Position numbers and translations under genes: made by a program. DNA of 60,652 nt, taken from the NCBI GenBank assembly GCA_039803925.1, contig JBDRZL010000011.1:1-60652 (forward strand). Reading direction: 5' to 3'. This stretch comes from a candidate division WOR-3 bacterium. GTDB lineage: Bacteria; Hydrothermota; Hydrothermia; Hydrothermales; JAJRUZ01. The notes beneath the pieces were generated by a model. The model was given only the letters and a program-made list of their open reading frames with translations. It was not told where the DNA came from and made no database searches. Positions 1-60,652 of this stretch are shown here, piece after piece (the stretch's first letter is position 1; every line of letters begins with the position of its first letter).

Positions 1-538
1 TGAATCTTGCAAAAACCTCTTTACCTGTTCCTGACTCACCTGTTAAAAGAACTGCTACATCTTCTCCAGCAACTTTTTTAGCAAGTTCAAGAGCTTTTAA
101 GAATTTTTCATTTTTCCCTATTATTTCAGGTAAAGGTTTTAAAAGTTCTCTTATGAATCCCTTTTCTCTTTCCTTTTCTTTTCTTAATCTTTCTATTATT
201 AATATTATCTCTTCAGGTTCAAAGGGTTTTGTAATATAATCATAGGCACCGCTCTTTATTGCTCTAATTGCATCCTGAATTGAGCCATAAGCAGTTATAA
301 CTATTATTTCACTTTTAATTAAAAGTTCATTCTTAATCTTTTCTACAAGGTCAAGTCCATTTATCTCTTTTAATCTAACATCAATTATTAAATAATCAGG
401 TTCCTCTAATTTAATTTCTTTTAAAAATTCATCACTTCTATCATATTCCTTTGCAACAAAATTATGTTTTTCAAGGAAAATTCTTAAGGATTTTGCAAAT
501 TCAAGATTATCATCAAGAATAAAAATTTTCTCTTTCAT
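1..538 (-). CDS. Sigma-54-dependent response regulator (NtrC/PilR type), 3' end cut by window
   Basis: About 179 N-terminal codons are visible. Residues 1-120 form a receiver domain with an acidic pair (D9, D10) and the phosphoacceptor D53 in the stretch IIDVRL, and a conserved switch region ending in KPF. A short linker follows, and the AAA+ domain begins near residue 130 with the Walker A motif GESGTGKE, which is diagnostic of sigma-54 activators; the rest lies outside the window. The start ATG overlaps the stop of the upstream kinase gene (ATGA), so the two are translationally coupled. It should activate sigma-54 promoters when phosphorylated. Its place at the end of a pilin operon suggests a PilR-like role; that role is inferred. 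Confidence 0.93.
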   Translation of the reverse strand, partial: MKEKIFILDDNLEFAKSLRIFLEKHNFVAKEYDRSDEFLKEIKLEEPDYLIIDVRLKEINGLDLVEKIKNELLIKSEIIVITAYGSIQDAIRAIKSGAYDYITKPFEPEEIILIIERLRKEKEREKGFIRELLKPLPEIIGKNEKFLKALELAKKVAGEDVAVLLTGESGTGKEVFARF

Positions 539-1770
539 AGGGGAATTGTTATTATAACTTCGGTACCCTTATTTTTTTCTGATTTAACTTCTATATCCCA
601 GCCCTGTTTTTTAAAGAGATAAAAAACCATTGAAAGTCCTATTCCAAGTGAATCAGGCTTTGTGGTATAAAAAGGCAAAAATATTTTTTCAATATCCTTT
701 TTGTCTATTCCTTCTCCATTATCGGAAATTGTTAGAATATATTTTTTATTAGAAATTTTGCTTTTTATTTTAATTTCCCCCCTTTTTTTGATTGCTTCAA
801 CAGAGTTTTTTAATATGTTATAGATGGCTTTTGAAGAAAGTAGAGGAGAAGAATTTAACTCTATATCCTCGATATCTAATTTTATTTCAATTTCTTTATT
901 CTGTGAGATTATGAATTTTTCAGTATCTTCGATTGCTCTTTTAATAATTTCTTTTATATTACTTTTACCAAGTTTTAAATCACTACCTTTTAGAAGATTT
1001 GTATATTCATTTAAAAGGTTTTTTAATTCAAAAATTTTATTTTCTATATTTTCAAGAATTATTTCAATTTCTTCATTTTTTCTTTCCATTTTTATTACCT
1101 TAAGGGTTGTTAGAAGACTTGCTGTTATATTATTTATTTCATGAATAAGAATTGAAGAAACCTGACCCAGAAAGAAAAGATTTTTTTCCATTTCTTTCTT
1201 TTTTAAATATTCAATTGTTTTTCTATCAATTATTCCTTCAAATATCTTTTCAGGCGAAAGTTCTTTTATATATCTAAAGGGTCTTAAAATTATTGATATT
1301 AAAAGTAAAAAGATTAAACCCCATAAAAAAATTATAAATGTTCTTATAAAAAGAACTTTTGTTTCTGTCCATGTAACATAAGGTAAGCTTTTAATAAAAA
1401 GGTATTCATTATTTCCCTTTTGTAATCTGAAAATAAATGTATTTGAATTTACTACATCTATGCTTTTATTCTTTTTTAAAAAATCAGAAAGTTTTTTATT
1501 ATCAAAATCAAGGTAAGGATTTTCGCTGAAAATTTTTTTAAGATTTTTGCTGTATATAAATTCTATTTCAGGTGATACTTTAAAATATTCAATAATATCT
1601 TCAAGTTTTTTTTTCTGTAAGAATTCAAAAAATTCTAAACTCGAATATTCTGCAAATTCATTCCTGAGTAAGATTTCTCTTAAATAAAAAAATTCAAGTA
1701 TAAGGGGAATTGAAAATATAATAATTGATATTGATATCAAAAGAAATATGTAAAATTTTACTCTTTCCAA
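535..1770 (-). CDS. Membrane sensor histidine kinase (NtrB/PilS-like), partner of the adjacent response regulator
   Basis: The 411-residue protein has a transmembrane helix at about residues 5-29, a roughly 110-residue extracytoplasmic sensor region, a second helix at about 138-162, then a transmitter. The H-box reads LIHEINN with the phosphoacceptor H210; an N-box (about 320-335, NILKNSVEAI) and a G-box (DNGEGID) of the HATPase domain follow. The EINN form of the H-box is typical of the NtrB/ZraS/PilS group that pairs with sigma-54 activators, and the next gene encodes exactly such a regulator. The gene overlaps the upstream lipoprotein gene by 13 bases. The sensed signal cannot be read from the sequence. 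Confidence 0.93.
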   Translation of the reverse strand: MERVKFYIFLLISISIIIFSIPLILEFFYLREILLRNEFAEYSSLEFFEFLQKKKLEDIIEYFKVSPEIEFIYSKNLKKIFSENPYLDFDNKKLSDFLKKNKSIDVVNSNTFIFRLQKGNNEYLFIKSLPYVTWTETKVLFIRTFIIFLWGLIFLLLISIILRPFRYIKELSPEKIFEGIIDRKTIEYLKKKEMEKNLFFLGQVSSILIHEINNITASLLTTLKVIKMERKNEEIEIILENIENKIFELKNLLNEYTNLLKGSDLKLGKSNIKEIIKRAIEDTEKFIISQNKEIEIKLDIEDIELNSSPLLSSKAIYNILKNSVEAIKKRGEIKIKSKISNKKYILTISDNGEGIDKKDIEKIFLPFYTTKPDSLGIGLSMVFYLFKKQGWDIEVKSEKNKGTEVIITIPL

Positions 1771-2612
1771 ATTAGATTAAATTCATAAGTTATTTTATTT
1801 CCTGCTGTATCCCTTACTTCAAATTTTACTGTATTTTTTTTAATTTCTTTCTTTATTTTCCCGTACAGGACCCCTGTTAGTGAATCGAGGAAAATATCAG
1901 GAGGTGCACTTATAAGCTTAAATTTTAGGGGATCACCGTCAGGGTCTATGGCTTTGATTTTGTGATTAACTACTCCTTCTTTGAATTCAATTCTACTTCC
2001 TTTTTCTTCAAGAATTTGAGGAGGAGAATTTAAAACCATTGTTTTTATTATATAAGGTGTTTTTATTGTATCCTCACCGTCTGTGGCATACACAAAGGCT
2101 TCTAAAATGTCACCTGCTTTTAGATTCTCTTTTAGCTCTTCACCATTTATAAAAACAAGTTCACCATTACGATACCATTTAACAATAAAACTTACATTAT
2201 CTCCGTCAATATCCTTTGCCCTTATATTAATTTTAACTTGTTTATCAGAAGAAAAGATACTTTGTTTATCAAAGGAAACTTCTTCTATAAGGGGAGGAGT
2301 ATTTCTTACAAAGACTTTTTTTGTTATTATTTTTTTATCTTTTAAACTTATTTCTGCAAAAATAGTATCATTTTTTTTAAATAAAAGAGGTGTAAGAATT
2401 TTTTCTTCTGAAACAGGTTTCCCATTTATAAACCATTTTATTTTGTAATCTTTTGTATTGGTTCTTACCATTAATTCATCTTTCTTTGAGGGATTTCTTG
2501 GAAGAATTTCAATTTTTTCTTTTATTTCAGAATAGATTTCGGATTCTCCTTTTTTTTCTTTTTTTTCCTGACATGCTGCCAAAATAAATAAAATCAAAAT
2601 AAATTTTCTCAT
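1758..2612 (-). CDS. Lipoprotein with tandem Ig-like (cadherin-like) domains
   Basis: The N-terminus MRKFILILFILAAC is a lipoprotein signal with the acylated Cys at residue 14. After a charged linker the 284-residue protein shows repeated beta-rich segments, each opened by a motif like NTPP or NSPP and containing D-x-D-G-D turns (DIDGDN, DPDGDP), the pattern of calcium-binding Ig/cadherin-like folds. The last repeat has the He_PIG-like feature LDSLTGVLYG. It lies between the pilX-like gene and the histidine kinase and overlaps the latter, so it belongs to the pilin operon. It may be a surface or periplasmic partner of the pilus or of the sensor; no specific function can be assigned. Confidence 0.75.
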   Translation of the reverse strand: MRKFILILFILAACQEKKEKKGESEIYSEIKEKIEILPRNPSKKDELMVRTNTKDYKIKWFINGKPVSEEKILTPLLFKKNDTIFAEISLKDKKIITKKVFVRNTPPLIEEVSFDKQSIFSSDKQVKINIRAKDIDGDNVSFIVKWYRNGELVFINGEELKENLKAGDILEAFVYATDGEDTIKTPYIIKTMVLNSPPQILEEKGSRIEFKEGVVNHKIKAIDPDGDPLKFKLISAPPDIFLDSLTGVLYGKIKKEIKKNTVKFEVRDTAGNKITYEFNLIWKE

Positions 2613-2675
2613 ATAAAATTATATGAGAAGTATTAAAAATTTACAATTCTTTAATCTTTAACAGTTCAAGAAGTT

Positions 2676-3134
2676 TTAACCACCTGGTATATTAGGGACT
2701 CTCCTATAGATTTCGCTCATCCGGTAGCGGAGGTTATCTCTTATGCTTTCAGAAAATATCAGGTATTCAATAGCAATATTTCCACCTGAAGCTGATTTAC
2801 CAATACCAGCATACCCTCTTGCAAAAGTTGCAAGTCCACCACCGAGAAAAGTGGAGCCAAGATTTTCTGTTTCAATATCAACATTAAATCCTTGAATATT
2901 TCTTGTCTCTGTTTGAAGATACTGTGGGTTACCTGTAGTAAAGGCAAGTTCTATTTTTCTATAACCTCTTTCAATTCCAGAAATTGCTGCTGCAAAAGCA
3001 TCCCTTACAGTTTTCTGTGTTGAAGTTATAATTAAACCCCTTGAAACAAGAAAAAGGGCCATTGAGGCAAGAATGAGAATTACTGTAAGAACAAGTATTG
3101 TTGTAACCAGTGCTATTCCTCTTTTTTCTTTCAT
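2676..3134 (-). CDS. PilX-like minor pilin
   Basis: The product has 152 residues and starts MKEKRGIALVTTILVLTVIL: a short basic leader, a Gly before the processed residue, then a long hydrophobic helix, as in PilX-type minor pseudopilins, which lack the usual Glu5 context. The region after residue 40 is a mostly polar pilin head. A strong Shine-Dalgarno sequence (AAGGAGG) lies 7 bases before the ATG. Genes for PilW-, PilV-, FimT- and PilY1-like proteins lie directly upstream in the same orientation, the usual order of a type IV pilus tip-priming operon. The assignment rests on position and N-terminus; the head domain is not recognisable by eye. Confidence 0.75.
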   Translation of the reverse strand: MKEKRGIALVTTILVLTVILILASMALFLVSRGLIITSTQKTVRDAFAAAISGIERGYRKIELAFTTGNPQYLQTETRNIQGFNVDIETENLGSTFLGGGLATFARGYAGIGKSASGGNIAIEYLIFSESIRDNLRYRMSEIYRRVPNIPGG

Positions 3135-3147
3135 TTTATACCTCCTT

Positions 3148-4068
3148 TTATTCTATTCTTTTTAAATTTTTTGCAAAAGCTGTATTGGTAAAAAACTCTC
3201 TTGGGAATCTTCTCTGTAAATCAGTAAGATTAATCACCCTGTTTGCATTTGTTACAGTGTGAAAAGGATAATGAAAACCAGGCACACCTCTTGAGCTTCT
3301 TACAAGTAGTGATATTCTTATTAAAAGGGGTCTTGTGTAAAAATCGTTAATTGAATAATTAGGTGGTAATTCACTTCTAAAGTCATTTACATCAAGAACT
3401 CCATCATCATTCCAGTCAGCACAGAATTCAACTTGAAAATCCTCAACATCTTCAAGGAATATCTCATTATTTCTGAAAAGTGTATCACCTCTTAACTCAT
3501 ATGTGACTGTTCTATTTATTACACCCCTGTTTGGAACTTCAAGCAGAATTCTTCCTTTTTGAATTGATAAAGGGGGAGTATAAGTTATTATGCTTTCTGT
3601 ATCGCTCAGGGGAGTTATATTGTTAATACAAAGACATCTTTGTATTTCAACTTCACCTCTTGGACCGAGAATCAGAAATGAATCACCCTGTCTTAAATTT
3701 CTTAAAGTATCAGCCCATCTTCTTATAAGTATAGAACCAAGTCCTGTTTCTAATGCTACTGACCATCTTCCCTCTGTTTGGTCAAGAGGCATAAGGACTG
3801 ATCTTATTCCCAAAATATCAGGATTTTGAGGGCCACCATCAGTGAATTCAATTGGTTCTTCATTTATGCTGATTCCCAGTCCTGAATGTAAGATTTCTTC
3901 TGAAATTACATGTAGAGCAAGCTGTGCTTCTGTAGTTAAAGTAGCCTTTTCACTTACTTCATGAGATTTTCTTGTCTGAATTATGTAAATTCCAATCACA
4001 ACAGATATAACAATAGAGAAAATTAAGGTGCTTACAATAAGCTCTATTAAAGTAAATCCCTTTCTCAT
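3148..4068 (-). CDS. PilW-like minor pilin (type IV prepilin)
   Basis: I place the start at 4068, giving 306 residues beginning MRKGFTLIELIVSTLIFSIV. This puts a GGAGGAAAT ribosome site directly upstream and leaves the classic prepilin peptidase site G/FTLIE at the N-terminus; a longer open frame upstream overlaps the pilV-like gene in another frame and is not real. The length and a large, beta-rich C-terminal head containing a D-x-N-x-D-G-x-x-D calcium-type loop (DWNDDGVLDVND, about residues 215-226) fit PilW. It lies 1 base after the pilV-like stop. Likely acts with FimT/PilV/PilX/PilY1 in the priming complex at the pilus tip. Confidence 0.85.
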   Translation of the reverse strand: MRKGFTLIELIVSTLIFSIVISVVIGIYIIQTRKSHEVSEKATLTTEAQLALHVISEEILHSGLGISINEEPIEFTDGGPQNPDILGIRSVLMPLDQTEGRWSVALETGLGSILIRRWADTLRNLRQGDSFLILGPRGEVEIQRCLCINNITPLSDTESIITYTPPLSIQKGRILLEVPNRGVINRTVTYELRGDTLFRNNEIFLEDVEDFQVEFCADWNDDGVLDVNDFRSELPPNYSINDFYTRPLLIRISLLVRSSRGVPGFHYPFHTVTNANRVINLTDLQRRFPREFFTNTAFAKNLKRIE

Positions 4069-4069
4069 C

Positions 4070-4495
4070 TTATTTCCTCCATATTTCATAGGTTCTGGAA
4101 AGAAACCTTTGTTCCCCTCTTTCAATCCATAAGACATGTATTCTGATTGTTTTTCTCTCTTCATTTTGATTTTCAGCAATATTCCATACTATTGTATAGG
4201 GGAAATTTTCAACAGTATTACTATCACGGAAGTCCGCAAGGGCAGGATTTCTCTCTTCAAGATCCATGGTATCACCATCATCAGTTAACAATGGACTATC
4301 ATAGGGTAAATTAAGCAAATATTCCATATAATTTGTAAGAAGGTAATTTGCATTTTTTGAATGTTTTATATTTATAAGGTAACCGGAGCCAAGAAGAACC
4401 ATATTTAAAAGACCACCAACGAATACTATCCCGAGTAAAACAAGTGAAACAAGTAATTCAATTAAGGTAAAACCTTCTTTTTTATTCAATACCAT
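4070..4495 (-). CDS. PilV-like minor pilin (type IV prepilin)
   Basis: The start at 4495 gives 141 residues beginning MVLNKKEGFTLIELLVSLVL, with GGGGAGG six bases upstream; the alternative start 15 bases earlier has no ribosome site. The processing motif G/FTLIE and the Glu5 of type IV pilins are intact, followed by about 20 hydrophobic residues. The head domain is small. The gene overlaps the FimT-like gene by 10 bases and is followed after 1 base by the PilW-like gene. PilV-type proteins help initiate pilus assembly; placement in this operon supports the call, sequence of the head alone would not. Confidence 0.8.
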   Translation of the reverse strand: MVLNKKEGFTLIELLVSLVLLGIVFVGGLLNMVLLGSGYLINIKHSKNANYLLTNYMEYLLNLPYDSPLLTDDGDTMDLEERNPALADFRDSNTVENFPYTIVWNIAENQNEERKTIRIHVLWIERGEQRFLSRTYEIWRK

Positions 4496-4989
4496 CCTGA
4501 ACCTCCCCATTTCCAGATTTTAATTCTTCCACTTCTTGAAATTCCTACAGCATAAGCATTTTTACCATCAGAAAAGTAAATTCCACAGGGAGTTAAACAG
4601 GCTCCAGTTGAAGAAAATATAATAGGGTCAGGAGTTATTAAAGAACCCTGAGCTTCAGGAATTCCATCAGAAGGGACACCGTTTCTTGGTCCATTTAATC
4701 TATCAAAATTTTCAGGCAAGGAAAATCTTAACGCATCTCCTGTATTTTCAACAATTATTTCAATTGTGTTAGGTTGAGGGGATCTTCTTATTATTAAATT
4801 TGAATTTCTTGCTATTGCAATATTTCTTATATTTCTTAAAATCTGAGCTGTGTTTTCAGCTGTAGCTCTTATATTTGCTTCTCTTATGTTACTCTGACTT
4901 AAATAAAAGGAAAAAACACCGAAAAAAATAGTTAAGATGGTTATAACAACGAGCAGTTCAATTAAAGTTAATCCTTTTCTTTTATTCAT
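4486..4989 (-). CDS. FimT/GspH-like pseudopilin
   Basis: A 167-residue protein starting MNKRKGLTLIELLVVITILT with a prepilin site G/LTLIE. The region after the helix (REANIRATAENTAQILR, about residues 32-48) and the beta-strand-rich head ending in a glycine/tryptophan-rich tail fit the GspH/FimT family of minor pseudopilins. The start overlaps the end of the preceding gene by 8 bases and the end overlaps the PilV-like gene by 10, showing tight operon coupling. In this family FimT can also bind DNA during natural transformation; no evidence for or against that is visible here. Confidence 0.82.
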   Translation of the reverse strand: MNKRKGLTLIELLVVITILTIFFGVFSFYLSQSNIREANIRATAENTAQILRNIRNIAIARNSNLIIRRSPQPNTIEIIVENTGDALRFSLPENFDRLNGPRNGVPSDGIPEAQGSLITPDPIIFSSTGACLTPCGIYFSDGKNAYAVGISRSGRIKIWKWGGSGWY

Positions 4990-5470
4990 TTTTAAATATA
5001 TAAATTTCTTTTATTTCCTTTATATATTCACTCAGGTTAATCCCTTTACCAGTTTTACAGATTAGAAAAGCATTTCCTTTTTCTGGAACAGAAAGGGTTA
5101 TAAAGGTGTTTTTAAATCCTGCGCTCAATTTGTTTATATCACTTTCAAAATTAAAATTTAGTGCAAAATTTTCTATATCAAGGAGTGAGGGTTTTCCTCC
5201 AAGTAAGGATTCAAAAGTTTTGAAATTAATAAGCACAATTTTTGTTCCTGGATTTATTTTTATTGTGGATTCATCTGGATATGAATCTTCATCTTTTACA
5301 ACAATATAATCTTCAGTGCTTTTTATTATCTCAACAGGTAAAATAATGTATCCTTTTTCAAGTAATTTAAGGTTCTGTAGCCTCCCATACAAAAAGGCAT
5401 GTATCTTATCAGAGAGAGAATAATCTCCCCCTGATATGGTGATTAAAAAACTTAAAAAAAATCCTCTCAT
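4982..5470 (-). CDS. Small secreted protein of the pilin operon, unknown function
   Basis: 162 residues with a short hydrophobic N-terminus (MRGFFLSFLITISGG) that could be a signal peptide or anchor. The remainder is mixed alpha/beta and has no motif I recognise. An AAGGAGGT ribosome site precedes the ATG. It sits between pilY1 and the FimT-like gene and overlaps the latter by 8 bases, so it is very probably part of the pilus assembly set. It could be a lineage-specific accessory factor; function is not assignable from sequence alone. Confidence 0.7.
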   Translation of the reverse strand: MRGFFLSFLITISGGDYSLSDKIHAFLYGRLQNLKLLEKGYIILPVEIIKSTEDYIVVKDEDSYPDESTIKINPGTKIVLINFKTFESLLGGKPSLLDIENFALNFNFESDINKLSAGFKNTFITLSVPEKGNAFLICKTGKGINLSEYIKEIKEIYIFKNE

Positions 5471-5482
5471 TTTAAACCTCCT

Positions 5483-8400
5483 TTATCTTTCTTTTTTCCA
5501 TAAAATTGTTCCTTTCTTTGGAGCAAGGGGTAAATTTATATCATATTTTTCAATAACTCCTGTTGTAGTCTGAACGAAAATTGTTCCTCCTTCTTCTCCT
5601 ATATGCAGAGTAGGCTCTGATGGGAGACCAGCCACCTGCTTTTCCCTTTCAATCCTTTCTTTTCCTCCCGGGAGCTGTGTCACTACTCCAAGTATTGGAG
5701 TAATATACGCTGTTCCTGTTTTTAAATAGATTCCCCAGATTCTTCCTGCTCCACCCACCTGACCTGACTGACAGGGATTACATATTTCTTCAGTTCCACT
5801 TAATAAAGGATTTAAGGTTGTAAATATTGCAGCGCCTCCAACAACAGCAGGTCTTGAAATACATCTTTCGTCATCCTCAAGTTTTATAAACCATCCACCT
5901 GATGATTTTATGAGATTTTCAAATTGATCGAAGGTATATCTTCCAAGAGATGATATTACACTATCTCCACCTGGTGTGGAAATAACAGCTGCATCAGTAA
6001 CATCTACTAAATAACTTAAAGTTTTTGTTATACCTCTATCCACTTTAAATCCAACAAGATATTCTGAATGCTCTAAATTAAAATCAGTCAAATCCCAGAA
6101 TTTTCCGGTTCCAAAAAGTATCCATATATTACCGAATTCATCAACCACAGGGGAAAGCTCTGCAGTAACAGGTGCTGGAATTGTAAATACCCTGTAGAAA
6201 TTCCAATCAGAAGGATTTCTTTCATTATTTGTCTCCACCATTATTATATCGGTTACCCATTCATCATTTGGTTTGTGTTTATTTATTGCAAAGAAAAGGT
6301 GATCAACAGTAAAATCAAGATTAATATCAGCAGGTGCAAGGTCATTTAAAAAAGAAGAGTCCCTGTTAAATCTTGAACCAAGATCAAATCTGTAAACAGT
6401 AGATGGATTCTTTAAATTTATAATAAAAAGATGGGCATTCTGGTCAGAAAATCCCTCTGGAATAACCGTTGGACCAGAACCTATTCCAAGATACCAGGTA
6501 GTATCTATTTTTACGATACCTGGAAAAGAAGTAGTATATCCAAGATTTATGTCTTGAAATTCTGTTAAGACTTTTATATTTGAAATATCACTCGGATCAG
6601 TTATATCAAGAATAAGGAATGAGGACTTTAAAATTTCAGAACCTATAAGTGCAGGATAACCTCCAAAATTCATTCCCTGAATTAAAATTGTTCCCCACCC
6701 ATTTGGATGAATATTATCAGGGTCAAAAACCTGGACATCTGTTACATAGGGTCTACCATCCACAAAATATAAATGACAACCTTCATATTCAGGTTCTGAA
6801 AAGTATTTAAGATGAGGTAAAAGGTTCCTGGGGATTATACCAGCAATTTCTTCACCTATACCGTAAGGTAATTTATTTACCAGTTTACCTTTATCATTCC
6901 CGGTTTTTATCTCTTCAAAAACCCCATTGTTAAATATGTGTAATATACCATCATTTGCTCCTGTAATTAAAATTCCTCTTTTATTTAAATATTTTGTATA
7001 AAAGGGTAAATAACTTATATCCCCATAAATGATATCATATCTCTCTTGAGGAGTTGAAACATATACTGGAGTTGAGTTTACAATATCCCCCAGTTTCCAT
7101 ACATTTCCATTTAGATATCTTGACCTCAAATTTGGATAATCTTTACCTCTTATGTAGTTTATTATTGTATCTGCTTTTGAGTTTGTAGCTACATCAAGCA
7201 AGGTCCTTAATTCATTTATATTTGAATTTGTAAAATCCTTTAAAATATAAGAAGCCCCTGTTTTTGAAACATATTTTATTCTTCTCTGATCTTCACTCCT
7301 ATTTTTCAAAAGCTCAGCATGTTTAACAGTAGCCCTTATGTTGTAAATAAGAGCAGAATCGATAGGTATAGTATCCGCTCCATTAAATTTACCATCACCC
7401 TCATTATCCCTGTATCTTATAACAAATGTCTGTCCAAGAGTTGAATTGAATTTAAACCTTACTATGTAATCATTGAAATAGTTTAAAAATAAATTTTGGT
7501 CTGAATCTTCTCTTAAATTTCCTTCTTTATCAACCCATAGTGTATTCAAATAACCGATCCAGTAAATTTCTTTATTTAATTCATTTTTTCTCATCGGGGA
7601 AAAGAAAGCCTGGAAGGATAAACCTTCACCCCTTGCTGTTACAGGAAATGTTGGTGCACCTGTTGCTGCTGCAACTTCCTGTTTTATCTTCTGGAATATT
7701 TCTTTTAAGGCCTCTTCAATCGCTTCTCCTGTTTCAGCATTATAGTAATTGTCAGGAAGACCATTCTGGTCATTATCCCATTCATCAATATCCAGCTGGT
7801 CGTATGGTGTTGGAAGGTAAAATTGTGCCAAGGAATTTGGAGATGGATATGTTGTATAATGTCCCGGATAATTATTTAAATCTTTGTCTTCAAATCCTCC
7901 AAATAGAGCCATCCACTTCAGTGACTCTTCTCCATTATCTCCCGCGCTTGCAAAAGTAAATATTGTAAAAAGTGTTACATTCTGAACTCCCTGAAGGTCT
8001 CCCCTTAAATCCTGATAATGAATCTGATGGGCAAGAGATAAAGGGTCACCACCTGTGTTCCATGCACCATCTGACATTAAGATTGCATACGCCCTTTTAC
8101 ACCATATTCCCTGTGGTTCATCGCAGTATTCATCAAAGAAAATATCAGTATTAGGATTGTGGTTACCAGATACACCTGTATCATCATAAAGGTCTTTTAA
8201 CTGTTGCATAGCATATTTTGTTGGAGTATTACCATTTGCCTGTTCTCCCTGAATATGCGTTTCAAGAGTTGATATAACATTCTGTTTCTGGTCAAGAACC
8301 CTTGAATTACTCTGGTTGAATTTTATTACACTCCACCATGGTTTTCCTTCATCTACCAACCCATCCATATCCTCATCTGAAAATTTTTCAATTACCCCTC

Positions 8401-9085
8401 TTAATCTCTGAATTTCATCCCTTATTTTCCAGGGACTTTGAGGAATTACAGTTTTTTCTGTAACCCATTCCCATCTTCCTGTTCGTGGATTACGCTGATA
8501 TTTTTCAATATTAACATAAAAAGTTCCTCCAACTTTACAGTTATTTGCCTCAGAAAATCCATCATTGTTAAAATATATTAGAATTCTCCTTGTGCCCGAT
8601 AAATAATAGTATCTTTGATATACTTCTGTGCCATAAATATTTGATCTTTTTCTTAAATTTGCTATTCCATAATTTCCATCAATTTGATCAATATACTCCC
8701 CTGTTAAAACCTTTTTAATGATATTCATCCTGTTCATCCACTGAGCCCAGTTTAAAAAATTACCTGAAAAGCGACTCGTTGCCTCATCAAAAGGTGGCGA
8801 GCCCGGTGTATAGGGTATATCCTTTTCCCAGTATCCCCCAGTTGAATTATATTTATAATAGTATCCTTTATCAAAACTTCCATAAAAATTATAGTTATTA
8901 TTGTAATTATTTTGATACTCATCAGGAAACGCATTAAAAAGCATACTTCCTGAATAATCAAGAACTAAAGCAACATGAGGAGCTACAACAGCTCCTGTCA
9001 CACCAAGAAATGGAGGAAATAAACAGGGAGGCCTTTCAGCCCCCAGATAAACTCCCATTATTATAAATATCCACATTTTTTTCAT
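5483..9085 (-). CDS. pilY1: PilY1/PilC-like pilus tip protein with VWA domain
   Basis: The 1200-residue product carries an N-terminal signal segment and then a von Willebrand A domain with the MIDAS motif D43-x-S45-x-S47 (ALVLDYSGSM). The C-terminal half has the PilY1/PilC beta-propeller signature: an opening strand set (LGDIVNSTPVYV), a segment on reading a gas or log-like repeat (ITGANDGILHIF), and a calcium loop (DINLDFTVDHLF, about residues 920-931). The length matches PilY1 (about 1000-1200). A GTGGAGGTGAGAG ribosome site and a sigma-54-type promoter lie directly upstream. PilY1 proteins cap the pilus, control retraction and act in adhesion and surface sensing. Confidence 0.88.
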   Translation of the reverse strand: MKKMWIFIIMGVYLGAERPPCLFPPFLGVTGAVVAPHVALVLDYSGSMLFNAFPDEYQNNYNNNYNFYGSFDKGYYYKYNSTGGYWEKDIPYTPGSPPFDEATSRFSGNFLNWAQWMNRMNIIKKVLTGEYIDQIDGNYGIANLRKRSNIYGTEVYQRYYYLSGTRRILIYFNNDGFSEANNCKVGGTFYVNIEKYQRNPRTGRWEWVTEKTVIPQSPWKIRDEIQRLRGVIEKFSDEDMDGLVDEGKPWWSVIKFNQSNSRVLDQKQNVISTLETHIQGEQANGNTPTKYAMQQLKDLYDDTGVSGNHNPNTDIFFDEYCDEPQGIWCKRAYAILMSDGAWNTGGDPLSLAHQIHYQDLRGDLQGVQNVTLFTIFTFASAGDNGEESLKWMALFGGFEDKDLNNYPGHYTTYPSPNSLAQFYLPTPYDQLDIDEWDNDQNGLPDNYYNAETGEAIEEALKEIFQKIKQEVAAATGAPTFPVTARGEGLSFQAFFSPMRKNELNKEIYWIGYLNTLWVDKEGNLREDSDQNLFLNYFNDYIVRFKFNSTLGQTFVIRYRDNEGDGKFNGADTIPIDSALIYNIRATVKHAELLKNRSEDQRRIKYVSKTGASYILKDFTNSNINELRTLLDVATNSKADTIINYIRGKDYPNLRSRYLNGNVWKLGDIVNSTPVYVSTPQERYDIIYGDISYLPFYTKYLNKRGILITGANDGILHIFNNGVFEEIKTGNDKGKLVNKLPYGIGEEIAGIIPRNLLPHLKYFSEPEYEGCHLYFVDGRPYVTDVQVFDPDNIHPNGWGTILIQGMNFGGYPALIGSEILKSSFLILDITDPSDISNIKVLTEFQDINLGYTTSFPGIVKIDTTWYLGIGSGPTVIPEGFSDQNAHLFIINLKNPSTVYRFDLGSRFNRDSSFLNDLAPADINLDFTVDHLFFAINKHKPNDEWVTDIIMVETNNERNPSDWNFYRVFTIPAPVTAELSPVVDEFGNIWILFGTGKFWDLTDFNLEHSEYLVGFKVDRGITKTLSYLVDVTDAAVISTPGGDSVISSLGRYTFDQFENLIKSSGGWFIKLEDDERCISRPAVVGGAAIFTTLNPLLSGTEEICNPCQSGQVGGAGRIWGIYLKTGTAYITPILGVVTQLPGGKERIEREKQVAGLPSEPTLHIGEEGGTIFVQTTTGVIEKYDINLPLAPKKGTILWKKER

Positions 9086-9108
9086 TCTCTCACCTCCACT
9101 TTTAATCT

Positions 9109-9124
9109 ATGCAAATTCTGTTCC
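9109..9124 (-). promoter_or_regulatory. Candidate sigma-54 (-24/-12) promoter of the pilin operon
   Basis: On the minus strand the bases read AGGAACAGAATTTGCAT: GG and GC are separated by exactly 10 bases and the -12 half TTGCAT matches the consensus. Transcription would begin near 9099, just ahead of the pilY1 ribosome site (about 9097-9088). The operon itself ends in a sigma-54-type activator gene, which supports the reading. The -24 half is only a partial match (AGGAAC against TGGCAC). Confidence 0.55.
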
Positions 9125-9168
9125 TTTAATTTCCCCTTTAATTTGTTTACTTTTGGTAACAGAGTGTT

Positions 9169-10326
9169 TCAGTTAAGTGCCTCAATACCTGGTAGAGTTC
9201 CCTTTTCAATAAATTCAAGGGATGCACCGCCTCCTGTTGATACAAAGGAGATTTTCTCTTCAAGTCTTAAATCTTTTAAAACCTGGACTGTTTCTCCTCC
9301 ACCACATAAAGAAAAAGCACCTTTTTCTGTTTGTTCTGCTATTTTTTTTGCTATTTCGTAAGTCCCTTCCCTGAATGTTTTGTTTTCAAAAACACCCATT
9401 GGTCCATTCCAGAATATCGTTTTTGCTTTAGAGATTTCTTCTTTAAAGATTTCTATTGTTTTTGATCCTATATCATAACCAGAATAACCTTCAGGAACTT
9501 CCTCTCCTTCCTCATATTTTTTACTTTCAGGATTAAGAGCATATCTTGTATCAACTGCGATAATTATTTTATCCTCAGGAAGTTTATTAACTTCTTGAGT
9601 GTATTTTTCATCTAATATAGAGTTTCCTATTTTTTTACCCTTTGCCTTCCAGAAGGTAAACATCATACCCCCGCCTATTAAAACCTTATCACATTTATTA
9701 ACAAGAGTTTTTATAACACCTATTTTATCTTCCACTTTTGCACCACCCAATATTGCTATAAAGGGTCTTTCAAAATTTTCCGTAATTTTCTTTAAGTTAT
9801 TTATTTCTTTTTCCAGTAAAAAACCAGCATACTTTTCCTCAAAGAGCTTTGGAACCGTAAAAACCGATGTATGCTTTCTATGAGAAGCGGAAAAACATTC
9901 ATTAACATAAATATCCGCAAGTTCCTTCCATTTTTTTGCAAGTTCAATATCTTCCTTTTCCTCATTTTTTTCAAATCTTACATTTTCAATAAGCAAAATA
10001 TCACCTTCCTTTAATTTTTCAATAATTTTTTTTACACCTTCTCCATATACTTCTTCAGTGAATTTTACCCTTTTCCCAAGAATTTTACTAAGTCTATTTG
10101 CACAGGGTTTAAGTGAAAATTCAGGATTTCTTTCTCCCTTTGGCCTTCCAAGATGTGATGCAAGAATTACCTTTGCCCCTTTTTCAGATAAAAACTTTAT
10201 TGTGGGAACTGTCTCTCTTATCCTTGTGTCATCCTGAATTCTACCTTTTTTTATTGGCACATTAAAATCAACCCTTACAAAAACTCTTTTACCCCTTATA
10301 TCCCCTATTTGATTTAATGTTTTCAT
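9169..10326 (-). CDS. pgk: Phosphoglycerate kinase
   Basis: The enzyme makes ATP from 1,3-bisphosphoglycerate in glycolysis. Visible signatures are VFVRVDFNVP near the N-terminus, SHLGRPKG (substrate-binding Arg), IGGGMMFTF, WNGPMGVFE and the C-terminal glycine loop STGGGASLEF. I place the start at 10326 (385 residues, MKTLNQIGDI), with AGGAG at the right distance; a start 30 bases earlier lies inside gap. The length is normal for bacterial PGK (about 390). The gene follows gap by 1 base, so the two glycolytic steps form one operon. Confidence 0.96.
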   Translation of the reverse strand: MKTLNQIGDIRGKRVFVRVDFNVPIKKGRIQDDTRIRETVPTIKFLSEKGAKVILASHLGRPKGERNPEFSLKPCANRLSKILGKRVKFTEEVYGEGVKKIIEKLKEGDILLIENVRFEKNEEKEDIELAKKWKELADIYVNECFSASHRKHTSVFTVPKLFEEKYAGFLLEKEINNLKKITENFERPFIAILGGAKVEDKIGVIKTLVNKCDKVLIGGGMMFTFWKAKGKKIGNSILDEKYTQEVNKLPEDKIIIAVDTRYALNPESKKYEEGEEVPEGYSGYDIGSKTIEIFKEEISKAKTIFWNGPMGVFENKTFREGTYEIAKKIAEQTEKGAFSLCGGGETVQVLKDLRLEEKISFVSTGGGASLEFIEKGTLPGIEALN

Positions 10327-10327
10327 T

Positions 10328-11338
10328 TTATTTCTCCTTTTCTGATAAATATTCAAGTAAATCTACAACTCTTACAGAGTACCCCCATTCATTATCATAC
10401 CAGCCTGCTACTTTTACTAAGTTTTCAACAGTTTCGGTTAAGGTTGCATCAAATATACAGGAATGAGGGTTTCCTATGAAATCAGTAGAGACAAGGGGTT
10501 TATCACAGTATTCAAGATATTTTGGGAGTTTTTCTGATACTTTTTTGAAAGCCTCATTAACTTCTTCTTTTTTAACTTCTTTTTTAACTACTGCTGTGAA
10601 ATCGCAAAGGGAAACATTTGGTGTTGGAACCCTGATTGATATAGCCTTTAGTTTTCCCTTTAATTCAGGATAAACAAGTTCAATTGCTTCTGCTGCACCT
10701 GTTGATGTTGGTATTATATTTAAAGCTGCTGCTCTTGCTCTCCTTAAATCCCTATGTATCTGGTCAAGAATTCTCTGGTCATTCGTATAGGAGTGAATTG
10801 TGGTCATTTCTCCCTTTTCAATTCCAAAATTTTCGTGTATAACTTTAACCAAAAAGGAAAAACAGTTTGTTGTGCAGGAAGCATTGGATATAACAAAATG
10901 TTTTTCCGGGTCATAGAAGTGTTCATTTACACCAAGGACAATTGTAACATCCGGTTTTGTTCCTTTACCAGGTGCAGTAATTATAACTCTTTTTGCTCCT
11001 GCATCAAGGTGGAGTGCTGCTTTTGTTCTATCTGTAAAAGCTCCTGTTGATTCTACTACATAATCAACTTCAAGTTCTTTCCAGGGGAGTTTTGATGGTT
11101 CTTTTTCAGAAAAGACTTTTATTTTCTTTCCATTAATCTTAAATCCATCTTTTAGAACTTCTATTTTATCATCTGTTATTCCAAAAACAGAATCGTACTT
11201 ATAGAGGTGAGCGAGAGCCTCAGGGTCTGATAAGTCATTTATTGCAACAAATTCAAGATTTTTTCTTTTTAAACCTTCTTTTAAAACCTGTCTTCCAATT
11301 CTTCCAAAACCATTTATAGCAACTTTTACCTTTTTCAT
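10328..11338 (-). CDS. gap: Glyceraldehyde-3-phosphate dehydrogenase
   Basis: 336 residues with the Rossmann motif INGFGRIGR, an Asp in INDLSD (D35) that favours NAD over NADP, and the active-site SNASCTTNC with C155 as the nucleophile. The C-terminal WYDNEWGYS is also intact. It precedes pgk and would be cotranscribed with it. The leader carries no Shine-Dalgarno sequence; instead a T-arm-like hairpin lies 25 bases before the ATG (see that entry). No special features in the coding sequence. Confidence 0.97.
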   Translation of the reverse strand: MKKVKVAINGFGRIGRQVLKEGLKRKNLEFVAINDLSDPEALAHLYKYDSVFGITDDKIEVLKDGFKINGKKIKVFSEKEPSKLPWKELEVDYVVESTGAFTDRTKAALHLDAGAKRVIITAPGKGTKPDVTIVLGVNEHFYDPEKHFVISNASCTTNCFSFLVKVIHENFGIEKGEMTTIHSYTNDQRILDQIHRDLRRARAAALNIIPTSTGAAEAIELVYPELKGKLKAISIRVPTPNVSLCDFTAVVKKEVKKEEVNEAFKKVSEKLPKYLEYCDKPLVSTDFIGNPHSCIFDATLTETVENLVKVAGWYDNEWGYSVRVVDLLEYLSEKEK

Positions 11339-11363
11339 TTTTTAATTTTAAAAATTATTAAGA

Positions 11364-11380
11364 GGGGATTTGAACCCTTA
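11364..11380 (-). promoter_or_regulatory. T-arm-like leader hairpin upstream of gap
   Basis: Minus-strand sequence GGG-TTCAAAT-CCC (11377 to 11365): 3-bp stem with the 7-base loop TTCAAAT, identical to the T-loop of three tRNAs in this window. It ends 25-26 bases before the gap start. An AT-rich -10 candidate TAAAAT lies at 11395-11390, so the transcript would begin near 11383. No Shine-Dalgarno sequence lies between hairpin and ATG. Confidence 0.6.
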
Positions 11381-11447
11381 ATGATTTATATTTTACATAA
11401 AAAAAGCACAGATTTTCATATTAATGTAGATAAGTTTCCTTAAACCC

Positions 11448-11742
11448 CTATTTTCTTAAAAAAGTCGGAGAAGGTGTCCCCTCCTCAATTTTATTTTTCC
11501 ACCTTATATGCAAAAAATCATATGTTAGCATCTTCAAATGGATAGCCTTTACATAGTTAATTGAGGGAATTTCTATTTTAACTGAATCAATTCCAACTGT
11601 AAATATGTCAAAGGAAGGAGATTCAATAGTGTTTTAAAATTTCCTCATCACTCAGAGTTGGTTCAGTTTTTTTCTCTTCATCCCAATTTTTTTTCTTTTT
11701 TATTTTTAAGGGATTTGAACCTTTAATTATTATTAGACTCAT
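11448..11742 (-). pseudogene. Small frameshifted gene remnant of unknown family, between gap and bamD
   Basis: The 455 bases between gap and bamD have no intact gene. On the minus strand an open frame from ATG at 11742 gives 39 residues ending EPTLSDEEILKHY; shifting by one base at the run of four A near that point joins it to about 60 further residues containing FDIFTVGIDSVKIEIPS and YDFLHIRWKNK, ending with TAG at 11448. The two halves look coding in codon choice and composition, so a roughly 97-residue gene broken by one inserted base is the simplest reading. I do not recognise the family. A sequencing error at the A-run is the main alternative. Confidence 0.42.
11708..11724 (-). repeat. 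Orphan copy of the T-arm-like hairpin motif
   Basis: Minus strand AAAGG-TTCAAAT-CCCTT: same 7-base loop and GG/CC stem as the gene-leader copies. Unlike them it lies inside the decayed small gene rather than directly ahead of an intact start codon. Confidence 0.55.
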
Positions 11743-11751
11743 TAATAATTC

Positions 11752-11781
11752 TTGAAAAAAGGCAGATTGACTATTTATAAT
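11752..11781 (+). promoter_or_regulatory. Candidate sigma-70 promoter for the bamD-lpx-arcC operon
   Basis: TTGAAA (11752-11757), an 18-base spacer and TATAAT (11776-11781). Transcription would begin around 11788, only about 6 bases before the bamD ATG, and there is no Shine-Dalgarno sequence, so the first gene would have an almost leaderless message. Confidence 0.55.
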
Positions 11782-11793
11782 TGATTTTAAAAA

Positions 11794-12414
11794 ATGAAAA
11801 AAATTTTTTTGATTTTTTTTACTATCTTTTTCGCCTGCCTTTTCAAAAAGGCAAAGCCCACGGATTTAGACCCTGAAAGATATTTTGAACTGGGTCTTTA
11901 TAATTTTTATAAAGGAAAATATGATAAAGCAAGATTCTATTTTAACAGGGTTTTATTTTCAGGTGAGATAAAGGAATACACCGACGATGCCCAGTTTTAT
12001 ATAGCAAAATCCTATTTGAATGAAAAACAATTTGAAACAGCTATTTCAGAATATAATTTTCTTATAAATCAATTTCCTAATTCTGAGCATATTGAAGAGG
12101 CGGAATTTGATTTAATAAAACTTGAAATTTTAAAAGTTCGCTCACCACTTCATGAAACAAAAGAACTTGAAAAAGTTCTTGCTAAATTATCTGAATTTCA
12201 GAAAAAATATCCAGAATCTCAATACATTGAAGAAATTAAAGCTCTTAAAGGTGAGGTTTTAAATATTTTAGCAGAAAAAATTTATAAAATTGCTGAACTT
12301 TATGAAAATATGAAAAAATTTAATTCAGCTAAAATTTATTATGAAGAACTGATTAATAAATATCCTGATACTATCTGGGCAGAAAAAGCAAGGGAAAAAA
12401 TAAATAAAAAATGA
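11794..12414 (+). CDS. bamD: BamD-like outer-membrane assembly lipoprotein (TPR)
   Basis: 206 residues. The N-terminus MKKIFLIFFTIFFAC is a lipoprotein signal with the lipidated Cys at residue 15. The mature part is built of tetratricopeptide repeats with the BamD pattern YFELGLYNFYKGKYDKAR and AISEYNFLINQFPNSEHIEEA, and a C-terminal repeat YYEELINKYPDTIWAEKA. BamD lipoproteins dock to the BAM complex that folds outer-membrane barrels; a lone YbgF/CpoB-type TPR protein is the alternative. The size is slightly shorter than proteobacterial BamD (about 245). It overlaps nadD by 4 bases. Confidence 0.72.
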   Translation: MKKIFLIFFTIFFACLFKKAKPTDLDPERYFELGLYNFYKGKYDKARFYFNRVLFSGEIKEYTDDAQFYIAKSYLNEKQFETAISEYNFLINQFPNSEHIEEAEFDLIKLEILKVRSPLHETKELEKVLAKLSEFQKKYPESQYIEEIKALKGEVLNILAEKIYKIAELYENMKKFNSAKIYYEELINKYPDTIWAEKAREKINKK

Positions 12415-12986
12415 AAAAAATAGGAATATTTGGAGGAACTTTTGATCCACCTCACATAGGTCACCTTCTTGTTGCACAGGATATTTTAGAAAAACTTGAA
12501 CTTGATGAAATTCATTTTCTTGTTTCCTATAGACCCCCTCATAGAAAAACAAGAGCTGAATTTGAGGATAGGGTTAAAATGGTTGAACTTATGCTAAAAG
12601 GACATCCTTACTATGTTTCAGATTTTGAGTCCCATTTAAAGTTTGCTCCGACTTATACTGCTCTTGTATTGAGTGAATGGAAAAAAAGAAGAAAGAACGA
12701 GGAAATTTATTTTATAATGGGTTCAGACCAATTTGTGAATATAGAGTCGTGGTATGAGTATGAAAGTCTTTTTGACCTTGCTAAGATAGTTGTTTGTCAG
12801 AGGGTAAAAAAAGAAATAAGAGATGATTTCCCTTATAAGGAAAAGGCAATAATTTTAAATACAAGGATTATTGAAGTATCAGCAAGGGAGATAAGAAGGA
12901 GAATAAAGGAGGGTAAAAGCATATACCTTATGGTTCATCCTGAAGTTGAAAGTTATATAAAGGAAAAGGGGCTTTATAAAAAATGA
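12411..12986 (+). CDS. nadD: Nicotinate-nucleotide adenylyltransferase
   Basis: Adenylates nicotinate mononucleotide in NAD synthesis. The 191-residue protein has the nucleotidyltransferase motif GGTFDPPHIGH at residues 8-18, MGSDQF in the centre, and the C-terminal VSAREIRRRI that replaces the canonical ISSTxIR motif. The length is normal. The start ATG overlaps the upstream stop (ATGA) and its own stop overlaps the next start in the same way. Confidence 0.95.
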   Translation: MKKIGIFGGTFDPPHIGHLLVAQDILEKLELDEIHFLVSYRPPHRKTRAEFEDRVKMVELMLKGHPYYVSDFESHLKFAPTYTALVLSEWKKRRKNEEIYFIMGSDQFVNIESWYEYESLFDLAKIVVCQRVKKEIRDDFPYKEKAIILNTRIIEVSAREIRRRIKEGKSIYLMVHPEVESYIKEKGLYKK

Positions 12987-13885
12987 AAGTCTATTACTCT
13001 TCAAGATATGAGGTAGATATAGGTCCCCATGTTTTTCCCACACAGAAATACAGGTTAATTAAAGAAAAATTAATAAAAGAAGGGATTCTGAAAGAAGAAG
13101 ACTTTTTTGAAGCTAATCCTTTATCTTTTGAGGAACTTAAAATTGTTCATACTGAGGAGTTTCTTGATGATTTAAAAAATTTAAGATGGACAAAAAGAAC
13201 AATGTTTTCTGAATTACCTTTGAATAAGGAAATTGTGGATTTTTACCTGATAGGAGCGAATGCCACATATCTTGCTTCTTCTTATGCCCTAAAATATGGA
13301 CTTGGAATACATATAGGTGGAGGCTGGCACCATGCTTTTCCTGATAAAGCAGAAGGTTTCTGTTACATAAATGACCTTGCCTATGCTGTTAAAAAGTTAA
13401 AAAAGGAGAATAAGATTAAAAATGCCTTAATTATAGACCTTGATCTTCATCAGGGAAATGGAACTGCAAAAATTTTTGAAAATGATCCTGATGTTTTTAC
13501 ATTTTCAATGCATCAGGAAGATTTATATCCTGTGCCCAAACAAAAAAGTGACCTTGATATTGGTTTATGGGGAGGAACAGGTGAGAAAGAATACCTTGAA
13601 AAGCTTGAAAATGCTCTTGAATTTATTTTTAAGGATAGAAGTTTTGATCTTGTTCTATATCAGGCAGGTGCTGATCCTTACGAAAAAGACCTTTTAGGAA
13701 ATTTGAAATTAACAAAAAGTGGATTAAAAAAAAGAGATGAAATTGTGAGAAAATATACACTGGAGAGGGGATATAGTATTGCAATTACCTTAGGTGGGGG
13801 ATATTCTTCTGATTTAAATGATTTAATAGAGATTCATTCAAATACAATCAAGGTCTTTCTGTTATGGAAAAGAGAAAAACAATAA
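12983..13885 (+). CDS. Histone-deacetylase-like hydrolase (AcuC/acetylpolyamine amidohydrolase superfamily)
   Basis: 300 residues of the arginase/deacetylase fold. Catalytic His pair H116-H117 in GGGWHHA, zinc ligands D154 and H156 in IDLDLHQGNG, third ligand D231 in QAGADPY, and the C-terminal LGGGYS loop are all present, so the enzyme should be active as a zinc amidohydrolase. The substrate may be an acetyl-lysine protein, acetylpolyamine or another acyl amide. It lies between nadD (NAD synthesis) and lpxC (itself a zinc deacetylase) and overlaps both, by 4 and 22 bases. The link to lipid A or NAD metabolism is positional only. Confidence 0.9.
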   Translation: MKVYYSSRYEVDIGPHVFPTQKYRLIKEKLIKEGILKEEDFFEANPLSFEELKIVHTEEFLDDLKNLRWTKRTMFSELPLNKEIVDFYLIGANATYLASSYALKYGLGIHIGGGWHHAFPDKAEGFCYINDLAYAVKKLKKENKIKNALIIDLDLHQGNGTAKIFENDPDVFTFSMHQEDLYPVPKQKSDLDIGLWGGTGEKEYLEKLENALEFIFKDRSFDLVLYQAGADPYEKDLLGNLKLTKSGLKKRDEIVRKYTLERGYSIAITLGGGYSSDLNDLIEIHSNTIKVFLLWKREKQ

Positions 13886-15120
13886 AGGGCGAGATAAGTT
13901 TCAAAGGTAAAGGACTCGATAAAGGTAAAATTTGTGAAGTAATTTTAAAGCCAAATAAAAAAAATGGTATTTTATTTCTGGTTGAAGGCAAATTTTATTC
14001 TTTAAAAGAATTAGAACCCTCTTATTCTAAAAGGGGCACATGTTTAATTTTTGAAAAAAATAGTGTTTTATATGTAGAACACTTAATGTCAGCTATTTAT
14101 GGAACTGGACTTGATGATGTTATAATAGAGATTAAAGGTGAAGAAATTCCGTTTTTTGATGGTTCAGCTAAAATTTTTATTGAAAAAATTTTAGAAAAAG
14201 GTCTTGAAGAAAAGGAAGAGGATTTGGAATTTTATAAAGTTAAAAAGGCTTTTTCTAAAAATTTTGATGGCTCAAGAATTTCAATTTTACCAGGAGAGGA
14301 TTTTGAGATAAGTTATAAATTTACAAGAGAACCTTATCTAAAATATAAATATGATTTTATTTTCAGTACAGAAAGTTATGTAAAAGAAATTGGTTTAAGT
14401 AAAACTTTTATAACTTACGAGGAGGCAAAGGCTTTAAAGGAAAAAGGTTTTTTTGAAGGCGGAGATGAAAATTTGGCAATAATTTTTAAGGATAATGATA
14501 TAATAAATAAAAGTATTTTGACATTTGAAGATGAGCCAGCAAGGCATAAAATTCTTGATGTTATTGGTGATATAAGTTTACTTGGTAAGAGATTTAAGGG
14601 TAAATTCCTTTTTGAAGGAACTGGTCACAGGGATCACATAGAATTTTTACCTTTCCTTGAAGCTTTTTCAGGATATGGAAAGGAGATTGATTCAGAAGAA
14701 ATAAGAAAAATTTTACCTCATGATTATCCCTTTTTGCTTGTTGACAGGATTTTGTCTATTGAGGAAGAAAGAGTTATTGGTATTAAAAATGTAAGCTATA
14801 ACGAGGAATTTTTTAGGGGACATTTTCCTCAGAAAAAAATAATGCCCGGAGTTTTGATAGTTGAAGCAATAGTTCAGACAGGAGGTATATTGGTCTTTGA
14901 AAGATTTAAAGAAGAGCTCAATTTAAAAAATAAAATTCCCATATTTACAAGTATTGAAAATGTTAAGTTTAAAAGAGCTGTTTATCCAGGTGATACTCTC
15001 TATATTGTTGTAAATCTTTTGAGATTCAAGGGAAAGGTATGCAAGTTGAGGGGTTTTGCTTTAAAAGAAGAAGGAATTGTTTGTGAGGGAACATTTACAG
15101 CTATTATTTCAGAGGTATGA
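13864..15120 (+). CDS. lpxC-fabZ: Bifunctional LpxC-FabZ: UDP-3-O-acyl-GlcNAc deacetylase fused to 3-hydroxyacyl-ACP dehydratase
   Basis: Residues 1-270 are LpxC, the committed deacetylase of lipid A synthesis: zinc ligands H73 (VEHLMSA), H228 and D232 (HKILD), plus the general-acid His in GTGH (H255). Residues 280-418 are FabZ: LPHDYPFLLVDR, catalytic H320 in FRGHFP and E334 in MPGVLIVEA. Fusions of this kind are known from Bacteroidetes and relatives. The fusion links lipid A deacetylation to fatty-acid dehydration in one chain. The 418-residue length is a little short because the LpxC part is compact. Its ATG lies inside the end of the deacetylase gene; its stop overlaps lpxA. Confidence 0.95.
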   Translation: MEKRKTIKGEISFKGKGLDKGKICEVILKPNKKNGILFLVEGKFYSLKELEPSYSKRGTCLIFEKNSVLYVEHLMSAIYGTGLDDVIIEIKGEEIPFFDGSAKIFIEKILEKGLEEKEEDLEFYKVKKAFSKNFDGSRISILPGEDFEISYKFTREPYLKYKYDFIFSTESYVKEIGLSKTFITYEEAKALKEKGFFEGGDENLAIIFKDNDIINKSILTFEDEPARHKILDVIGDISLLGKRFKGKFLFEGTGHRDHIEFLPFLEAFSGYGKEIDSEEIRKILPHDYPFLLVDRILSIEEERVIGIKNVSYNEEFFRGHFPQKKIMPGVLIVEAIVQTGGILVFERFKEELNLKNKIPIFTSIENVKFKRAVYPGDTLYIVVNLLRFKGKVCKLRGFALKEEGIVCEGTFTAIISEV

Positions 15121-15911
15121 ATAATATTCATAAAACCTGTATTCTTGGTGAAAATGTTAAATTAGGAGATAATATCTATATAGGTCCTTATTCTATAATA
15201 GAGGGAAATATAGAAATAGGTGATGGAACTTATATTGATGCTCATGTTATGATAAGGGGAAATGTTAGAATTGGAAAAGGTAATAGAATATATTTTGGAG
15301 CCTGTATAGGTTATCCTCCCCAAGATGTTAAATTTAAAGGAGAGGATTCATGGGTTATTATAGGAGATAACAATATCATAAGAGAATTTGTTACAATCCA
15401 TAGAGCAACAGGAGAAGGTGAAAAAACGATAATCGGTAATTCAAACTTTTTTATGGCTTATTCTCATATAGCCCATAATTCAAAGATAGGGAATGGAGTG
15501 ATAATAGTAAATGGTGCGCAACTGGGAGGTCATGTGGAGGTGGAAGATTTTTCCTTTATAAGTGCCAACTCTCTAATTCATCAGTTTGTTAGAATTGGTA
15601 AGTATTCTATAATAGGCGGAGGAAGTCATGTTAAAAAAGATATTGTGCCTTATGCATTATGTTATGGTAACCCTGATGCAGAGATAAGGGGAATAAATTC
15701 AGTGGGATTGAAGAGGAGGGGTATTAGTGGAGAGAGGTTAAATAACATAAAAAGGGCTTTTAAAATTTTATTTTTCAGTGATTTAAATGTTTCTCAGGCT
15801 CTTGAAAGGCTCAAAAGTGAGTTTGAAAGTAATGAAGATATTTTACATTTGATAAAGTTTATTGAATTATCAAAAAGAGGGATAACTAAAAAAAGCAAGG
15901 AGGATTTATGA
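15117..15911 (+). CDS. lpxA: UDP-N-acetylglucosamine acyltransferase
   Basis: 264 residues made of left-handed beta-helix hexapeptide repeats (for example IGPYSIIEGNIEIGDGTYID), followed by the alpha-helical C-terminal domain. The family motifs IYFGACIGYPPQDVKF, REFVTIHRAT and the catalytic His in FMAYSHIAHNSKIGN are present, as is HQFVRIGKYSIIGGG. LpxA transfers 3-hydroxyacyl chains to UDP-GlcNAc, the first lipid A step, directly before LpxC in the pathway. It overlaps the fusion gene and the carbamate kinase gene by 4 bases each. Confidence 0.96.
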   Translation: MNNIHKTCILGENVKLGDNIYIGPYSIIEGNIEIGDGTYIDAHVMIRGNVRIGKGNRIYFGACIGYPPQDVKFKGEDSWVIIGDNNIIREFVTIHRATGEGEKTIIGNSNFFMAYSHIAHNSKIGNGVIIVNGAQLGGHVEVEDFSFISANSLIHQFVRIGKYSIIGGGSHVKKDIVPYALCYGNPDAEIRGINSVGLKRRGISGERLNNIKRAFKILFFSDLNVSQALERLKSEFESNEDILHLIKFIELSKRGITKKSKEDL

Positions 15912-16843
15912 AAATAGTTATTGCTCTTGGAGGTAATGCTATTTTACCTAAAGGTGCAACTCCTGATATTGTTACACAATTTAAAAATACAGAAGAAACT
16001 TTAAGAAAACTTGTTCCTCTTTTAAAAAAGGCAGAGAGTGCTATTATTACTCATGGAAATGGTCCACAGGTGGGAATAGAACTTTTAAGGAGTTTTTATG
16101 CAAGGGAAAGTGCTCCGCCTTATCCCCTTGATATTCTTGGTGCAGAAACTCAAGGATGGATGGGTTATATGATAGCACACCTTTTAAGGGAAATTTTCTG
16201 GGAAATAGGATTTAATAAAGAAGTTGTTGCTGTTGTTACTCAGGTTATTGTTAAAAGTAATGACCCTGAATTTGATAATCCCTCAAAACCGATAGGTCCA
16301 TTTTTTACAGAGGAAGAGGCTGAATCTTTGAAAAGTAAATTTCCTTGGCCGATAAAAGAGGATGCAGGGAGGGGCTATAGAATAACAGTTCCTTCACCTT
16401 TGCCAATTGATATAGTTGAGAAGGATGTTTTAAAAAAATTAGCGGATAGTGGTGTTATAACTGTTGCTGTTGGTGGAGGTGGTATTCCTCTTGTAAAAGA
16501 AGGTTATAAACTTAAAGCAAAACCTGCTGTAATAGATAAGGACAGAGCCTCTTCATTAATAGCAAAGTTAATAAATGCAGACCTATTTATGATTTTAACA
16601 GATGTTGATTTTGTTTATTTAAATTATAGAAAAGAAAACCAGAGAGAATTAAGGGAAGTAAAATTTTCACAATTAAGAAAATTTATAGAAGAGGGTCATT
16701 TTTCGAAAGGGAGTATGCTTCCAAAGGTTGAATCTGCAATATCTTTTGTTGAAGATACTGGTAAAAGGGCAGTAATTACTTCCCTTGAAAGATGTCTTGA
16801 AGGATGGGAAGGTAAATGGGGAACTCAGATAATTAAAGGTTAA
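15908..16843 (+). CDS. arcC: Carbamate kinase
   Basis: 311 residues, standard length. Motifs: IALGGNAI at the N-terminus, THGNGPQVG, the TQVIVKSNDPEF segment, VAVGGGGIP and the C-terminal MLPKVESAISF. The enzyme interconverts carbamoyl phosphate and carbamate with ATP. No ornithine transcarbamylase or arginine deiminase gene lies in the window; the gene is the last of the lpx operon, coupled by ATGA to lpxA. It could run catabolically (ATP gain) or supply carbamoyl phosphate. The stop TAA lies inside the first copy of a 25-bp repeat. Confidence 0.95.
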   Translation: MKIVIALGGNAILPKGATPDIVTQFKNTEETLRKLVPLLKKAESAIITHGNGPQVGIELLRSFYARESAPPYPLDILGAETQGWMGYMIAHLLREIFWEIGFNKEVVAVVTQVIVKSNDPEFDNPSKPIGPFFTEEEAESLKSKFPWPIKEDAGRGYRITVPSPLPIDIVEKDVLKKLADSGVITVAVGGGGIPLVKEGYKLKAKPAVIDKDRASSLIAKLINADLFMILTDVDFVYLNYRKENQRELREVKFSQLRKFIEEGHFSKGSMLPKVESAISFVEDTGKRAVITSLERCLEGWEGKWGTQIIKG

Positions 16844-16851
16844 ATTTACTT
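16827..16851. repeat. 25-bp direct repeat, left copy
   Basis: Identical at 23 of 25 positions to 16963-16987 in the same orientation. It contains the palindrome TAAATTTA, whose first TAA is the arcC stop codon. Confidence 0.85.
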
Positions 16852-16962
16852 CGTGTGCCCGCGAACCGGAAGTCAGGAGAGGTAGATAAGTCAGAGTATT
16901 CTGAATAGATTTGCTATTTATATTTGCCTACCTACCTGTTTTGGTTTCCTGCACAGGTGCTA
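16852..16962. mobile_element. 111-bp GC-richer insert between direct repeats, possible MITE or structured RNA
   Basis: The stretch between the two 25-bp repeats is visibly richer in G and C than everything around it and holds no coding frame. It can fold on itself: TGTGC (16854-16858) with GCACA (16951-16955), GAACC (16863-16867) with GGTTTC (16943-16948), AGGTAG (16880-16885) with CTACCT (16928-16933 or 16932-16937), with a small inner hairpin CAGA-GTAT-TCTG at 16892-16903. It separates two convergent genes. It may be a miniature inserted element, a bidirectional terminator or a small RNA. Confidence 0.45.
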
Positions 16963-16987
16963 AGATAATTAGAGGGTAAATTTACTT
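16963..16987. repeat. 25-bp direct repeat, right copy
   Basis: Second copy of the repeat at 16827-16851 (two mismatches). Its TAAATTTA palindrome supplies the minus-strand stop codon of the DUF2914 gene. Confidence 0.85.
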
Positions 16988-17350
16988 TATTTTAAATTTT
17001 ATTTCCTTTAGAAGGGAGTCCTTAGCATTTTTGATTCTAACAGTCCATTCACCGGTAAAAAGTGACATTATAGTTTTTTTGCTCCATGTTCTATAATTTT
17101 CTGATGGAGTTTTAATAAAAAGTTTAACTTTTGCCTTCACTTCATTATTATATACCCATTCATGGTATATTGTATCAGGGACATCTGCTTTGATAACCGT
17201 AAAACAGTATAAGTATCCTACACCACTTTCAAAGAGTGTATCTGCTTGAACTGGATTTCTATTTTCCACATTTCTGCATATATATGCTTCCTTTACTTCT
17301 ATTGCATTTAGATTTATTATAAGAAAAAGTACTACACATAATTTTTTCAT
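16982..17350 (-). CDS. Secreted DUF2914-family protein
   Basis: 122 residues with a signal peptide (MKKLCVVLFLIINLNA). The rest matches the DUF2914 layout: EAYICRNVENRNPV near the start, a YLYCFTVI strand, YHEWVYNN, a wRTWSKKTI-like segment (YRTWSKKTIMS) and a terminal GEWTVRI followed by a Lys-rich strand. Members are small periplasmic beta-sandwich proteins of unknown role. It starts 13 bases downstream of tRNA-Val on the same strand and may be read from the tRNA promoter. Confidence 0.7.
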   Translation of the reverse strand: MKKLCVVLFLIINLNAIEVKEAYICRNVENRNPVQADTLFESGVGYLYCFTVIKADVPDTIYHEWVYNNEVKAKVKLFIKTPSENYRTWSKKTIMSLFTGEWTVRIKNAKDSLLKEIKFKIK

Positions 17351-17362
17351 ATTTTTTTATAC

Positions 17363-17437
17363 TGGGCGGGCGAGGATTTGAACCTCGGACCTCCTGTATG
17401 TGAGACAGGCGTTCTAACCAAGCTGAACTACCCGCCC
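17363..17437 (-). tRNA. tRNA-Val (anticodon CAC)
   Basis: The minus strand folds as a full cloverleaf: acceptor GGGCGGG/CCCGCCC, anticodon stem CCTGT/ACAGG with loop CTCACAT (CAC, reads GTG), and T-arm CGAGG-TTCAAAT-CCTCG. Discriminator A. The CCA end is not encoded. Confidence 0.96.
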
Positions 17438-17457
17438 TTAAAAAAATTATAAGATAT

Positions 17458-18720
17458 TCACTTCTGCTGAGTCATTGCTTCAAGAAATTCTTCATTTGTT
17501 CTATATAACCTCATCTTCTGAATAAGAAACTCCATAGACTCAACATTACTCATTTCTGCAATTAACTTTCTTAAAATCCATACTTTGTTTAAAACAGAAT
17601 TTGGAAGTAAAAGTTCTTCCCTTCTTGTCCCGGATTTCTTTAAATCAATAGCAGGGAAAATTCTCCTTTCAGCAAGTTTTCTATCAAGGATTATTTCCAT
17701 ATTACCTGTCCCTTTGAATTCTTCGTATATAACATCATCCATTCTTGAACCTGTCTCTATCAAACAGGAAGCTATTATTGTTAAAGAACCTCCTTCTTCA
17801 ATATTTCTTGCTGCACCGAAAAATTTTCTTGGTTCTATTAAAGCAGTTGCATCAAGACCACCTGAAAGAGTTCTTCCTGAATGTGCTGCTAAAACATTAT
17901 GAGCTCTTGTTAGCCTTGTTAAAGAGTCAAGCAGTATAACTACATCCTTTTTTAACTCAACCATTCTTTTTGCCCTTTCAAGAACTATTCTTGCTACCTG
18001 TGCATGTCTATCTGCCGGTTCATCAAAAGTTGAGGAAATTACTTCTGCATCAACTTTTCTTTTCCAGTCAGTTACCTCTTCAGGTCTTTCATCAATTAAA
18101 AGGACAATTACATAGGTATCAGGGTGATTCTTCCTTATACTCTGGGCTATTTTCTGTAACATCACTGTTTTACCTGCTCTTGGGGGTGATACTATAAGTC
18201 CTCTTTGTCCATGACCTATAGGAACAAAAAGATCTATAATCCTTCTTGTTAAATCTTCTTCCTCCTCAATTTCCAGTTTAATTCTTCTTGTTGGAAAATA
18301 AGGAATAAGTTCATCAAATTCTGGTCTTGACTTTAACTCCTGGGGCGGTAAACCGTTTATAAGTTCAATTTTAACCATGGCAGGAAATTTAACAGTTCCA
18401 TCAACTGGAACCTTTATATAACCTGATACAAGGTCTCCTGTTTTTAAACCAAATCTTTTAATCTGTGACTGAGATATATAAACATCCTCTGTCCCTTGTA
18501 AATAACTGTTTTTTGGTGATCTTAAAAATCCGTAACCCTCAGGATGAATTTCAATAACACCTTCCCTAAATTCAGCTCCTTCCCTTCTTGCTGTTTCCTG
18601 AGCGATTGCAAAAATAAGTTCTTCTTTTTTTATTGATTGACTTACCTTTATACCCAGTTCCTTTGCAAGATATATAAGTTCGTTTGTTTTTTTCTGTTTT
18701 AGTTCTACTATATCTATCAT
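17458..18720 (-). CDS. rho: Transcription termination factor Rho
   Basis: 420 residues: an N-terminal helix bundle, a cold-shock-like RNA-binding domain (GVIEIHPEGYGFLR, residues 55-67), then the RecA-type ATPase with Walker A GLIVSPPRAGKT (K184), the Q-loop stretch HSGRTLSGGLDA and the R-loop. Rho ends transcripts that lack intrinsic terminators, and clear intrinsic terminators are scarce in this window. The gene has no Shine-Dalgarno site; a T-arm-like hairpin stands 22 bases upstream of the ATG. Confidence 0.97.
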   Translation of the reverse strand: MIDIVELKQKKTNELIYLAKELGIKVSQSIKKEELIFAIAQETARREGAEFREGVIEIHPEGYGFLRSPKNSYLQGTEDVYISQSQIKRFGLKTGDLVSGYIKVPVDGTVKFPAMVKIELINGLPPQELKSRPEFDELIPYFPTRRIKLEIEEEEDLTRRIIDLFVPIGHGQRGLIVSPPRAGKTVMLQKIAQSIRKNHPDTYVIVLLIDERPEEVTDWKRKVDAEVISSTFDEPADRHAQVARIVLERAKRMVELKKDVVILLDSLTRLTRAHNVLAAHSGRTLSGGLDATALIEPRKFFGAARNIEEGGSLTIIASCLIETGSRMDDVIYEEFKGTGNMEIILDRKLAERRIFPAIDLKKSGTRREELLLPNSVLNKVWILRKLIAEMSNVESMEFLIQKMRLYRTNEEFLEAMTQQK

Positions 18721-18742
18721 TTTTGAAAAAGAAAATTATAAT

Positions 18743-18753
18743 GGGATTGAACC
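18743..18753 (-). promoter_or_regulatory. T-arm-like leader hairpin upstream of rho (6-base loop variant)
   Basis: Minus strand GG-TTCAAT-CCC. The loop is one base shorter than the other copies. A -10-like TATAAA at 18768-18763 would start the message around 18756, almost at the hairpin. No ribosome site in the leader. Confidence 0.5.
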
Positions 18754-18763
18754 TATAAAAATT

Positions 18764-19432
18764 TTATAACATTTTAGTTCCATTTATAAAAAGTTCAAAC
18801 TTCTGTCCAAGATTTTTAGCTGCCATTGAAGCAATTATCATTCTCTGTAAAAAAATTTCAAAATATTCAAGAACAGGAGAAATTCTTGTATTTATCTCAA
18901 TATCAAATCTTATTATTTTTCTATCAGGAAAAACAATTACCTTAGAACTTTTTGCTGAATAGTTAACCCTATCATGAATATCAGTTTTTATATCAGAATT
19001 TTTCTTTCTAACCCTTTCCCTGTGAACATCAGATTTATCAGCAATAATAAGTGCTGAAGTTATATCCTTTGCAGGTATACCGTCTTCTTCATGATGATTC
19101 CCTATTGCTTGAGCTATTTCAATTACCTCCTCAAGGGACATATCCATTTCACTAAGAATTTGATGAGCTATTAAGGCACCAAATTGTGCATGATGGTCCC
19201 TGTGTATAACATTCCCAATATCATGCAAAAAGCCCGCTATTTCTGCAAGTTCAGCCCTTCTTTCAGGATAGGAAAGTTCCCTTAAAATTCTTCCTGCTGT
19301 TTTACCAACATACTTTGCATGTCTCAATCCATGTTCTGTATAACCCAGTTTTTCAAGATATCTATCAGCCTCTTCTATGTATTTTATAACTTTTTCGTTT
19401 TTTAAGAGCTCCTTTAATGTTATTCTTTTCAT
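18764..19432 (-). CDS. HD-domain phosphohydrolase
   Basis: 222 residues with an HD metal site: H in EHGLRHAKYV, the HD pair in GFLHDIGNVIHRDHH, and the downstream IGNHHEEDG and ADKSDVHRERVR segments that complete a two-metal HD phosphohydrolase. The substrate is unknown (nucleotide or phosphodiester). It overlaps alaS by 4 bases (ATGA), so translation is coupled to that gene. The C-terminal third (from about 165) is a small alpha/beta domain I do not recognise. Confidence 0.82.
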   Translation of the reverse strand: MKRITLKELLKNEKVIKYIEEADRYLEKLGYTEHGLRHAKYVGKTAGRILRELSYPERRAELAEIAGFLHDIGNVIHRDHHAQFGALIAHQILSEMDMSLEEVIEIAQAIGNHHEEDGIPAKDITSALIIADKSDVHRERVRKKNSDIKTDIHDRVNYSAKSSKVIVFPDRKIIRFDIEINTRISPVLEYFEIFLQRMIIASMAAKNLGQKFELFINGTKML

Positions 19433-21969
19433 ATCATCTCTTCTATCAAAATAAGACCTTCCTTTATCTTTAATTTATCCTTACCACCTCCCTCAGCCTT
19501 TTCCTTATTTCCACCACCGCCCCCTTTTATAATTTCACCAAATTTTTTTACAAAAATTCTTGCATCAAGACCAGAATTTTTGCCTGTTCTTGAAAAGAAA
19601 AATACCTTTTCACCTGAGGAAACAAGAAAAATAAGTGAAAGGTCCTTATTTTTTTCCATTAATATATCAGAAATTTTTCTTATAACATCAGGTTCAAGGT
19701 CTTCAAAGTGTTCTATTACATATTTTTTTCCATTTTTTTCTCTTATATTGATTTTATCAAATATAGATAAGGATATTTTATTTATTAATTTTTCCCTTTC
19801 CCTTTCTTTTTCCCTTATTTCCTCTCTTAATTTTTCAATTCTCCTTAAAAGGTTTTCCTCATCTGCTAAAAGAATTTCAGAAATTTTATTTATAAGCTCT
19901 TCTTTTTTTCTTATATATTCAAGGGCTTTAAAACCTGTTAAAGCTTCAATTCTTCTTATTCCTGCACTTATCGCCTCCTCCTTTATTATTTTAAAAATTC
20001 CTATATCACCTGTTTTTTTCACATGAGTTCCACCACAAAGTTCTTTTGAATAGTCTTCAATTTCAACTATTCTCACAATATCTCCATACTTTTCTTTAAA
20101 AAGAGCAATTGCTTCTTTTACTGCTTCCTCGAATTTTCTGTATTCCCATTTAATAGGCCTATTTTCCATAATAATGTTATTCACTCTATCTTCAATTTCT
20201 TTTAAAAGAAGAGGATCAAGAGCCTTTGGAAAGGAAAAATCAAACCTTAATCTATCATCCTCAACCAAAGAGCCTTCCTGTTTTACAAAATCTCCAAGGA
20301 TTCTTTTTAATGTTGAGTGGAGAATATGAGTTGCTGTATGAGCTCTCTGCGCTCCTTTTCTTTTTTTAATATCCACTTCTGCTATTACTTTTCTATCTTT
20401 TATATTACCTTTTAAAATACCTATGTGGACAATTTCTTCCTTTAAATATTGAGTATCTAAAACAGTTATTTCAAAATCCTTACCCTTAATTTTTCCCTTA
20501 TCACCAACTTGACCACCTGCTTCAGCATAGAAGGGTGTTTTTTCAAGAACAATATATATTTTATCATTTAAAAAACCATACTTTAATATTTCAGTCTCTG
20601 TCATTAATTCATGATATCCTGTAAATTCTGATTTGCCCTCCTTTAAAACTTTATAATCTATCCTGATTTCCTTAAATTTTTCCTTTTCTTTTGCCCTTTC
20701 TCTTGCCTTTTCCAGCTCTTCTTTAAAGCTATCTAAATCCAGTTTTAATTTCCTTTCCTTTGCTACTTCTTCTATAAAATCTATTGGTATTCCATAAGTA
20801 TCGTAAAGTTTAAAAAGCACATCACCCTTTAATACTTTATCCTCCTTAAAGGCTTTTTCAATTTCTTTTTCTAAATAAACAATATTCTTAAAAATTGTAT
20901 TTAAAAATCTTTCTTCCTCAGATTTTATTATTATACTTATTTCTTCTCTTTTTTCTTTTAATTCCTTATATCTTTCACCATAAACTTCTGTAAAGTAAGG
21001 GACAAGTTCATACATGAAACTTTCCCTTATTCCACTTTTATAAGCAAATCTCAAAGCTCTTCTTAAAATTCTTCTTAAAACATAACCTCTTCCCTCATTT
21101 GAAGGATAGGCTCCATCTGCAATAGCAAAAGTTAAAGCCCTTGTATGGTCTAAGATAACTCTGAATAGTGTTTTTGAATCTTCATATTTTCTATTTAATA
21201 TCTTTTCAAGTTTTTTATTTGCTTTTTCAAAAAGTTCAGTCTTATAGGATGATTCCTTTTCCTCAAGTATCATAAGAACTCTTTCAAGTCCCATTCCTGT
21301 ATCAACTCCTCTATTTTTTAAAGGTAACATTTCTCCATTTTCCTGCATATCAAACTGGGGAAAAACGATATTCCATATCTCAAGATATCTATCACAATCA
21401 CAGCCGGGTTTACAATCACTTTTTCCACAACCGTAATTTTCTCCAAGGTCATAATAAATTTCAGTAGATGGTCCACAGGCACCTGTTTTTCCAGCAGGAC
21501 CCCAAAAGTTTGTTTCCTTCCCCATTTTTAAAATTCTTTCTTCTTCAATTCCTAAGGATTTCCAGATTTTAAAACTTTCTTCATCTTCAATATAAACGCT
21601 AAAATACATTCTTTTTTTATCTAAATTAAGGACTTTTGTTACAAATTCATAAGCCCATTCTATTGCTTCCTTTTTAAAATAATCTCCAAAGGAAAAATTA
21701 CCGAGCATTTCAAAAAAAGTATGGTGCCTTATTGTTAAACCCACATTTTCAAGATCTGTTGCCCTCAAACACTTCTGACAGGATGTTGCTCTTTTGAAAG
21801 GCAAGGGAACTTCTCCTGAATAGAAAGGTTTGAACTGAACCATTCCTGCAGTTGTAAATAAAAGGGTAGGGTCCTTTTCAGGTATAAGAGAAGAAGATGG
21901 AACTATTTTATGTCCTCTTTCTTCAAAAAATTTTAAAAAGGAAACCCTTAATTTTTCTGCTGTCCACAT
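19429..21969 (-). CDS. alaS: Alanyl-tRNA synthetase
   Basis: 846 residues, near the usual 850-880. The class II core starts at residue 1 with RVSFLKFFEERGHKIVPSSS and FTTAGMVQFKPFY; GRGYVLRRILRRA is in the anticodon-binding region; the editing domain has the zinc motif with THIL (AHTATHILHSTL) and LCGGTHVKKTG. The C-terminal domain is present and ends in GGGGGNKEKAEGGG. The gene charges the tRNA-Ala encoded elsewhere in this window. The leader lacks a Shine-Dalgarno site and carries a T-arm-like hairpin. Confidence 0.97.
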   Translation of the reverse strand: MWTAEKLRVSFLKFFEERGHKIVPSSSLIPEKDPTLLFTTAGMVQFKPFYSGEVPLPFKRATSCQKCLRATDLENVGLTIRHHTFFEMLGNFSFGDYFKKEAIEWAYEFVTKVLNLDKKRMYFSVYIEDEESFKIWKSLGIEEERILKMGKETNFWGPAGKTGACGPSTEIYYDLGENYGCGKSDCKPGCDCDRYLEIWNIVFPQFDMQENGEMLPLKNRGVDTGMGLERVLMILEEKESSYKTELFEKANKKLEKILNRKYEDSKTLFRVILDHTRALTFAIADGAYPSNEGRGYVLRRILRRALRFAYKSGIRESFMYELVPYFTEVYGERYKELKEKREEISIIIKSEEERFLNTIFKNIVYLEKEIEKAFKEDKVLKGDVLFKLYDTYGIPIDFIEEVAKERKLKLDLDSFKEELEKARERAKEKEKFKEIRIDYKVLKEGKSEFTGYHELMTETEILKYGFLNDKIYIVLEKTPFYAEAGGQVGDKGKIKGKDFEITVLDTQYLKEEIVHIGILKGNIKDRKVIAEVDIKKRKGAQRAHTATHILHSTLKRILGDFVKQEGSLVEDDRLRFDFSFPKALDPLLLKEIEDRVNNIIMENRPIKWEYRKFEEAVKEAIALFKEKYGDIVRIVEIEDYSKELCGGTHVKKTGDIGIFKIIKEEAISAGIRRIEALTGFKALEYIRKKEELINKISEILLADEENLLRRIEKLREEIREKEREREKLINKISLSIFDKINIREKNGKKYVIEHFEDLEPDVIRKISDILMEKNKDLSLIFLVSSGEKVFFFSRTGKNSGLDARIFVKKFGEIIKGGGGGNKEKAEGGGKDKLKIKEGLILIEEMI

Positions 21970-22001
21970 AGAAAAAAAGATTAAATTGAAGAAGATTTTT
22001 T

Positions 22002-22014
22002 GGGAATGGAACCC
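22002..22014 (-). promoter_or_regulatory. T-arm-like leader hairpin upstream of alaS
   Basis: Minus strand GGG-TTCCATT-CCC: 3-bp stem, 7-base loop that differs from the others at two places. It lies 32 bases before the ATG and 26 bases downstream of tRNA-Gly. No ribosome site in the leader. Confidence 0.5.
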
Positions 22015-22039
22015 TTAATCTTTACTATTCTTTTATAAG

Positions 22040-22111
22040 AGCGGGAGACGGGATTTGAACCCGCGACCCCTACCTTGGCAAGGTAGCGCTCTTCCGCTGA
22101 GCTACTCCCGC
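22040..22111 (-). tRNA. tRNA-Gly (anticodon GCC)
   Basis: Minus-strand cloverleaf: acceptor GCGGGAG paired with CTCCCGC, anticodon stem CTACC/GGTAG with loop TTGCCAA, T-arm with loop TTCAAAT. Discriminator U as usual for glycine. CCA is not encoded. Confidence 0.96.
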
Positions 22112-22153
22112 AGATTTTAAATTATAATTTTATTTTTCAAAATTTTCAAATTT

Positions 22154-23695
22154 TTATAACCCAAAAATCTCTTTTTCAGGTGGATGAATAACATCAAAGT
22201 AATATAAAAGTTCGTATGTCTCTCCTGGTTTTAATTTAAATTCAAAATAATATTTTCCTTCGGGTTTATCCTCTTTAAAGGGTTTTTTTGAAAATTCTAT
22301 GTTATTTATCACAATATCAGGATCAGAGGAAACAGGAACCTCTGCTATTAAAATTCCCTTTATTTCTGTTTTTCTTTCATTTTTTATTTTTACACTATAT
22401 CCAAATTCCCTTTTTATTTTTTTATCAAATAAACCAGTTTTATTTATTTCTGACTTTATTAAATCGTAATATACCTTTACATAAGGGTCTTCACCAAAAT
22501 AAAAGGAAAGAGTATCACCGGGATATATATAACCTATATCTTTTTTACCTATAAATTCTTCCTCTAAAAAAATATTTCCTGTTCCCTTTGGTAAAATTTC
22601 TTTTGAAGCTAAAACTCCCTTTGCCATTAAAAATCCAAACTTATAACTTCTCGGTATAACTTTATAGGAAAAATCTGAATTAATCTCAAATTTTTTCATA
22701 AATAACATAACTCCCTTTATATCAGAAGGTATGGTAGTTTTAAAAGGAAACCTGTATTCAAAGGATGTATATAATTCTTTTTCTTCAACAGGTAATTCTA
22801 TTTCTAAATTTTCTTCCATCAAAGCAGTTTCCTCCACACCAGGTTGGATTCTAAGTTCCTTAAAAGTAGGTTTTCTTCTTGTAAATCTTTCTCCTATTAT
22901 CCATCTTGAAATTACAGGTTCAATATATTTACGAGGAGAAAGTGTTGAAAGATTTACATAAACATTTTCAAAATCTTTTCCTGTATACTGGAAAATTCTT
23001 GAGTAAAGGTTCATTTCAACTTTTTTTTCTTCAGGTAAACCATTTATTTTATAAATTAATCTGTATCCACATTTTGAGGGTAAAAAGTATTCTAAATTTA
23101 AAAGGGATTTTCCTTCTATTTTTGAATTTAAATTGACTTTTAAAAAGAGGTCCTCAATACCAATAGGATGATATATAGATAACTTTTTCTGTATCTCCTC
23201 TTTTTTAAAATTTAGGTCCTTTATTTTTTTGTTTATCTTATTTATTTCATTTTTTATTTCTGTTCCTTTATTTATTATTACATTAAGTGCATTTATAACA
23301 TTACTTGTAATAAATTCCTTTTCTAAAAATTCCTTTGATTCCTTTTCTGAATAGGAAGTTTTGAAGCTTTCAATAAATTCGCTTGCCTTTTTTAAATTTT
23401 CAATTTTAAAAGAAAGTTTTTCTATTGTATCATTTATTAAATCAAAGGAATCCTGTAAAACTTTTAAAAAATCTCCGTATTTATTGAAAACTTTCTTTTC
23501 AAATCGGGTACTTATAAGTTCACCATCCTCAAATTCAATTTTTAGGGATAGTGTATCAACAATTGGTAAAAGTTTCAGATTCACTGTATTGAAACCCTTT
23601 TTCAAATTGACTTCCCTTTTTTCAGTTATAAGTGCACCTTCAGGATAGAAGTTGACTTCAGAAAAATAAGAAATTAATAAAAATAAAAAAATCAT
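22154..23695 (-). CDS. DUF4139 (MuiA-like) secreted protein
   Basis: 513 residues with a short signal segment, then the DUF4140 N-terminal pattern (VNFYPEGALITEKREVNL, then NTVNLKLLPIVDTLSLKIE), a long coiled coil at about residues 85-185, and a C-terminal beta-rich DUF4139 part ending with PGETYELLYYFDVIHPPEK. The family was named for mucoidy inhibition in Salmonella; its molecular function is unknown. The start lies only 22 bases from the divergent Nudix gene, with overlapping -10 boxes. Confidence 0.78.
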   Translation of the reverse strand: MIFLFLLISYFSEVNFYPEGALITEKREVNLKKGFNTVNLKLLPIVDTLSLKIEFEDGELISTRFEKKVFNKYGDFLKVLQDSFDLINDTIEKLSFKIENLKKASEFIESFKTSYSEKESKEFLEKEFITSNVINALNVIINKGTEIKNEINKINKKIKDLNFKKEEIQKKLSIYHPIGIEDLFLKVNLNSKIEGKSLLNLEYFLPSKCGYRLIYKINGLPEEKKVEMNLYSRIFQYTGKDFENVYVNLSTLSPRKYIEPVISRWIIGERFTRRKPTFKELRIQPGVEETALMEENLEIELPVEEKELYTSFEYRFPFKTTIPSDIKGVMLFMKKFEINSDFSYKVIPRSYKFGFLMAKGVLASKEILPKGTGNIFLEEEFIGKKDIGYIYPGDTLSFYFGEDPYVKVYYDLIKSEINKTGLFDKKIKREFGYSVKIKNERKTEIKGILIAEVPVSSDPDIVINNIEFSKKPFKEDKPEGKYYFEFKLKPGETYELLYYFDVIHPPEKEIFGL

Positions 23696-23704
23696 GATTT
23701 TTTT

Positions 23705-23712
23705 ATTATAAT
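23705..23712. promoter_or_regulatory. Interlocked divergent -10 boxes (DUF4139 protein / Nudix)
   Basis: The octamer ATTATAAT contains TATAAT on the plus strand (23707-23712) and TATAAT on the minus strand (23710-23705). The plus start codon is 5 bases away (23718) and the minus one 9 bases away (23695), so both messages should be leaderless or nearly so. Confidence 0.6.
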
Positions 23713-23717
23713 TTAAA

Positions 23718-24206
23718 ATGGATATAATTTCAAAAATTTTATTTAAAATATTTAGGTTTTTTCTCCCCTCTTTAAAAACACCCTTTTTGACTGTGGATGG
23801 TATTGTTGAAATTTATGATGAAAATAATAATTTAAAAGGAATAGTTTTAATTGAAAGAAAAAATCCACCCTTTGGTTTCGCCTTACCAGGAGGTTTTGTT
23901 GAATATGGTGAATCACCTGAAAAAGCTATCTTAAGGGAAATTGAAGAGGAAATAGGTGTTAAAGCTGAAATCATAAGACTTTTTGGTGTATACGGTGAGC
24001 CAGATAGAGACCCGAGGTTTCACACTGTAACCTGTGTTTATATTTTAAAAACAAAGGAAAAACCAAAAGCCTCCTCTGATGCTAAGAGAGCATATATTTT
24101 TGATTTTAATAATATACCTTTTGATAAGATTGTATTTGATCACGGGAAAATTATAAGGGATTATTTAAAATTTAAGGGCACTCTGGTGGATAAAAATTCC
24201 CTTTGA
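23718..24206 (+). CDS. Nudix hydrolase
   Basis: 162 residues with a full Nudix box (GGFVEYGESPEKAILREIEEEIGV, residues about 77-100: G-x5-E-x7-REUxEExGU), so it should hydrolyse a nucleoside diphosphate derivative; ADP-ribose or 8-oxo-dGTP types fit the size, and VDGIVEIYDE upstream resembles ADP-ribose pyrophosphatases. It has no ribosome site and begins directly after a TATAAT box. Its 3' end overlaps the convergent Crp-like gene by 42 bases. Confidence 0.9.
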   Translation: MDIISKILFKIFRFFLPSLKTPFLTVDGIVEIYDENNNLKGIVLIERKNPPFGFALPGGFVEYGESPEKAILREIEEEIGVKAEIIRLFGVYGEPDRDPRFHTVTCVYILKTKEKPKASSDAKRAYIFDFNNIPFDKIVFDHGKIIRDYLKFKGTLVDKNSL

Positions 24207-24833
24207 AGATAATTTAATAACATTTATTCTTTTAAGTTCATTTATTATCCTTGATACACTTTCTCTTGATGAACCGATAGCTGAAGCAATTTCTTTTATT
24301 TTAAAATTTTCCTTAATAAAAATATATTCTCCTATTTTTTCACCTTCTTTTTCAGCCTTTTCAATAAAATACCTTGCTATTCTACCTGATACATCAAGAA
24401 ATACAAGGGAACTTAATTTTTCATTTGTTTTTTTTATTCTTTCTGCCATTTCTTTTATTATTGAAATGAGTATCTCCGGGTGTTTCATCAAGTTATATAG
24501 AAGATCCTCTCTGTAAAAAATTGTAACATCTGTATCTTTTATAGCAGTAACTCTTGCTGTTCTCTCCTCCTCACCAAAAAAACCAACTTCACCAAAAAAA
24601 TCACCTTCTTTTAAATAAGTTAAAGTAATTTCTTTTCCGTCTTCAGAAAAAAGAGAAACTTTTACCTCACCTGAATTGATTATGTAAATAGAGTCCCCCT
24701 TTTCCCCTTCTTCTATAATAGTTTCTCCCTTCTTATATTTTTTACTTATACCCAGTTTCTCTATTATTTCAATTTCCCTATCAGACAAAAATTTAAATAG
24801 CGGAACATCTTTTAATGAGATTGATTTTTCCAT
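24165..24833 (-). CDS. Crp/Fnr-family transcription regulator
   Basis: 222 residues: a cyclic-nucleotide-binding beta-roll (residues about 15-125, with GDSIYIINSGEVKV and GDFFGEVGFFGEEERTARV), a dimerisation helix, and a winged helix with recognition segment IASAIGSSRESVSRIINELK (about 185-204). The beta-roll lacks a Cys set for an Fe-S cluster, so it is not FNR-like; the RTA of the phosphate-binding cassette suggests it may bind a cyclic nucleotide. A -10 box TATAAT (24847-24842) interlocks with the one serving rpmE on the other strand. Confidence 0.88.
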   Translation of the reverse strand: MEKSISLKDVPLFKFLSDREIEIIEKLGISKKYKKGETIIEEGEKGDSIYIINSGEVKVSLFSEDGKEITLTYLKEGDFFGEVGFFGEEERTARVTAIKDTDVTIFYREDLLYNLMKHPEILISIIKEMAERIKKTNEKLSSLVFLDVSGRIARYFIEKAEKEGEKIGEYIFIKENFKIKEIASAIGSSRESVSRIINELKRINVIKLSSKGIFIHQSALKF

Positions 24834-24849
24834 TTTTTTATATTATAAT
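24821..24849 (+). promoter_or_regulatory. Sigma-70 promoter of rpmE
   Basis: TTGATT (24821-24826), exactly 17 bases, TATAAT (24844-24849). The transcript would start near 24856, about 17 bases before the T-arm-like hairpin. The -35 lies inside the start of the divergent Crp-like gene. Confidence 0.65.
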
Positions 24850-24871
24850 TAAAAAAATAAAATAAATTCAA

Positions 24872-24886
24872 AGGGTTCAAATCCAT
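24872..24886 (+). promoter_or_regulatory. T-arm-like leader hairpin upstream of rpmE
   Basis: GG-TTCAAAT-CC core at 24874-24884, 21 bases before the rpmE ATG. The leader between is only A/T with single G, without a Shine-Dalgarno sequence. Confidence 0.6.
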
Positions 24887-24905
24887 AATTTAAAAAAGAA
24901 AAAAA

Positions 24906-25157
24906 ATGAAACCAAAAATTCATCCCGAGTATGTGGAAGCAGTGATTGAGTGTGCTTGTGGAAACAGAGTTGAGACCCGTTCTACAAAAAAATTTATTAA
25001 AGTTGAAATATGTTCAAATTGTCATCCTTTCTTCACAGGTAAGGAAAAACTTGTTGATACAGAGGGAAGAGTGGAGAAGTTCAGAAGAAAGTATGGAGAA
25101 AAAACTAAAACTGTAGCCTCAAAAGTGAAATCAAGGAGAAAGAAAAAGACCTCTTAA
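24906..25157 (+). CDS. rpmE: Ribosomal protein bL31
   Basis: 83 residues starting [20 protein letters not shown]. The zinc-binding form is evident from CACGN (residues 16-20) and [10 protein letters not shown]. The tail is a Lys/Arg-rich extension of about 20 residues. It is the first gene of a run with ridA and the B12-binding protein. Zinc-type L31 is often replaced by a Cys-free paralogue under zinc limitation; no such paralogue lies here. Confidence 0.97.
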
Positions 25158-25169
25158 AAGGAGGTTAAA

Positions 25170-25526
25170 ATGAGTTTGCCAAAGCCCATAGGACCCTATT
25201 CCTTATACAGGGAAGTAGGGAACTTGGTTTTTCTTGCAGGTCAGATTGGTATTGATCCAGAAAAAGGTGAAATGTCAGAAACTATTGAAGGTCAAACCGA
25301 AAGGGTTCTTGAAAACATTAAAAAAATTCTTGAGAGTATAAATTTAAAAATGGAAAATGTTATAAAAACTACAATTTTTCTTAAAGATATTAATGATTTT
25401 CCAAAGGTAAATGAAATCTATTCAAAATATTTTAAAGAACCTTATCCTGCAAGAACTACTGTTGAGGTAAGCTGTCTACCAAAAAATGCAAAAATTGAAA
25501 TTGAAGTTATTGCTTATAGAAAATGA
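25170..25526 (+). CDS. ridA: RidA family enamine/imine deaminase
   Basis: 118 residues with the YjgF/RidA signatures [21 protein letters not shown] and [20 protein letters not shown]; the Arg and Glu of the active site (RTTVEV, IEIE) are conserved. RidA clears reactive enamines made by PLP enzymes. AAGGAGG lies 7 bases before the ATG. It overlaps the downstream gene by 4 bases. Confidence 0.95.
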
Positions 25527-25945
25527 AAAAGACAAAAAAGATTAGAGTTTTAATTGCAAAACCAGGACTTGACGGTCACGATAGGGGTGCAAAAGTAGTT
25601 GCAAGAGCCCTAAAAGATGCAGGTATGGAAGTTATATATACAGGTCTTCACAAAACTGCTGAGGAGATTGTGGAAGCAGCTCTTCAGGAAGATGTGGATG
25701 CCATTGGACTTTCCATACTTTCAGGAGCTCATATGACCTATTTTCCAAAAGTTTTAAAATTAATGAAGGAAAAAGGTCTTGATGATGTTTTGCTTTTTGG
25801 TGGTGGGATAATCCCTGAGGAGGATAAGAAGAAATTAAAAGAAATGGGAGTTGGAGAATTATTTGGGCCTGGGACACCTTTAAAGGAGATAATTGAATAT
25901 ATAGAAAGATGGGTAGAGGAGAGAGATAAGAAAAAAGGTGAATAA
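25523..25945 (+). CDS. Methylmalonyl-CoA mutase small (B12-binding) subunit
   Basis: 140 residues forming only the cobalamin-binding Rossmann domain: [18 protein letters not shown] has the D-x-H-x-x-G motif whose His ligates cobalt, and SGAHMTYFP and [10 protein letters not shown] follow. This matches the archaeal-type split mutase, in which the catalytic large subunit is a separate gene; that gene is not in the window. It could also serve another acyl-CoA mutase. ATGA overlap with ridA. The 15 bases after it hold the ribosome site of the nuclease gene. Confidence 0.92.
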
Positions 25946-25969
25946 TAAAATGGGAGGAGGGGAAGAAAG

Positions 25970-26566
25970 ATAATAAAAAGATTTCTCTTTCTTAGTTTAT
26001 TTTTTCTTTTATCCTGCACTCTTGAAGTTGAAGTAAAAGAAGTAATAGATGGAGATACATTTGTTACTTTTTCAGGTGAGAAGGTAAGACTTATAGGAAT
26101 TGATACACCTGAGGAGGGAAGATTTTATTATTATGAAGCAAAAAAGGCTCTTGAAGAACTTATTAAAGGTAAAAAGGTTAAACTTGAATTTGATGTTGTA
26201 AAAAAGGATGTATATGAAAGAATCCTTGCTTATGTTTTTGTTGATACCATATTTGTTAATAACTATATGTTAAAGAATGGTTATTCCTATATTTACACTT
26301 TTCCTCCGAATATAAAATATATACTTAAATTCAGAAAGTCTCTTGAATATGCAATAAAAAACAATAAAGGTATGTGGAAAATGTTTCTTGATGAAAAGGA
26401 TATTTTTATAGGAAATGCAGAAAAGATGGAGTTTCATAAAAGAAACTGTCCTCAAATTCCTGAAATACCTCCCTTTAACAGGGTTAATTTTAAATCTTCT
26501 ATGGAAGCACTTCTTGAAGGTTATCATCCTCATAGATTATGTAATCCTGTTAAATTTATTAAATGA
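25970..26566 (+). CDS. Thermonuclease-like lipoprotein with C-terminal Cys/His domain; AUA start codon
   Basis: The reading frame is open from a stop at 25946 and encodes IKRFLFLSLFFLLSC (a lipoprotein signal) followed by an SNase domain: VIDGDTF, VRLIGIDTPEEG and YERILAYVF give the staphylococcal-nuclease Asp, Arg and Glu set. No ATG, GTG or TTG exists in frame before an ATG far inside the domain (26267), whereas AGGAGGGG (25955-25962) sits at the right distance from ATA at 25970. I therefore propose AUA initiation and 198 residues. The C-terminus (FHKRNCPQIPE then EGYHPHRLCNP) is the small Cys/His motif often appended to such nucleases. Overlaps the next gene by 4 bases. Confidence 0.75.
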   Translation: MIKRFLFLSLFFLLSCTLEVEVKEVIDGDTFVTFSGEKVRLIGIDTPEEGRFYYYEAKKALEELIKGKKVKLEFDVVKKDVYERILAYVFVDTIFVNNYMLKNGYSYIYTFPPNIKYILKFRKSLEYAIKNNKGMWKMFLDEKDIFIGNAEKMEFHKRNCPQIPEIPPFNRVNFKSSMEALLEGYHPHRLCNPVKFIK

Positions 26567-28797
26567 TTTTTTTATTTTATATTTTTTTTGAGCTTCCAGA
26601 AATAAATGCTTTTATTGAAAGTTCAAAAGGTGATACCTGGGGAATTTATAAAGTAAAAAGGGCAGAGGAACTTTTAAAAAAAGGGAACTTTTATGTTAAA
26701 AAGGATTTGATGGATGTTTTAGAATCTCCCCTTTCTGATTCTGTTAAAGGAAAGGCTATAGAGATTTTGATGTTTTTAGGTCCTGATACCTTTCAGAATG
26801 CTTCAATTTCCCTTCAGTATCTTCTTGATCTTCATTTTTATAAAAAAAGAAAAGATAAACTTTGGGTTTTACAAAATTTTTTTAAAAAGAAGAAAGATTA
26901 TAAATTCTGTGAAAAAATATTGAGAAAAATAGCCTCTGATTATCCAGAGGAGAGAATTAATGCACAGAAGGAAATTTTTGAAATTTTTTTAAAAATTAAA
27001 AATTTTGAAGGTATTTATCCTTTACTTGATATAATAAAAAAAGAAAGACCTGATCTATATCTTCTTTATTTGTCAGAATTGAAGGATACAATTTTCTTTC
27101 TTTTTAATTATGATACATTAAAGAATATTAATAATTTTCCCTATTCTGATTCTATTTTCAAAATTTATAAAAATTTTCTTTCTTTTAATGATACTTTTAT
27201 AAATGATCCTGATACTGAAAATTTGAAAATGTGGCAAGAAGAATTTTTTATAAGAAAGAATAAGAGAAAATCTGATTCCTTGAAAAAGTATCTTTTTGAA
27301 AATTACGGTTACATTTTACCTTTATTTCCTGATACCTCATATATACCAAAAATTTTGACTAACATTTTTGAAAATAGAAAGTTAGATTGGAAGGAAATTT
27401 ATGATAAGGGTCTTTATGATATTATTTATAGATATGCTGGCAATAAGAATAAGTTTTTTTTACCTTCGCTCTATTTTTTGAGTTTTATAAATAAAGAGAT
27501 AAATTTTCCTGATACTCTTAAAGGTGATTCTCTTTTCATTTCCCTTATTAGTTTCAAAAAAAATAAAAAAGGAATAAACTATGTTCCCTCTAAATATAAT
27601 TATTTAAAGGGAAGATTCTATTTTATGAAGGGAAGAAAGGATAGCAGTATTTATTTTTTGAGATTTTCAAAATTTTATAAGGATATTTCACTTCTTTTAT
27701 ATCTCCTTTCTGAAAAAAAAGATACTTTTAAAATTGATTCCTTATTAAAAAAATATGATTTAAATAAAGTTCTTGAATTTAAAAGGGGAAAAGAAGCACT
27801 TTTAACATATTACAATTTAAAAAGAGATAAGGAAAATATAATAAAACTTTATAAATATTTTAAAAAATATGATACAGATATTTTAAAAAGATATTACAAA
27901 ATTTTTGTTCCCTATATTATTGAAAATAAAAGTTTTAAGGAACTTTTTAAACTCTCCCTTTACTTAGATGATGATACTTTGAAATTGAAAGCACTTTTAA
28001 ACTTAGAAAGCTTTAATATGGCTGAGTATTATTTTAAAAAAAGAAAAATTGATAATAAATTTGTTATTGAAAAATTTTTTAATTTTTATGCAGAAAGAGG
28101 AAATGTTGAGGATTTGAATAAATTGAAAAACATAATAAGTAAGAAGGAAGAATTTAAAGATCAAAAAAAGTGGTTTGATTCGGTTTTTGTAATATATAAA
28201 AAAGCATTAGATTTGATAAAAAATCAGAAATATAAAGAAGCAGATTCCCTTCTTGATATATTGGAGAAGGATAATTATCTTAAAAAGAGAATAATTTTTG
28301 AAAAAGCAAATGTAAGTTTTGTTACAGGAAAACTTCAGGAGGCAAAAAAACTGTATTCTTTTCTTTACAAAAAATACAGGGATGAATTTTCCTTATATAA
28401 TTTGACTATCGTTTTGAGAAAGTTATCTCATGATTCCACATTACATTTTTATAAAGTATATAGTGATATAACAAAAGGTAAAAGCGATTTTTATCAGGCA
28501 GTTAAAAGACTTGCTTATCTTTATATGGATTATGGAGATTATAATAAAACAAAGGAACTTTTAGATTTAATCTATGGTTTATCACCTGACTCCTTTGAGG
28601 AAAAAGAACTTAAATTTTTTTATATGCAAATTTTAAGAGCATTACTTGATTTTGAAAAAAGTATGAGGGAAGGTTTTATAATATATCTTAATTATCCAGA
28701 AGATAATCTTTTCACAAAAACAGCACTTGAAGAATCAATAGAACTTGCAAAGATACTAAAATTTGATTATAAAAAATTATTAAAAAATAAAAAATAG
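26563..28797 (+). CDS. Large TPR-like secreted protein
   Basis: 744 residues: a hydrophobic start (MIFLFYIFFELPEINAF) that may be a signal, then helical repeats throughout. TPR-like pairs are easiest to see near the C-terminus (KALDLIKNQKYKEADSLLD, RLAYLYMDYGDYNKTKELLD). No catalytic motif is seen. It follows the nuclease gene with an ATGA overlap. Secreted TPR proteins of this size often organise envelope complexes, but no partner can be named. Confidence 0.65.
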   Translation: MIFLFYIFFELPEINAFIESSKGDTWGIYKVKRAEELLKKGNFYVKKDLMDVLESPLSDSVKGKAIEILMFLGPDTFQNASISLQYLLDLHFYKKRKDKLWVLQNFFKKKKDYKFCEKILRKIASDYPEERINAQKEIFEIFLKIKNFEGIYPLLDIIKKERPDLYLLYLSELKDTIFFLFNYDTLKNINNFPYSDSIFKIYKNFLSFNDTFINDPDTENLKMWQEEFFIRKNKRKSDSLKKYLFENYGYILPLFPDTSYIPKILTNIFENRKLDWKEIYDKGLYDIIYRYAGNKNKFFLPSLYFLSFINKEINFPDTLKGDSLFISLISFKKNKKGINYVPSKYNYLKGRFYFMKGRKDSSIYFLRFSKFYKDISLLLYLLSEKKDTFKIDSLLKKYDLNKVLEFKRGKEALLTYYNLKRDKENIIKLYKYFKKYDTDILKRYYKIFVPYIIENKSFKELFKLSLYLDDDTLKLKALLNLESFNMAEYYFKKRKIDNKFVIEKFFNFYAERGNVEDLNKLKNIISKKEEFKDQKKWFDSVFVIYKKALDLIKNQKYKEADSLLDILEKDNYLKKRIIFEKANVSFVTGKLQEAKKLYSFLYKKYRDEFSLYNLTIVLRKLSHDSTLHFYKVYSDITKGKSDFYQAVKRLAYLYMDYGDYNKTKELLDLIYGLSPDSFEEKELKFFYMQILRALLDFEKSMREGFIIYLNYPEDNLFTKTALEESIELAKILKFDYKKLLKNKK

Positions 28798-28846
28798 ACT
28801 TTAATACTTTTTTAATTTAAAATTTTATTTTTTAATTATAAAGAGT

Positions 28847-29086
28847 TTAGACTATTTTTCTTGTTTTGTAATAGAGGGAAAGTTTTGCTCTTTTTGCGTA
28901 TTGTAAGGAACCCTTGGTGAATCCGCTTGATGATACGATTATTTTGTATCCCTTTTTACTTAGTTTTTTAACTTCAGTTAAAGGAAGAGGTCTTGACCAG
29001 TTTCTTACTGCTTTTAAAGGTCTTTTAGTTTTTTTTATTCTTGAAGATTTTTTTGTTACTTTTTTGCTTTTTCTTTTTATCACCAT
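28847..29086 (-). CDS. Small basic protein with a motif resembling the end of an Mrr endonuclease domain
   Basis: 79 residues. The first 28 are almost all Lys, Arg, Ser and Thr. The rest, GYKIIVSSSGFTKGSLQYAK, resembles the SGF-T/S-x-x-A-x-x-Y-A-x segment of Mrr-type restriction endonuclease domains, but the catalytic part of that domain is absent. It may be a DNA- or RNA-binding remnant or a ribosome-associated protein. It has its own near-consensus promoter and a T-arm-like leader, which argues for real, strong expression. Confidence 0.55.
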   Translation of the reverse strand: MVIKRKSKKVTKKSSRIKKTKRPLKAVRNWSRPLPLTEVKKLSKKGYKIIVSSSGFTKGSLQYAKRAKLSLYYKTRKIV

Positions 29087-29105
29087 TTTTGTTTTTATTT
29101 TTTAT

Positions 29106-29118
29106 GAGATTTGAACTC
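29106..29118 (-). promoter_or_regulatory. T-arm-like leader hairpin upstream of the small basic protein
   Basis: Minus strand GAG-TTCAAAT-CTC: the stem differs from the usual GGG/CCC by a compensated pair (A-T in place of G-C), which supports a real helix. It lies 19 bases before the ATG and about 4 bases after the predicted transcription start. No ribosome site. Confidence 0.65.
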
Positions 29119-29128
29119 TTTTTTTTAT

Positions 29129-29157
29129 ATTATATAAAATTTTTTTTAATTTGTCAA
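29129..29157 (-). promoter_or_regulatory. Near-consensus sigma-70 promoter (TTGACA-17-TATAAT)
   Basis: On the minus strand TTGACA (29157-29152), 17 bases, TATAAT (29134-29129). Start near 29122. It is the strongest promoter match found in the window and drives the small basic protein gene. Confidence 0.8.
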
Positions 29158-29176
29158 GACCCTTACATTTTTAATT

Positions 29177-29182
29177 TATAAT
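29177..29182 (+). promoter_or_regulatory. -10 box of a leaderless gene
   Basis: TATAAT lies 8 bases before the ATG of the transglutaminase-like gene with no ribosome site between. Confidence 0.45.
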
Positions 29183-29190
29183 ATAAAATT

Positions 29191-29997
29191 ATGTCATCAG
29201 ATAACATTGAAAAATATAAAGGTAATCATATATTCGGAAAAGCATACAAAAGAATGTTTGAAAATCTTTTTAAGGAAAAAAATTCTATTGACAGAGTTTT
29301 AATTGATGAAATGATACTCCTCTGTCCTGAAACTGAAAAATTTTTATATACAGAATATACACCTACAAAAAGTTTTTATATAAAAAGCATGCGCCCTGAA
29401 TTAGAAAAACACCTTGAGGAAACTATTGTTAAATATCCCGGGGAAAATATTATACAAAAAATAACAGGTTTTACAAGTGAACTAAAAGAAAGAGCGGTTC
29501 AGAATTTAGAGAAAATAATTACTGGTGGATTAGAAGAAAAAATAATAAAAAGGGGTTCTGATTTTTGTAATGAAGTTTCAAGGGTTGCCTGTGCTCTTTT
29601 TCAGGTTGCTGGTTTTGCTTCAAGAATGATTTTTTCAGTTAATCCATATAAGGCTTACTGGGGACATTCTATAATAGAAGTTTTTTATAATGGCAAATGG
29701 GGAGCAATAGATCCTCTTTTTAATGTAATTTATATTTTTCCTGATAATAAACCAGCATCAGTTCTTGAACTTCATAAAGATAAAAATCTTGTAATTTATA
29801 ATAGTAGAGGTGATTTAACACCTTATACAAATCCAGAACAGTTTAAAAAATGTGCAATTTCAAATTATTTTATATGGGAATGGAAAAAATATAATTATTC
29901 TGAAAGTAAATTAAATGATTATGCTAAAAAAATTTTAGATATGGCTAATAAAGGCTGGCCAGGCGGCACAAGGTGGCTTTTTAAGGAAAATTTGTAA
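29191..29997 (+). CDS. Transglutaminase-like superfamily protein
   Basis: 268 residues. The C-terminal half has the transglutaminase-core arrangement: Cys126 in RGSDFCNEVSRVACALF, His159 in YWGHSIIEVF and Asp174 in KWGAIDPLF, so a Cys-His-Asp triad is complete. The N-terminal 115 residues are helical and unknown. There is no signal peptide. It may be a cytoplasmic cysteine protease or peptide-modifying enzyme. It starts divergently from the small basic protein gene; its own promoter appears leaderless. Confidence 0.72.
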   Translation: MSSDNIEKYKGNHIFGKAYKRMFENLFKEKNSIDRVLIDEMILLCPETEKFLYTEYTPTKSFYIKSMRPELEKHLEETIVKYPGENIIQKITGFTSELKERAVQNLEKIITGGLEEKIIKRGSDFCNEVSRVACALFQVAGFASRMIFSVNPYKAYWGHSIIEVFYNGKWGAIDPLFNVIYIFPDNKPASVLELHKDKNLVIYNSRGDLTPYTNPEQFKKCAISNYFIWEWKKYNYSESKLNDYAKKILDMANKGWPGGTRWLFKENL

Positions 29998-30002
29998 TAT
30001 TT

Positions 30003-32192
30003 TTATGGTGATATTATAAGTTTACTTGTTATATTAAAGGGAAAAAGTGTTAAATATTCACCTTTTGCCCATAGCTCGTATTGGTTGCTGTAGTTTCTAT
30101 CAAAAATAACCCCACTTTCTCCTGGAGGTAATATGTAATAGAAATTTTTATTTTTTAAATCTATTATCATTCTCATTGAAGGACCTTCTGTGACTTTGTA
30201 AGGACTCTGAAGTTCAAAACCCATTTTATTAATTGTTGTTAATCCCCCATCAAGGGATATTTCTTTTAATTTAAAAAGAAAACCAATAAATTTTATTTCC
30301 TTGAAAGGATGTTTAAAATCTGCTATGTGATATTTACCATATTTTTCTTTTTTATACTCCTTACATAATTCCCTGAAGGATTTTATTATGTAATAATCTT
30401 CTATCAACCCTTCTCTTATGTTATTTTCAAGAACACTTAAAGGTATATAGGAAAAGGATAAAAATTTTTTATAAAGTTTTTCCCCAAGTTTTTCTTTATA
30501 AAAATTCTCAAAAATTTTGTAAATTAATTTATAAAAAATTAGAGGTTCTTCTTTATCCTTTGTAAAATTGTAGTCAAAATTGTTCAGTTTCTCGTAAAGA
30601 TCCTTTTCCCTTTGATCCATAGGTATATTCTTTAATATCAGAAGAATTTTTTTACCTATTAACTCTGCATGAGCATCCTTTACATCCTTTGATAAATTCA
30701 TTAAATCTTTATAATTAAATTCTTTTTTATTTTTAAGAATTTCCTTTACCCTTCTTGCTCTTCCTGAAGGTGAAAAATAAAGGGATATGTAATATTTATA
30801 ATTTCTTTCAGGTGGATTGTTACAGGATGCTATATAACCATTTTCAGGGTTTATTTTTTTGGGTAAAAGGGAATCAGGAATAAATTCCTCAGGTTTTTCC
30901 TCTCTCACAAAAATTGAGGGTTTTTCTCTTTTTTCTATCCATCCACAGGCTTTATAAAGTAAATTACCTTGAACATCACATATAAGGAAATTTAATGATG
31001 GGTCTCTGAAATCTTTTAAGGCGCTATCCGCTTCATAAACATTGTTTGCTCTATATAACTTAAAGATTGATAAAATTTCATGTGATAAAAGGGAACTTCT
31101 CCAGAAATAAAAAAGTTTATTTTTTTCATCAACCAGTGGCATTTCATCCTTTAAAATAACCTTTATTTTTTTATCATTATTTCCCTTTATTTTTATTGTT
31201 TCTTCAATTATATCTACATTTTGTAAATCCCCTTTTATAAAATCTCCGTCATCAAGACATAAGGAAGTAACACCTACTGCAATTTTCCAGTTTGTTCCTG
31301 GAACAGGTAAAGGAATTCCTGGAACTGTAAAACCTACAAAATTTAAGGAATCACTTTTAACAGAAATTAAATACCAGTTAGAAGGAATTGTTAGATCAAG
31401 ATGAGGGTCATTCTCAAGTATAGCTGGGTTTGAAACAGCGATAGCATTTGAACCTGTAAAGGAGGGGATAAATTTTTCCACTTTTTTTAAAAGCTCCTCT
31501 TTTTTTTCAAATTCATTAATTGATTCAATATGGGTGGGTGCATCTAAAGGATAAAAGGGTAAAAATACTTTAATTTTTTCTGTGTCAATTTTTTCTTTTA
31601 ATTCTGTATAAAAAAGATCACCTTTGAAAGAAAGGTTTAAGTTCCATGAAATAAGCTTACCTATTGCTATTGAATGCTCGATTTCCCATTTTTTAGGTTT
31701 ATAATTTAAAAGTAAAAACTCAATAGGTAACATTCCTTTTCTTTTTTCAATATAAGCATTGACCCCTTTTAAATAACTTTCAAGGATTCTTTTTTCAAGG
31801 GGTAAAAGATTTTTTGCACTTTTTATTGAAATCCTTTTAATTCCAAGGACTCTGAAAAAGGAATCAACCTTAAAAGTCTTTTCACCAAAAATTTCAGAGA
31901 GTTCTCCAAAACTTACCCTTCTTAAAAGGTCCATCTGGAACATTCTGTCCTGAGCATGAAGATAACCTATTGCAAAAAATACATCATCAAGATATTTTGT
32001 TTCAATATGAGGGATTCCGTATTCGTTAAAGTATATAAAAATTTTGTCCTTGACACCTTTTAAATTTATTTCACCACTTCTCACTGGCAGGGATATTCTG
32101 ATCCTTATATAGATAAAACCAGAAAGGAATAATATTGTAAAAAATATAAGTAAAATTAAATTTAAAAGGAATTTTTTTATTTTACTTTTCAT
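30003..32192 (-). CDS. Penicillin-acylase-family (Ntn) amidohydrolase
   Basis: 729 residues: an N-terminal membrane anchor or signal (about 8-28), then the alpha-chain motif YGIPHIETKYLDDVFFAIGY and HAQDRMFQMDLLRR, and the self-cleavage site FTGSNAIAVS with the N-terminal nucleophile Ser248. Later motifs (NPPERNYKYY, DGGLTTINK) fit the beta chain. Such enzymes hydrolyse amides (penicillin G, acyl-homoserine lactones); the natural substrate here is unknown. The gene ends 6 bases after the convergent transglutaminase-like gene. Confidence 0.88.
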   Translation of the reverse strand: MKSKIKKFLLNLILLIFFTILFLSGFIYIRIRISLPVRSGEINLKGVKDKIFIYFNEYGIPHIETKYLDDVFFAIGYLHAQDRMFQMDLLRRVSFGELSEIFGEKTFKVDSFFRVLGIKRISIKSAKNLLPLEKRILESYLKGVNAYIEKRKGMLPIEFLLLNYKPKKWEIEHSIAIGKLISWNLNLSFKGDLFYTELKEKIDTEKIKVFLPFYPLDAPTHIESINEFEKKEELLKKVEKFIPSFTGSNAIAVSNPAILENDPHLDLTIPSNWYLISVKSDSLNFVGFTVPGIPLPVPGTNWKIAVGVTSLCLDDGDFIKGDLQNVDIIEETIKIKGNNDKKIKVILKDEMPLVDEKNKLFYFWRSSLLSHEILSIFKLYRANNVYEADSALKDFRDPSLNFLICDVQGNLLYKACGWIEKREKPSIFVREEKPEEFIPDSLLPKKINPENGYIASCNNPPERNYKYYISLYFSPSGRARRVKEILKNKKEFNYKDLMNLSKDVKDAHAELIGKKILLILKNIPMDQREKDLYEKLNNFDYNFTKDKEEPLIFYKLIYKIFENFYKEKLGEKLYKKFLSFSYIPLSVLENNIREGLIEDYYIIKSFRELCKEYKKEKYGKYHIADFKHPFKEIKFIGFLFKLKEISLDGGLTTINKMGFELQSPYKVTEGPSMRMIIDLKNKNFYYILPPGESGVIFDRNYSNQYELWAKGEYLTLFPFNITSKLIISP

Positions 32193-32228
32193 AAGAAGAT
32201 TTTAAGATAAATTTTAAAAAAAAATCTC

Positions 32229-33593
32229 TTAAAAACTCTGACCTTCACCAAAAGAGAGATATTTACCTTTTTCAGAAAACCCTATATCCATTCTCATCAC
32301 AGGAAGGTCATAGGTTTTTGTTATTTCTATCCTTATTCCGAAACCGTAAGAAAAAGAGAAATTCTTTCTATCAAACATATATGAATTATCAATAAAGAAA
32401 ACAACACCTGGTTTAAAAAGCTCAAGGAATTCCTTAAAGTAAATTCTTATTTCACTTATGTTTAAAATGTAATGGGAGGTAAAAAAATAAAATGCCTTAT
32501 AGCCCCTTAAACCGTATAATCCACCAAGGTAACGGAAATTAAAATCATTAAAAATTTCCTTTATTTTTTCATAGCGAAACATAAAGGCAAGTATAATGGA
32601 ATTATTTATTTTTAAATAAAGAAAACTTTGCAGATTAAAAAATTTATCTAAAAAATCTTTTAAAGTTAAATAATTTATTGAACTTAATTTACTTTCAAAG
32701 AAGTTAATAAATAATTTAGTTTCATATCCGGTCTTTTCCTTAACTATATTTTTATAAAGATTTAATCTAAGAAAAATTCCCTGAAGATTATATTCCTTTT
32801 CTCCAAAATTTCTTATAAACTTTACAGTCTCTGTTTTTAACTTTCCAGTTTCAAATCCAAGGGATAAATAATAATTACTTTTATCAATTCCTCTATCACC
32901 AAATCCAATAAGGGGAGAGAAAAATAAATCTTTTCTTAAAAAATTTTTTGAAAATTCAAAAAGAAAATCTTTTCCTTTAAATTCAAAGGTATCAAGAATA
33001 ATTCCCTTTTCATAAAAAAATCTTTTTGTTTTATATTCTGTGTAATAAAGGTTTAACTTGTTTTTAACATAGGAAGAAAAAAAGGGAAAAATTGATATAT
33101 TTTTTATCTTTGAAAATTTTGAATCAAGATAAAAAATTGATATATCATGATTTTTAAAAATTGAAGGATAAAAACTCTGAAAGTATAAATATGGATATTC
33201 ATATCCCCAAATGTAATTTAATCTTGCATCAAGTAAAAGTCCAAGAAAGTTGTGATCCCAGATACCGATTCCCTTCTGAACCAAACCCCCGCCTCCTTCA
33301 AAATTAAAAAATAAGGCAAGTGTAAAAAGTTGTCTTAATTTTATTATTAAAGTATCTTCTTTTTTAAAAAATTCAATTTCTGTAAAAACACCTGTTTCTC
33401 TTAATCTTCTTATACTTTCACTTATTATAACTGTATCCCTATCCTCAATAAGAAAACTCTTAATTCTGAATTTTTTAGGTTTAAAGGAGATTTTTTCCGC
33501 AATTCTATATAAAAGGAAATCTGATTCAAAAAGTGGTTTATAAATTATTTTTACATTTTTAGCTGTTATTATTAAAAATATTAACAAATTCAT
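32229..33593 (-). CDS. Omp85-like outer-membrane barrel protein
   Basis: 454 residues with a signal-like N-terminus, one or two POTRA-like units (RIKSFLIEDRDTVIISESI ... TGVFTEIEFF, residues about 43-80), and a long beta-barrel rich in alternating aromatic strands. The Omp85 signature region GLYGLRGY (about residue 355-362) is close to the family's VRGY/F motif, and the chain ends in an aromatic residue (QSF), as barrels do. Shorter than BamA, it resembles the single-POTRA surface-antigen group. It overlaps the glycosyltransferase gene by 4 bases. Confidence 0.75.
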   Translation of the reverse strand: MNLLIFLIITAKNVKIIYKPLFESDFLLYRIAEKISFKPKKFRIKSFLIEDRDTVIISESIRRLRETGVFTEIEFFKKEDTLIIKLRQLFTLALFFNFEGGGGLVQKGIGIWDHNFLGLLLDARLNYIWGYEYPYLYFQSFYPSIFKNHDISIFYLDSKFSKIKNISIFPFFSSYVKNKLNLYYTEYKTKRFFYEKGIILDTFEFKGKDFLFEFSKNFLRKDLFFSPLIGFGDRGIDKSNYYLSLGFETGKLKTETVKFIRNFGEKEYNLQGIFLRLNLYKNIVKEKTGYETKLFINFFESKLSSINYLTLKDFLDKFFNLQSFLYLKINNSIILAFMFRYEKIKEIFNDFNFRYLGGLYGLRGYKAFYFFTSHYILNISEIRIYFKEFLELFKPGVVFFIDNSYMFDRKNFSFSYGFGIRIEITKTYDLPVMRMDIGFSEKGKYLSFGEGQSF

Positions 33594-34933
33594 TTTATAA
33601 TTAAATAAATATCCATTTTTCTTATCTTACTTTCTGATTCACCTATTTTTTTTATCTCTTTAAAAAATTTTTTAAATCCCTCATTTATTTCACCAACATA
33701 TAAAAGTGTATCCGGAAGCTTCTTTTCTTTCTGCCATATTGTAAACTGGTTTTCCCTTGAATTTATGTTCAGGGAGTAAACATAAGGTTTATCTTTCATA
33801 TAAAAGGATAAAAGGGAAGCTATTTGATAGTTATTAGCTGCAAAATTTTTTATTCCATATCTTTCAGCAAACCATTTTACATCAAAGGCAAGTTCCTTCC
33901 ACCCTTTCATTCTAAATGTAGGATCTTTTTTAAATTTTATCAAAGGATAAAGGGTATGTGAATGAATGTAAAAGATTAAAATAAAAGTTATAAAAGAGAT
34001 GATGTAAAAAATTTTATTTTCTTTTAGATATTTTATGGCAATTATTAAAAGAAAAATATAGGATATACTTGGCCAGTTCGCCTCTGCTTTTGTTTTAAGT
34101 GAAGAAATCATAAAAAATAAAAAGGGAAATAAAAAGGAAAAGGTTAAAAAATTTATACCTTCCTTAAAAATACCTTTAAAACCATAAAAGTATATTAGAA
34201 TTGAAAGGGGGAAGGATAATACAAGTATAGAATCTAAAAGGTATAATAGAGTGTTCATAAATTCTATTTCTTTTTTTCCGTATCCATGATGAATTTGAAA
34301 TTTGAAACTTATAAAATCGTTCATTAAATTCCATATTATACATGGCGAAAATATTAAAAGGGATATTAAAAAGAATAAGAAAAGTTCTTTTGAAAATAAT
34401 TTTTTCTTCTGAAAGAAAAAAAGAATGATTGATGGTAATAAGAGGATTGAGACATATTTTGATAAAAGGGAGAGTCCATAGGAAATTGCTGCTAAATAAA
34501 GAAAAAGAAAATTTTTTTCTGATTTTAAAAGAAAATAAAAGGTAAGTATTATAAATAAAGCCATAGGTGTGTCAGGTGTTATTACTACTTGCCCAACTGA
34601 AAATATTAATACGAGGGAGAAAACATAGATTGATATTAAGATTTTTGTTTTATCAATTTCTGTAAATATAAGCACCAAAACCAATAAAAAAATAAGACCT
34701 AAAAAAAATGCTGGAAATCTGACACCTAATTCATTATCTCCTAAAAAAATTCTTGAAATTTTAATTAAGTATGCAACCATTGGAGGGTGGTCAAAGTAGG
34801 AGAGATCTAAATTAGAGGACCATAAAAAGTAATAGGCCTCATCCTCTGTTAGTTCTGTTTTTAAAATTATTAAAATTTTCAGAATTATTAAAATAAAAAT
34901 CTGGATTATTACATAAAATTTTTTCATAATCAA
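33590..34933 (-). CDS. GT39-type membrane glycosyltransferase (ArnT/PMT-like)
   Basis: 447 residues with about ten transmembrane helices. The N-terminal loop has the family acidic motif TEDEAYYFLWS (catalytic Asp/Glu) and a second loop DHPPMVAYLIK that matches ArnT-like enzymes. The C-terminal soluble region is short (YGIKNFAANNYQIASLLSFY). These enzymes move a sugar from a polyprenyl phosphate to lipid A or protein. It overlaps both neighbours by 4 bases, which ties it to the Omp85 protein and TrmB only by transcription. Confidence 0.82.
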   Translation of the reverse strand: MIMKKFYVIIQIFILIILKILIILKTELTEDEAYYFLWSSNLDLSYFDHPPMVAYLIKISRIFLGDNELGVRFPAFFLGLIFLLVLVLIFTEIDKTKILISIYVFSLVLIFSVGQVVITPDTPMALFIILTFYFLLKSEKNFLFLYLAAISYGLSLLSKYVSILLLPSIILFFFQKKKLFSKELFLFFLISLLIFSPCIIWNLMNDFISFKFQIHHGYGKKEIEFMNTLLYLLDSILVLSFPLSILIYFYGFKGIFKEGINFLTFSFLFPFLFFMISSLKTKAEANWPSISYIFLLIIAIKYLKENKIFYIISFITFILIFYIHSHTLYPLIKFKKDPTFRMKGWKELAFDVKWFAERYGIKNFAANNYQIASLLSFYMKDKPYVYSLNINSRENQFTIWQKEKKLPDTLLYVGEINEGFKKFFKEIKKIGESESKIRKMDIYLIIK

Positions 34934-35823
34934 TTTTGAGGTTTTAAAAAAAATACATTTTTTAAATTATCAAGAATCCATTCAGTAAAAATCATTTTCT
35001 CCTTGAATAAAGGTTTTAATAAAATTTTATCCTTTTTCTCCATAAGGAAAAATAGAAACTGCTCAAAATTTTCTTCCTTTGAAAAGAATTCAAAAATCTT
35101 TGATTTATCAGAGGTAAATATTCTTTTTAATTTAAAAATGCGCTCTTTTTCTTTTCTTTCATAATTATTTTCAAAATTTTCTTTTTCTAAAATTAAGTGG
35201 TCAAATTTATTTATAATTTTAATTTTCTTTTCAAGGTCAGGTTTTTTATCTGAAACTTTTTTAAGGGATAAAAAATAAAATTTTTTACCTATTTTTTTCC
35301 ATTTCCTTGCATATTTCGTATCCGTAGCCTTTTCAAGAAAAAAATCTTCAAATTCATCTTCAATAAAATATCCTTTCCTTAAAAATTTTTCCTTCATTTC
35401 TTCATAAAAAAATTTTTCGTCTGTTATAGAGTAGAACTTACCTTCTTCCTTAAGTGAATACCATATAATTTCAGGAAAATCATTCTCATAAATTCTCCTT
35501 TCTTTATGTTTTTCTTTTTTGAAAGTAAAAGGAAATAGCATAAATATTTTTTCAAAAAGAAAATTTGGGAAAACGTATTTTAATAAAAATTTTGCATCAC
35601 CATAAAATAAAAATATATTGGGATGATAGGAAAGTTTTTTAAGGAGAGTTTTTATCATTTTTTTTGAAATTTCAATTCCAACTAAAGGTGATAAAGGGTC
35701 AAGGGCAAAAAGATGGATTAAAAAATCTCCTTTACCAAAGCCAATTTCTAAAAATCTTACTGGTTTTGGTCCAAAAAAATTTTTATTTAAGGGAAGTTTT
35801 TCATCCTGCCAGAAAACTATCAT
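34930..35823 (-). CDS. trmB: tRNA (guanine-N7-)-methyltransferase with C-terminal extension
   Basis: 297 residues. The AdoMet site is LEIGFGKGDFL, followed by VGIEISKKM, as in TrmB, which makes m7G46 in tRNA. The motif usually written PWPKxRH is here MLFPFTFKKEKHKERR, changed at the two prolines/tryptophan but keeping the basic run. A Lys/Glu-rich extension of about 100 residues follows, as in TrmB of hot-water bacteria such as Aquifex. The start is 16 bases from the divergent flippase-like gene. Confidence 0.78.
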   Translation of the reverse strand: MIVFWQDEKLPLNKNFFGPKPVRFLEIGFGKGDFLIHLFALDPLSPLVGIEISKKMIKTLLKKLSYHPNIFLFYGDAKFLLKYVFPNFLFEKIFMLFPFTFKKEKHKERRIYENDFPEIIWYSLKEEGKFYSITDEKFFYEEMKEKFLRKGYFIEDEFEDFFLEKATDTKYARKWKKIGKKFYFLSLKKVSDKKPDLEKKIKIINKFDHLILEKENFENNYERKEKERIFKLKRIFTSDKSKIFEFFSKEENFEQFLFFLMEKKDKILLKPLFKEKMIFTEWILDNLKNVFFLKPQN

Positions 35824-35825
35824 AG

Positions 35826-35833
35826 AATATAAT
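35826..35833. promoter_or_regulatory. Interlocked divergent -10 boxes (trmB / flippase-like gene)
   Basis: Within the 16-base gap the plus strand has TATAAT (35828-35833), 6 bases from its ATG, and the minus strand has TATATT (35831-35826), 2 bases from its ATG. Neither gene has a ribosome site. Confidence 0.5.
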
Positions 35834-35839
35834 TTTAAA

Positions 35840-36826
35840 ATGAAAATTGTTGAAAGGGAAAAAGTTAAAAAAGGAATAAGATTATTATTTTTAATTTTTT
35901 TTATTTCTTTTATTTTTGTTTTTTTTCATTCTTTTTCTAAACTGGATATTCAATATTTTAAAAACATAAAAATTTTCTTTTTGTTTTTATTAATTTTATC
36001 TTCCCTTTTTTATATAATTTTTGCTGGTTTAAGTATAAGTTTTGCCTCCTTTTCCTTTAATAAAAAAGTTAATCCTTCATTTTCTATTGAGATTCTTCTT
36101 TCAGGATATTTTCTTGCTTCAATAACACCATTTGGTTCAGGAGGTCTTCCCTATCAACTTTTTTTACTTTCAAGAAAAAAATTATCTCTCGGTGAAGGTA
36201 CTTTTATTTTATATATTTTTGCATTTTTTAAATATTTATTTTTATTTAGCTCTTTAGTTTTAAACTTAAAATTTTTAACAATTAATAAGAATGCTTATAT
36301 AAGAATGATTTTTTCTTATATAATTTTACTTATAATTTTGATGTTTATTATTCTTTTATTTCTTTTTATTTTTCCAGAAGAAAAACTAAAATTCTTTCCC
36401 CTTAAATTTGAAGGGAATTTTAAAAAAATACTTTTTTTCCTTTTTAATGAACTTTTCAATTTTAAAAGGGTTTTCATTGTATTTTTGAAAAATCCTAATT
36501 ATTTCTTATTATCCCTTTTATTTGCCTTTAAAAGTTTTTTAAGTCTTGTTTTAATTATACCTTTAATTTTTTTTGCTCTTGGAGTAAAAATAGAATTTTT
36601 TAAAATTTTTTTAGTTTCATCTTTTATATATGTGCTTTTACTTTTTTCTCCTTCACCTGGTGGAATTGGTTATGCTGAAATAATATCTTTCTTTTTAATC
36701 TCAAAAAATCTGGAAAGTTCTCTTATTCCCCTGATTGTGTTTTTGTGGAGATTTTTTTCTTTTTACATTTTTGCATTTTCAGGTGCTTTTTTTATATTAT
36801 GGAGAATATCAAAATGGAAACTTTAA
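35840..36826 (+). CDS. Lysylphosphatidylglycerol-synthase-TM/flippase-like membrane protein (UPF0104)
   Basis: 328 residues with about eight transmembrane helices. Family signatures LASITPFGSGGLPYQLFLLS and the late LLFSPSPGGIGYAE are clear. Proteins with this membrane domain alone are thought to flip or handle lipids. It overlaps plsY by 13 bases, so the two are likely a lipid-related pair. The C-terminal synthase domain of MprF is absent. Confidence 0.85.
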   Translation: MKIVEREKVKKGIRLLFLIFFISFIFVFFHSFSKLDIQYFKNIKIFFLFLLILSSLFYIIFAGLSISFASFSFNKKVNPSFSIEILLSGYFLASITPFGSGGLPYQLFLLSRKKLSLGEGTFILYIFAFFKYLFLFSSLVLNLKFLTINKNAYIRMIFSYIILLIILMFIILLFLFIFPEEKLKFFPLKFEGNFKKILFFLFNELFNFKRVFIVFLKNPNYFLLSLLFAFKSFLSLVLIIPLIFFALGVKIEFFKIFLVSSFIYVLLLFSPSPGGIGYAEIISFFLISKNLESSLIPLIVFLWRFFSFYIFAFSGAFFILWRISKWKL

Positions 36827-37431
36827 TATTTTCCCTTACGGGTTATTTAATTGGCTCAATTCCTTTTTCTTATATTATAGGCAAATTAAAGGGAGTTGAT
36901 ATAAGAAAGGTTGGAACTTTTAATGTTGGTGGTTCAAATGTATCAAGGACCCTTGGTTTTAAATATGGTTTTTTGGCTTTTATTCTTGATTTCTTAAAAG
37001 GGGTAATTTCTGCTTTAATCCCGAAATTTTTGGGTTTTGCTCCTTTTTATTCCTTTTTATCAGGTTTTGCTGCGAGTTTTGGGCATGCTTACCCTATTTT
37101 CCTTAAATTTCAAGGTGGAAGGGGTATTGCTACATCCCTTGGTTTTCTTCTTATTTTATTTCCAAAAGAGACTTTAATTTTTTTATTAATTTTTTCACCT
37201 TTATTCTTTATAAAAGAGGTTGCTCTTTATATAATTATATTTATTTTTTCTATTTCTCTTTATATTTTTTTAAAATTTAGGGAATTTTCTTTTTTACCTT
37301 TAATTTTTTTCATTTTTATTGTTTATAGGAGAGTTCAGTTTGTTTACGGTGATTTAAAAAGTGGGAGGGGATTTTTAAAAAGTTTTATTAACAGGTTTTT
37401 ATTTGATGCACCTGAAAAAAGGAAATTTTAA
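36814..37431 (+). CDS. plsY: Glycerol-3-phosphate acyltransferase PlsY
   Basis: I place the start at 36814 (205 residues): METLIFSLTGYLIGSIPFSY is the standard PlsY opening, while an earlier start would only extend into the upstream gene. The three conserved motifs are visible: GSIPFSYIIGK, the GxxNVGxSN type motif (GTFNVGGSN) and GGRGIATSLG. Five or so transmembrane helices. PlsY acylates glycerol-3-phosphate with acyl phosphate to begin phospholipid synthesis. The last bases overlap the next lipoprotein gene. Confidence 0.95.
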   Translation: METLIFSLTGYLIGSIPFSYIIGKLKGVDIRKVGTFNVGGSNVSRTLGFKYGFLAFILDFLKGVISALIPKFLGFAPFYSFLSGFAASFGHAYPIFLKFQGGRGIATSLGFLLILFPKETLIFLLIFSPLFFIKEVALYIIIFIFSISLYIFLKFREFSFLPLIFFIFIVYRRVQFVYGDLKSGRGFLKSFINRFLFDAPEKRKF

Positions 37432-38215
37432 ATATTTACTTTTTTTAAGTTTCATAATTTATTCCTGCCAGAAAGAAGAAGTAATAGGTGAAATAGAGGG
37501 GAGAAAGATTTTTAGAGGGGAACTTGAGGATATTATGAAAATTGAATTTGCCTATGGAAATTATGGAATAAAAGAGGAAGAGGCTTTTTTAATTTTAGTT
37601 CAAAAATTAATTGATGTTATTCTTGCTGAAAAGTATGGTGTTGTATTAAGTAAGGAGGATATTTTAAAAGAGGAGGTAAGAATTTTTAAAAATACAAAAG
37701 AACCTTCTATTCTATCAAAAATTTATGAATCTGTTTCAGAGAAAGCAAGGAGAGAACTATTTATTAAACCACTGCTTGCAAGGAGAATACTTGAGGAAAC
37801 TTTCCTAAGGGACACCCTTTTATTTCAAAGAGAGAACTATTTAAAAGCAAAAGAGTATTTAAAAAAATTAAAAAGTTCTAAAGAGATAAAGGATTCAAAT
37901 TATTTTAACTTTTTGCCAGGGGTTAAAAGTGTTATTTATGAATATATTTCTTCAAAATTTTTAAAAAAAGGGGAATTTAAAGGAGAAAAAAAATATGTAA
38001 TTTTTGAGGATAAATTTACTTATTATCCTGCTGAAATAAAAAGAGTAGAAAAAGGTTTTTTAATAAGGGGGTTTTATGTTAATAAGAAAGATTTTTATAA
38101 GGACTTTTATTTTAAAGAACTTGAAAAAATAAAGGTTTTAGTTTATAATAAAATTTTAAAGAGTAAAATTTTTAATATAATAAATAAAACATTGTGGGAG
38201 GGTGTTATAAAATGA
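37406..38215 (+). CDS. Lipoprotein resembling the SurA/parvulin-associated chaperone N-domain
   Basis: 269 residues from ATG at 37406, overlapping plsY by 26 bases; a TTG 3 bases earlier is also possible. The N-terminus KYLLFLSFIIYSC is a lipoprotein signal. The next part (VIGEIEGRKIFRGELEDIM) follows the pattern found after signal peptides in SurA/PrsA-type chaperones, but no parvulin isomerase motif is seen. The rest is helical and Lys-rich. Likely a periplasmic or inner-membrane-anchored folding factor; function uncertain. Confidence 0.6.
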   Translation: MHLKKGNFKYLLFLSFIIYSCQKEEVIGEIEGRKIFRGELEDIMKIEFAYGNYGIKEEEAFLILVQKLIDVILAEKYGVVLSKEDILKEEVRIFKNTKEPSILSKIYESVSEKARRELFIKPLLARRILEETFLRDTLLFQRENYLKAKEYLKKLKSSKEIKDSNYFNFLPGVKSVIYEYISSKFLKKGEFKGEKKYVIFEDKFTYYPAEIKRVEKGFLIRGFYVNKKDFYKDFYFKELEKIKVLVYNKILKSKIFNIINKTLWEGVIK

Positions 38216-38637
38216 AAAAGGATTTTCAGGAGAAACTTGAAGTTTTAAGGAAGAAAGGTTATTTTTTGACCTCTTCAAGGTTAATGATTCTTGAATATTT
38301 GAGTGAAAGTACTTCTCATCCTACTGCTGATGAAATATATAATGCATTGAAAGATAGGCTCCCATCCCTCTCAAAGGCTACTGTTTACAATACTCTTAAA
38401 CTATTTATTGAACTGGGAGTAGCAAGAGAAATCAAGGTTGAAAGGGATAAATCAAGATTTGAAGCAAAAACAGACCCCCATATTCACTTTACATGTGTTA
38501 AATGTGGAACAGTTTATGATATTGAAAAAAAGGATATAGTTAAATTTCCTAAAAATATAGAAAATCACAAAGTAATGTTTGGTGATCTTTTGCTATACGG
38601 AATTTGCTCATCTTGCCAGAAAAAGGAAAGTTTCTAA
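38212..38637 (+). CDS. Fur-family metalloregulator (PerR-like)
   Basis: The start at 38212 gives 141 residues and has GGGAGGGTG upstream. Winged-helix part: RLMILEYLSES, HPTADEIYNALK and SKATVYNTLKLF; metal sites: KTDPHIHFTCVKCG and the second pair CSSCQ, which make the structural zinc site. The HIHF motif binds the regulatory metal. PerR (peroxide/iron) and Fur (iron) are both possible; position D85-like residue HIHF cannot discriminate. It overlaps the sfsA frame by about 34 bases. Confidence 0.92.
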   Translation: MKKDFQEKLEVLRKKGYFLTSSRLMILEYLSESTSHPTADEIYNALKDRLPSLSKATVYNTLKLFIELGVAREIKVERDKSRFEAKTDPHIHFTCVKCGTVYDIEKKDIVKFPKNIENHKVMFGDLLLYGICSSCQKKESF

Positions 38638-39521
38638 GAAGAATTAACAGGTTTGTTACATTTGTAGAATTTAAAAAAAAGAAGGTAAAGGCTTATCTTG
38701 CTAATTCAGGAAGATTAAAAGAAGTTTTAACTGAAGGGGCGGAATGTTTGCTTGAGAAAGGTAAGGGAAAGATTCCCTACAAGTTAATTGCAGTTAAGAA
38801 GGATGATGTATGGGTTTCAGTTGATTCTCATCTTCCCAATAAATTTTTTTATGAACTTTATAAAAGAAAAGAAATTGATTTTTTAAGAAAAGCAAGATTT
38901 CTTTCAAGAGAGTTTAAAATAGATGGTGAAAGGATTGATTTTTTATTTATAAGAGGTAAAAAAAGAATTTTTCTTGAAATAAAGTCCTGTACACTTGTTG
39001 AACAAGGTATAGCTATTTTTCCTGATGCTCCTACTATAAGGGGTAAAAGGCATCTTGATTTACTATCAAAATTAAAGGAAAATGGAGATGATGCTTACAT
39101 AGTTTTTATTGTTCAGAGAAAGGATGCAAAAAGTTTTGCTCCCAATTCCTTTACTCATTTTGATTTTTCAAAAAGTTTATATAGAGCTATGGAAAAGGGA
39201 GTGAAGGTATATCTTATTGTTGCAAATTTTAATGATAAAAAAATGAAACTTGAAAAGATTTTTATAAGAAAACTTGATATTTTTGAAATTCTTGTTAATG
39301 AGTATCATTTATGGCGATATCCTGAAGTTTTTATTGATTATAAAAAGCTAAAAAAAAATTCCTTTTACCTTGATTTTAAAGGGGAAACTTGTTTTCACTG
39401 TTCCTTTGAGGAAAATTTTTTTGATTTTATTTATTTTGCAAAAGAAAGAGGTATAAATTTAGATCCTATTAAAATTGAAAGTAACATAGGTCATTTAATT
39501 GCAAAAGTAAGAAAAACTTAA
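38604..39521 (+). CDS. sfsA: SfsA-family DNA/sugar-fermentation protein with C-terminal extension
   Basis: 305 residues. The family body (about residues 10-230) has NRFVTFVEF, VKAYLANSGRLKEVL, EIKSCTLVEQG and FPDAPTIRGKRHL. SfsA proteins are small nucleases or DNA-binding proteins of unclear role. The last 75 residues (from EILVNEYHLW) are extra compared with the usual 230-240 residues and match nothing I know. The start is TTG at 38604 inside the fur gene or TTG at 38613; neither has a good ribosome site, so the start is uncertain. Confidence 0.85.
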   Translation: MLILPEKGKFLRRINRFVTFVEFKKKKVKAYLANSGRLKEVLTEGAECLLEKGKGKIPYKLIAVKKDDVWVSVDSHLPNKFFYELYKRKEIDFLRKARFLSREFKIDGERIDFLFIRGKKRIFLEIKSCTLVEQGIAIFPDAPTIRGKRHLDLLSKLKENGDDAYIVFIVQRKDAKSFAPNSFTHFDFSKSLYRAMEKGVKVYLIVANFNDKKMKLEKIFIRKLDIFEILVNEYHLWRYPEVFIDYKKLKKNSFYLDFKGETCFHCSFEENFFDFIYFAKERGINLDPIKIESNIGHLIAKVRKT

Positions 39522-39532
39522 TAAAATTAAAG

Positions 39533-40270
39533 ATGGATAAACTCAAAATTCTCCTTGTTAATGATGATGGAATAGAGGCAGAGGGTTTAAGAAGGGCTTT
39601 AAAGATTTTAAAGAATTTTGGGGAAGTTATTGTTGTAGCTCCATCAGAAGAAAGATCGGGTTCAAGCCATTCAATTTCTTTAAGGAAAAATATAAAAGTT
39701 AATAAAATAAGGGAAAATTTTTATTCTGTTGATGGAACCCCTGTAGATTGTGTTTTAGTTGCTATGGAAGCAATTTTAGAGGAGAAACCTCAACTTCTTG
39801 TTTCGGGAATAAATTATGGATTTAATCTTGGGGAGGATACATTTTATTCAGGGACTCTTGCAGCTGCAAGGGAAGGTTATCTTTATGATCTTCCTTCAAT
39901 AGCCTTTTCAGTTGGTCCATATAATGAGCCTTGTTATGAAGGAGGTGAATATTATCTTGATTTAATTTTAAGAAAAATAATTGAGAGTAAAGTTTACAAA
40001 AATAAATTTTTATTAAATATAAACTTATATGATTTAAAAATTGAAGAAATAAAGGGAATTAAGGTTACAAAACTTGGGAAAAGACACTATTTAAATCCAA
40101 TTGAGAAAGTTGATGAAAATATTTACAAAATTGGTGGTAAATTGAGACTAATTCCTGAGGAGGGAACAGATGTAAAGGCTGTTCTTGAGCATTTTGTGAG
40201 TGTAACTCCTTTAACACTTGATACAACTGATATAGAGTTAATAAAAAAATTAAAAAAAATACTTGAATAA
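39533..40270 (+). CDS. surE: 5'/3'-nucleotidase SurE
   Basis: 245 residues with the SurE metal site ILLVNDDGIEAEG (Asp pair), APSEERSGSSHSIS, DGTPVDCVLVA and SGINYGFNLGEDTFYSGTLAAA. SurE dephosphorylates nucleotides and short polyphosphates and is typically next to pcm, as here. There is no ribosome site; TAAAAT six bases ahead of the ATG suggests a short leader or coupling. It overlaps the pcm TTG start by 8 bases. Confidence 0.96.
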   Translation: MDKLKILLVNDDGIEAEGLRRALKILKNFGEVIVVAPSEERSGSSHSISLRKNIKVNKIRENFYSVDGTPVDCVLVAMEAILEEKPQLLVSGINYGFNLGEDTFYSGTLAAAREGYLYDLPSIAFSVGPYNEPCYEGGEYYLDLILRKIIESKVYKNKFLLNINLYDLKIEEIKGIKVTKLGKRHYLNPIEKVDENIYKIGGKLRLIPEEGTDVKAVLEHFVSVTPLTLDTTDIELIKKLKKILE

Positions 40271-40952
40271 AAAATTAGGAGAACTTTTAGAAAGGTTCAA
40301 TAGCAAAAATGATCCTTTTTATAATTTAAGAAAAGAAATGGTAGATAAACAGTTAAGGGAAAGGGGAATATGTGATGAAAGGGTTTTAAAGAGTTTTCTG
40401 GCTGTTCCAAGGCATTTATTTGTTCCAGATAAAATAAAGTCTTTTTCTTATGATGATTCTCCTTTGCCTTTATTAGAGGGTCAAACAATAAGCCAGCCCT
40501 ATATGGTGGCTTTAATGGTTGAACTTTTAGAGCCTGATGAAAACAAACATGTTCTTGAAATAGGTACAGGTTCAGGTTATGAAACTGCAATTTTATGTCT
40601 TCTTAATAAATTTGTTTATACTGTTGAAAGGGTTAAAGATTTATCTCTTTATGCAAGAGAAAAACTTAAGGAACTTTCTATAGAAAATGTTTATTTTCAT
40701 GTGGGTGATGGTTCAGAAGGTTTAATGGATTTTGCTCCCTATGATTGTATAATCTGTTCTGCTGCTGCTCCAGATGTCCCTCCTCCTTTTATAGAGCAAT
40801 TAAATCCAGGAGGAATTATAGTTATGCCTATAGGTGATAAACTTTATCAGGACCTTGTAAAAATAAAAAAGGAAGGAAACAAATTAAAAAGGGAATATCA
40901 CGGGCCCTGTGTTTTTGTCCCTTTAATCGGGAGATATGGTTTTGAGGAGTGA
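40263..40952 (+). CDS. pcm: Protein-L-isoaspartate O-methyltransferase
   Basis: 229 residues from a TTG start overlapping surE; an ATG at 40338 (MVDKQLRERGI) is the usual family start and is the alternative. Motifs: SQPYMVALMVELL, the AdoMet site VLEIGTGSGYETAILC, and ICSAAAPDVP. The enzyme repairs isoaspartyl residues in aged proteins and is common in heat-loving species. It is adjacent to surE, the classical stationary-phase pair. Confidence 0.95.
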   Translation: MNKKLGELLERFNSKNDPFYNLRKEMVDKQLRERGICDERVLKSFLAVPRHLFVPDKIKSFSYDDSPLPLLEGQTISQPYMVALMVELLEPDENKHVLEIGTGSGYETAILCLLNKFVYTVERVKDLSLYAREKLKELSIENVYFHVGDGSEGLMDFAPYDCIICSAAAPDVPPPFIEQLNPGGIIVMPIGDKLYQDLVKIKKEGNKLKREYHGPCVFVPLIGRYGFEE

Positions 40953-40956
40953 AAAA

Positions 40957-41028
40957 TGGAGCCGGGGAGATTTGAACTCCCGACCCCCTGGTTGCAAACC
41001 AGGTGCTCTCCCACTGAGCTACGGCCCC
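40957..41028 (-). tRNA. tRNA-Ala (anticodon TGC)
   Basis: Minus-strand cloverleaf with anticodon stem CCTGG/CCAGG, loop TTTGCAA, T-arm GGGAG-TTCAAAT-CTCCC and discriminator A. The acceptor stem carries the G3-U70 pair that marks alanine tRNAs. CCA is not encoded. Confidence 0.97.
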
Positions 41029-41068
41029 GCTTTTTTATTATAACTTTTACTTTTTAATATTTTCAATT

Positions 41069-41971
41069 TTATTTAAGTGATGAAATTATTGCTTCTTTAA
41101 CTTCATTTACAGAAATTTTTTCAAGATTATTAAATTCTGTTTTTAAAACTATGCTTTCACCAAGTGGTCCCCATCTTTTTGGGGTAAAGGGTATTTTTTC
41201 AGAGAATATTGAAACTGTTTTAACATTCAATGCAGATGCTATATGAATAACACCTGTTGAAGGAGCAAAAACAAGGTCACATATGGAAATAAAGTTTATA
41301 AACTCCCTTAAATTAAAGTCTCCTCTTAAATCTATGATGTTTTCCTTTTTAAAAAAATCAAAATTTTTTTGGATTCCTGTTATGAAAATAGTTCCATCAA
41401 TATCAAGAATTTTTAAAAGTTCATTGTATTTAGTTAAACTCCAGTTAGGAGCAGAACCCTTTGATTCAGGGTGAATTAAAATAAAGGGTTTTTTATAATT
41501 TTTAAATTTTTCTTTTATTTTTGAAACTTCTTCTTCCTTTAGATATAATTGGGGTTTAAAGTAATCAATATCATATCCTGCTTTTTTTAAAAGTAAAACA
41601 TTATAAAAGGACTCGTGGAATTCGCAGTTTTTTCTGTGTAAAGGAATTCTTCTGTTGAATAGAAAAGAATAGAATCTGTAAAGAGTTCCTATTCTTTCAG
41701 GAATTTTTTTTATAAAAGAAAAAAGGGATTCTTTAAATCTTGGAAAAATATGGACTGACACATCAATTTTTAACTTTTTTATTTCCTTATCAATATTATC
41801 AAAATCTGTAACTATGTCAATATCAGGGTGGTTTAAAAGAATTTCTTTATAAAGGGGATTGCAAACAAAGATAATTTTTGAATCCTTATATTTTCTTTTT
41901 AAACCCTGAGGAACAGAAAGGGAAAGAACAAGATCACCTATTCTATCTGTTCTGAAAAGGAGGAAGTTCAT
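41069..41971 (-). CDS. GT9-family glycosyltransferase (heptosyltransferase-like)
   Basis: 300 residues. N-terminal LLFRTDRIGDLVLSLSVPQGLK is the acceptor-side signature of the family; in the C-terminal half FILIHPESKGSAPNWSLTKY and DLVFAPSTGVIHIASALNVK form the ADP-sugar site. Such enzymes build the lipopolysaccharide core, consistent with the lipid A genes in the window. It sits between tRNA-Ala and tRNA-Phe on the same strand. Confidence 0.93.
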   Translation of the reverse strand: MNFLLFRTDRIGDLVLSLSVPQGLKRKYKDSKIIFVCNPLYKEILLNHPDIDIVTDFDNIDKEIKKLKIDVSVHIFPRFKESLFSFIKKIPERIGTLYRFYSFLFNRRIPLHRKNCEFHESFYNVLLLKKAGYDIDYFKPQLYLKEEEVSKIKEKFKNYKKPFILIHPESKGSAPNWSLTKYNELLKILDIDGTIFITGIQKNFDFFKKENIIDLRGDFNLREFINFISICDLVFAPSTGVIHIASALNVKTVSIFSEKIPFTPKRWGPLGESIVLKTEFNNLEKISVNEVKEAIISSLK

Positions 41972-41981
41972 TTGAAATAAA

Positions 41982-42054
41982 TGCCGGGGCCCAGAATCGA
42001 ACTGGGGACACCTGGATTTTCAGTCCAGTGCTCTACCGACTGAGCTACCCCGGC
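41982..42054 (-). tRNA. tRNA-Phe (anticodon GAA)
   Basis: Minus-strand cloverleaf: acceptor GCCGGGG/CCCCGGC, anticodon stem CTGGA/TCCAG with loop CTGAAAA, T-arm CCCAG-TTCGATT-CTGGG, discriminator A. CCA is not encoded. Confidence 0.97.
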
Positions 42055-42136
42055 ACTATGTTTTAATTATAAGGTTTCTTTAAAAAAAAATCAAATTGAA
42101 TCACTCTTTAAATAATTTTTCTCTCCTTCTTTTATT

Positions 42137-42312
42137 TTAAAAAACAATAAATTTTCTCTTTGTTTCAAAATTTTTTATCTTTAATTCACAAAAATATACC
42201 CCCTTTTAAGTTTATTTTCCTTTATGTTTAGCTTAATCTCATATATTCCGGGTATTTGCTCTTTTTCCAATAATTCTGATAAGTAAAAGGATAACAAAAA
42301 CCTATGATTGCC
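42137..42312 (-). pseudogene. C-terminal sorting-domain fragment of a lost secreted protein
   Basis: On the minus strand two frames joined at a run of five G (42203-42199) read PGIYEIKLNIKENKLKRG then VYFCELKIKNFETKRKFIVF and a stop at 42137. The layout, G-x-Y-x-V/I strand, then L-x-x-G-V/I-Y-F-x-x-L, then T-x-K-x-x-V-x at the very end, is that of the FlgD-Ig/Por-type C-terminal domain found on secreted proteins of FCB bacteria. The gene start and body are gone. The 315 bases between tRNA-Phe and the DUF3782 remnant hold only this. Confidence 0.55.
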
Positions 42313-42369
42313 TTATATATTTTATTTAAAAGTTCTCCGAAAGTAAAATTTTTGTATAATTCCATATTT

Positions 42370-43098
42370 TTAATCTTTTTTATAAAACTTTATTCCAAAA
42401 ACTTTACACTTTTCCTTTGCCTCTTCCCTTATGTAAGGAGAAACTATAAAAAGTTCGGGTTTTACCCCGGTTTTTTTCTCATAAAATTCCCCAATCCTTT
42501 TAAACTTCAAAACATCACCATCCGATACACTGCTTTTTATCTCTATTAAATAATGTTTATCATCTTTTATAACAAGATCCACCTCAATTGTTTATGGATA
42601 ACCAAAAACAATACCCTCTTTATCATAATCCTCCCATTTCTTAACATCATAGAACCCAAGTTCTTTTAAAATATCTTTCATACTCTACCTGAAAGCTTCC
42701 TCTGCAAAAATACCCCATCTTGCCCCTACTGTAGTTATAGCATCTCTTAAAATCTTAAAACCATCCCTCATCTCTTTCGTAAGAAGCTCAAACCTCCTAT
42801 CAACTTCCTCAAACCTTTTATTTATTTCCTCAAATCTCTTATTTATTTCTTCAAATCTTCTATTAGTGTCTTCTCTTAATTCCTCAAATCTTTTATTAGT
42901 ATCTTCCCTTAGAGCCCTTAATTCCTCTCTTTGTGCTTTTAATTCATTGAGTATTTCTTTTATTTCCTCTCTTGTTACTGCCCTTTTATTAATTATTTCC
43001 TCAACCTTTAATCTGAAAATAGGAGATTTTTCAATAATTTCAGGTAATTTTTTCTCAATTATTTTTATTATATCTTCTTCACTTAAGATTTTTTTCAT
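42370..43098 (-). pseudogene. DUF3782-like coiled-coil/nuclease-fold gene interrupted by two in-frame stops
   Basis: One reading frame runs through TAG (42685-42687) and TAA (42592-42594). Before the first stop: 137 residues with a coiled coil of 7- and 11-residue repeats (RFEEINKRFEEVDRRFE) and the family phrase ARWGIFAEEAFR. Between and after the stops: SMKDILKELGF, GIVFGYP, then the PD-(D/E)xK-like core DLVIKDDKHYLIEIKSS. The frame is otherwise intact over 243 codons, so two point mutations (probably GAG to TAG and TCA to TAA) are the likely cause. The family is of unknown function, common and often mobile in heat-loving prokaryotes. Confidence 0.8.
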
Positions 43099-43143
43099 AA
43101 TCCAATTATAAAGAAAAAACTTTAAAAATTCAATGTAAATTAC

Positions 43144-43172
43144 TTGATTTTTTAAAATGGTTATAGTATTAT
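43144..43172 (+). promoter_or_regulatory. Sigma-70 promoter of the respiratory island
   Basis: TTGATT (43144-43149), 17 bases, TATTAT (43167-43172). Start near 43179-43181, 7-9 bases ahead of the T-arm-like hairpin of the sco1 gene. Confidence 0.6.
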
Positions 43173-43185
43173 TTTAAAATTAAAA

Positions 43186-43200
43186 AAGGTTCAAATCCAG
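43186..43200 (+). promoter_or_regulatory. T-arm-like leader hairpin upstream of sco1
   Basis: GG-TTCAAAT-CC core at 43188-43198, 18 bases before the ATG; the rest of the leader is A/T-rich with no Shine-Dalgarno sequence. Confidence 0.6.
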
Positions 43201-43216
43201 AATTAAATTTCATAAA

Positions 43217-43966
43217 ATGTTTAAATTTATCCTGTTTTTTTTAATAATAAATGAAACCCCTGAAGTTGGGGTAGTTGAAAAAATCGGTTCTTTTTTGCCA
43301 GGAGATATTTATTTTGTTAATTCAGAGGGAAAGGAGTTCGCTCTAAAAGATATTTCTTTAAATAAAAAACCTTTTGTTTTTGTTCCTGTTTTTTATAGTT
43401 GTAAAATGGTATGTCCAATGATGCTTAATGAAATTTTTAATAATCTGGAAAAGATTAATTCAAAATTAGGTAAGGATTTTTATATTATTGTTTTCAGTTT
43501 TGATCTTAAAGATGATGTGAATAAGGCAAAAGAACTTAAAAAGGATTATTTTGCCTCTTTAAATAAAGATTTTGATAAAGAGGCACTCAATTTTACAATC
43601 TTGAAAGACTCTTTAAATCTATACAGGTTAACCAGTTCCCTTGGTTTTTATTTTAAAAGAGAAGGAGAAATGTTCATTCACCCTTCTACATATATTTTTA
43701 TTTCGCCTGATTTAAAGATAGTAAGGTACATATATGGTCCTGAACTTTTACCCCTTGATATGGAAATGGCACTAAATGAAGCATCAGAAGGTAAAATTGG
43801 AGGAATCAGGGTTAAAGCTACCAGGTTCTGTTTTACCTATGATCCAAAAGGTAGAAAGTATGTTTTTAACTTTATCAAAGTTTTTATGACTTTTTCTATG
43901 ATTTTTGTTATTTCTTTTGCCTTATTTTTAACTTTATGGATTAAAAAAAGAAAAAGGGAGGATTAA
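43217..43966 (+). CDS. SCO1/SenC copper chaperone
   Basis: 249 residues: N-terminal hydrophobic anchor, thioredoxin fold with the copper motif C62-x3-C66 (FYSCKMVCPMM) and the distal His in FIHPSTYIF, and a C-terminal transmembrane helix (about 215-240). It delivers copper to the CuA site of oxidase subunit II, encoded four genes downstream. The stop directly abuts the subunit I start. The extra C-terminal helix is less usual for SCO proteins, which normally have only an N-terminal one. Confidence 0.93.
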   Translation: MFKFILFFLIINETPEVGVVEKIGSFLPGDIYFVNSEGKEFALKDISLNKKPFVFVPVFYSCKMVCPMMLNEIFNNLEKINSKLGKDFYIIVFSFDLKDDVNKAKELKKDYFASLNKDFDKEALNFTILKDSLNLYRLTSSLGFYFKREGEMFIHPSTYIFISPDLKIVRYIYGPELLPLDMEMALNEASEGKIGGIRVKATRFCFTYDPKGRKYVFNFIKVFMTFSMIFVISFALFLTLWIKKRKRED

Positions 43967-45583
43967 ATGGAAGTTTATATACCTTATTATAAATCCGAAA
44001 GTAAATTTAGGGGAATTTTTTCCTGGATTTTTTCTACTGATCATAAAAGGATAGCTATCCTTTATCTTGTTACCATTTCTCTTTTCTTCCTTGTTGCTGT
44101 TATCCTTGGACTATTAATGAGAATTGAACTTATGAAAACGGGAAAGCAGATTTTTGATGCAAGAACTTATAACCAGGTATTTACCCTTCATGGAGTTATA
44201 ATGATATTCTTATTTGTAATTCCTGTAATTCCAGCTGTTATGGGTAATTTCTTTCTTCCAATTTTAATAGGAGCAAAGGATGTTGCTTTTCCGAGGATAA
44301 ATTTGCTCTCCTGGTGGTTATTTCTTTCTGGAGGAATAGTTGCTTTAATTTCCCTTCATACAGGAAAGGGTTTTGCTGATACTGGCTGGACTTTTTATGC
44401 TCCTTACAGTTTAAGGACAGGAACCAATGTTTCTCTTGCTGCCTTTGCAGCTTTTATTATTGGATTTTCATCAATTTTAACAGGTCTTAATTTTATTGCT
44501 ACAATACACAGATTAAGGGCAAAAAATTTTAAATGGTTTAATCTTCCTCTTTTTGTCTGGTCAATATATGCAACTTCCTGGATTCAGGTAATTGCAACTC
44601 CTATAGTTGGTCTTATTCTTTTCCTTGTTATTTTAGAGAGAATTTTTGGTATAGGTCTTTTTGATCCTTCAAAAGGAGGGGATCCTATTATGTTTCAGCA
44701 TATTTTCTGGATTTATTCTCATCCAGCTGTATATATAATGATTCTTCCTGCAATGGGAGTTATTTCGGAAATTATTCCAACTTTTGCGAGGAGAAGAATT
44801 TCAGGTTATAAGGCAATTGCCTTTTCTTCCCTTGCTATTGCTTTTATAGGTTACCTTGTCTGGGGTCATCATATGTTTACAAGTGGAATGGCTGATTTTG
44901 CAAGGATTATTTTTTCTTTACTTACTTTTCTTGTTGCAGTTCCTTCAGGTGTTAAGGTTTTTAACTGGGTGGCAACCTTATATAAGGGTTCAATTAATTT
45001 AAAATCACCACTTTTTTTTGCTTTAGCTTTCATATTTTTGTTTTCCATAGGTGGTTTAACTGGACTTATAAATGGTGCACTTGCCTCTGATATTCACATT
45101 CACGATACTTATTTTGTTGTTGCTCATTTTCATTATACTATGTTTGGAGGTGTAGGTTTTGGTTTTTTTGCAGCAATGCATTACTGGTATCCGAAAATGT
45201 TTGGAAAAATGTATAATGAAACTCTTGCAAAAATTTACTTTTTTCTAATGTTTATTGGCTTCAATATTCTTTATTTTTCAATGATGATTTTAGGAGTAAT
45301 GGGTATGCCGAGAAGATATTATGATTATCTTCCCCAGTACGAACCCCTTCAATTTGTAGCAACAGTTGGTTCATGGATTTTAGTTCCTGGTATATTTTTA
45401 ATGGTTTTCAATTTTGTTTATCATCTTTTTAAAGGTAAAAAAGCTGAACAAAATCCCTGGGGAGGAGTAACCCTCGAGTGGCAGATTCCTTCACCTCCAC
45501 CGGCTGAAAATTTTGATTATGAAGTTGTTGCTCCCGATGAACCTTATGATTTTAAAAAAATCAGGGAAAAATTAAAAGTATAG
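43967..45583 (+). CDS. ctaD: Cytochrome c oxidase subunit I (A2-type haem-copper oxidase)
   Basis: 538 residues, twelve transmembrane helices. Haem a ligands H75 (FTLHGVIM) and H389, haem a3 ligand H387 (VVAHFHYTM), CuB ligands H252, H301 and H302 (WGHHMF), and the crosslinked Y256 are all present. The stretch WIYSHPAVYI has Tyr-Ser in place of the D-channel Glu of A1 enzymes; this YSHPxVY form defines the A2 subgroup, as in Rhodothermus and Thermus caa3. The gene lies with subunits II, III and IV and CtaB in one operon. Confidence 0.97.
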   Translation: MEVYIPYYKSESKFRGIFSWIFSTDHKRIAILYLVTISLFFLVAVILGLLMRIELMKTGKQIFDARTYNQVFTLHGVIMIFLFVIPVIPAVMGNFFLPILIGAKDVAFPRINLLSWWLFLSGGIVALISLHTGKGFADTGWTFYAPYSLRTGTNVSLAAFAAFIIGFSSILTGLNFIATIHRLRAKNFKWFNLPLFVWSIYATSWIQVIATPIVGLILFLVILERIFGIGLFDPSKGGDPIMFQHIFWIYSHPAVYIMILPAMGVISEIIPTFARRRISGYKAIAFSSLAIAFIGYLVWGHHMFTSGMADFARIIFSLLTFLVAVPSGVKVFNWVATLYKGSINLKSPLFFALAFIFLFSIGGLTGLINGALASDIHIHDTYFVVAHFHYTMFGGVGFGFFAAMHYWYPKMFGKMYNETLAKIYFFLMFIGFNILYFSMMILGVMGMPRRYYDYLPQYEPLQFVATVGSWILVPGIFLMVFNFVYHLFKGKKAEQNPWGGVTLEWQIPSPPPAENFDYEVVAPDEPYDFKKIREKLKV

Positions 45584-45602
45584 GATTTTAAAGGGGGCAA
45601 AA

Positions 45603-46346
45603 ATGGAAAAAGTATTAGAAGTTGTTAATATCCACAGGGATATAAAAGGTGCTAAAATTGGAATGTGGCTTTTTCTATTCTCTGAACTTTTATTTTTTGG
45701 TGGTTTATTTCTTATTTATTCTGTTTTTAGATATTCTTTCCCAGAAGATTTTGTAAAAGGTTCAAGAGAATTAAATTTAACTATCGGAATAATAAATACA
45801 ATTATTTTGCTAACAAGCAGTTTAACTGTCGCCCTATCAATTGCTGCCTTTGAAAAAGGTAAAAAAAGTCATTCACTATTTTTTATTTTCTTAACAATAT
45901 TTTTTGCTCTTTTGTTTCTTGTTAATAAATATTTTGAATGGTCAGCCAAGATTAAACACGGAATATATCCTGGTTCTGATTTTTTAACCAGTATCTCAAG
46001 GGGAGAAGCTTCCTTCTTTAATCTTTATTATGTAATTACAGGTATCCATGGTTTGCATGTTCTTATCGGAGTTATAATCTTTATTGTGATGTTTTTTATA
46101 TATTTAAAAGAGCCAAGAAAGAAAATAAATCTATCGGGGAGGGAACTAAAGAGTTTAAAGGGGAAAAGTATTCTTGGAATTGAAATTAACGAAAATGTTA
46201 AAGAAGTTAAACTTGATATCCGGTTAATTGAGAAAGAGGAAATTGTTAAGAAAGTTGATTATACAAAACTTTTTAATGCTGGATTATATTGGCATTTTGT
46301 TGATATTGCCTGGATATTCATTTTCCCCTTGTTCTATCTAATTTAG
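45603..46346 (+). CDS. ctaE: Cytochrome c oxidase subunit III with charged insertion
   Basis: 247 residues. The opening VNIHRDIKGAKIGMWLFLFSELLFFGG and the ends YYVITGIHGLHVLIG and YWHFVDIAWIFIFPLFYLI are classic subunit III. Between the last two helices lies an extra charged stretch of about 50 residues (roughly 173-222), rich in Lys and Glu, that is absent from usual subunit III. AAAGGGGGC precedes the ATG. The subunit supports proton uptake and stability; the role of the insert is unknown. Confidence 0.94.
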   Translation: MEKVLEVVNIHRDIKGAKIGMWLFLFSELLFFGGLFLIYSVFRYSFPEDFVKGSRELNLTIGIINTIILLTSSLTVALSIAAFEKGKKSHSLFFIFLTIFFALLFLVNKYFEWSAKIKHGIYPGSDFLTSISRGEASFFNLYYVITGIHGLHVLIGVIIFIVMFFIYLKEPRKKINLSGRELKSLKGKSILGIEINENVKEVKLDIRLIEKEEIVKKVDYTKLFNAGLYWHFVDIAWIFIFPLFYLI

Positions 46347-46355
46347 GAGGTAAAA

Positions 46356-46640
46356 ATGGAAAATAAAGAAACAGGATATTCCCTATATTTTTATACCTGG
46401 CTTAGCCTTATTATTTTAACATTTTTGACAGTAAGCTTAACCCCTTTAAGAATTTTTAATTCATCAATAATTATTGCTATTACAATTGCTGGAATAAAAT
46501 CCACCCTTGTAGTTCTTTATTTTATGCATCTTAAATATGAAGATAGGATTTTTAAATATATGGTTTTATTTGCCCTTTCTTCACTTATTATTATTCTGAT
46601 TTTACTTTTTTCTGATTATCCTTTCAGAGGAGGAGTATAA
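46356..46640 (+). CDS. ctaF: Cytochrome c oxidase subunit IV (prokaryotic type)
   Basis: 94 residues with three transmembrane helices (SLYFYTWLSLIILTF..., SSIIIAITIAGIKSTLVVLYFMHLK, YMVLFALSSLIIILILLF). The KSTLVVLYFMHLKYEDR motif is the hallmark of the COX4-pro family. An AGGAGG ribosome site precedes the ATG; the stop overlaps the subunit II ATG by one base. Confidence 0.92.
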   Translation: MENKETGYSLYFYTWLSLIILTFLTVSLTPLRIFNSSIIIAITIAGIKSTLVVLYFMHLKYEDRIFKYMVLFALSSLIIILILLFSDYPFRGGV

Positions 46641-47605
46641 TGGCTAATTTTACAAGGGATGTTGATAATGTATTTCTATATATAAGTGGAATTGGTTTTT
46701 TTCTCTTACTTTTAATAACTTTTTTAATGCTCTTTTTTATCTTCAAATATAGAAGTTCAAAAAATAAAGAAGCAGAAGATGTAAAAGATAATATAGTTCT
46801 TGAAATTACATGGACTCTTATTCCTACAGTAATTGTTCTATCAATGTTTTATTATGGATTTTATGTTTTTAAAAAGATGAGATATATTCCCCCTGATGCT
46901 TATGAAATTAAAGTTACAGGAAGGCAGTGGTCATGGCTTTTTGAATATGAAAATGGTTTTAAAAGCGACACCCTTTATCTTCTTTTGAATAAGCCTGTAA
47001 AACTTACAATGAAAACTATGGATGTTATTCATTCTCTTTATATTCCAGCTTTCAGGATCAAAGAGGATCTTCCTCCTGGTTATGAAACATATATTTCTCT
47101 TACACCAAAAGATACAGGAACTTATGATTTACTTTGTGCCGAATATTGCGGTGATTTACATTCTTATATGGTAACAAAGGTAAAGGTTTTAGAAGAAGAA
47201 AAATTTTATTCAAAGATTAAGGGTGAAAAAGAACTTGAAGAAAAAGTGGAAAAAACTGAAGAAAAAATAGAAGCTCCTGGGAAAAAGGAGGAAAAATTAG
47301 ATTTTGATATTAATTTAGTTGATAAAGGAAAGAAATTGGTCTCAGAAAAGGTTTGTATTGCTTGTCATTCAACGGACGGTTCAAGGTTAATAGGTCCGAG
47401 TTTTAAAGGAATGTATGGAAAGAAGGAAGTTGTTGTTTCAGCGGGTAAAGAAGTAGAGATTGTTGCGGATGATGAATATTTAAAGGAGTCAATATTGGAA
47501 CCAGCTAAAAAAGTAGTTAAGGGATATGAGAATTTAATGCCTCCTTCTGAGTTAAAGGAAGAGGAATTAAAGGCTATTATTGAGTATATAAAGTCTCTTA
47601 AATGA
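46640..47605 (+). CDS. ctaC: Cytochrome c oxidase subunit II fused to cytochrome c (caa3 type)
   Basis: 321 residues. Two N-terminal membrane helices are followed by the CuA domain with all ligands: H131 (DVIHSLYIPAF), C166, E168, C170, H174 and M177 (CAEYCGDLHSYM). After a charged linker (residues 190-222) comes a cytochrome c domain with haem motif C239-x2-C242-H243 and a distal Met in NLMPPSEL. The covalent cytochrome makes this a caa3-type oxidase, fed by the alternative complex III encoded next door. Confidence 0.96.
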   Translation: MANFTRDVDNVFLYISGIGFFLLLLITFLMLFFIFKYRSSKNKEAEDVKDNIVLEITWTLIPTVIVLSMFYYGFYVFKKMRYIPPDAYEIKVTGRQWSWLFEYENGFKSDTLYLLLNKPVKLTMKTMDVIHSLYIPAFRIKEDLPPGYETYISLTPKDTGTYDLLCAEYCGDLHSYMVTKVKVLEEEKFYSKIKGEKELEEKVEKTEEKIEAPGKKEEKLDFDINLVDKGKKLVSEKVCIACHSTDGSRLIGPSFKGMYGKKEVVVSAGKEVEIVADDEYLKESILEPAKKVVKGYENLMPPSELKEEELKAIIEYIKSLK

Positions 47606-48438
47606 AATTTATTAGAATTTATCTTTCATTAACAAAGTTTAAAATTGCTTTTCTTTCTACTTTTTCAGGATTGTTGGGTTATTATATAAAATTTAAAAAC
47701 TTTTATGATTTATTTTTTATTTTTATTTCTCTTTATCTTTTATCTTCAGGCTCCCTTTCCTTAAATCAGTATATTGAAAGGAATTTTGATAAGTTAATGG
47801 AGAGAACGAAAAATAGACCTATTGTTAAAGGTGATATATCTCCTTTTTTTGCTCTTTTAATTTCTATTTTTCTTATAACTTTAGGTTTAATTTTAATTTT
47901 TTTTAAATTTGGAGTTTTTCCATTTATTCTTGGTTTTATTACTTTTTTTATTTATATTTTTATTTATACGCCTTTAAAGAGAAAAACTCCTTATGCTTTT
48001 TTGCCTGGTTCCATAATTGGAGCCCTGCCTCCTCTTATAGGGTGGGTTTCAGCAGGTGGTGATCCCTTTTCTCCCACTATATTATCCCTTTCCCTTTATT
48101 TTCTTTTATGGCAGATTCCCCATTTTATGCTTTTATTCTATATTATGAGTGATGACTATAAAAAAGCAGGTTTCAGAACAATTAAGGATATTTTTGATGA
48201 AAATAAAATAAGTATAATTCTTTACAATTTAATTTCAGGAGCTTTACTTTTTACTTTGAGTTTTCCTTTATTTGGAATTGTTCATAGTAAAATTTATTTA
48301 ATTTTTTCCTTATTTACAGCAATTTATTTATTATTAATCTTTTCTTATATTAAAAATTTAAAAAATTTTAAAAGGATCTTTTCTTTTATTAATTACTATA
48401 CTCTTTTTTTGATTATAACTCTAATGATTTTGAGATAA
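47602..48438 (+). CDS. ctaB: Protoheme IX farnesyltransferase
   Basis: 278 residues of the UbiA prenyltransferase fold with about nine helices. The first Asp-rich motif is NQYIERNFDKLMERTKNRP (usual NxxxDxxxD, with E/D and the TKxRP following), and the second is YYIMSDDYKKAGFRT. It makes haem O for the oxidase. Haem A synthase (CtaA) is not in this window. It overlaps the subunit II gene by 4 bases. Confidence 0.94.
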   Translation: MKFIRIYLSLTKFKIAFLSTFSGLLGYYIKFKNFYDLFFIFISLYLLSSGSLSLNQYIERNFDKLMERTKNRPIVKGDISPFFALLISIFLITLGLILIFFKFGVFPFILGFITFFIYIFIYTPLKRKTPYAFLPGSIIGALPPLIGWVSAGGDPFSPTILSLSLYFLLWQIPHFMLLFYIMSDDYKKAGFRTIKDIFDENKISIILYNLISGALLFTLSFPLFGIVHSKIYLIFSLFTAIYLLLIFSYIKNLKNFKRIFSFINYYTLFLIITLMILR

Positions 48439-48522
48439 AAGGATAAATACCCTTCAAGTCGCCTCTTTAATACTATTTGAATTTTAGATTAATATTTTTT
48501 TAAAATTAAATTTAAAATTTCT

Positions 48523-49554
48523 ATGAAATTAGAACTCCTTAATATTTTGGTTTATTCTCTTCCCTTGATTTATCTACTTGTTTTTTTATCATATTTTTTA
48601 TTTATCTATTATATTTTTGATAAAAAAAGAATTTTTTTAAATACTTTTTTTGAACTCATTATTTTCTTTATACCTCTTTTGATATTAATAGTTATTCTTT
48701 ATGTTTTAACTGGTTATAAAAATCCCTACTTTTCTTTTGCTTTTATATTTTACATATTTTCATACATTTCAATTAGCTTTAAAGTTCTTTATAACAGGAA
48801 TTTTTCTTTTATTCTCTTTCTCTTTTCACTTTTTTTCTTTTCCTCTTCAATAACACTTTATCTTGATTCTGAGAAAATGCTTTTTGTTAAAAGTTTAGGA
48901 GATATACTTTATTCCTTTAATGTTTTCGCAAAATTTTTTTCTATTTTTATATTCTTATCTTTGCTTTATTCCTTTTTTAAAATTAAAAAGAAAATGTTTT
49001 ACTTTTTCCTTTTTTTATCTCCTATTTTTTACTTCTGGGATACTATAACACTTCCGGATGTTTCCCTCATAAAACCTTATTTTTATCTTTCCATAATATT
49101 TTTGTTTTCCCTTTACTTACTTGTTTTAAATTTAAACAAACAAAATAATAAAATAAAATTTTTATTCATTTTTTTATTAACACTTCCCCTTTTTATTTCA
49201 AGAGATTTAGAAGTTTTTTATTTTGTTAATAAAGAAAAGTTTTTCCTTAAAAGTGAAGAGCTAAAAGCTTTGGAACCGGAAGAGAAGATAATAGAGAAAA
49301 AGGGTATAGAAGGAAAAAAAGTTTTTGATGATTTTTGCACTTCTTGCCACTCCTTTGAACAGAAAGTTGTAGGTCCTCCCTTTAAAGAAGTTTTACCAAA
49401 ATATAAAAGAGACCTCGCAAAACTTAAGTCTTTTATAAAAAATCCTTCTAAAATTAATCCTCTCTATCCTCCTATGCCCAATCTTGGATTAAAAGATAAA
49501 GAAATAGATGCTGTTATTGAATATCTTATGGAGGAGTTAAAAAAATATGAGTAA
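48523..49554 (+). CDS. Polytopic membrane protein with C-terminal cytochrome c domain, first gene of the ACIII operon
   Basis: 343 residues. Residues 1-225 make about eight hydrophobic helices of no recognised family. Residues about 255-343 form a monohaem cytochrome c: FDDFCTSCHSFE and a distal Met in YPPMPNLGLKDKEID. The gene opens an operon in which the usual actE (a separate cytochrome c lipoprotein) is missing, so this protein may supply that function in membrane-anchored form. It overlaps the next gene by 8 bases. TAAAAT lies 4 bases before the ATG, so the message may be leaderless. Confidence 0.78.
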   Translation: MKLELLNILVYSLPLIYLLVFLSYFLFIYYIFDKKRIFLNTFFELIIFFIPLLILIVILYVLTGYKNPYFSFAFIFYIFSYISISFKVLYNRNFSFILFLFSLFFFSSSITLYLDSEKMLFVKSLGDILYSFNVFAKFFSIFIFLSLLYSFFKIKKKMFYFFLFLSPIFYFWDTITLPDVSLIKPYFYLSIIFLFSLYLLVLNLNKQNNKIKFLFIFLLTLPLFISRDLEVFYFVNKEKFFLKSEELKALEPEEKIIEKKGIEGKKVFDDFCTSCHSFEQKVVGPPFKEVLPKYKRDLAKLKSFIKNPSKINPLYPPMPNLGLKDKEIDAVIEYLMEELKKYE

Positions 49555-50056
49555 ATTTTTTCAAATTTTTTATGCTTTTTACCTTTTAATTTTTGCTATC
49601 ATTTTTATTTTCTATATGAGTATTATTGAAAAAAGGGAAAATTCTCCTATACAGCCTATAAAATTCTCCCATAAAATTCATGCCTATAAACTTTCCCTTG
49701 ATTGTGTTTTTTGTCATGAAAAGGTAGAAGAGTCAACTTTTACTCTACCTCCTCCTCTTAGCTTATGTATGACCTGTCACGAAAGTGTTAAAAAAGATTC
49801 TCCGGAGATTATTAAACTTACAACATACTATAATAAGGGAGAGGCTGTTCCCTGGGTAAAGGTTCATAAATTTAAAGATTGGGTTTATTTTTCTCACAAA
49901 AGACATATAAAAAAGGGAATAGATTGTACTTTCTGTCACGGTGAAATAAAGGCAATGGATGTTGTAAGAAAGGTAAGGTCAATGAGAATGGGTTTCTGTG
50001 TAAAGTGTCATGAGATAAATGGTGCTGAAAGAGATTGCAGTGTTTGCCATAAATAG
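49547..50056 (+). CDS. actA: Alternative complex III subunit A, pentahaem cytochrome c
   Basis: 169 residues: an N-terminal membrane helix (about 7-25), then five C-x2-C-H motifs at residues 53-57, 74-78, 127-131, 151-155 and 164-168, plus several extra His for axial ligation (FSHKIHA, FSHKRH). Five haems and the anchoring helix are what ActA has. It should take electrons from the Fe-S chain of ActB and pass them to the cytochrome c domains. Confidence 0.93.
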   Translation: MSKFFQIFYAFYLLIFAIIFIFYMSIIEKRENSPIQPIKFSHKIHAYKLSLDCVFCHEKVEESTFTLPPPLSLCMTCHESVKKDSPEIIKLTTYYNKGEAVPWVKVHKFKDWVYFSHKRHIKKGIDCTFCHGEIKAMDVVRKVRSMRMGFCVKCHEINGAERDCSVCHK

Positions 50057-50065
50057 GAGGAAAAA

Positions 50066-52852
50066 ATGAAAAGAAGAGATTTTATTAAATTTCTTGGTTT
50101 AACATCTTTTTCCTTTTTTGCAAAATCATGCGGTTTAAAGGATACTTCTGAAAAATTAATTCCTTTTTTAATTCCCCCTGAGGAAGGTTTTATTCCAGGT
50201 GAACCGGTTTATAAGAAAACAGTATGTATGGAATGTCCTTATATGTGTCCAGTTGAGGCAAAACTTTATGATAAAGTTTATAAGGGAAAAAGAAAATTTT
50301 ATCCTGTAAAATTTGAAGGTTTATCTTCTTTTCCCTTTACAGGTGGATCTCTATGTATAAGGGGTCAGGCTTCCTTGCAGAGAACTTTCAGTGAAAAGAG
50401 ATTAAAGGATGTAATTTTAAAGGAAAAAGGAGGTTTTAAAAAATCTGATTGGTCTTCAGTTTATAATATTTTAACGGAAAATTTAAAAAATGGAAAAAAT
50501 TACCTTTTAACAGGAAAGTTACAGAGTTCATTGAAGAATTTAACTGAGAGTTTCTGTAAAGAGTATAATTTTAAAAGAATTTATTTTGAATTTTTCAATT
50601 TTTCAAATATAAGGAAGGCTAATGAAATATGTTTTGGAATAAGGGATATACCTTTTTATCATTTTGATAAAGCTGATTTTCTCTTAACCTTTGGCACAAG
50701 TTTTCTTGAAGGTTTTTTGAATCCGTTAACTTTTTCTAAATTCTTTTCTGAAAGGAAATTTGAGTGGTACCATTTTGAACCCCATTTTTCCCTTACAGGA
50801 ATGAATTCTGATAAAAGAATAATATTAAAACCTGAATCTGAAATTTTTATTATGATTTATCTTTTAAGAAAACTTATTGAGAGAAAAGGGGAGTTTAAGG
50901 AAATTTTAGAGTATTTACCTTCTTATGAACTTGATTTTGTTGCTGAAAATTCAGGTGTGGATAAAAATCTTTTGAAAGAAATTGAGGAAAAATCTTTGAA
51001 TTTAAGATCCCTTATTGTAGCTGGTGATATATCTTCAATGACAGAGAATGGTTTTTATCTAAACATACTTGTGAATATTTTCAACTATTTAAAAGGAAAT
51101 TATCCTGAGGTGATAGATTTTTATCATTCTTACGGGTTTGAAGATATTGATTTTTCTGAGGATATAGAAAGAGAAATTGATAAGGCTTCTGGCGAGGAAA
51201 ATAATATACTTTTTGTAAACAATATTAATATTTTTAAATTTCTGAGAAAAGAAAAGTTAGAGAAATTCTTAAAAAGTTTTAAAATTAAAGTTTTATTTTC
51301 AGATACATATATTGATAATATTGATAAGTTTGATATTATTCTTCCCCTTTCAACTTCTCCAGAATTTAGCGGTTTTTCTGAAACTTTTAAAAACTTTTTT
51401 GTTATTCAGGAAAAGTTAATGGAAAAAATTTATGATACAAAATCTTTTGGTGATGTAATATTCGACCTTCTAAAAATTGATAATAAAATAGAAGCATTAA
51501 ATTTTGAAAGTTATATTGAAAAGGAACTCAATAATATATTAGGTGAAAGAAAAAGGGAAATTTTTGAAAAGGGTTATGTTGTTTTAGATAAGGTTTTGAG
51601 TTTTGAATTTAAAAAGGATAATGTATTAAAAGAAATTAAAAACTTTAATATAAAAGAAATTTCTTTTAAAAACACTTTAATAGTGGTGCCTTCTTTAAGA
51701 TTTTACGATGGAAGATCTTCTTCAATTATGCTTTTAAATGAGATTCCTGATCCTTTAAGCACAATTTCTTATAGGAAATTTCTTTATGTTTCAGAAGATT
51801 TTGCAAATAAAAGAAGTTTAAAAAATGGTGATGAGGTTTCTCTAAGTTATGAAGGAAAAGAATTAAAATTACCTATTTTTATAACAAAGTTTTTAAAAGA
51901 AAGTGTCTTTGTTCTTGATATTAATTTTTATGATGGTTCTTTCAGTGTAAAAGAGAATACAAAGGATTTTATTGTTTATTTTAATTTAGAGAGTATAGAA
52001 AAAACAGGAAGAAGGGAAAATTTACCAATACTTTCAGGTTCATTTTTAGATTATGGAAGAATTTTGAAACATGATGTTAAAGAACATGATGATATTAAGA
52101 AAAAATCTGAATATTTGAAAAGTATATATGGTGAGCATGAGCACCTTAAATACAGATGGGCTATGGTTATAGACCTTGATAAATGTACAGGGTGTTCTGC
52201 ATGTGTGGCAGCTTGTTTTGTAGAAAATAATATCCCCTGTACAGGTTATGAGGAGCATTTAAAGGGAAGAGAAATGTCATGGATAAGGATAGAACCCTAT
52301 ATAAACAATGATAAATTTGAATTTGTTCCCATGTTATGTCAGCATTGTGATTATGCACCCTGTGAGCCTGTTTGTCCTGTTTCTGCTACCTATCATAATC
52401 CAGAAGGTTTAAATGTTCAGGTTTATAACAGGTGTGTTGGGACAAGATATTGTTCTAATAACTGTCCTTACAAGGTTAGAAGGTTTAACTGGTTTGACTG
52501 GTCAGATAAAAAAAGTGCTCCTTATTTGTATTTTACAGAGGAATTAAAGTTAATGACAAATCCTGAAGTTTCTATAAGACCAAAGGGAGTTATGGAAAAA
52601 TGTTCTTTTTGTATTCAGAGAATAAGGAAAGCAAAGGATAGGGCGAAAGATGAGGGTAGAGATGTAAAAGATGGTGAAGTTATTCCAGCCTGTATGCAAA
52701 CTTGTCCGACAAAGGCAATAATTTTTGGTAACTTAAAAGATCAAAATTCAGAAGTTTATAAAAAATCAAAGGAAAAAAGTTTCAGGATTTTAGAAGAACT
52801 TGGAGTTGAACCCTCGGTATATTATATAAAAAATAATGAAAGAAAAATTTGA
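50066..52852 (+). CDS. actB: Alternative complex III subunit B (molybdopterin-oxidoreductase-like plus ferredoxin domains)
   Basis: 928 residues. It begins with a twin-arginine-like signal (MKRRDFIKFLGLTSFSFF). The long N-terminal part (about 50-650) is the molybdopterin-oxidoreductase-like B1 domain. The C-terminal part has four Fe-S sites (CTGCSACVAACF, CQHCDYAPCEPVCP, CVGTRYCSNNCP, CSFCIQRI with ACMQTCPTKA). Unusually, B1 keeps a full cluster motif, C54-x2-C57-x3-C61-x35-C97, which typical ActB proteins have lost. An AGGAGG ribosome site lies upstream. The last bases overlap actC by 17. Confidence 0.93.
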   Translation: MKRRDFIKFLGLTSFSFFAKSCGLKDTSEKLIPFLIPPEEGFIPGEPVYKKTVCMECPYMCPVEAKLYDKVYKGKRKFYPVKFEGLSSFPFTGGSLCIRGQASLQRTFSEKRLKDVILKEKGGFKKSDWSSVYNILTENLKNGKNYLLTGKLQSSLKNLTESFCKEYNFKRIYFEFFNFSNIRKANEICFGIRDIPFYHFDKADFLLTFGTSFLEGFLNPLTFSKFFSERKFEWYHFEPHFSLTGMNSDKRIILKPESEIFIMIYLLRKLIERKGEFKEILEYLPSYELDFVAENSGVDKNLLKEIEEKSLNLRSLIVAGDISSMTENGFYLNILVNIFNYLKGNYPEVIDFYHSYGFEDIDFSEDIEREIDKASGEENNILFVNNINIFKFLRKEKLEKFLKSFKIKVLFSDTYIDNIDKFDIILPLSTSPEFSGFSETFKNFFVIQEKLMEKIYDTKSFGDVIFDLLKIDNKIEALNFESYIEKELNNILGERKREIFEKGYVVLDKVLSFEFKKDNVLKEIKNFNIKEISFKNTLIVVPSLRFYDGRSSSIMLLNEIPDPLSTISYRKFLYVSEDFANKRSLKNGDEVSLSYEGKELKLPIFITKFLKESVFVLDINFYDGSFSVKENTKDFIVYFNLESIEKTGRRENLPILSGSFLDYGRILKHDVKEHDDIKKKSEYLKSIYGEHEHLKYRWAMVIDLDKCTGCSACVAACFVENNIPCTGYEEHLKGREMSWIRIEPYINNDKFEFVPMLCQHCDYAPCEPVCPVSATYHNPEGLNVQVYNRCVGTRYCSNNCPYKVRRFNWFDWSDKKSAPYLYFTEELKLMTNPEVSIRPKGVMEKCSFCIQRIRKAKDRAKDEGRDVKDGEVIPACMQTCPTKAIIFGNLKDQNSEVYKKSKEKSFRILEELGVEPSVYYIKNNERKI

Positions 52853-54143
52853 AAAAATAGAAAGGGATATTCTATCAATTTTGTGGAAAGTTGATAAATT
52901 TTATATTTTTTGCTTAACTGTTTCACTTCTTATGCTCCTTACAGGTGCTTTGAGTTGGAGTTATCAGATTATAAGAGGTATTGGAGTTTCTGGAAAAACA
53001 AATCCTGTTGGATGGAAGGTTTATATTACAAATTTTGTCTTTTGGGTAGGAATTGCACATTCAGGAACACTTATTTCAGCGGTATTATTTCTATTAAGGG
53101 CAAAATTTCGCTCAAGATTTAATCGCTCAGCAGAAGCAATGACAGTTTTTGCAATAATGGTAGCTGGTTTATTCCCATTAATACATCTTGGAAGAGTCTG
53201 GAAATTTTACTGGCTTTTGCCTTATCCAAATCAAAGGCACTTATGGGTTAATTTTAAATCTCCTCTTATATGGGATGTTTTTGCTGTTAGCACATATTTA
53301 ACTGTTAGTTTAATTTTTTTCTATGTTGGAATGATACCGGATCTTGCCATTGCAGCGAGGTATTATAAGGATAAAGTAAGGAATCTGTTTTATAAAATTC
53401 TTTCTATTGGTTTTAAGGGAACAAAAAGAGAGTGGGAGAATTATAATCAGCTTTATTTGTACTTGGCTGCTTTTGCAACTCCCCTTGTTGTTTCTGTTCA
53501 TTCTGTAGTTTCATGGGATTTTGCAATGAGTATTTTACCGGGATGGCATACAACAATTTTTGCACCCTATTTTGTTGCAGGAGCAATTTTTTCTGGTTCT
53601 GCAATGGTAATTACCTTAACAGTTCCTTTAAGAAAAATTTTAAAACTTGAAAATTATATAAGGGAAGAGCATTTTGATGACCTTTCAAAAATTCTTTTAT
53701 TTACTTCCCTTATAGTAACATATTCTTACATTTTAGAATTTTATTTAGCCTTTTACGGGGAAAATCCCTTTGAAAAAGAACTTTTTAGATTCAGAGCTTT
53801 AGGTGGCGCAAAAATTTTCTTTTTTATAATGATTCTATGTAATTCTGTAATACCCCTTACTCTTTTTGTAAGTAAATTAAGAAGGAATATACCTTATCTT
53901 TTTGTTTTATCAATATTTGTAAATATCGGAATGTGGTATGAAAGGTTTGTAATTGTAACTTCGTCTTTATCAAGGGATTATAATCCCTATGCCTGGGGTA
54001 GTTATGCACCCAGTTTAATTGAAATAGGAATAACTATTGGAAGTTTTGGATTATTTTTTACCCTGTATTTAATTTTTATAAAAATTTTCCCATTTCTTTC
54101 AATAACAGAAATAAAGGAGGAGGAAAATGAGAATCACCTTTGA
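52836..54143 (+). CDS. actC: Alternative complex III subunit C (NrfD-like quinol-binding membrane protein)
   Basis: 435 residues, about ten transmembrane helices. NrfD/PsrC-type features are GIGVSGKTNPVGWKVYITNF, the HSGTLISAVLFLLRAKFR helix, HLGRVWKFYWLLPYPNQR and HSVVSWDFAMSILPGWHTT, which is characteristic of ActC and holds the quinol site. It overlaps actB and actD by 17 bases each, so the subunits are made together. Confidence 0.94.
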   Translation: MKEKFEKIERDILSILWKVDKFYIFCLTVSLLMLLTGALSWSYQIIRGIGVSGKTNPVGWKVYITNFVFWVGIAHSGTLISAVLFLLRAKFRSRFNRSAEAMTVFAIMVAGLFPLIHLGRVWKFYWLLPYPNQRHLWVNFKSPLIWDVFAVSTYLTVSLIFFYVGMIPDLAIAARYYKDKVRNLFYKILSIGFKGTKREWENYNQLYLYLAAFATPLVVSVHSVVSWDFAMSILPGWHTTIFAPYFVAGAIFSGSAMVITLTVPLRKILKLENYIREEHFDDLSKILLFTSLIVTYSYILEFYLAFYGENPFEKELFRFRALGGAKIFFFIMILCNSVIPLTLFVSKLRRNIPYLFVLSIFVNIGMWYERFVIVTSSLSRDYNPYAWGSYAPSLIEIGITIGSFGLFFTLYLIFIKIFPFLSITEIKEEENENHL

Positions 54144-54537
54144 TAGTGAAAAAGAATTTTTAGAAAAATACAGGGAACTGATAGAAAGAGGGATAAGAAG
54201 AGAAAAAATTAAGACTTTTACTCCCTGCCCTGTGAAAAATTTTCACGATAGAGATAAGGGTGTTGTGAAATATTTTACACTTATTGGTTCAATTACAGGA
54301 TTTCTTATGGGTATTTTTTTAACAACAATATCATCTCTTGAATGGAATGAAATACTTGGAGGTAAAAAACCCCTTTCAATACCTGCATTTATAATTATTT
54401 ACTATGAACTTGTAATTCTTTTTGGTGCTGTTTTTTCCTTTATCGGTTTTTTAATTTTAAAAGGTTTAAACTTAAATAAGATTTTAAAGGGTGAAGAATT
54501 TAAAAATGAATATATAATTGAAATAGAGGAAAAATGA
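54127..54537 (+). CDS. actD: Alternative complex III subunit D (DUF3341)
   Basis: 136 residues. The N-terminal cytoplasmic part has the DUF3341 phrase KTFTPCPVKNFHD, and two transmembrane helices follow (IGSITGFLMGIFLTTIS and IIYYELVILFGAVFSFIGFLIL). The gene overlaps actC by 17 and actF by 4 bases. It is a small structural subunit. Confidence 0.88.
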   Translation: MRITFDSEKEFLEKYRELIERGIRREKIKTFTPCPVKNFHDRDKGVVKYFTLIGSITGFLMGIFLTTISSLEWNEILGGKKPLSIPAFIIIYYELVILFGAVFSFIGFLILKGLNLNKILKGEEFKNEYIIEIEEK

Positions 54538-55352
54538 AGGTTTTATTTTTTTTAATTCTAACTATTTATTCTTTTCTTATACAGATTTTTTATGGACTTC
54601 CTGCACTGCAGGCAATATCCTTCCTTTCAAGGGGAGAATGGCTAAAAAAACTAAAGGGTGAACATTTAAAAGTGACAAAATTTTTAATATTCATGCCTTT
54701 TATAACTCTTCTTTTTATACCTTTTACAAAGTATTACCCCTGGATAGGTAAAAAGGGAATCTGGTTTAACCCTTATTTCTTTGTTATCAGAAATTTTTTA
54801 CTCCTTCTAATTTCTTATTATTTTGCTTTAGTTTTTAAAAGAAAAATAAGAGGTCAGAATGCCCATTTATACCTTTTAAGCTTTGTAATAAGCCAATCCC
54901 TTTTTGCTTTTGATTTAATTTTATCTCTTGAATATCCCTTTTATTCTACTCTTTATGGTGCTTACTTTTTTATAGAAAGTGTTTATATTTCCCTGTGCCT
55001 GAATCATTTTTATGTAATTAAAATGGAAGATAAAGAAATTCTTTACAAAAATTCTTCAATGATATTTGGCTTTTCCCTGATGTGGGCTGGTTTATTATTT
55101 GCACAGTATCTTGTGATTTGGTACGGAAATTTACCTGAAGAAACCCATTTTCTTATTAGAAGAACCTCGGAGTTTCCTTTCAATTTTCTTTCTCCTCTTA
55201 TAATTTTGTTCTCCTTTTTAATCCCATTTCTGACACTTGCACCTAAAAGCTCAAAGTTGAATAAAAAACTTTTAAGTTTCTTTTCCCTTTTAATAATACT
55301 CGGCCTTTTTATCGAAAGGGTAGTAATAATCTTCCCTGCAATTTTTAAATAA
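54534..55352 (+). CDS. actF: Alternative complex III subunit F-like membrane protein, short form
   Basis: 272 residues with about seven transmembrane helices, including WLKKLKGEHLKVTKFLIFMPF, the segment FDLILSLEYPFYSTLYGAYFF (typical ActF D-x-x-x-S-L-x-P-x-W/F motif) and a late helix with MWAGLLFAQYLVIWYGNLPEE. ActF normally has about 400 residues and ten helices, so this one lacks the N-terminal helices. It closes the operon. Confidence 0.82.
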   Translation: MKVLFFLILTIYSFLIQIFYGLPALQAISFLSRGEWLKKLKGEHLKVTKFLIFMPFITLLFIPFTKYYPWIGKKGIWFNPYFFVIRNFLLLLISYYFALVFKRKIRGQNAHLYLLSFVISQSLFAFDLILSLEYPFYSTLYGAYFFIESVYISLCLNHFYVIKMEDKEILYKNSSMIFGFSLMWAGLLFAQYLVIWYGNLPEETHFLIRRTSEFPFNFLSPLIILFSFLIPFLTLAPKSSKLNKKLLSFFSLLIILGLFIERVVIIFPAIFK

Positions 55353-55370
55353 ATTAAATTTAAATTTAAC

Positions 55371-55399
55371 TTGAAATTTTATTTTTAAGAGGGTATAAT
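55371..55399 (+). promoter_or_regulatory. Sigma-70 promoter giving a leaderless merR-like transcript
   Basis: TTGAAA (55371-55376), 17 bases, TATAAT (55394-55399). The ATG at 55405 follows after 5 bases, so the transcription start should fall on or next to the start codon. The spacing is 17, not the 19 typical of MerR-activated promoters. Confidence 0.7.
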
Positions 55400-55404
55400 A
55401 AAAT

Positions 55405-56097
55405 ATGAACTTAAATTCAGATTTAAATAAAAATTTAATGACAATAGGTGAGGTAATAGAGTATTTAAAAAAGTATTTTGATAAAGTTTCGGAGAGTAAG
55501 TTGAGGTATTATGAAAAAGAGGGTCTTATTCTTCCGAAGAGAACAAAGGGGGGGCACAGGTTATACTGTTTAGAAAGTGTTAAGATTTTGAGGCTTATTT
55601 TGGAGATGAGGGAGAAATACAGAATGAGTCTTCCTGAGGTTAAGTCTTTTCTTTCCCGTATTAAGAAGGATAAATCTTTGCTTTTACTTTTTGAAGAGAT
55701 AGTTAAATATTCTGATCTAACTTTTGAAAGAGTTGACCTTTCTGAGCTTGAAAGGAAATATAAATTTTCAAAGGATCATATTAAGAAATTGGAAAAAATT
55801 GGTTTAATAGTTAAGTGTCCTAAGACTGGAAAATATTACGGAGAATCTTTGAAGTTGATAGATATTTTGAATTATTTAGCAAATAGTGGTGTAGATCTTG
55901 AAAAAATTTACAAAATAATTGAAAAAGTTAAAGAAATCTCAGAAATTGAATCTCAAATTTTTAGTGTTGTTAAAGAGAATGGGATAAAACTTTTTGAAGT
56001 AAAGGAAAAAATTTCCCGTTTAAAAGATATACTTTTTGTTTTATATTTAAAGAAATTTTTACTTGATAAGGGTTCAAATCCTTTAAAAAAGGAGTAA
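55405..56097 (+). CDS. MerR-like regulator with two DNA-binding helices sets
   Basis: 230 residues. Residues 12-80 are a MerR winged helix (TIGEVIEYL, SKLRYYEKEGLILPKRTKGGHRLY, then a capping helix), and residues 105-160 look like a second, degenerate MerR-type unit (ERKYKFSKDHIKKLEKIGLIV). There are no Cys or other obvious effector-binding motifs in the C-terminal part. It heads a group with a CDGSH, a thioredoxin-like and a DoxX gene, so it may sense redox state, but this is inferred. Its last codons contain a copy of the T-arm-like motif. Confidence 0.82.
   Translation: MNLNSDLNKNLMTIGEVIEYLKKYFDKVSESKLRYYEKEGLILPKRTKGGHRLYCLESVKILRLILEMREKYRMSLPEVKSFLSRIKKDKSLLLLFEEIVKYSDLTFERVDLSELERKYKFSKDHIKKLEKIGLIVKCPKTGKYYGESLKLIDILNYLANSGVDLEKIYKIIEKVKEISEIESQIFSVVKENGIKLFEVKEKISRLKDILFVLYLKKFLLDKGSNPLKKE
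56068..56084 (+). promoter_or_regulatory. T-arm-like leader hairpin upstream of the CDGSH gene
   Basis: AAGGG-TTCAAAT-CCTTT: five-pair stem with one G-T pair, 7-base loop. It overlaps the last codons of the MerR-like gene and lies 21 bases before the next ATG; AAAAGGAG follows as a ribosome site. Confidence 0.6.
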
Positions 56098-56105
56098 AGA
56101 GAATT

Positions 56106-56321
56106 ATGAAAATAAATTCAAAGAAAAATGGTCCCAATGTTTTGATGTTTGATAAAGCGAAGAAAATAATAATTAAAAAAGGTGATAGTGTAGAGGAAAA
56201 GGAATTGCAGGTTATAGCTTTTTGCAGATGTGGTCACAGCAAAAATATGCCCTTCTGTGACGGAACACACAAGGAGGTAAATTTTAATGCTGATGAAGCT
56301 GAAGTTGAGATACAGGAATGA
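56106..56321 (+). CDS. CDGSH iron-sulfur domain protein
   Basis: 71 residues with C-x-C-x-x-x-x-K-x-x-P-F-C-D-G-x-H (FCRCGHSKNMPFCDGTHKE). The three Cys and one His bind a [2Fe-2S] cluster that is redox-active. Such proteins act in iron, redox or electron-transfer control. It overlaps the next gene by 4 bases. Confidence 0.92.
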   Translation: MKINSKKNGPNVLMFDKAKKIIIKKGDSVEEKELQVIAFCRCGHSKNMPFCDGTHKEVNFNADEAEVEIQE

Positions 56322-56893
56322 TAGAGAAAGATCTTTTTGATAGGGGTTTATCTTTTGAAGATTATATTAAAAAAATGTCTGATTTAAAGGATATAACAGA
56401 GGAAATATATAGTAAATTGGTTATTAATGATGATATAAAAAAAGAGATAAGGAAAAGGATAGAAAAATATGGAACAATGAATGTTCTATGTGTAACAGAA
56501 CCTTTTTGTGGAGATTCTGCCTGTAATTTACCTATAGTTAAGAAAATTTTTGAAGAAGAAAATGTAAATTTAAGGATATTTATAAGGTCTTTAAATTCTT
56601 ATCTTGAAGAAAAGCTTTATTCAAGAGGTATTAAAAAAATACCGGTTTTTATTTTTTATGATTCAGAATTTAAGGAAATTTCTATATGGATAGAAAGGCC
56701 AAAAAAGGCTTATGAGTTAATAGATAAATGGAAAAGTGAACATCCTGAATATGAAAAACTTAAAAATTCTAAAGATAAGAGAGATAAGAATAATTTAAAT
56801 AGAATTTACAGAGAGCTTGTTAATTATATGAAAGAAAATTATATTTCCTATCTGTGGAAAGAAACTGCTTTAGAAATTCTTAATTTAATTTAA
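56318..56893 (+). CDS. Thioredoxin-like protein with CGDSAC site
   Basis: 191 residues. A helical N-terminus (about 1-50) is followed by a thioredoxin fold: MNVLCVTEPFCGDSACNLPI, IRSLNSYLEEKLYS and the cis-Pro in KKIPVFIFYD. The usual C-x-x-C is replaced by C64-G-D-S-A-C69; the first Cys keeps its place, the second is Ser, and a Cys lies two residues on. It resembles the Thioredoxin_9 family. Function is unknown; location next to a CDGSH protein suggests a redox task. Confidence 0.8.
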   Translation: MIEKDLFDRGLSFEDYIKKMSDLKDITEEIYSKLVINDDIKKEIRKRIEKYGTMNVLCVTEPFCGDSACNLPIVKKIFEEENVNLRIFIRSLNSYLEEKLYSRGIKKIPVFIFYDSEFKEISIWIERPKKAYELIDKWKSEHPEYEKLKNSKDKRDKNNLNRIYRELVNYMKENYISYLWKETALEILNLI

Positions 56894-56908
56894 GGGTTCA
56901 AATCCCTT
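56892..56908 (+). promoter_or_regulatory. T-arm-like leader hairpin upstream of doxX, perfect 5-bp stem
   Basis: AAGGG-TTCAAAT-CCCTT: five perfect pairs and the 7-base loop, the clearest copy. It begins at the stop codon of the thioredoxin-like gene; AAAAAAGGAGG follows 20 bases before the ATG. Confidence 0.7.
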
Positions 56909-56928
56909 TTTAAAAAAGGAGGAAAAAT

Positions 56929-57321
56929 ATGGAAATAGCCTTTTTAATAGGCAGAATTCTTTTTGGTTTATTCCATATTTTATTTGGTTTAAATCATTTT
57001 ACTAAACTTTCAGCAATGGCTGCTTATGCTGGTTCAAAAGGTGTTCCTTTTCCAGTTGTTGCTGTTTTATTCACTGGTTTTTTGCTTTTGATTGGTGGTC
57101 TTTTTATACTTTTGGGAATTTATCCAAAGATTGGAATTTTAGCTCTTGTTATATTTTATATTCCAGTGACTTTAATGATGCATAATTTCTGGGCTGTAAC
57201 TGATCCTATGGCAAAAACGATGGATATGATAAGTTTCTTTAAAAATATGATTATATTGGGTTCCAGTTTAATGTTTTTAATGATACCTGAGCCATGGAAA
57301 TTTTCAATTTTTAAATTTTAG
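56929..57321 (+). CDS. DoxX-family membrane protein
   Basis: 130 residues, four transmembrane helices. GRILFGLFHILFGLNHFTK and the last parts LVIFYIPVTLMMHNFW and MDMISFFKNMIILGSSLM match the DoxX family (related to thiosulfate:quinone oxidoreductase subunits). Function is uncertain in bacteria; a membrane redox link is possible given the operon. A strong ribosome site is present. Confidence 0.88.
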   Translation: MEIAFLIGRILFGLFHILFGLNHFTKLSAMAAYAGSKGVPFPVVAVLFTGFLLLIGGLFILLGIYPKIGILALVIFYIPVTLMMHNFWAVTDPMAKTMDMISFFKNMIILGSSLMFLMIPEPWKFSIFKF

Positions 57322-57355
57322 TATAAATTCTTCAATTTAGCTTTTATTGTATCAG

Positions 57356-57844
57356 TTAGAAGATTTCGCTCCATTTTTTTGCGAGTTCGTCTCTTCTTGG
57401 TTTATAGACAATTTCATAGAAGCTTCTCTGTGAAAGTAAGATTCCTTTTTCATAGGATTTACAGATATTTACTGCCTCTTCAAAAGCTTTTTCCCAGTTA
57501 CCTTTGAATTTTCTTTCAATTTGTTTTTGAAATTCTTCTTCGGTAAGAATTTCCTTGCCAATTACATAATATTTTTTTCCTTCTTTTTCAATGCAGTATG
57601 CGTATTCATCACCGATTCTATCAATTTTAAATTCGCCTTCTAATTTTTCTTTAATTTTTTCAAGTTCTTTTTGGGTTATTTCTTTTCTGGGTTCTCTTAT
57701 TTTATGTTTAAACCCCCTTTTTGCAGCAGCATAAAATATGGCTCTATTAAGTCCGAAGCTTTTTGCTTCATTTAGTGGTTTTCCGAGGCAGAAGGCTCTT
57801 GCTGCTTGAAGTGTTGCCATAACTTCAAATCTTCCTATTTTCAT
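57356..57844 (-). CDS. Conserved-looking protein of unknown function
   Basis: 162 residues without signal peptide or membrane helix. N-terminal MATLQAARAFCLGKPLNEAK is Ala-rich and helical; the middle (KIDRIGDEYAYCIEKEGKKYYVIGKEI) forms strands; the end is helical and charged. I do not recognise it. A TATAAT box (57855-57850) lies 5 bases ahead of the ATG, so it is probably leaderless. It is convergent with doxX. Confidence 0.7.
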   Translation of the reverse strand: MKIGRFEVMATLQAARAFCLGKPLNEAKSFGLNRAIFYAAAKRGFKHKIREPRKEITQKELEKIKEKLEGEFKIDRIGDEYAYCIEKEGKKYYVIGKEILTEEEFQKQIERKFKGNWEKAFEEAVNICKSYEKGILLSQRSFYEIVYKPRRDELAKKWSEIF

Positions 57845-57849
57845 ATATA

Positions 57850-57855
57850 ATTATA
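57850..57855 (-). promoter_or_regulatory. -10 box of a leaderless gene
   Basis: TATAAT on the minus strand, 5 bases before the ATG at 57844, with no ribosome site. Confidence 0.45.
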
Positions 57856-57875
57856 AAAGATATCAAAATTATAAT

Positions 57876-58841
57876 TTATTCTTCAACTAATTCAACTCTT
57901 CTATTTTTAGCTCTTCCTTCTTCAGTGTTATTTGATGCAACAGGGGAAAGAGGTCCGACTCCAAAAGGTTTTAGTCTTTCTTTTTCTATTCCGTATTTTT
58001 CAGTTAATTCTCTAACAACAGCTTCTGCTCTTTTTTTTGATAAATCCATATTATATTCAAGTTTTCCCACATTATCTGTATGTCCAACAACATATAGTTT
58101 TATTTCAGGGTGTTCTTTTAAAAATTTTGCGATTTCTTTTAGGGTAGGCTCAGATTCCGGTTTTATATCTGCTTTATTAAAATCAAAATATATTCCATAG
58201 ATAGCAATATGCCCTTCACTCTTTATTCTTTCATATATATCTTTAGCTGTTATAAGTCCTTTTTCCATTTCCTTAAACTCAACAATTCCAAGGAATACCT
58301 TTGGTCCATCAAAACTTGGAAGAACACAGATTGATAATGCCAAATTTTTAGTTTTATTTTTTGCAGATAGATAAAAGAAATTATTTTCATCATCCTGTGT
58401 GGCGTATATATTCCAGAAATAAGGGTCAAGAAATTTTCTTATTCCAGCAATTTCCTTTCCTCTTGCAGAATAAAGTATATCAAAATTTGCTTTTTTAACT
58501 GCTTCTTCATAGTTTTTGAAAACTTCAAAGGGACTTCTTTCTTTTGGTGACTGGTACTGAATTTTTGTAACTTTACCTTCTATTTTTTCCTTTTTTGCCT
58601 TCTGTATATCAAAATCACTTGGAGATTTTAAAGGTCCGAGAAGTATATAAAACTCATCAAAATCTTTTACTTCATAATGATAGATAAAAGAACCAGGATA
58701 TCTTGATATAACAGGATGATCTTTACTTCCTTTGATGTCTTCTTGAGCAAAAATATCATTTATGAAAAAAAATAAAATTAGGAAATAAAAAATTAAGATT
58801 TTTAAACTGGAACCTTTTACTATAATTGTTTTAAAGCTCAT
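57876..58841 (-). CDS. OmpA-family outer-membrane/peptidoglycan-binding protein
   Basis: 321 residues: an N-terminal signal (ILIFYFLILFFFINDIFA), then a periplasmic domain of about 170 residues resembling DUF4892 (SRYPGSFIYHYEVKDFDEFY), and an OmpA C-terminal domain (about 205-321) with FDFNKADIKPES, VVGHTDNVGKLEYNMDLSKKRAEAV and a final NRRVELVEE. The domain binds peptidoglycan through the Asp and Arg of this motif. The start ATG has an AT-rich upstream without ribosome site. A degraded T-arm-like motif (AAAGGTTCCAG) lies inside codons 8-12. Confidence 0.9.
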   Translation of the reverse strand: MSFKTIIVKGSSLKILIFYFLILFFFINDIFAQEDIKGSKDHPVISRYPGSFIYHYEVKDFDEFYILLGPLKSPSDFDIQKAKKEKIEGKVTKIQYQSPKERSPFEVFKNYEEAVKKANFDILYSARGKEIAGIRKFLDPYFWNIYATQDDENNFFYLSAKNKTKNLALSICVLPSFDGPKVFLGIVEFKEMEKGLITAKDIYERIKSEGHIAIYGIYFDFNKADIKPESEPTLKEIAKFLKEHPEIKLYVVGHTDNVGKLEYNMDLSKKRAEAVVRELTEKYGIEKERLKPFGVGPLSPVASNNTEEGRAKNRRVELVEE

Positions 58842-58853
58842 TTTTCATTCTAA

Positions 58854-58881
58854 AATAATTTCATTTAAAATTTCAATCAAT
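58854..58881. repeat. 28-bp duplicate of the end of the lipoprotein gene
   Basis: Identical for 28 bases to 59707-59734, the codons for LIEILNEII at the end of the lipoprotein gene. It lies in the 164-base gap between the OmpA gene and the frameshifted gene, which otherwise holds nothing I can identify, and looks like the 3' remnant of a lost second copy. Confidence 0.65.
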
Positions 58882-59005
58882 CAAAATAGTTTTTATCAAA
58901 TAGTATCCACTAATGTATTAAAGAAAAACTAAATGTACATAGTTATTAAATTCCTCCAAAATTCCTGCAATTGTAATAATTTTTTTTATAAATTAATAAA
59001 TGATT

Positions 59006-59684
59006 TTACTCACTATTTTTGTTTCCCCTCTTACGAGTCAATAAATTTTTCAAAATATTTTCAATTATTTGAGCTGTCTTTTCGCTTTCATATTTTGATA
59101 TAAAATCTTGCTTTTTATTATTTGATACAAATTTGAAATGAACTTCTTTTCTTTTTCTTTTAATATCAATATTTGTTATTTCCCTATATTTCCATACATG
59201 TTTTACTTCACTTCCTTTAAGTATAACTTTTATAGCATTTATAAAATTTTCAGCAGTTGGATTTTTAGATGTTAAGTCTATAACTTTTTTAATTTCTTCC
59301 TGCATCCTTTCCTCTGGTGAAGGTAAGAGTTTACTAAGAATAATAGCAGCTATTAACTCTAATGGTAATCTTAAAATTTTTTCCTCTGAACTCTCTTCAA
59401 GATATCCTTCCAAAATTTCAGAAATATAGGAAACCCTTGGGTAACCAGGCGTATTTGAAATTTCTTTTGTTTCTATATCTATAATATTAGAATCAGTTAA
59501 AAGTAAAATATGTCTTATATACCCGCCACCGAGAGTTTTCCAGCCAAAATTATATTTCCAACTATCAAGAAGAAATTCTGTATTCTCTTTATAGAATGGG
59601 TATTTTTCAATATCTAATGCATAGTTAAATGATTGAAAAAAAAAAGATTAAAACAAGAAAAGAATAATAAAACCTGTAATTCAT
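59006..59684 (-). pseudogene. Secreted protein gene broken (or phase-shifted) at a poly-T run in the signal peptide
   Basis: An ATG at 59684 starts MNYRFYYSFLVLIFF, a good signal peptide, but ten T in a row (59645-59636 on the minus strand) throw it out of frame with a stop soon after. With nine T the frame would continue as QSFNYALDIEKYPFY, LDSWKYNFGWKTLGGGYIRH, and on to the stop at 59006, about 225 residues in all. The C-terminal 135 residues (from ILEGYLEES) are an intact frame. I do not recognise the family. Either a homopolymer indel, a sequencing error, or a reversible slippage switch explains it. Confidence 0.6.
59636..59645 (-). repeat. Poly-T (10) run at the frameshift
   Basis: Ten consecutive T on the coding strand inside the signal-peptide codons; nine would restore the reading frame. 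Confidence 0.8.
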
Positions 59685-59697
59685 TTTGTATTAATTT

Positions 59698-60072
59698 TTA
59701 TTTTAGAATAATTTCATTTAAAATTTCAATCAATTTATCAAGATTTTCTTCTTTTGTGTCAAATCCAGGAATATATATAATTTTTTTATCTTTTAAAATA
59801 ATTTCATAAATTATGCAATCAGGGTAATATCTTCCGAAGGTGCCTTCTTTTAGATTTCCTATAATTTCTTTAATTGTTTTTATTTTATTTTCTGGAATTT
59901 TTGATAAAATTTCAATATTTTTATTTTTATCTCTGTAAATCAACTCATTATTTATAAGGATAAATTCTTCATAGAATCCTATAAGTCCCCCCTTTTTATT
60001 CACCTGAATTAAAAAATTTTTTTTATGAAAACAAGAAGAAAATAAAAGTAAAATAAGAGTTAGATAGAACAT
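59698..60072 (-). CDS. Small lipoprotein of unknown function
   Basis: 124 residues from ATG at 60072 (a TTG 12 bases earlier is also possible). MFYLTLILLLFSSC is a lipoprotein signal. The mature part is a beta-rich chain (GGLIGFYEEFILINNELIYRD, IIYEIILKDKKIIYIPG) ending in a helix. No family recognised. It overlaps the end of the flavodoxin-fold gene and its last 28 bases are duplicated at 58854-58881. Confidence 0.7.
   Translation of the reverse strand: MFYLTLILLLFSSCFHKKNFLIQVNKKGGLIGFYEEFILINNELIYRDKNKNIEILSKIPENKIKTIKEIIGNLKEGTFGRYYPDCIIYEIILKDKKIIYIPGFDTKEENLDKLIEILNEIILK
59707..59734. repeat. 28-bp repeat, source copy in the lipoprotein gene
   Basis: See the identical sequence at 58854-58881. 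Confidence 0.65.
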
Positions 60073-60073
60073 T

Positions 60074-60652
60074 TTATAATCCAATTTTATTTTTACTTTC
60101 TATTATCTTGGGGAGTAATTCCTTAAATCTTTCTTTAGTTTTTAAAATCCATTCTTCAAAATGTTCCTTCATTTTTTCTTTTGTCCATCTGTTTTTATTT
60201 AAATCTTTTTCATCAAAATAGAAAGAGTTATTTCTTAAATAGCAGGGAGTTAAACAAAAAGGACATCTAAATTTTTCTCCCTTAATATGCTCAAAATTTT
60301 TATTATAATCTACAGGACATCTATCAGAAATGGTTGATTCGTAAGGTTTTTCTTGAAAATTTAAAATTTTATTTATTCCTTCATCAATTTTATATAAATT
60401 CTCGTCAAGTAAAACTTCTCCGGGTCCTGCACCGTATAACAAAAAACTATCGGTAACTTTATAACCGAGAGAAAGTAAAAATATATTCATAAAAGGAAGT
60501 TCAAACTGATCCCAGTCAATAGGAGACGCGACACCTATACTCATAGCAGGTTTTATTTCTAAATCTTTTATAACTTCGTAAATACACAAAAATCTATCAA
60601 TAACCATTTTTAATTTCCCTGGAATTGTTAAAACATAAGTAGGAGCAATTAA
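60074..60652 (-). CDS. Flavodoxin-fold NAD(P)H-FMN-reductase-like protein, start outside window
   Basis: The frame is open to the window edge, so at least 192 residues are seen and the N-terminus is missing. The first visible part, LIAPTYVLTIPGKLKMVIDR, has the PxY...PGxLKxxIDR pattern of NADPH-dependent FMN reductases and related flavodoxins. A Cys pair with a zinc- or Fe-S-like look (FRCPFCLTPCYL) follows near the C-terminus, where the plain reductases have none; an iron-sulfur flavoprotein is possible. The annotated ATG at 60607 is internal. Confidence 0.75.
   Translation of the reverse strand, partial: LIAPTYVLTIPGKLKMVIDRFLCIYEVIKDLEIKPAMSIGVASPIDWDQFELPFMNIFLLSLGYKVTDSFLLYGAGPGEVLLDENLYKIDEGINKILNFQEKPYESTISDRCPVDYNKNFEHIKGEKFRCPFCLTPCYLRNNSFYFDEKDLNKNRWTKEKMKEHFEEWILKTKERFKELLPKIIESKNKIGL

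Follow-up and report, generated by a model that had tools for sequence, protein, structure and literature searches.

A 13-nucleotide hairpin built like the T-arm of tRNA is found at a nearly constant distance upstream of the start codon in about a tenth of the genes of a candidate division WOR-3 bacterium, and it is confined to one family. This element (as RNA, GGGUUCAAAUCCC) is probably, though with considerable room for doubt, a cis-acting signal of the translation-initiation region, in which a reader of the T-loop would promote or tune initiation. The window is the whole stretch of DNA under analysis, 60,652 nucleotides, and corresponds to contig C11 of the source genome, G000, a 1.84-Mb assembly that is 96% complete; 1.22 Mb of it were analysed, with a GC content of 0.30. 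G000 to G003 are four genomes of one family, and G004 belongs to the sister family in the same order.

The copy singled out in the preliminary description lies on the minus strand, in a locus composed of the following parts:
29152..29157, minus strand: -35 box TTGACA, part of a 12/12 promoter match
29129..29134, minus strand: -10 box TATAAT, 10 nt upstream of the hairpin
29106..29118, minus strand: T-arm-like hairpin GAG-TTCAAAT-CTC, whose ortholog in G003 has a GGG/CCC stem
29087..29105, minus strand: A/T-rich spacer of 19 nt from the hairpin to the start codon, without SD
28847..29086, minus strand: gene for a Lys-rich basic protein of 79 amino acids (P0001), with its ATG at 29086

The consensus promoter reported there (TTGACA-17-TATAAT) does score 12/12 and is the sole such match in the region. 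The A/T-rich spacer was correctly described as devoid of a ribosome site, no SD-like sequence, defined as one complementary to the 3′ end of the 16S rRNA at 5-10 nt from the start, being found at 29087-29105. The arrangement given as about 7 bases to the likely start and then GAG needs correction, as the real gap between the -10 box and the hairpin is 10 bases (ATAAAAAAAA). The hairpin may well lie within a few nucleotides of the transcript 5′ end here, some 3 nt into the mRNA. The likeness to a T-arm claimed for 29106-29118 is exact: the 13-mer is letter-for-letter the T-arm (40967-40979) of the window's own tRNA-Ala gene (40957-41028), and the T-loop constraints are shared genome-wide. GNGTTCRANTCNC occurs five times in the window against 0.06 expected, and two of the five are tRNA genes. 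A tRNA gene (RF00005) at 29106 itself was rejected: ARAGORN and Rfam give four tRNA genes in the window, none of them there. The P0001 protein has no significant Pfam or PDB match; its homologs are found within the same family, in G001 (97% identity) and G003 (64%), and it is absent from all 27 genomes examined outside the family. It is laid out as a variable Lys-rich N-terminal tail followed by a conserved C-terminal part (KAVRNW.RP.PLTEVKKL..KG.K.I.SSSGFT.GS..YAKR).

The hairpin before P0001 is one of roughly a hundred copies in the genome. Under a slightly relaxed definition, the element is present in 102 of the 1126 genes (9.1%) contained in the 1.22 Mb of G000, in 38 of 372 genes of G002 and in 83 of 700 genes of G003. 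Other copies in the window are:
11365..11377, minus strand: GGGTTCAAATCCC, before the GAPDH gene (10328-11338); G003 keeps GGG-TTCTATT-CCC
18742..18754, minus strand: AGGTTCAATCCCA, with the outer pair not Watson-Crick, before rho (17458-18720); AGG...CCT in G003
24873..24885, plus strand: GGGTTCAAATCCA, before the gene for ribosomal protein L31 (24906-25157); AGG...CCT in G003
43187..43199, plus strand: AGGTTCAAATCCA, before a SCO1/redoxin-like gene (43217-43966)
56070..56082, plus strand: GGGTTCAAATCCT, before a CDGSH-type gene (56106-56321), overlapping the end of the upstream ORF and followed by an SD
56894..56906, plus strand: GGGTTCAAATCCC, right after an upstream stop codon and before a DoxX-like gene (56929-57321), with an SD

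An additional element on the minus strand at 11710-11722 (AGGTTCAAATCCC) is not followed by a called gene at the usual distance; the first ATG after it lies 28 nt further on and begins no more than a very short frame. On contig C5 of G000, at about 34635-36180 (L072:14635-16180), four T-arm-like copies are found in 1.6 kb, two of them preceding near-identical short ORFs that begin MKFLRCERGATAVE; the cluster suggests that pilin-like genes were duplicated in tandem together with their leaders.

The copies are oriented and placed in a way that controls do not reproduce. GGTTCRANNCC within 70 nt before the start was found in sense orientation in 66 of 1057 cases in G000, against 8 in antisense and 0 for the reversed motif. 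Applied at the right place, the detector recognised 87 of 1057 first-ATG leaders, compared with 5 when reversed, 9 when reverse-complemented and 1 when shifted 40 nt upstream; since the control counts are so low, few copies can be due to chance. Among all NNN-TTCRANY-NNN sequences with a perfect 3-bp stem, RGG...CCY dominates the G/C-containing stems, and most non-tRNA RGG...CCY copies sit just before ATG codons.

The element consists of a 3-bp stem with closing pair G53-C61 and a 7-nt loop of the tRNA T type (U54, U/C55, C56, N57, A58). Among hairpins of any loop sequence in the right place, loops of seven are over-represented, with 82 cases where other lengths have 25-37, and 69 of 110 such hairpins carry both U54 and A58. 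In the 66 T-loop copies with G53-C61, position 55 is U in 60 and C in 5, position 56 is C in 58, position 57 is A in 48, U in 9, G in 8 and C in 1, position 59 is free, and position 60 is mostly a pyrimidine. At the sequence level, the hairpin thus has what defines a tRNA-type T-loop: seven nucleotides, U54-A58, C56 and G53-C61. The relaxed position 57 would fit a T-loop that need not pack against a D-loop. In tRNA, C56 pairs with G19; its near-invariance here suggests contact with a partner rather than a demand of the fold alone.

Pairing of the stem is supported by copies picked by TTCRA alone, with no stem condition (n = 207). The outer pair is Watson-Crick in 115 of them against 65.7±6.1 in shuffles, a signal that stems from G000 and G003, G002 (33 copies) not being above shuffles (12 vs 10.9); all three pairs are formed in 94 of 207, compared with 167 of 5670 coding-sequence controls. 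A longer stem was considered and discarded: pairs 50-64 (88 vs 77.8±5.9, slightly positive in G003 only) and 49-65 (73 vs 73.2±6.4) show little or no signal, so that the stem is limited to three pairs. The isolated hairpin is barely stable, from -0.1 kcal/mol with GAG/CTC to -2.2 with GGG/CCC, and this marginal stability implies that the T-loop fold, a partner, or both are needed for it to form in the mRNA. The spacer just 3′ of the hairpin is often UUUAAAA-like in G003 and G000 leaders, TAAAA and TTAAA being among the commonest 5-mers in both genomes; this stretch may be a second component of the signal or an A/U box of the S1 type.

The element is kept by orthologous genes. In G003 it was retained in 28 of 30 element genes (those whose G003 ortholog aligned at the N-terminus), while it appears in only 3 of 275 genes that lack it in G000, one of these exceptions being an upstream tRNA gene; in G002 the figures are 20 of 26 and 1 of 201. 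The flanking leader has drifted to background identity (46-49%) between orthologs, with the element retained. The identity of the fixed columns is partly so by construction, as copies were recognised by those columns; the contrast of 28/30 with 3/275 is not. Compensatory changes of the outer pair were found in seven ortholog pairs. At the locus of P0001, the leader in G003, a genome of another genus, reads GGG-TCCGAAT-CCC, 21 nt before the ATG and with an SD present, so that between the two genomes the middle pair of the stem changes from A-U to G-C and the G003 loop has C55. The earlier argument that an A-T pair in place of G-C in the middle of the stem speaks for base pairing is strengthened by this ortholog, and the hairpin, whose absence from orthologous leaders had been set as the refutation of the proposal, is present in two relatives.

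In the genomes counted, comparable copy numbers are confined to the family. GGTTCRAAYCC is counted 103, 105, 60 and 129 times in the four family genomes and about 13-35 times in others. The more specific pattern, in which RGGTTCRANYCCY precedes an ATG by 17-23 nt, has 74, 81, 37 and 105 matches in the four family genomes and 5 in the sister family (G004). The rest of the 147 phylum genomes have 0-16 matches each, and a set of 40 genomes spread over varied taxonomy, some of them shared with the phylum set, has 0-12. A comparable copy number was thus not found in 143 other phylum genomes or in the 40 varied-taxonomy genomes, and most of the listed non-family matches read as tRNA 3′ ends. The highest number outside the family, 16 hairpin-plus-ATG matches, belongs to G066, of another family in the same phylum; these may be tRNAs or a small independent set.

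With regard to position, the element is anchored to the start codon and not to the promoter. In copies with a promoter-like site (at least 10/12 match), the distance from the hairpin to the start has a median of 19-21 nt and a standard deviation of 2-3, whereas the distance from the -10 box to the hairpin ranges from 3 to 79 nt with a standard deviation of 15-19. As promoters were sought only upstream of the hairpin, these data alone do not exclude transcription starts on its downstream side. With all leaders pooled, hairpin positions show a sharp peak 15-25 nt before the ATG in three genomes. Moreover, 46 of the 102 G000 copies overlap, or lie at most 30 nt after, an upstream ORF on the same strand, and because they stand at or just after the ends of these ORFs they are most likely inside transcripts. 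The placement of the hairpin at the very 5′ end of an mRNA, as put forward in the preliminary description, may be valid at the P0001 locus and is not supported as a rule: spacing is fixed to the AUG, close to half of the G000 copies trail or overlap another ORF, and even the G003 ortholog of P0001 carries its hairpin 17 nt, not 10, from the -10 box.

The missing SD, in turn, is not a property of the element. An SD of at least 4 nt is present in 34% of element genes versus 40% of the others (p = 0.29), and about 60% of G000 genes have no 4-nt SD match. When an SD is present, the hairpin spacing is just 1-2 nt longer (G000 and G003). A simple replacement of the SD was discarded, the SD being equally frequent with and without the element.

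The genes that carry the element belong to no single pathway; many are housekeeping genes, and pilus, catabolic and lipid genes are included. Translation is represented by EF-Tu, IF-3, EF-P, ribosome recycling factor (RRF), S12, S15, S20 and L31, together with L32 and L34, recognised by eye from their N-termini; metabolism by GAPDH, pyruvate phosphate dikinase (PPDK), fructose-6-phosphate aldolase, SdhA and glutamine synthetase. Rho, DnaN, PstS, thiolases, acyl-CoA dehydrogenases, LpxD, HutU, PilC and PilM are further members. A scan with GAPDH gave best matches of no more than about 60% identity, one of them from a WOR-3 bacterium. Element genes evolve slowly, with a median identity of 77.8% to G003 (65.8% for other genes, p = 4e-4) and of 80.1% to G002 (68.8% for others, p = 2e-4), which is only an indirect sign of high expression.

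The region about 33-21 nt upstream of the AUG is where the mRNA leaves the 30S platform. In the reading that we favour, the hairpin would fold like a tRNA T-loop in this region and, with the AUG in the P site, would sit just outside the mRNA exit side of the 30S subunit. A T-loop-recognising partner would bind it and promote (or tune) initiation at that AUG, alongside or instead of the SD. The likeliest partner would be the 30S platform or an initiation factor, and next a dedicated T-arm-reading protein; in tRNA, the T-loop forms part of the elbow, a surface commonly recognised by the proteins and RNAs of the translation machinery (PMC4810234). Action at the RNA level on initiation, a positive net effect and a ribosomal partner are all things that we infer. 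A repressor site would look identical in sequence, which counts against the positive-initiation reading. Several candidates were discarded: a duplication of TruB (one TruB in every genome examined), a loss of ribosomal protein S1 (S1-like proteins are present in G000-G003), TrmFO as the specific partner (present in G001-G003 and outside the family), and P0001 itself, which is not found in G002 although G002 has the element. For TrmFO (m5U54), G000 yields only a weak MnmG-like match (G000:C3:28272-28634), a shortfall due to loss or to an assembly gap.

Among the alternatives, the one that survives best, although we consider it rather unlikely, is a post-transcriptional regulon in which a family-specific, CsrA-like protein reads the T-loop and represses or activates about 10% of the genes. 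In its favour, a single hairpin, compact and conserved, is found close to many start codons and adjacent to the SD or the spacer; the near-invariant C56 and U54/A58 suggest a specific reader, and restriction to one family is as expected if a lineage had acquired a regulator. The absence of a coherent pathway and the single-copy state of TruB inside and outside the family argue against it, and a constitutive signal would better explain why the hairpin is spread so widely over core translation and metabolic genes.

Modification of the mRNA is improbable as the function of the element. Here the leader would be marked by TruB, through pseudouridine at U55, and by TrmFO, through m5U at U54. A 17-mer T-arm with GUUYRANYC suffices as a substrate of TruB (PMC7912444), and the P0001 hairpin and most copies match this consensus; since TruB is present throughout the genomes examined, some copies are likely to be modified. 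However, 10 of 66 copies have a pyrimidine at position 57, and 5 of 66 have C in place of U55. Orthologs retain these variants, TTCTAAT being shared by two species and TCC loops by two genera; among them is the G003 ortholog of P0001, whose C55 cannot become pseudouridine. As pyrimidine-57 and C55 copies are conserved, modification can hardly be the shared function; moreover, TruB is found in every genome examined and the element is not.

A slightly poorer prospect still is a 5′-terminal hairpin that shields the mRNA from 5′-end-dependent decay. In many cases a promoter-like -10 box does stand 5-10 nt ahead of the hairpin, and the gap between the two is never below 3 nt, but the looseness of this distance beside the tight one to the AUG and the operon-internal copies both speak against a terminal role; in addition, a generic protective hairpin needs no exact T-loop, and the stability of this one is low. 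It is very improbable that the element is a transcription-factor operator in double-stranded DNA, with half-sites that happen to give a near-palindrome. The stem arms do form an inverted repeat, and a palindromic site would also give correlated ends; nevertheless, the loop is asymmetric, oriented with the gene (66 sense, 8 antisense) and matches the tRNA T-loop position by position, and the element is AUG-anchored, at widely varying distances from promoter-like sites and also inside operons. Chance, or remnants of tRNA genes or of tRNA-targeted integrations, to which the identity of the 13-mer with the tRNA-Ala T-arm of the same window might point, can practically be dismissed: there is no acceptor, D or anticodon arm, the flanks are unrelated, and this reading is already refuted by the near-zero controls, the covariation and the conservation in orthologs.

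Returning to the initiation signal, bacteria are known to select start sites by SD pairing, by S1-bound A/U-rich leaders and in leaderless mRNAs, and start-codon choice without an SD is still an open question. In its boldest form, put forward only tentatively from the sequence data, our proposal is that a T-arm mimic docked by the ribosome or an initiation factor outside the exit channel could be a mode of start-site selection invented in one family. If true, tRNA mimicry would serve as a general gene signal, beyond the single-operon feedback device. It is important to note that the element has only 13 nt, a known 3D analogue, a fixed spacing before about 10% of the starts and conservation between genera; its small size and well-understood fold make the hypothesis readily testable.

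As regards known systems, no such element has been described in the literature searched (open-licence papers only), and in the window no Rfam leader family scores above its gathering cut-off, only tRNAs being matched. With the tRNA T-arm and the minimal TruB substrate GUUYRANYC, the element has in common G53-C61, U54...A58, C56, a 7-nt loop and a free position 59; it differs in having a stem of only 3 bp and no other arm, in allowing a pyrimidine at 57 or C55, and in being placed in mRNA leaders, with a fixed spacing to the start codon. The TAACTGA start-proximal repeats of marine Beggiatoaceae, tandem heptamers near the start codon that overlap the expected SD position (PMC4679880), share with it lineage restriction, orientation, proximity to the start codon and the lack of a single pathway. 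Unlike them, the element is a single structured T-loop hairpin 20 nt upstream that coexists with the SD, and the printed element leaders hold one such hairpin and no TAACTGA heptamer arrays. CsrA/RsmA hairpins are likewise short, near the ribosome-binding site of many genes and possibly comparable in having a protein reader. CsrA sites present a GGA loop motif and in most cases overlap the SD, whereas the element has a UUCRANY loop and lies upstream of the SD; the tabulated element loops hold no GGA. The leader of E. coli thrS, the operators of ribosomal proteins and the T-box leaders are gene-specific feedback devices, mostly larger, that resemble the element in that a leader imitates or reads RNA of the translation machinery. 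If the partner proved to be a classical regulator protein, categorical newness would not hold; as it stands, the element lacks the defining features examined for the SD, Csr sites, tRNA genes and Rfam leaders and is for this reason regarded as categorically new, being, in comparison with thrS, the ribosomal protein operators and the T-box, minimal in size and in the service of about 10% of the genes.
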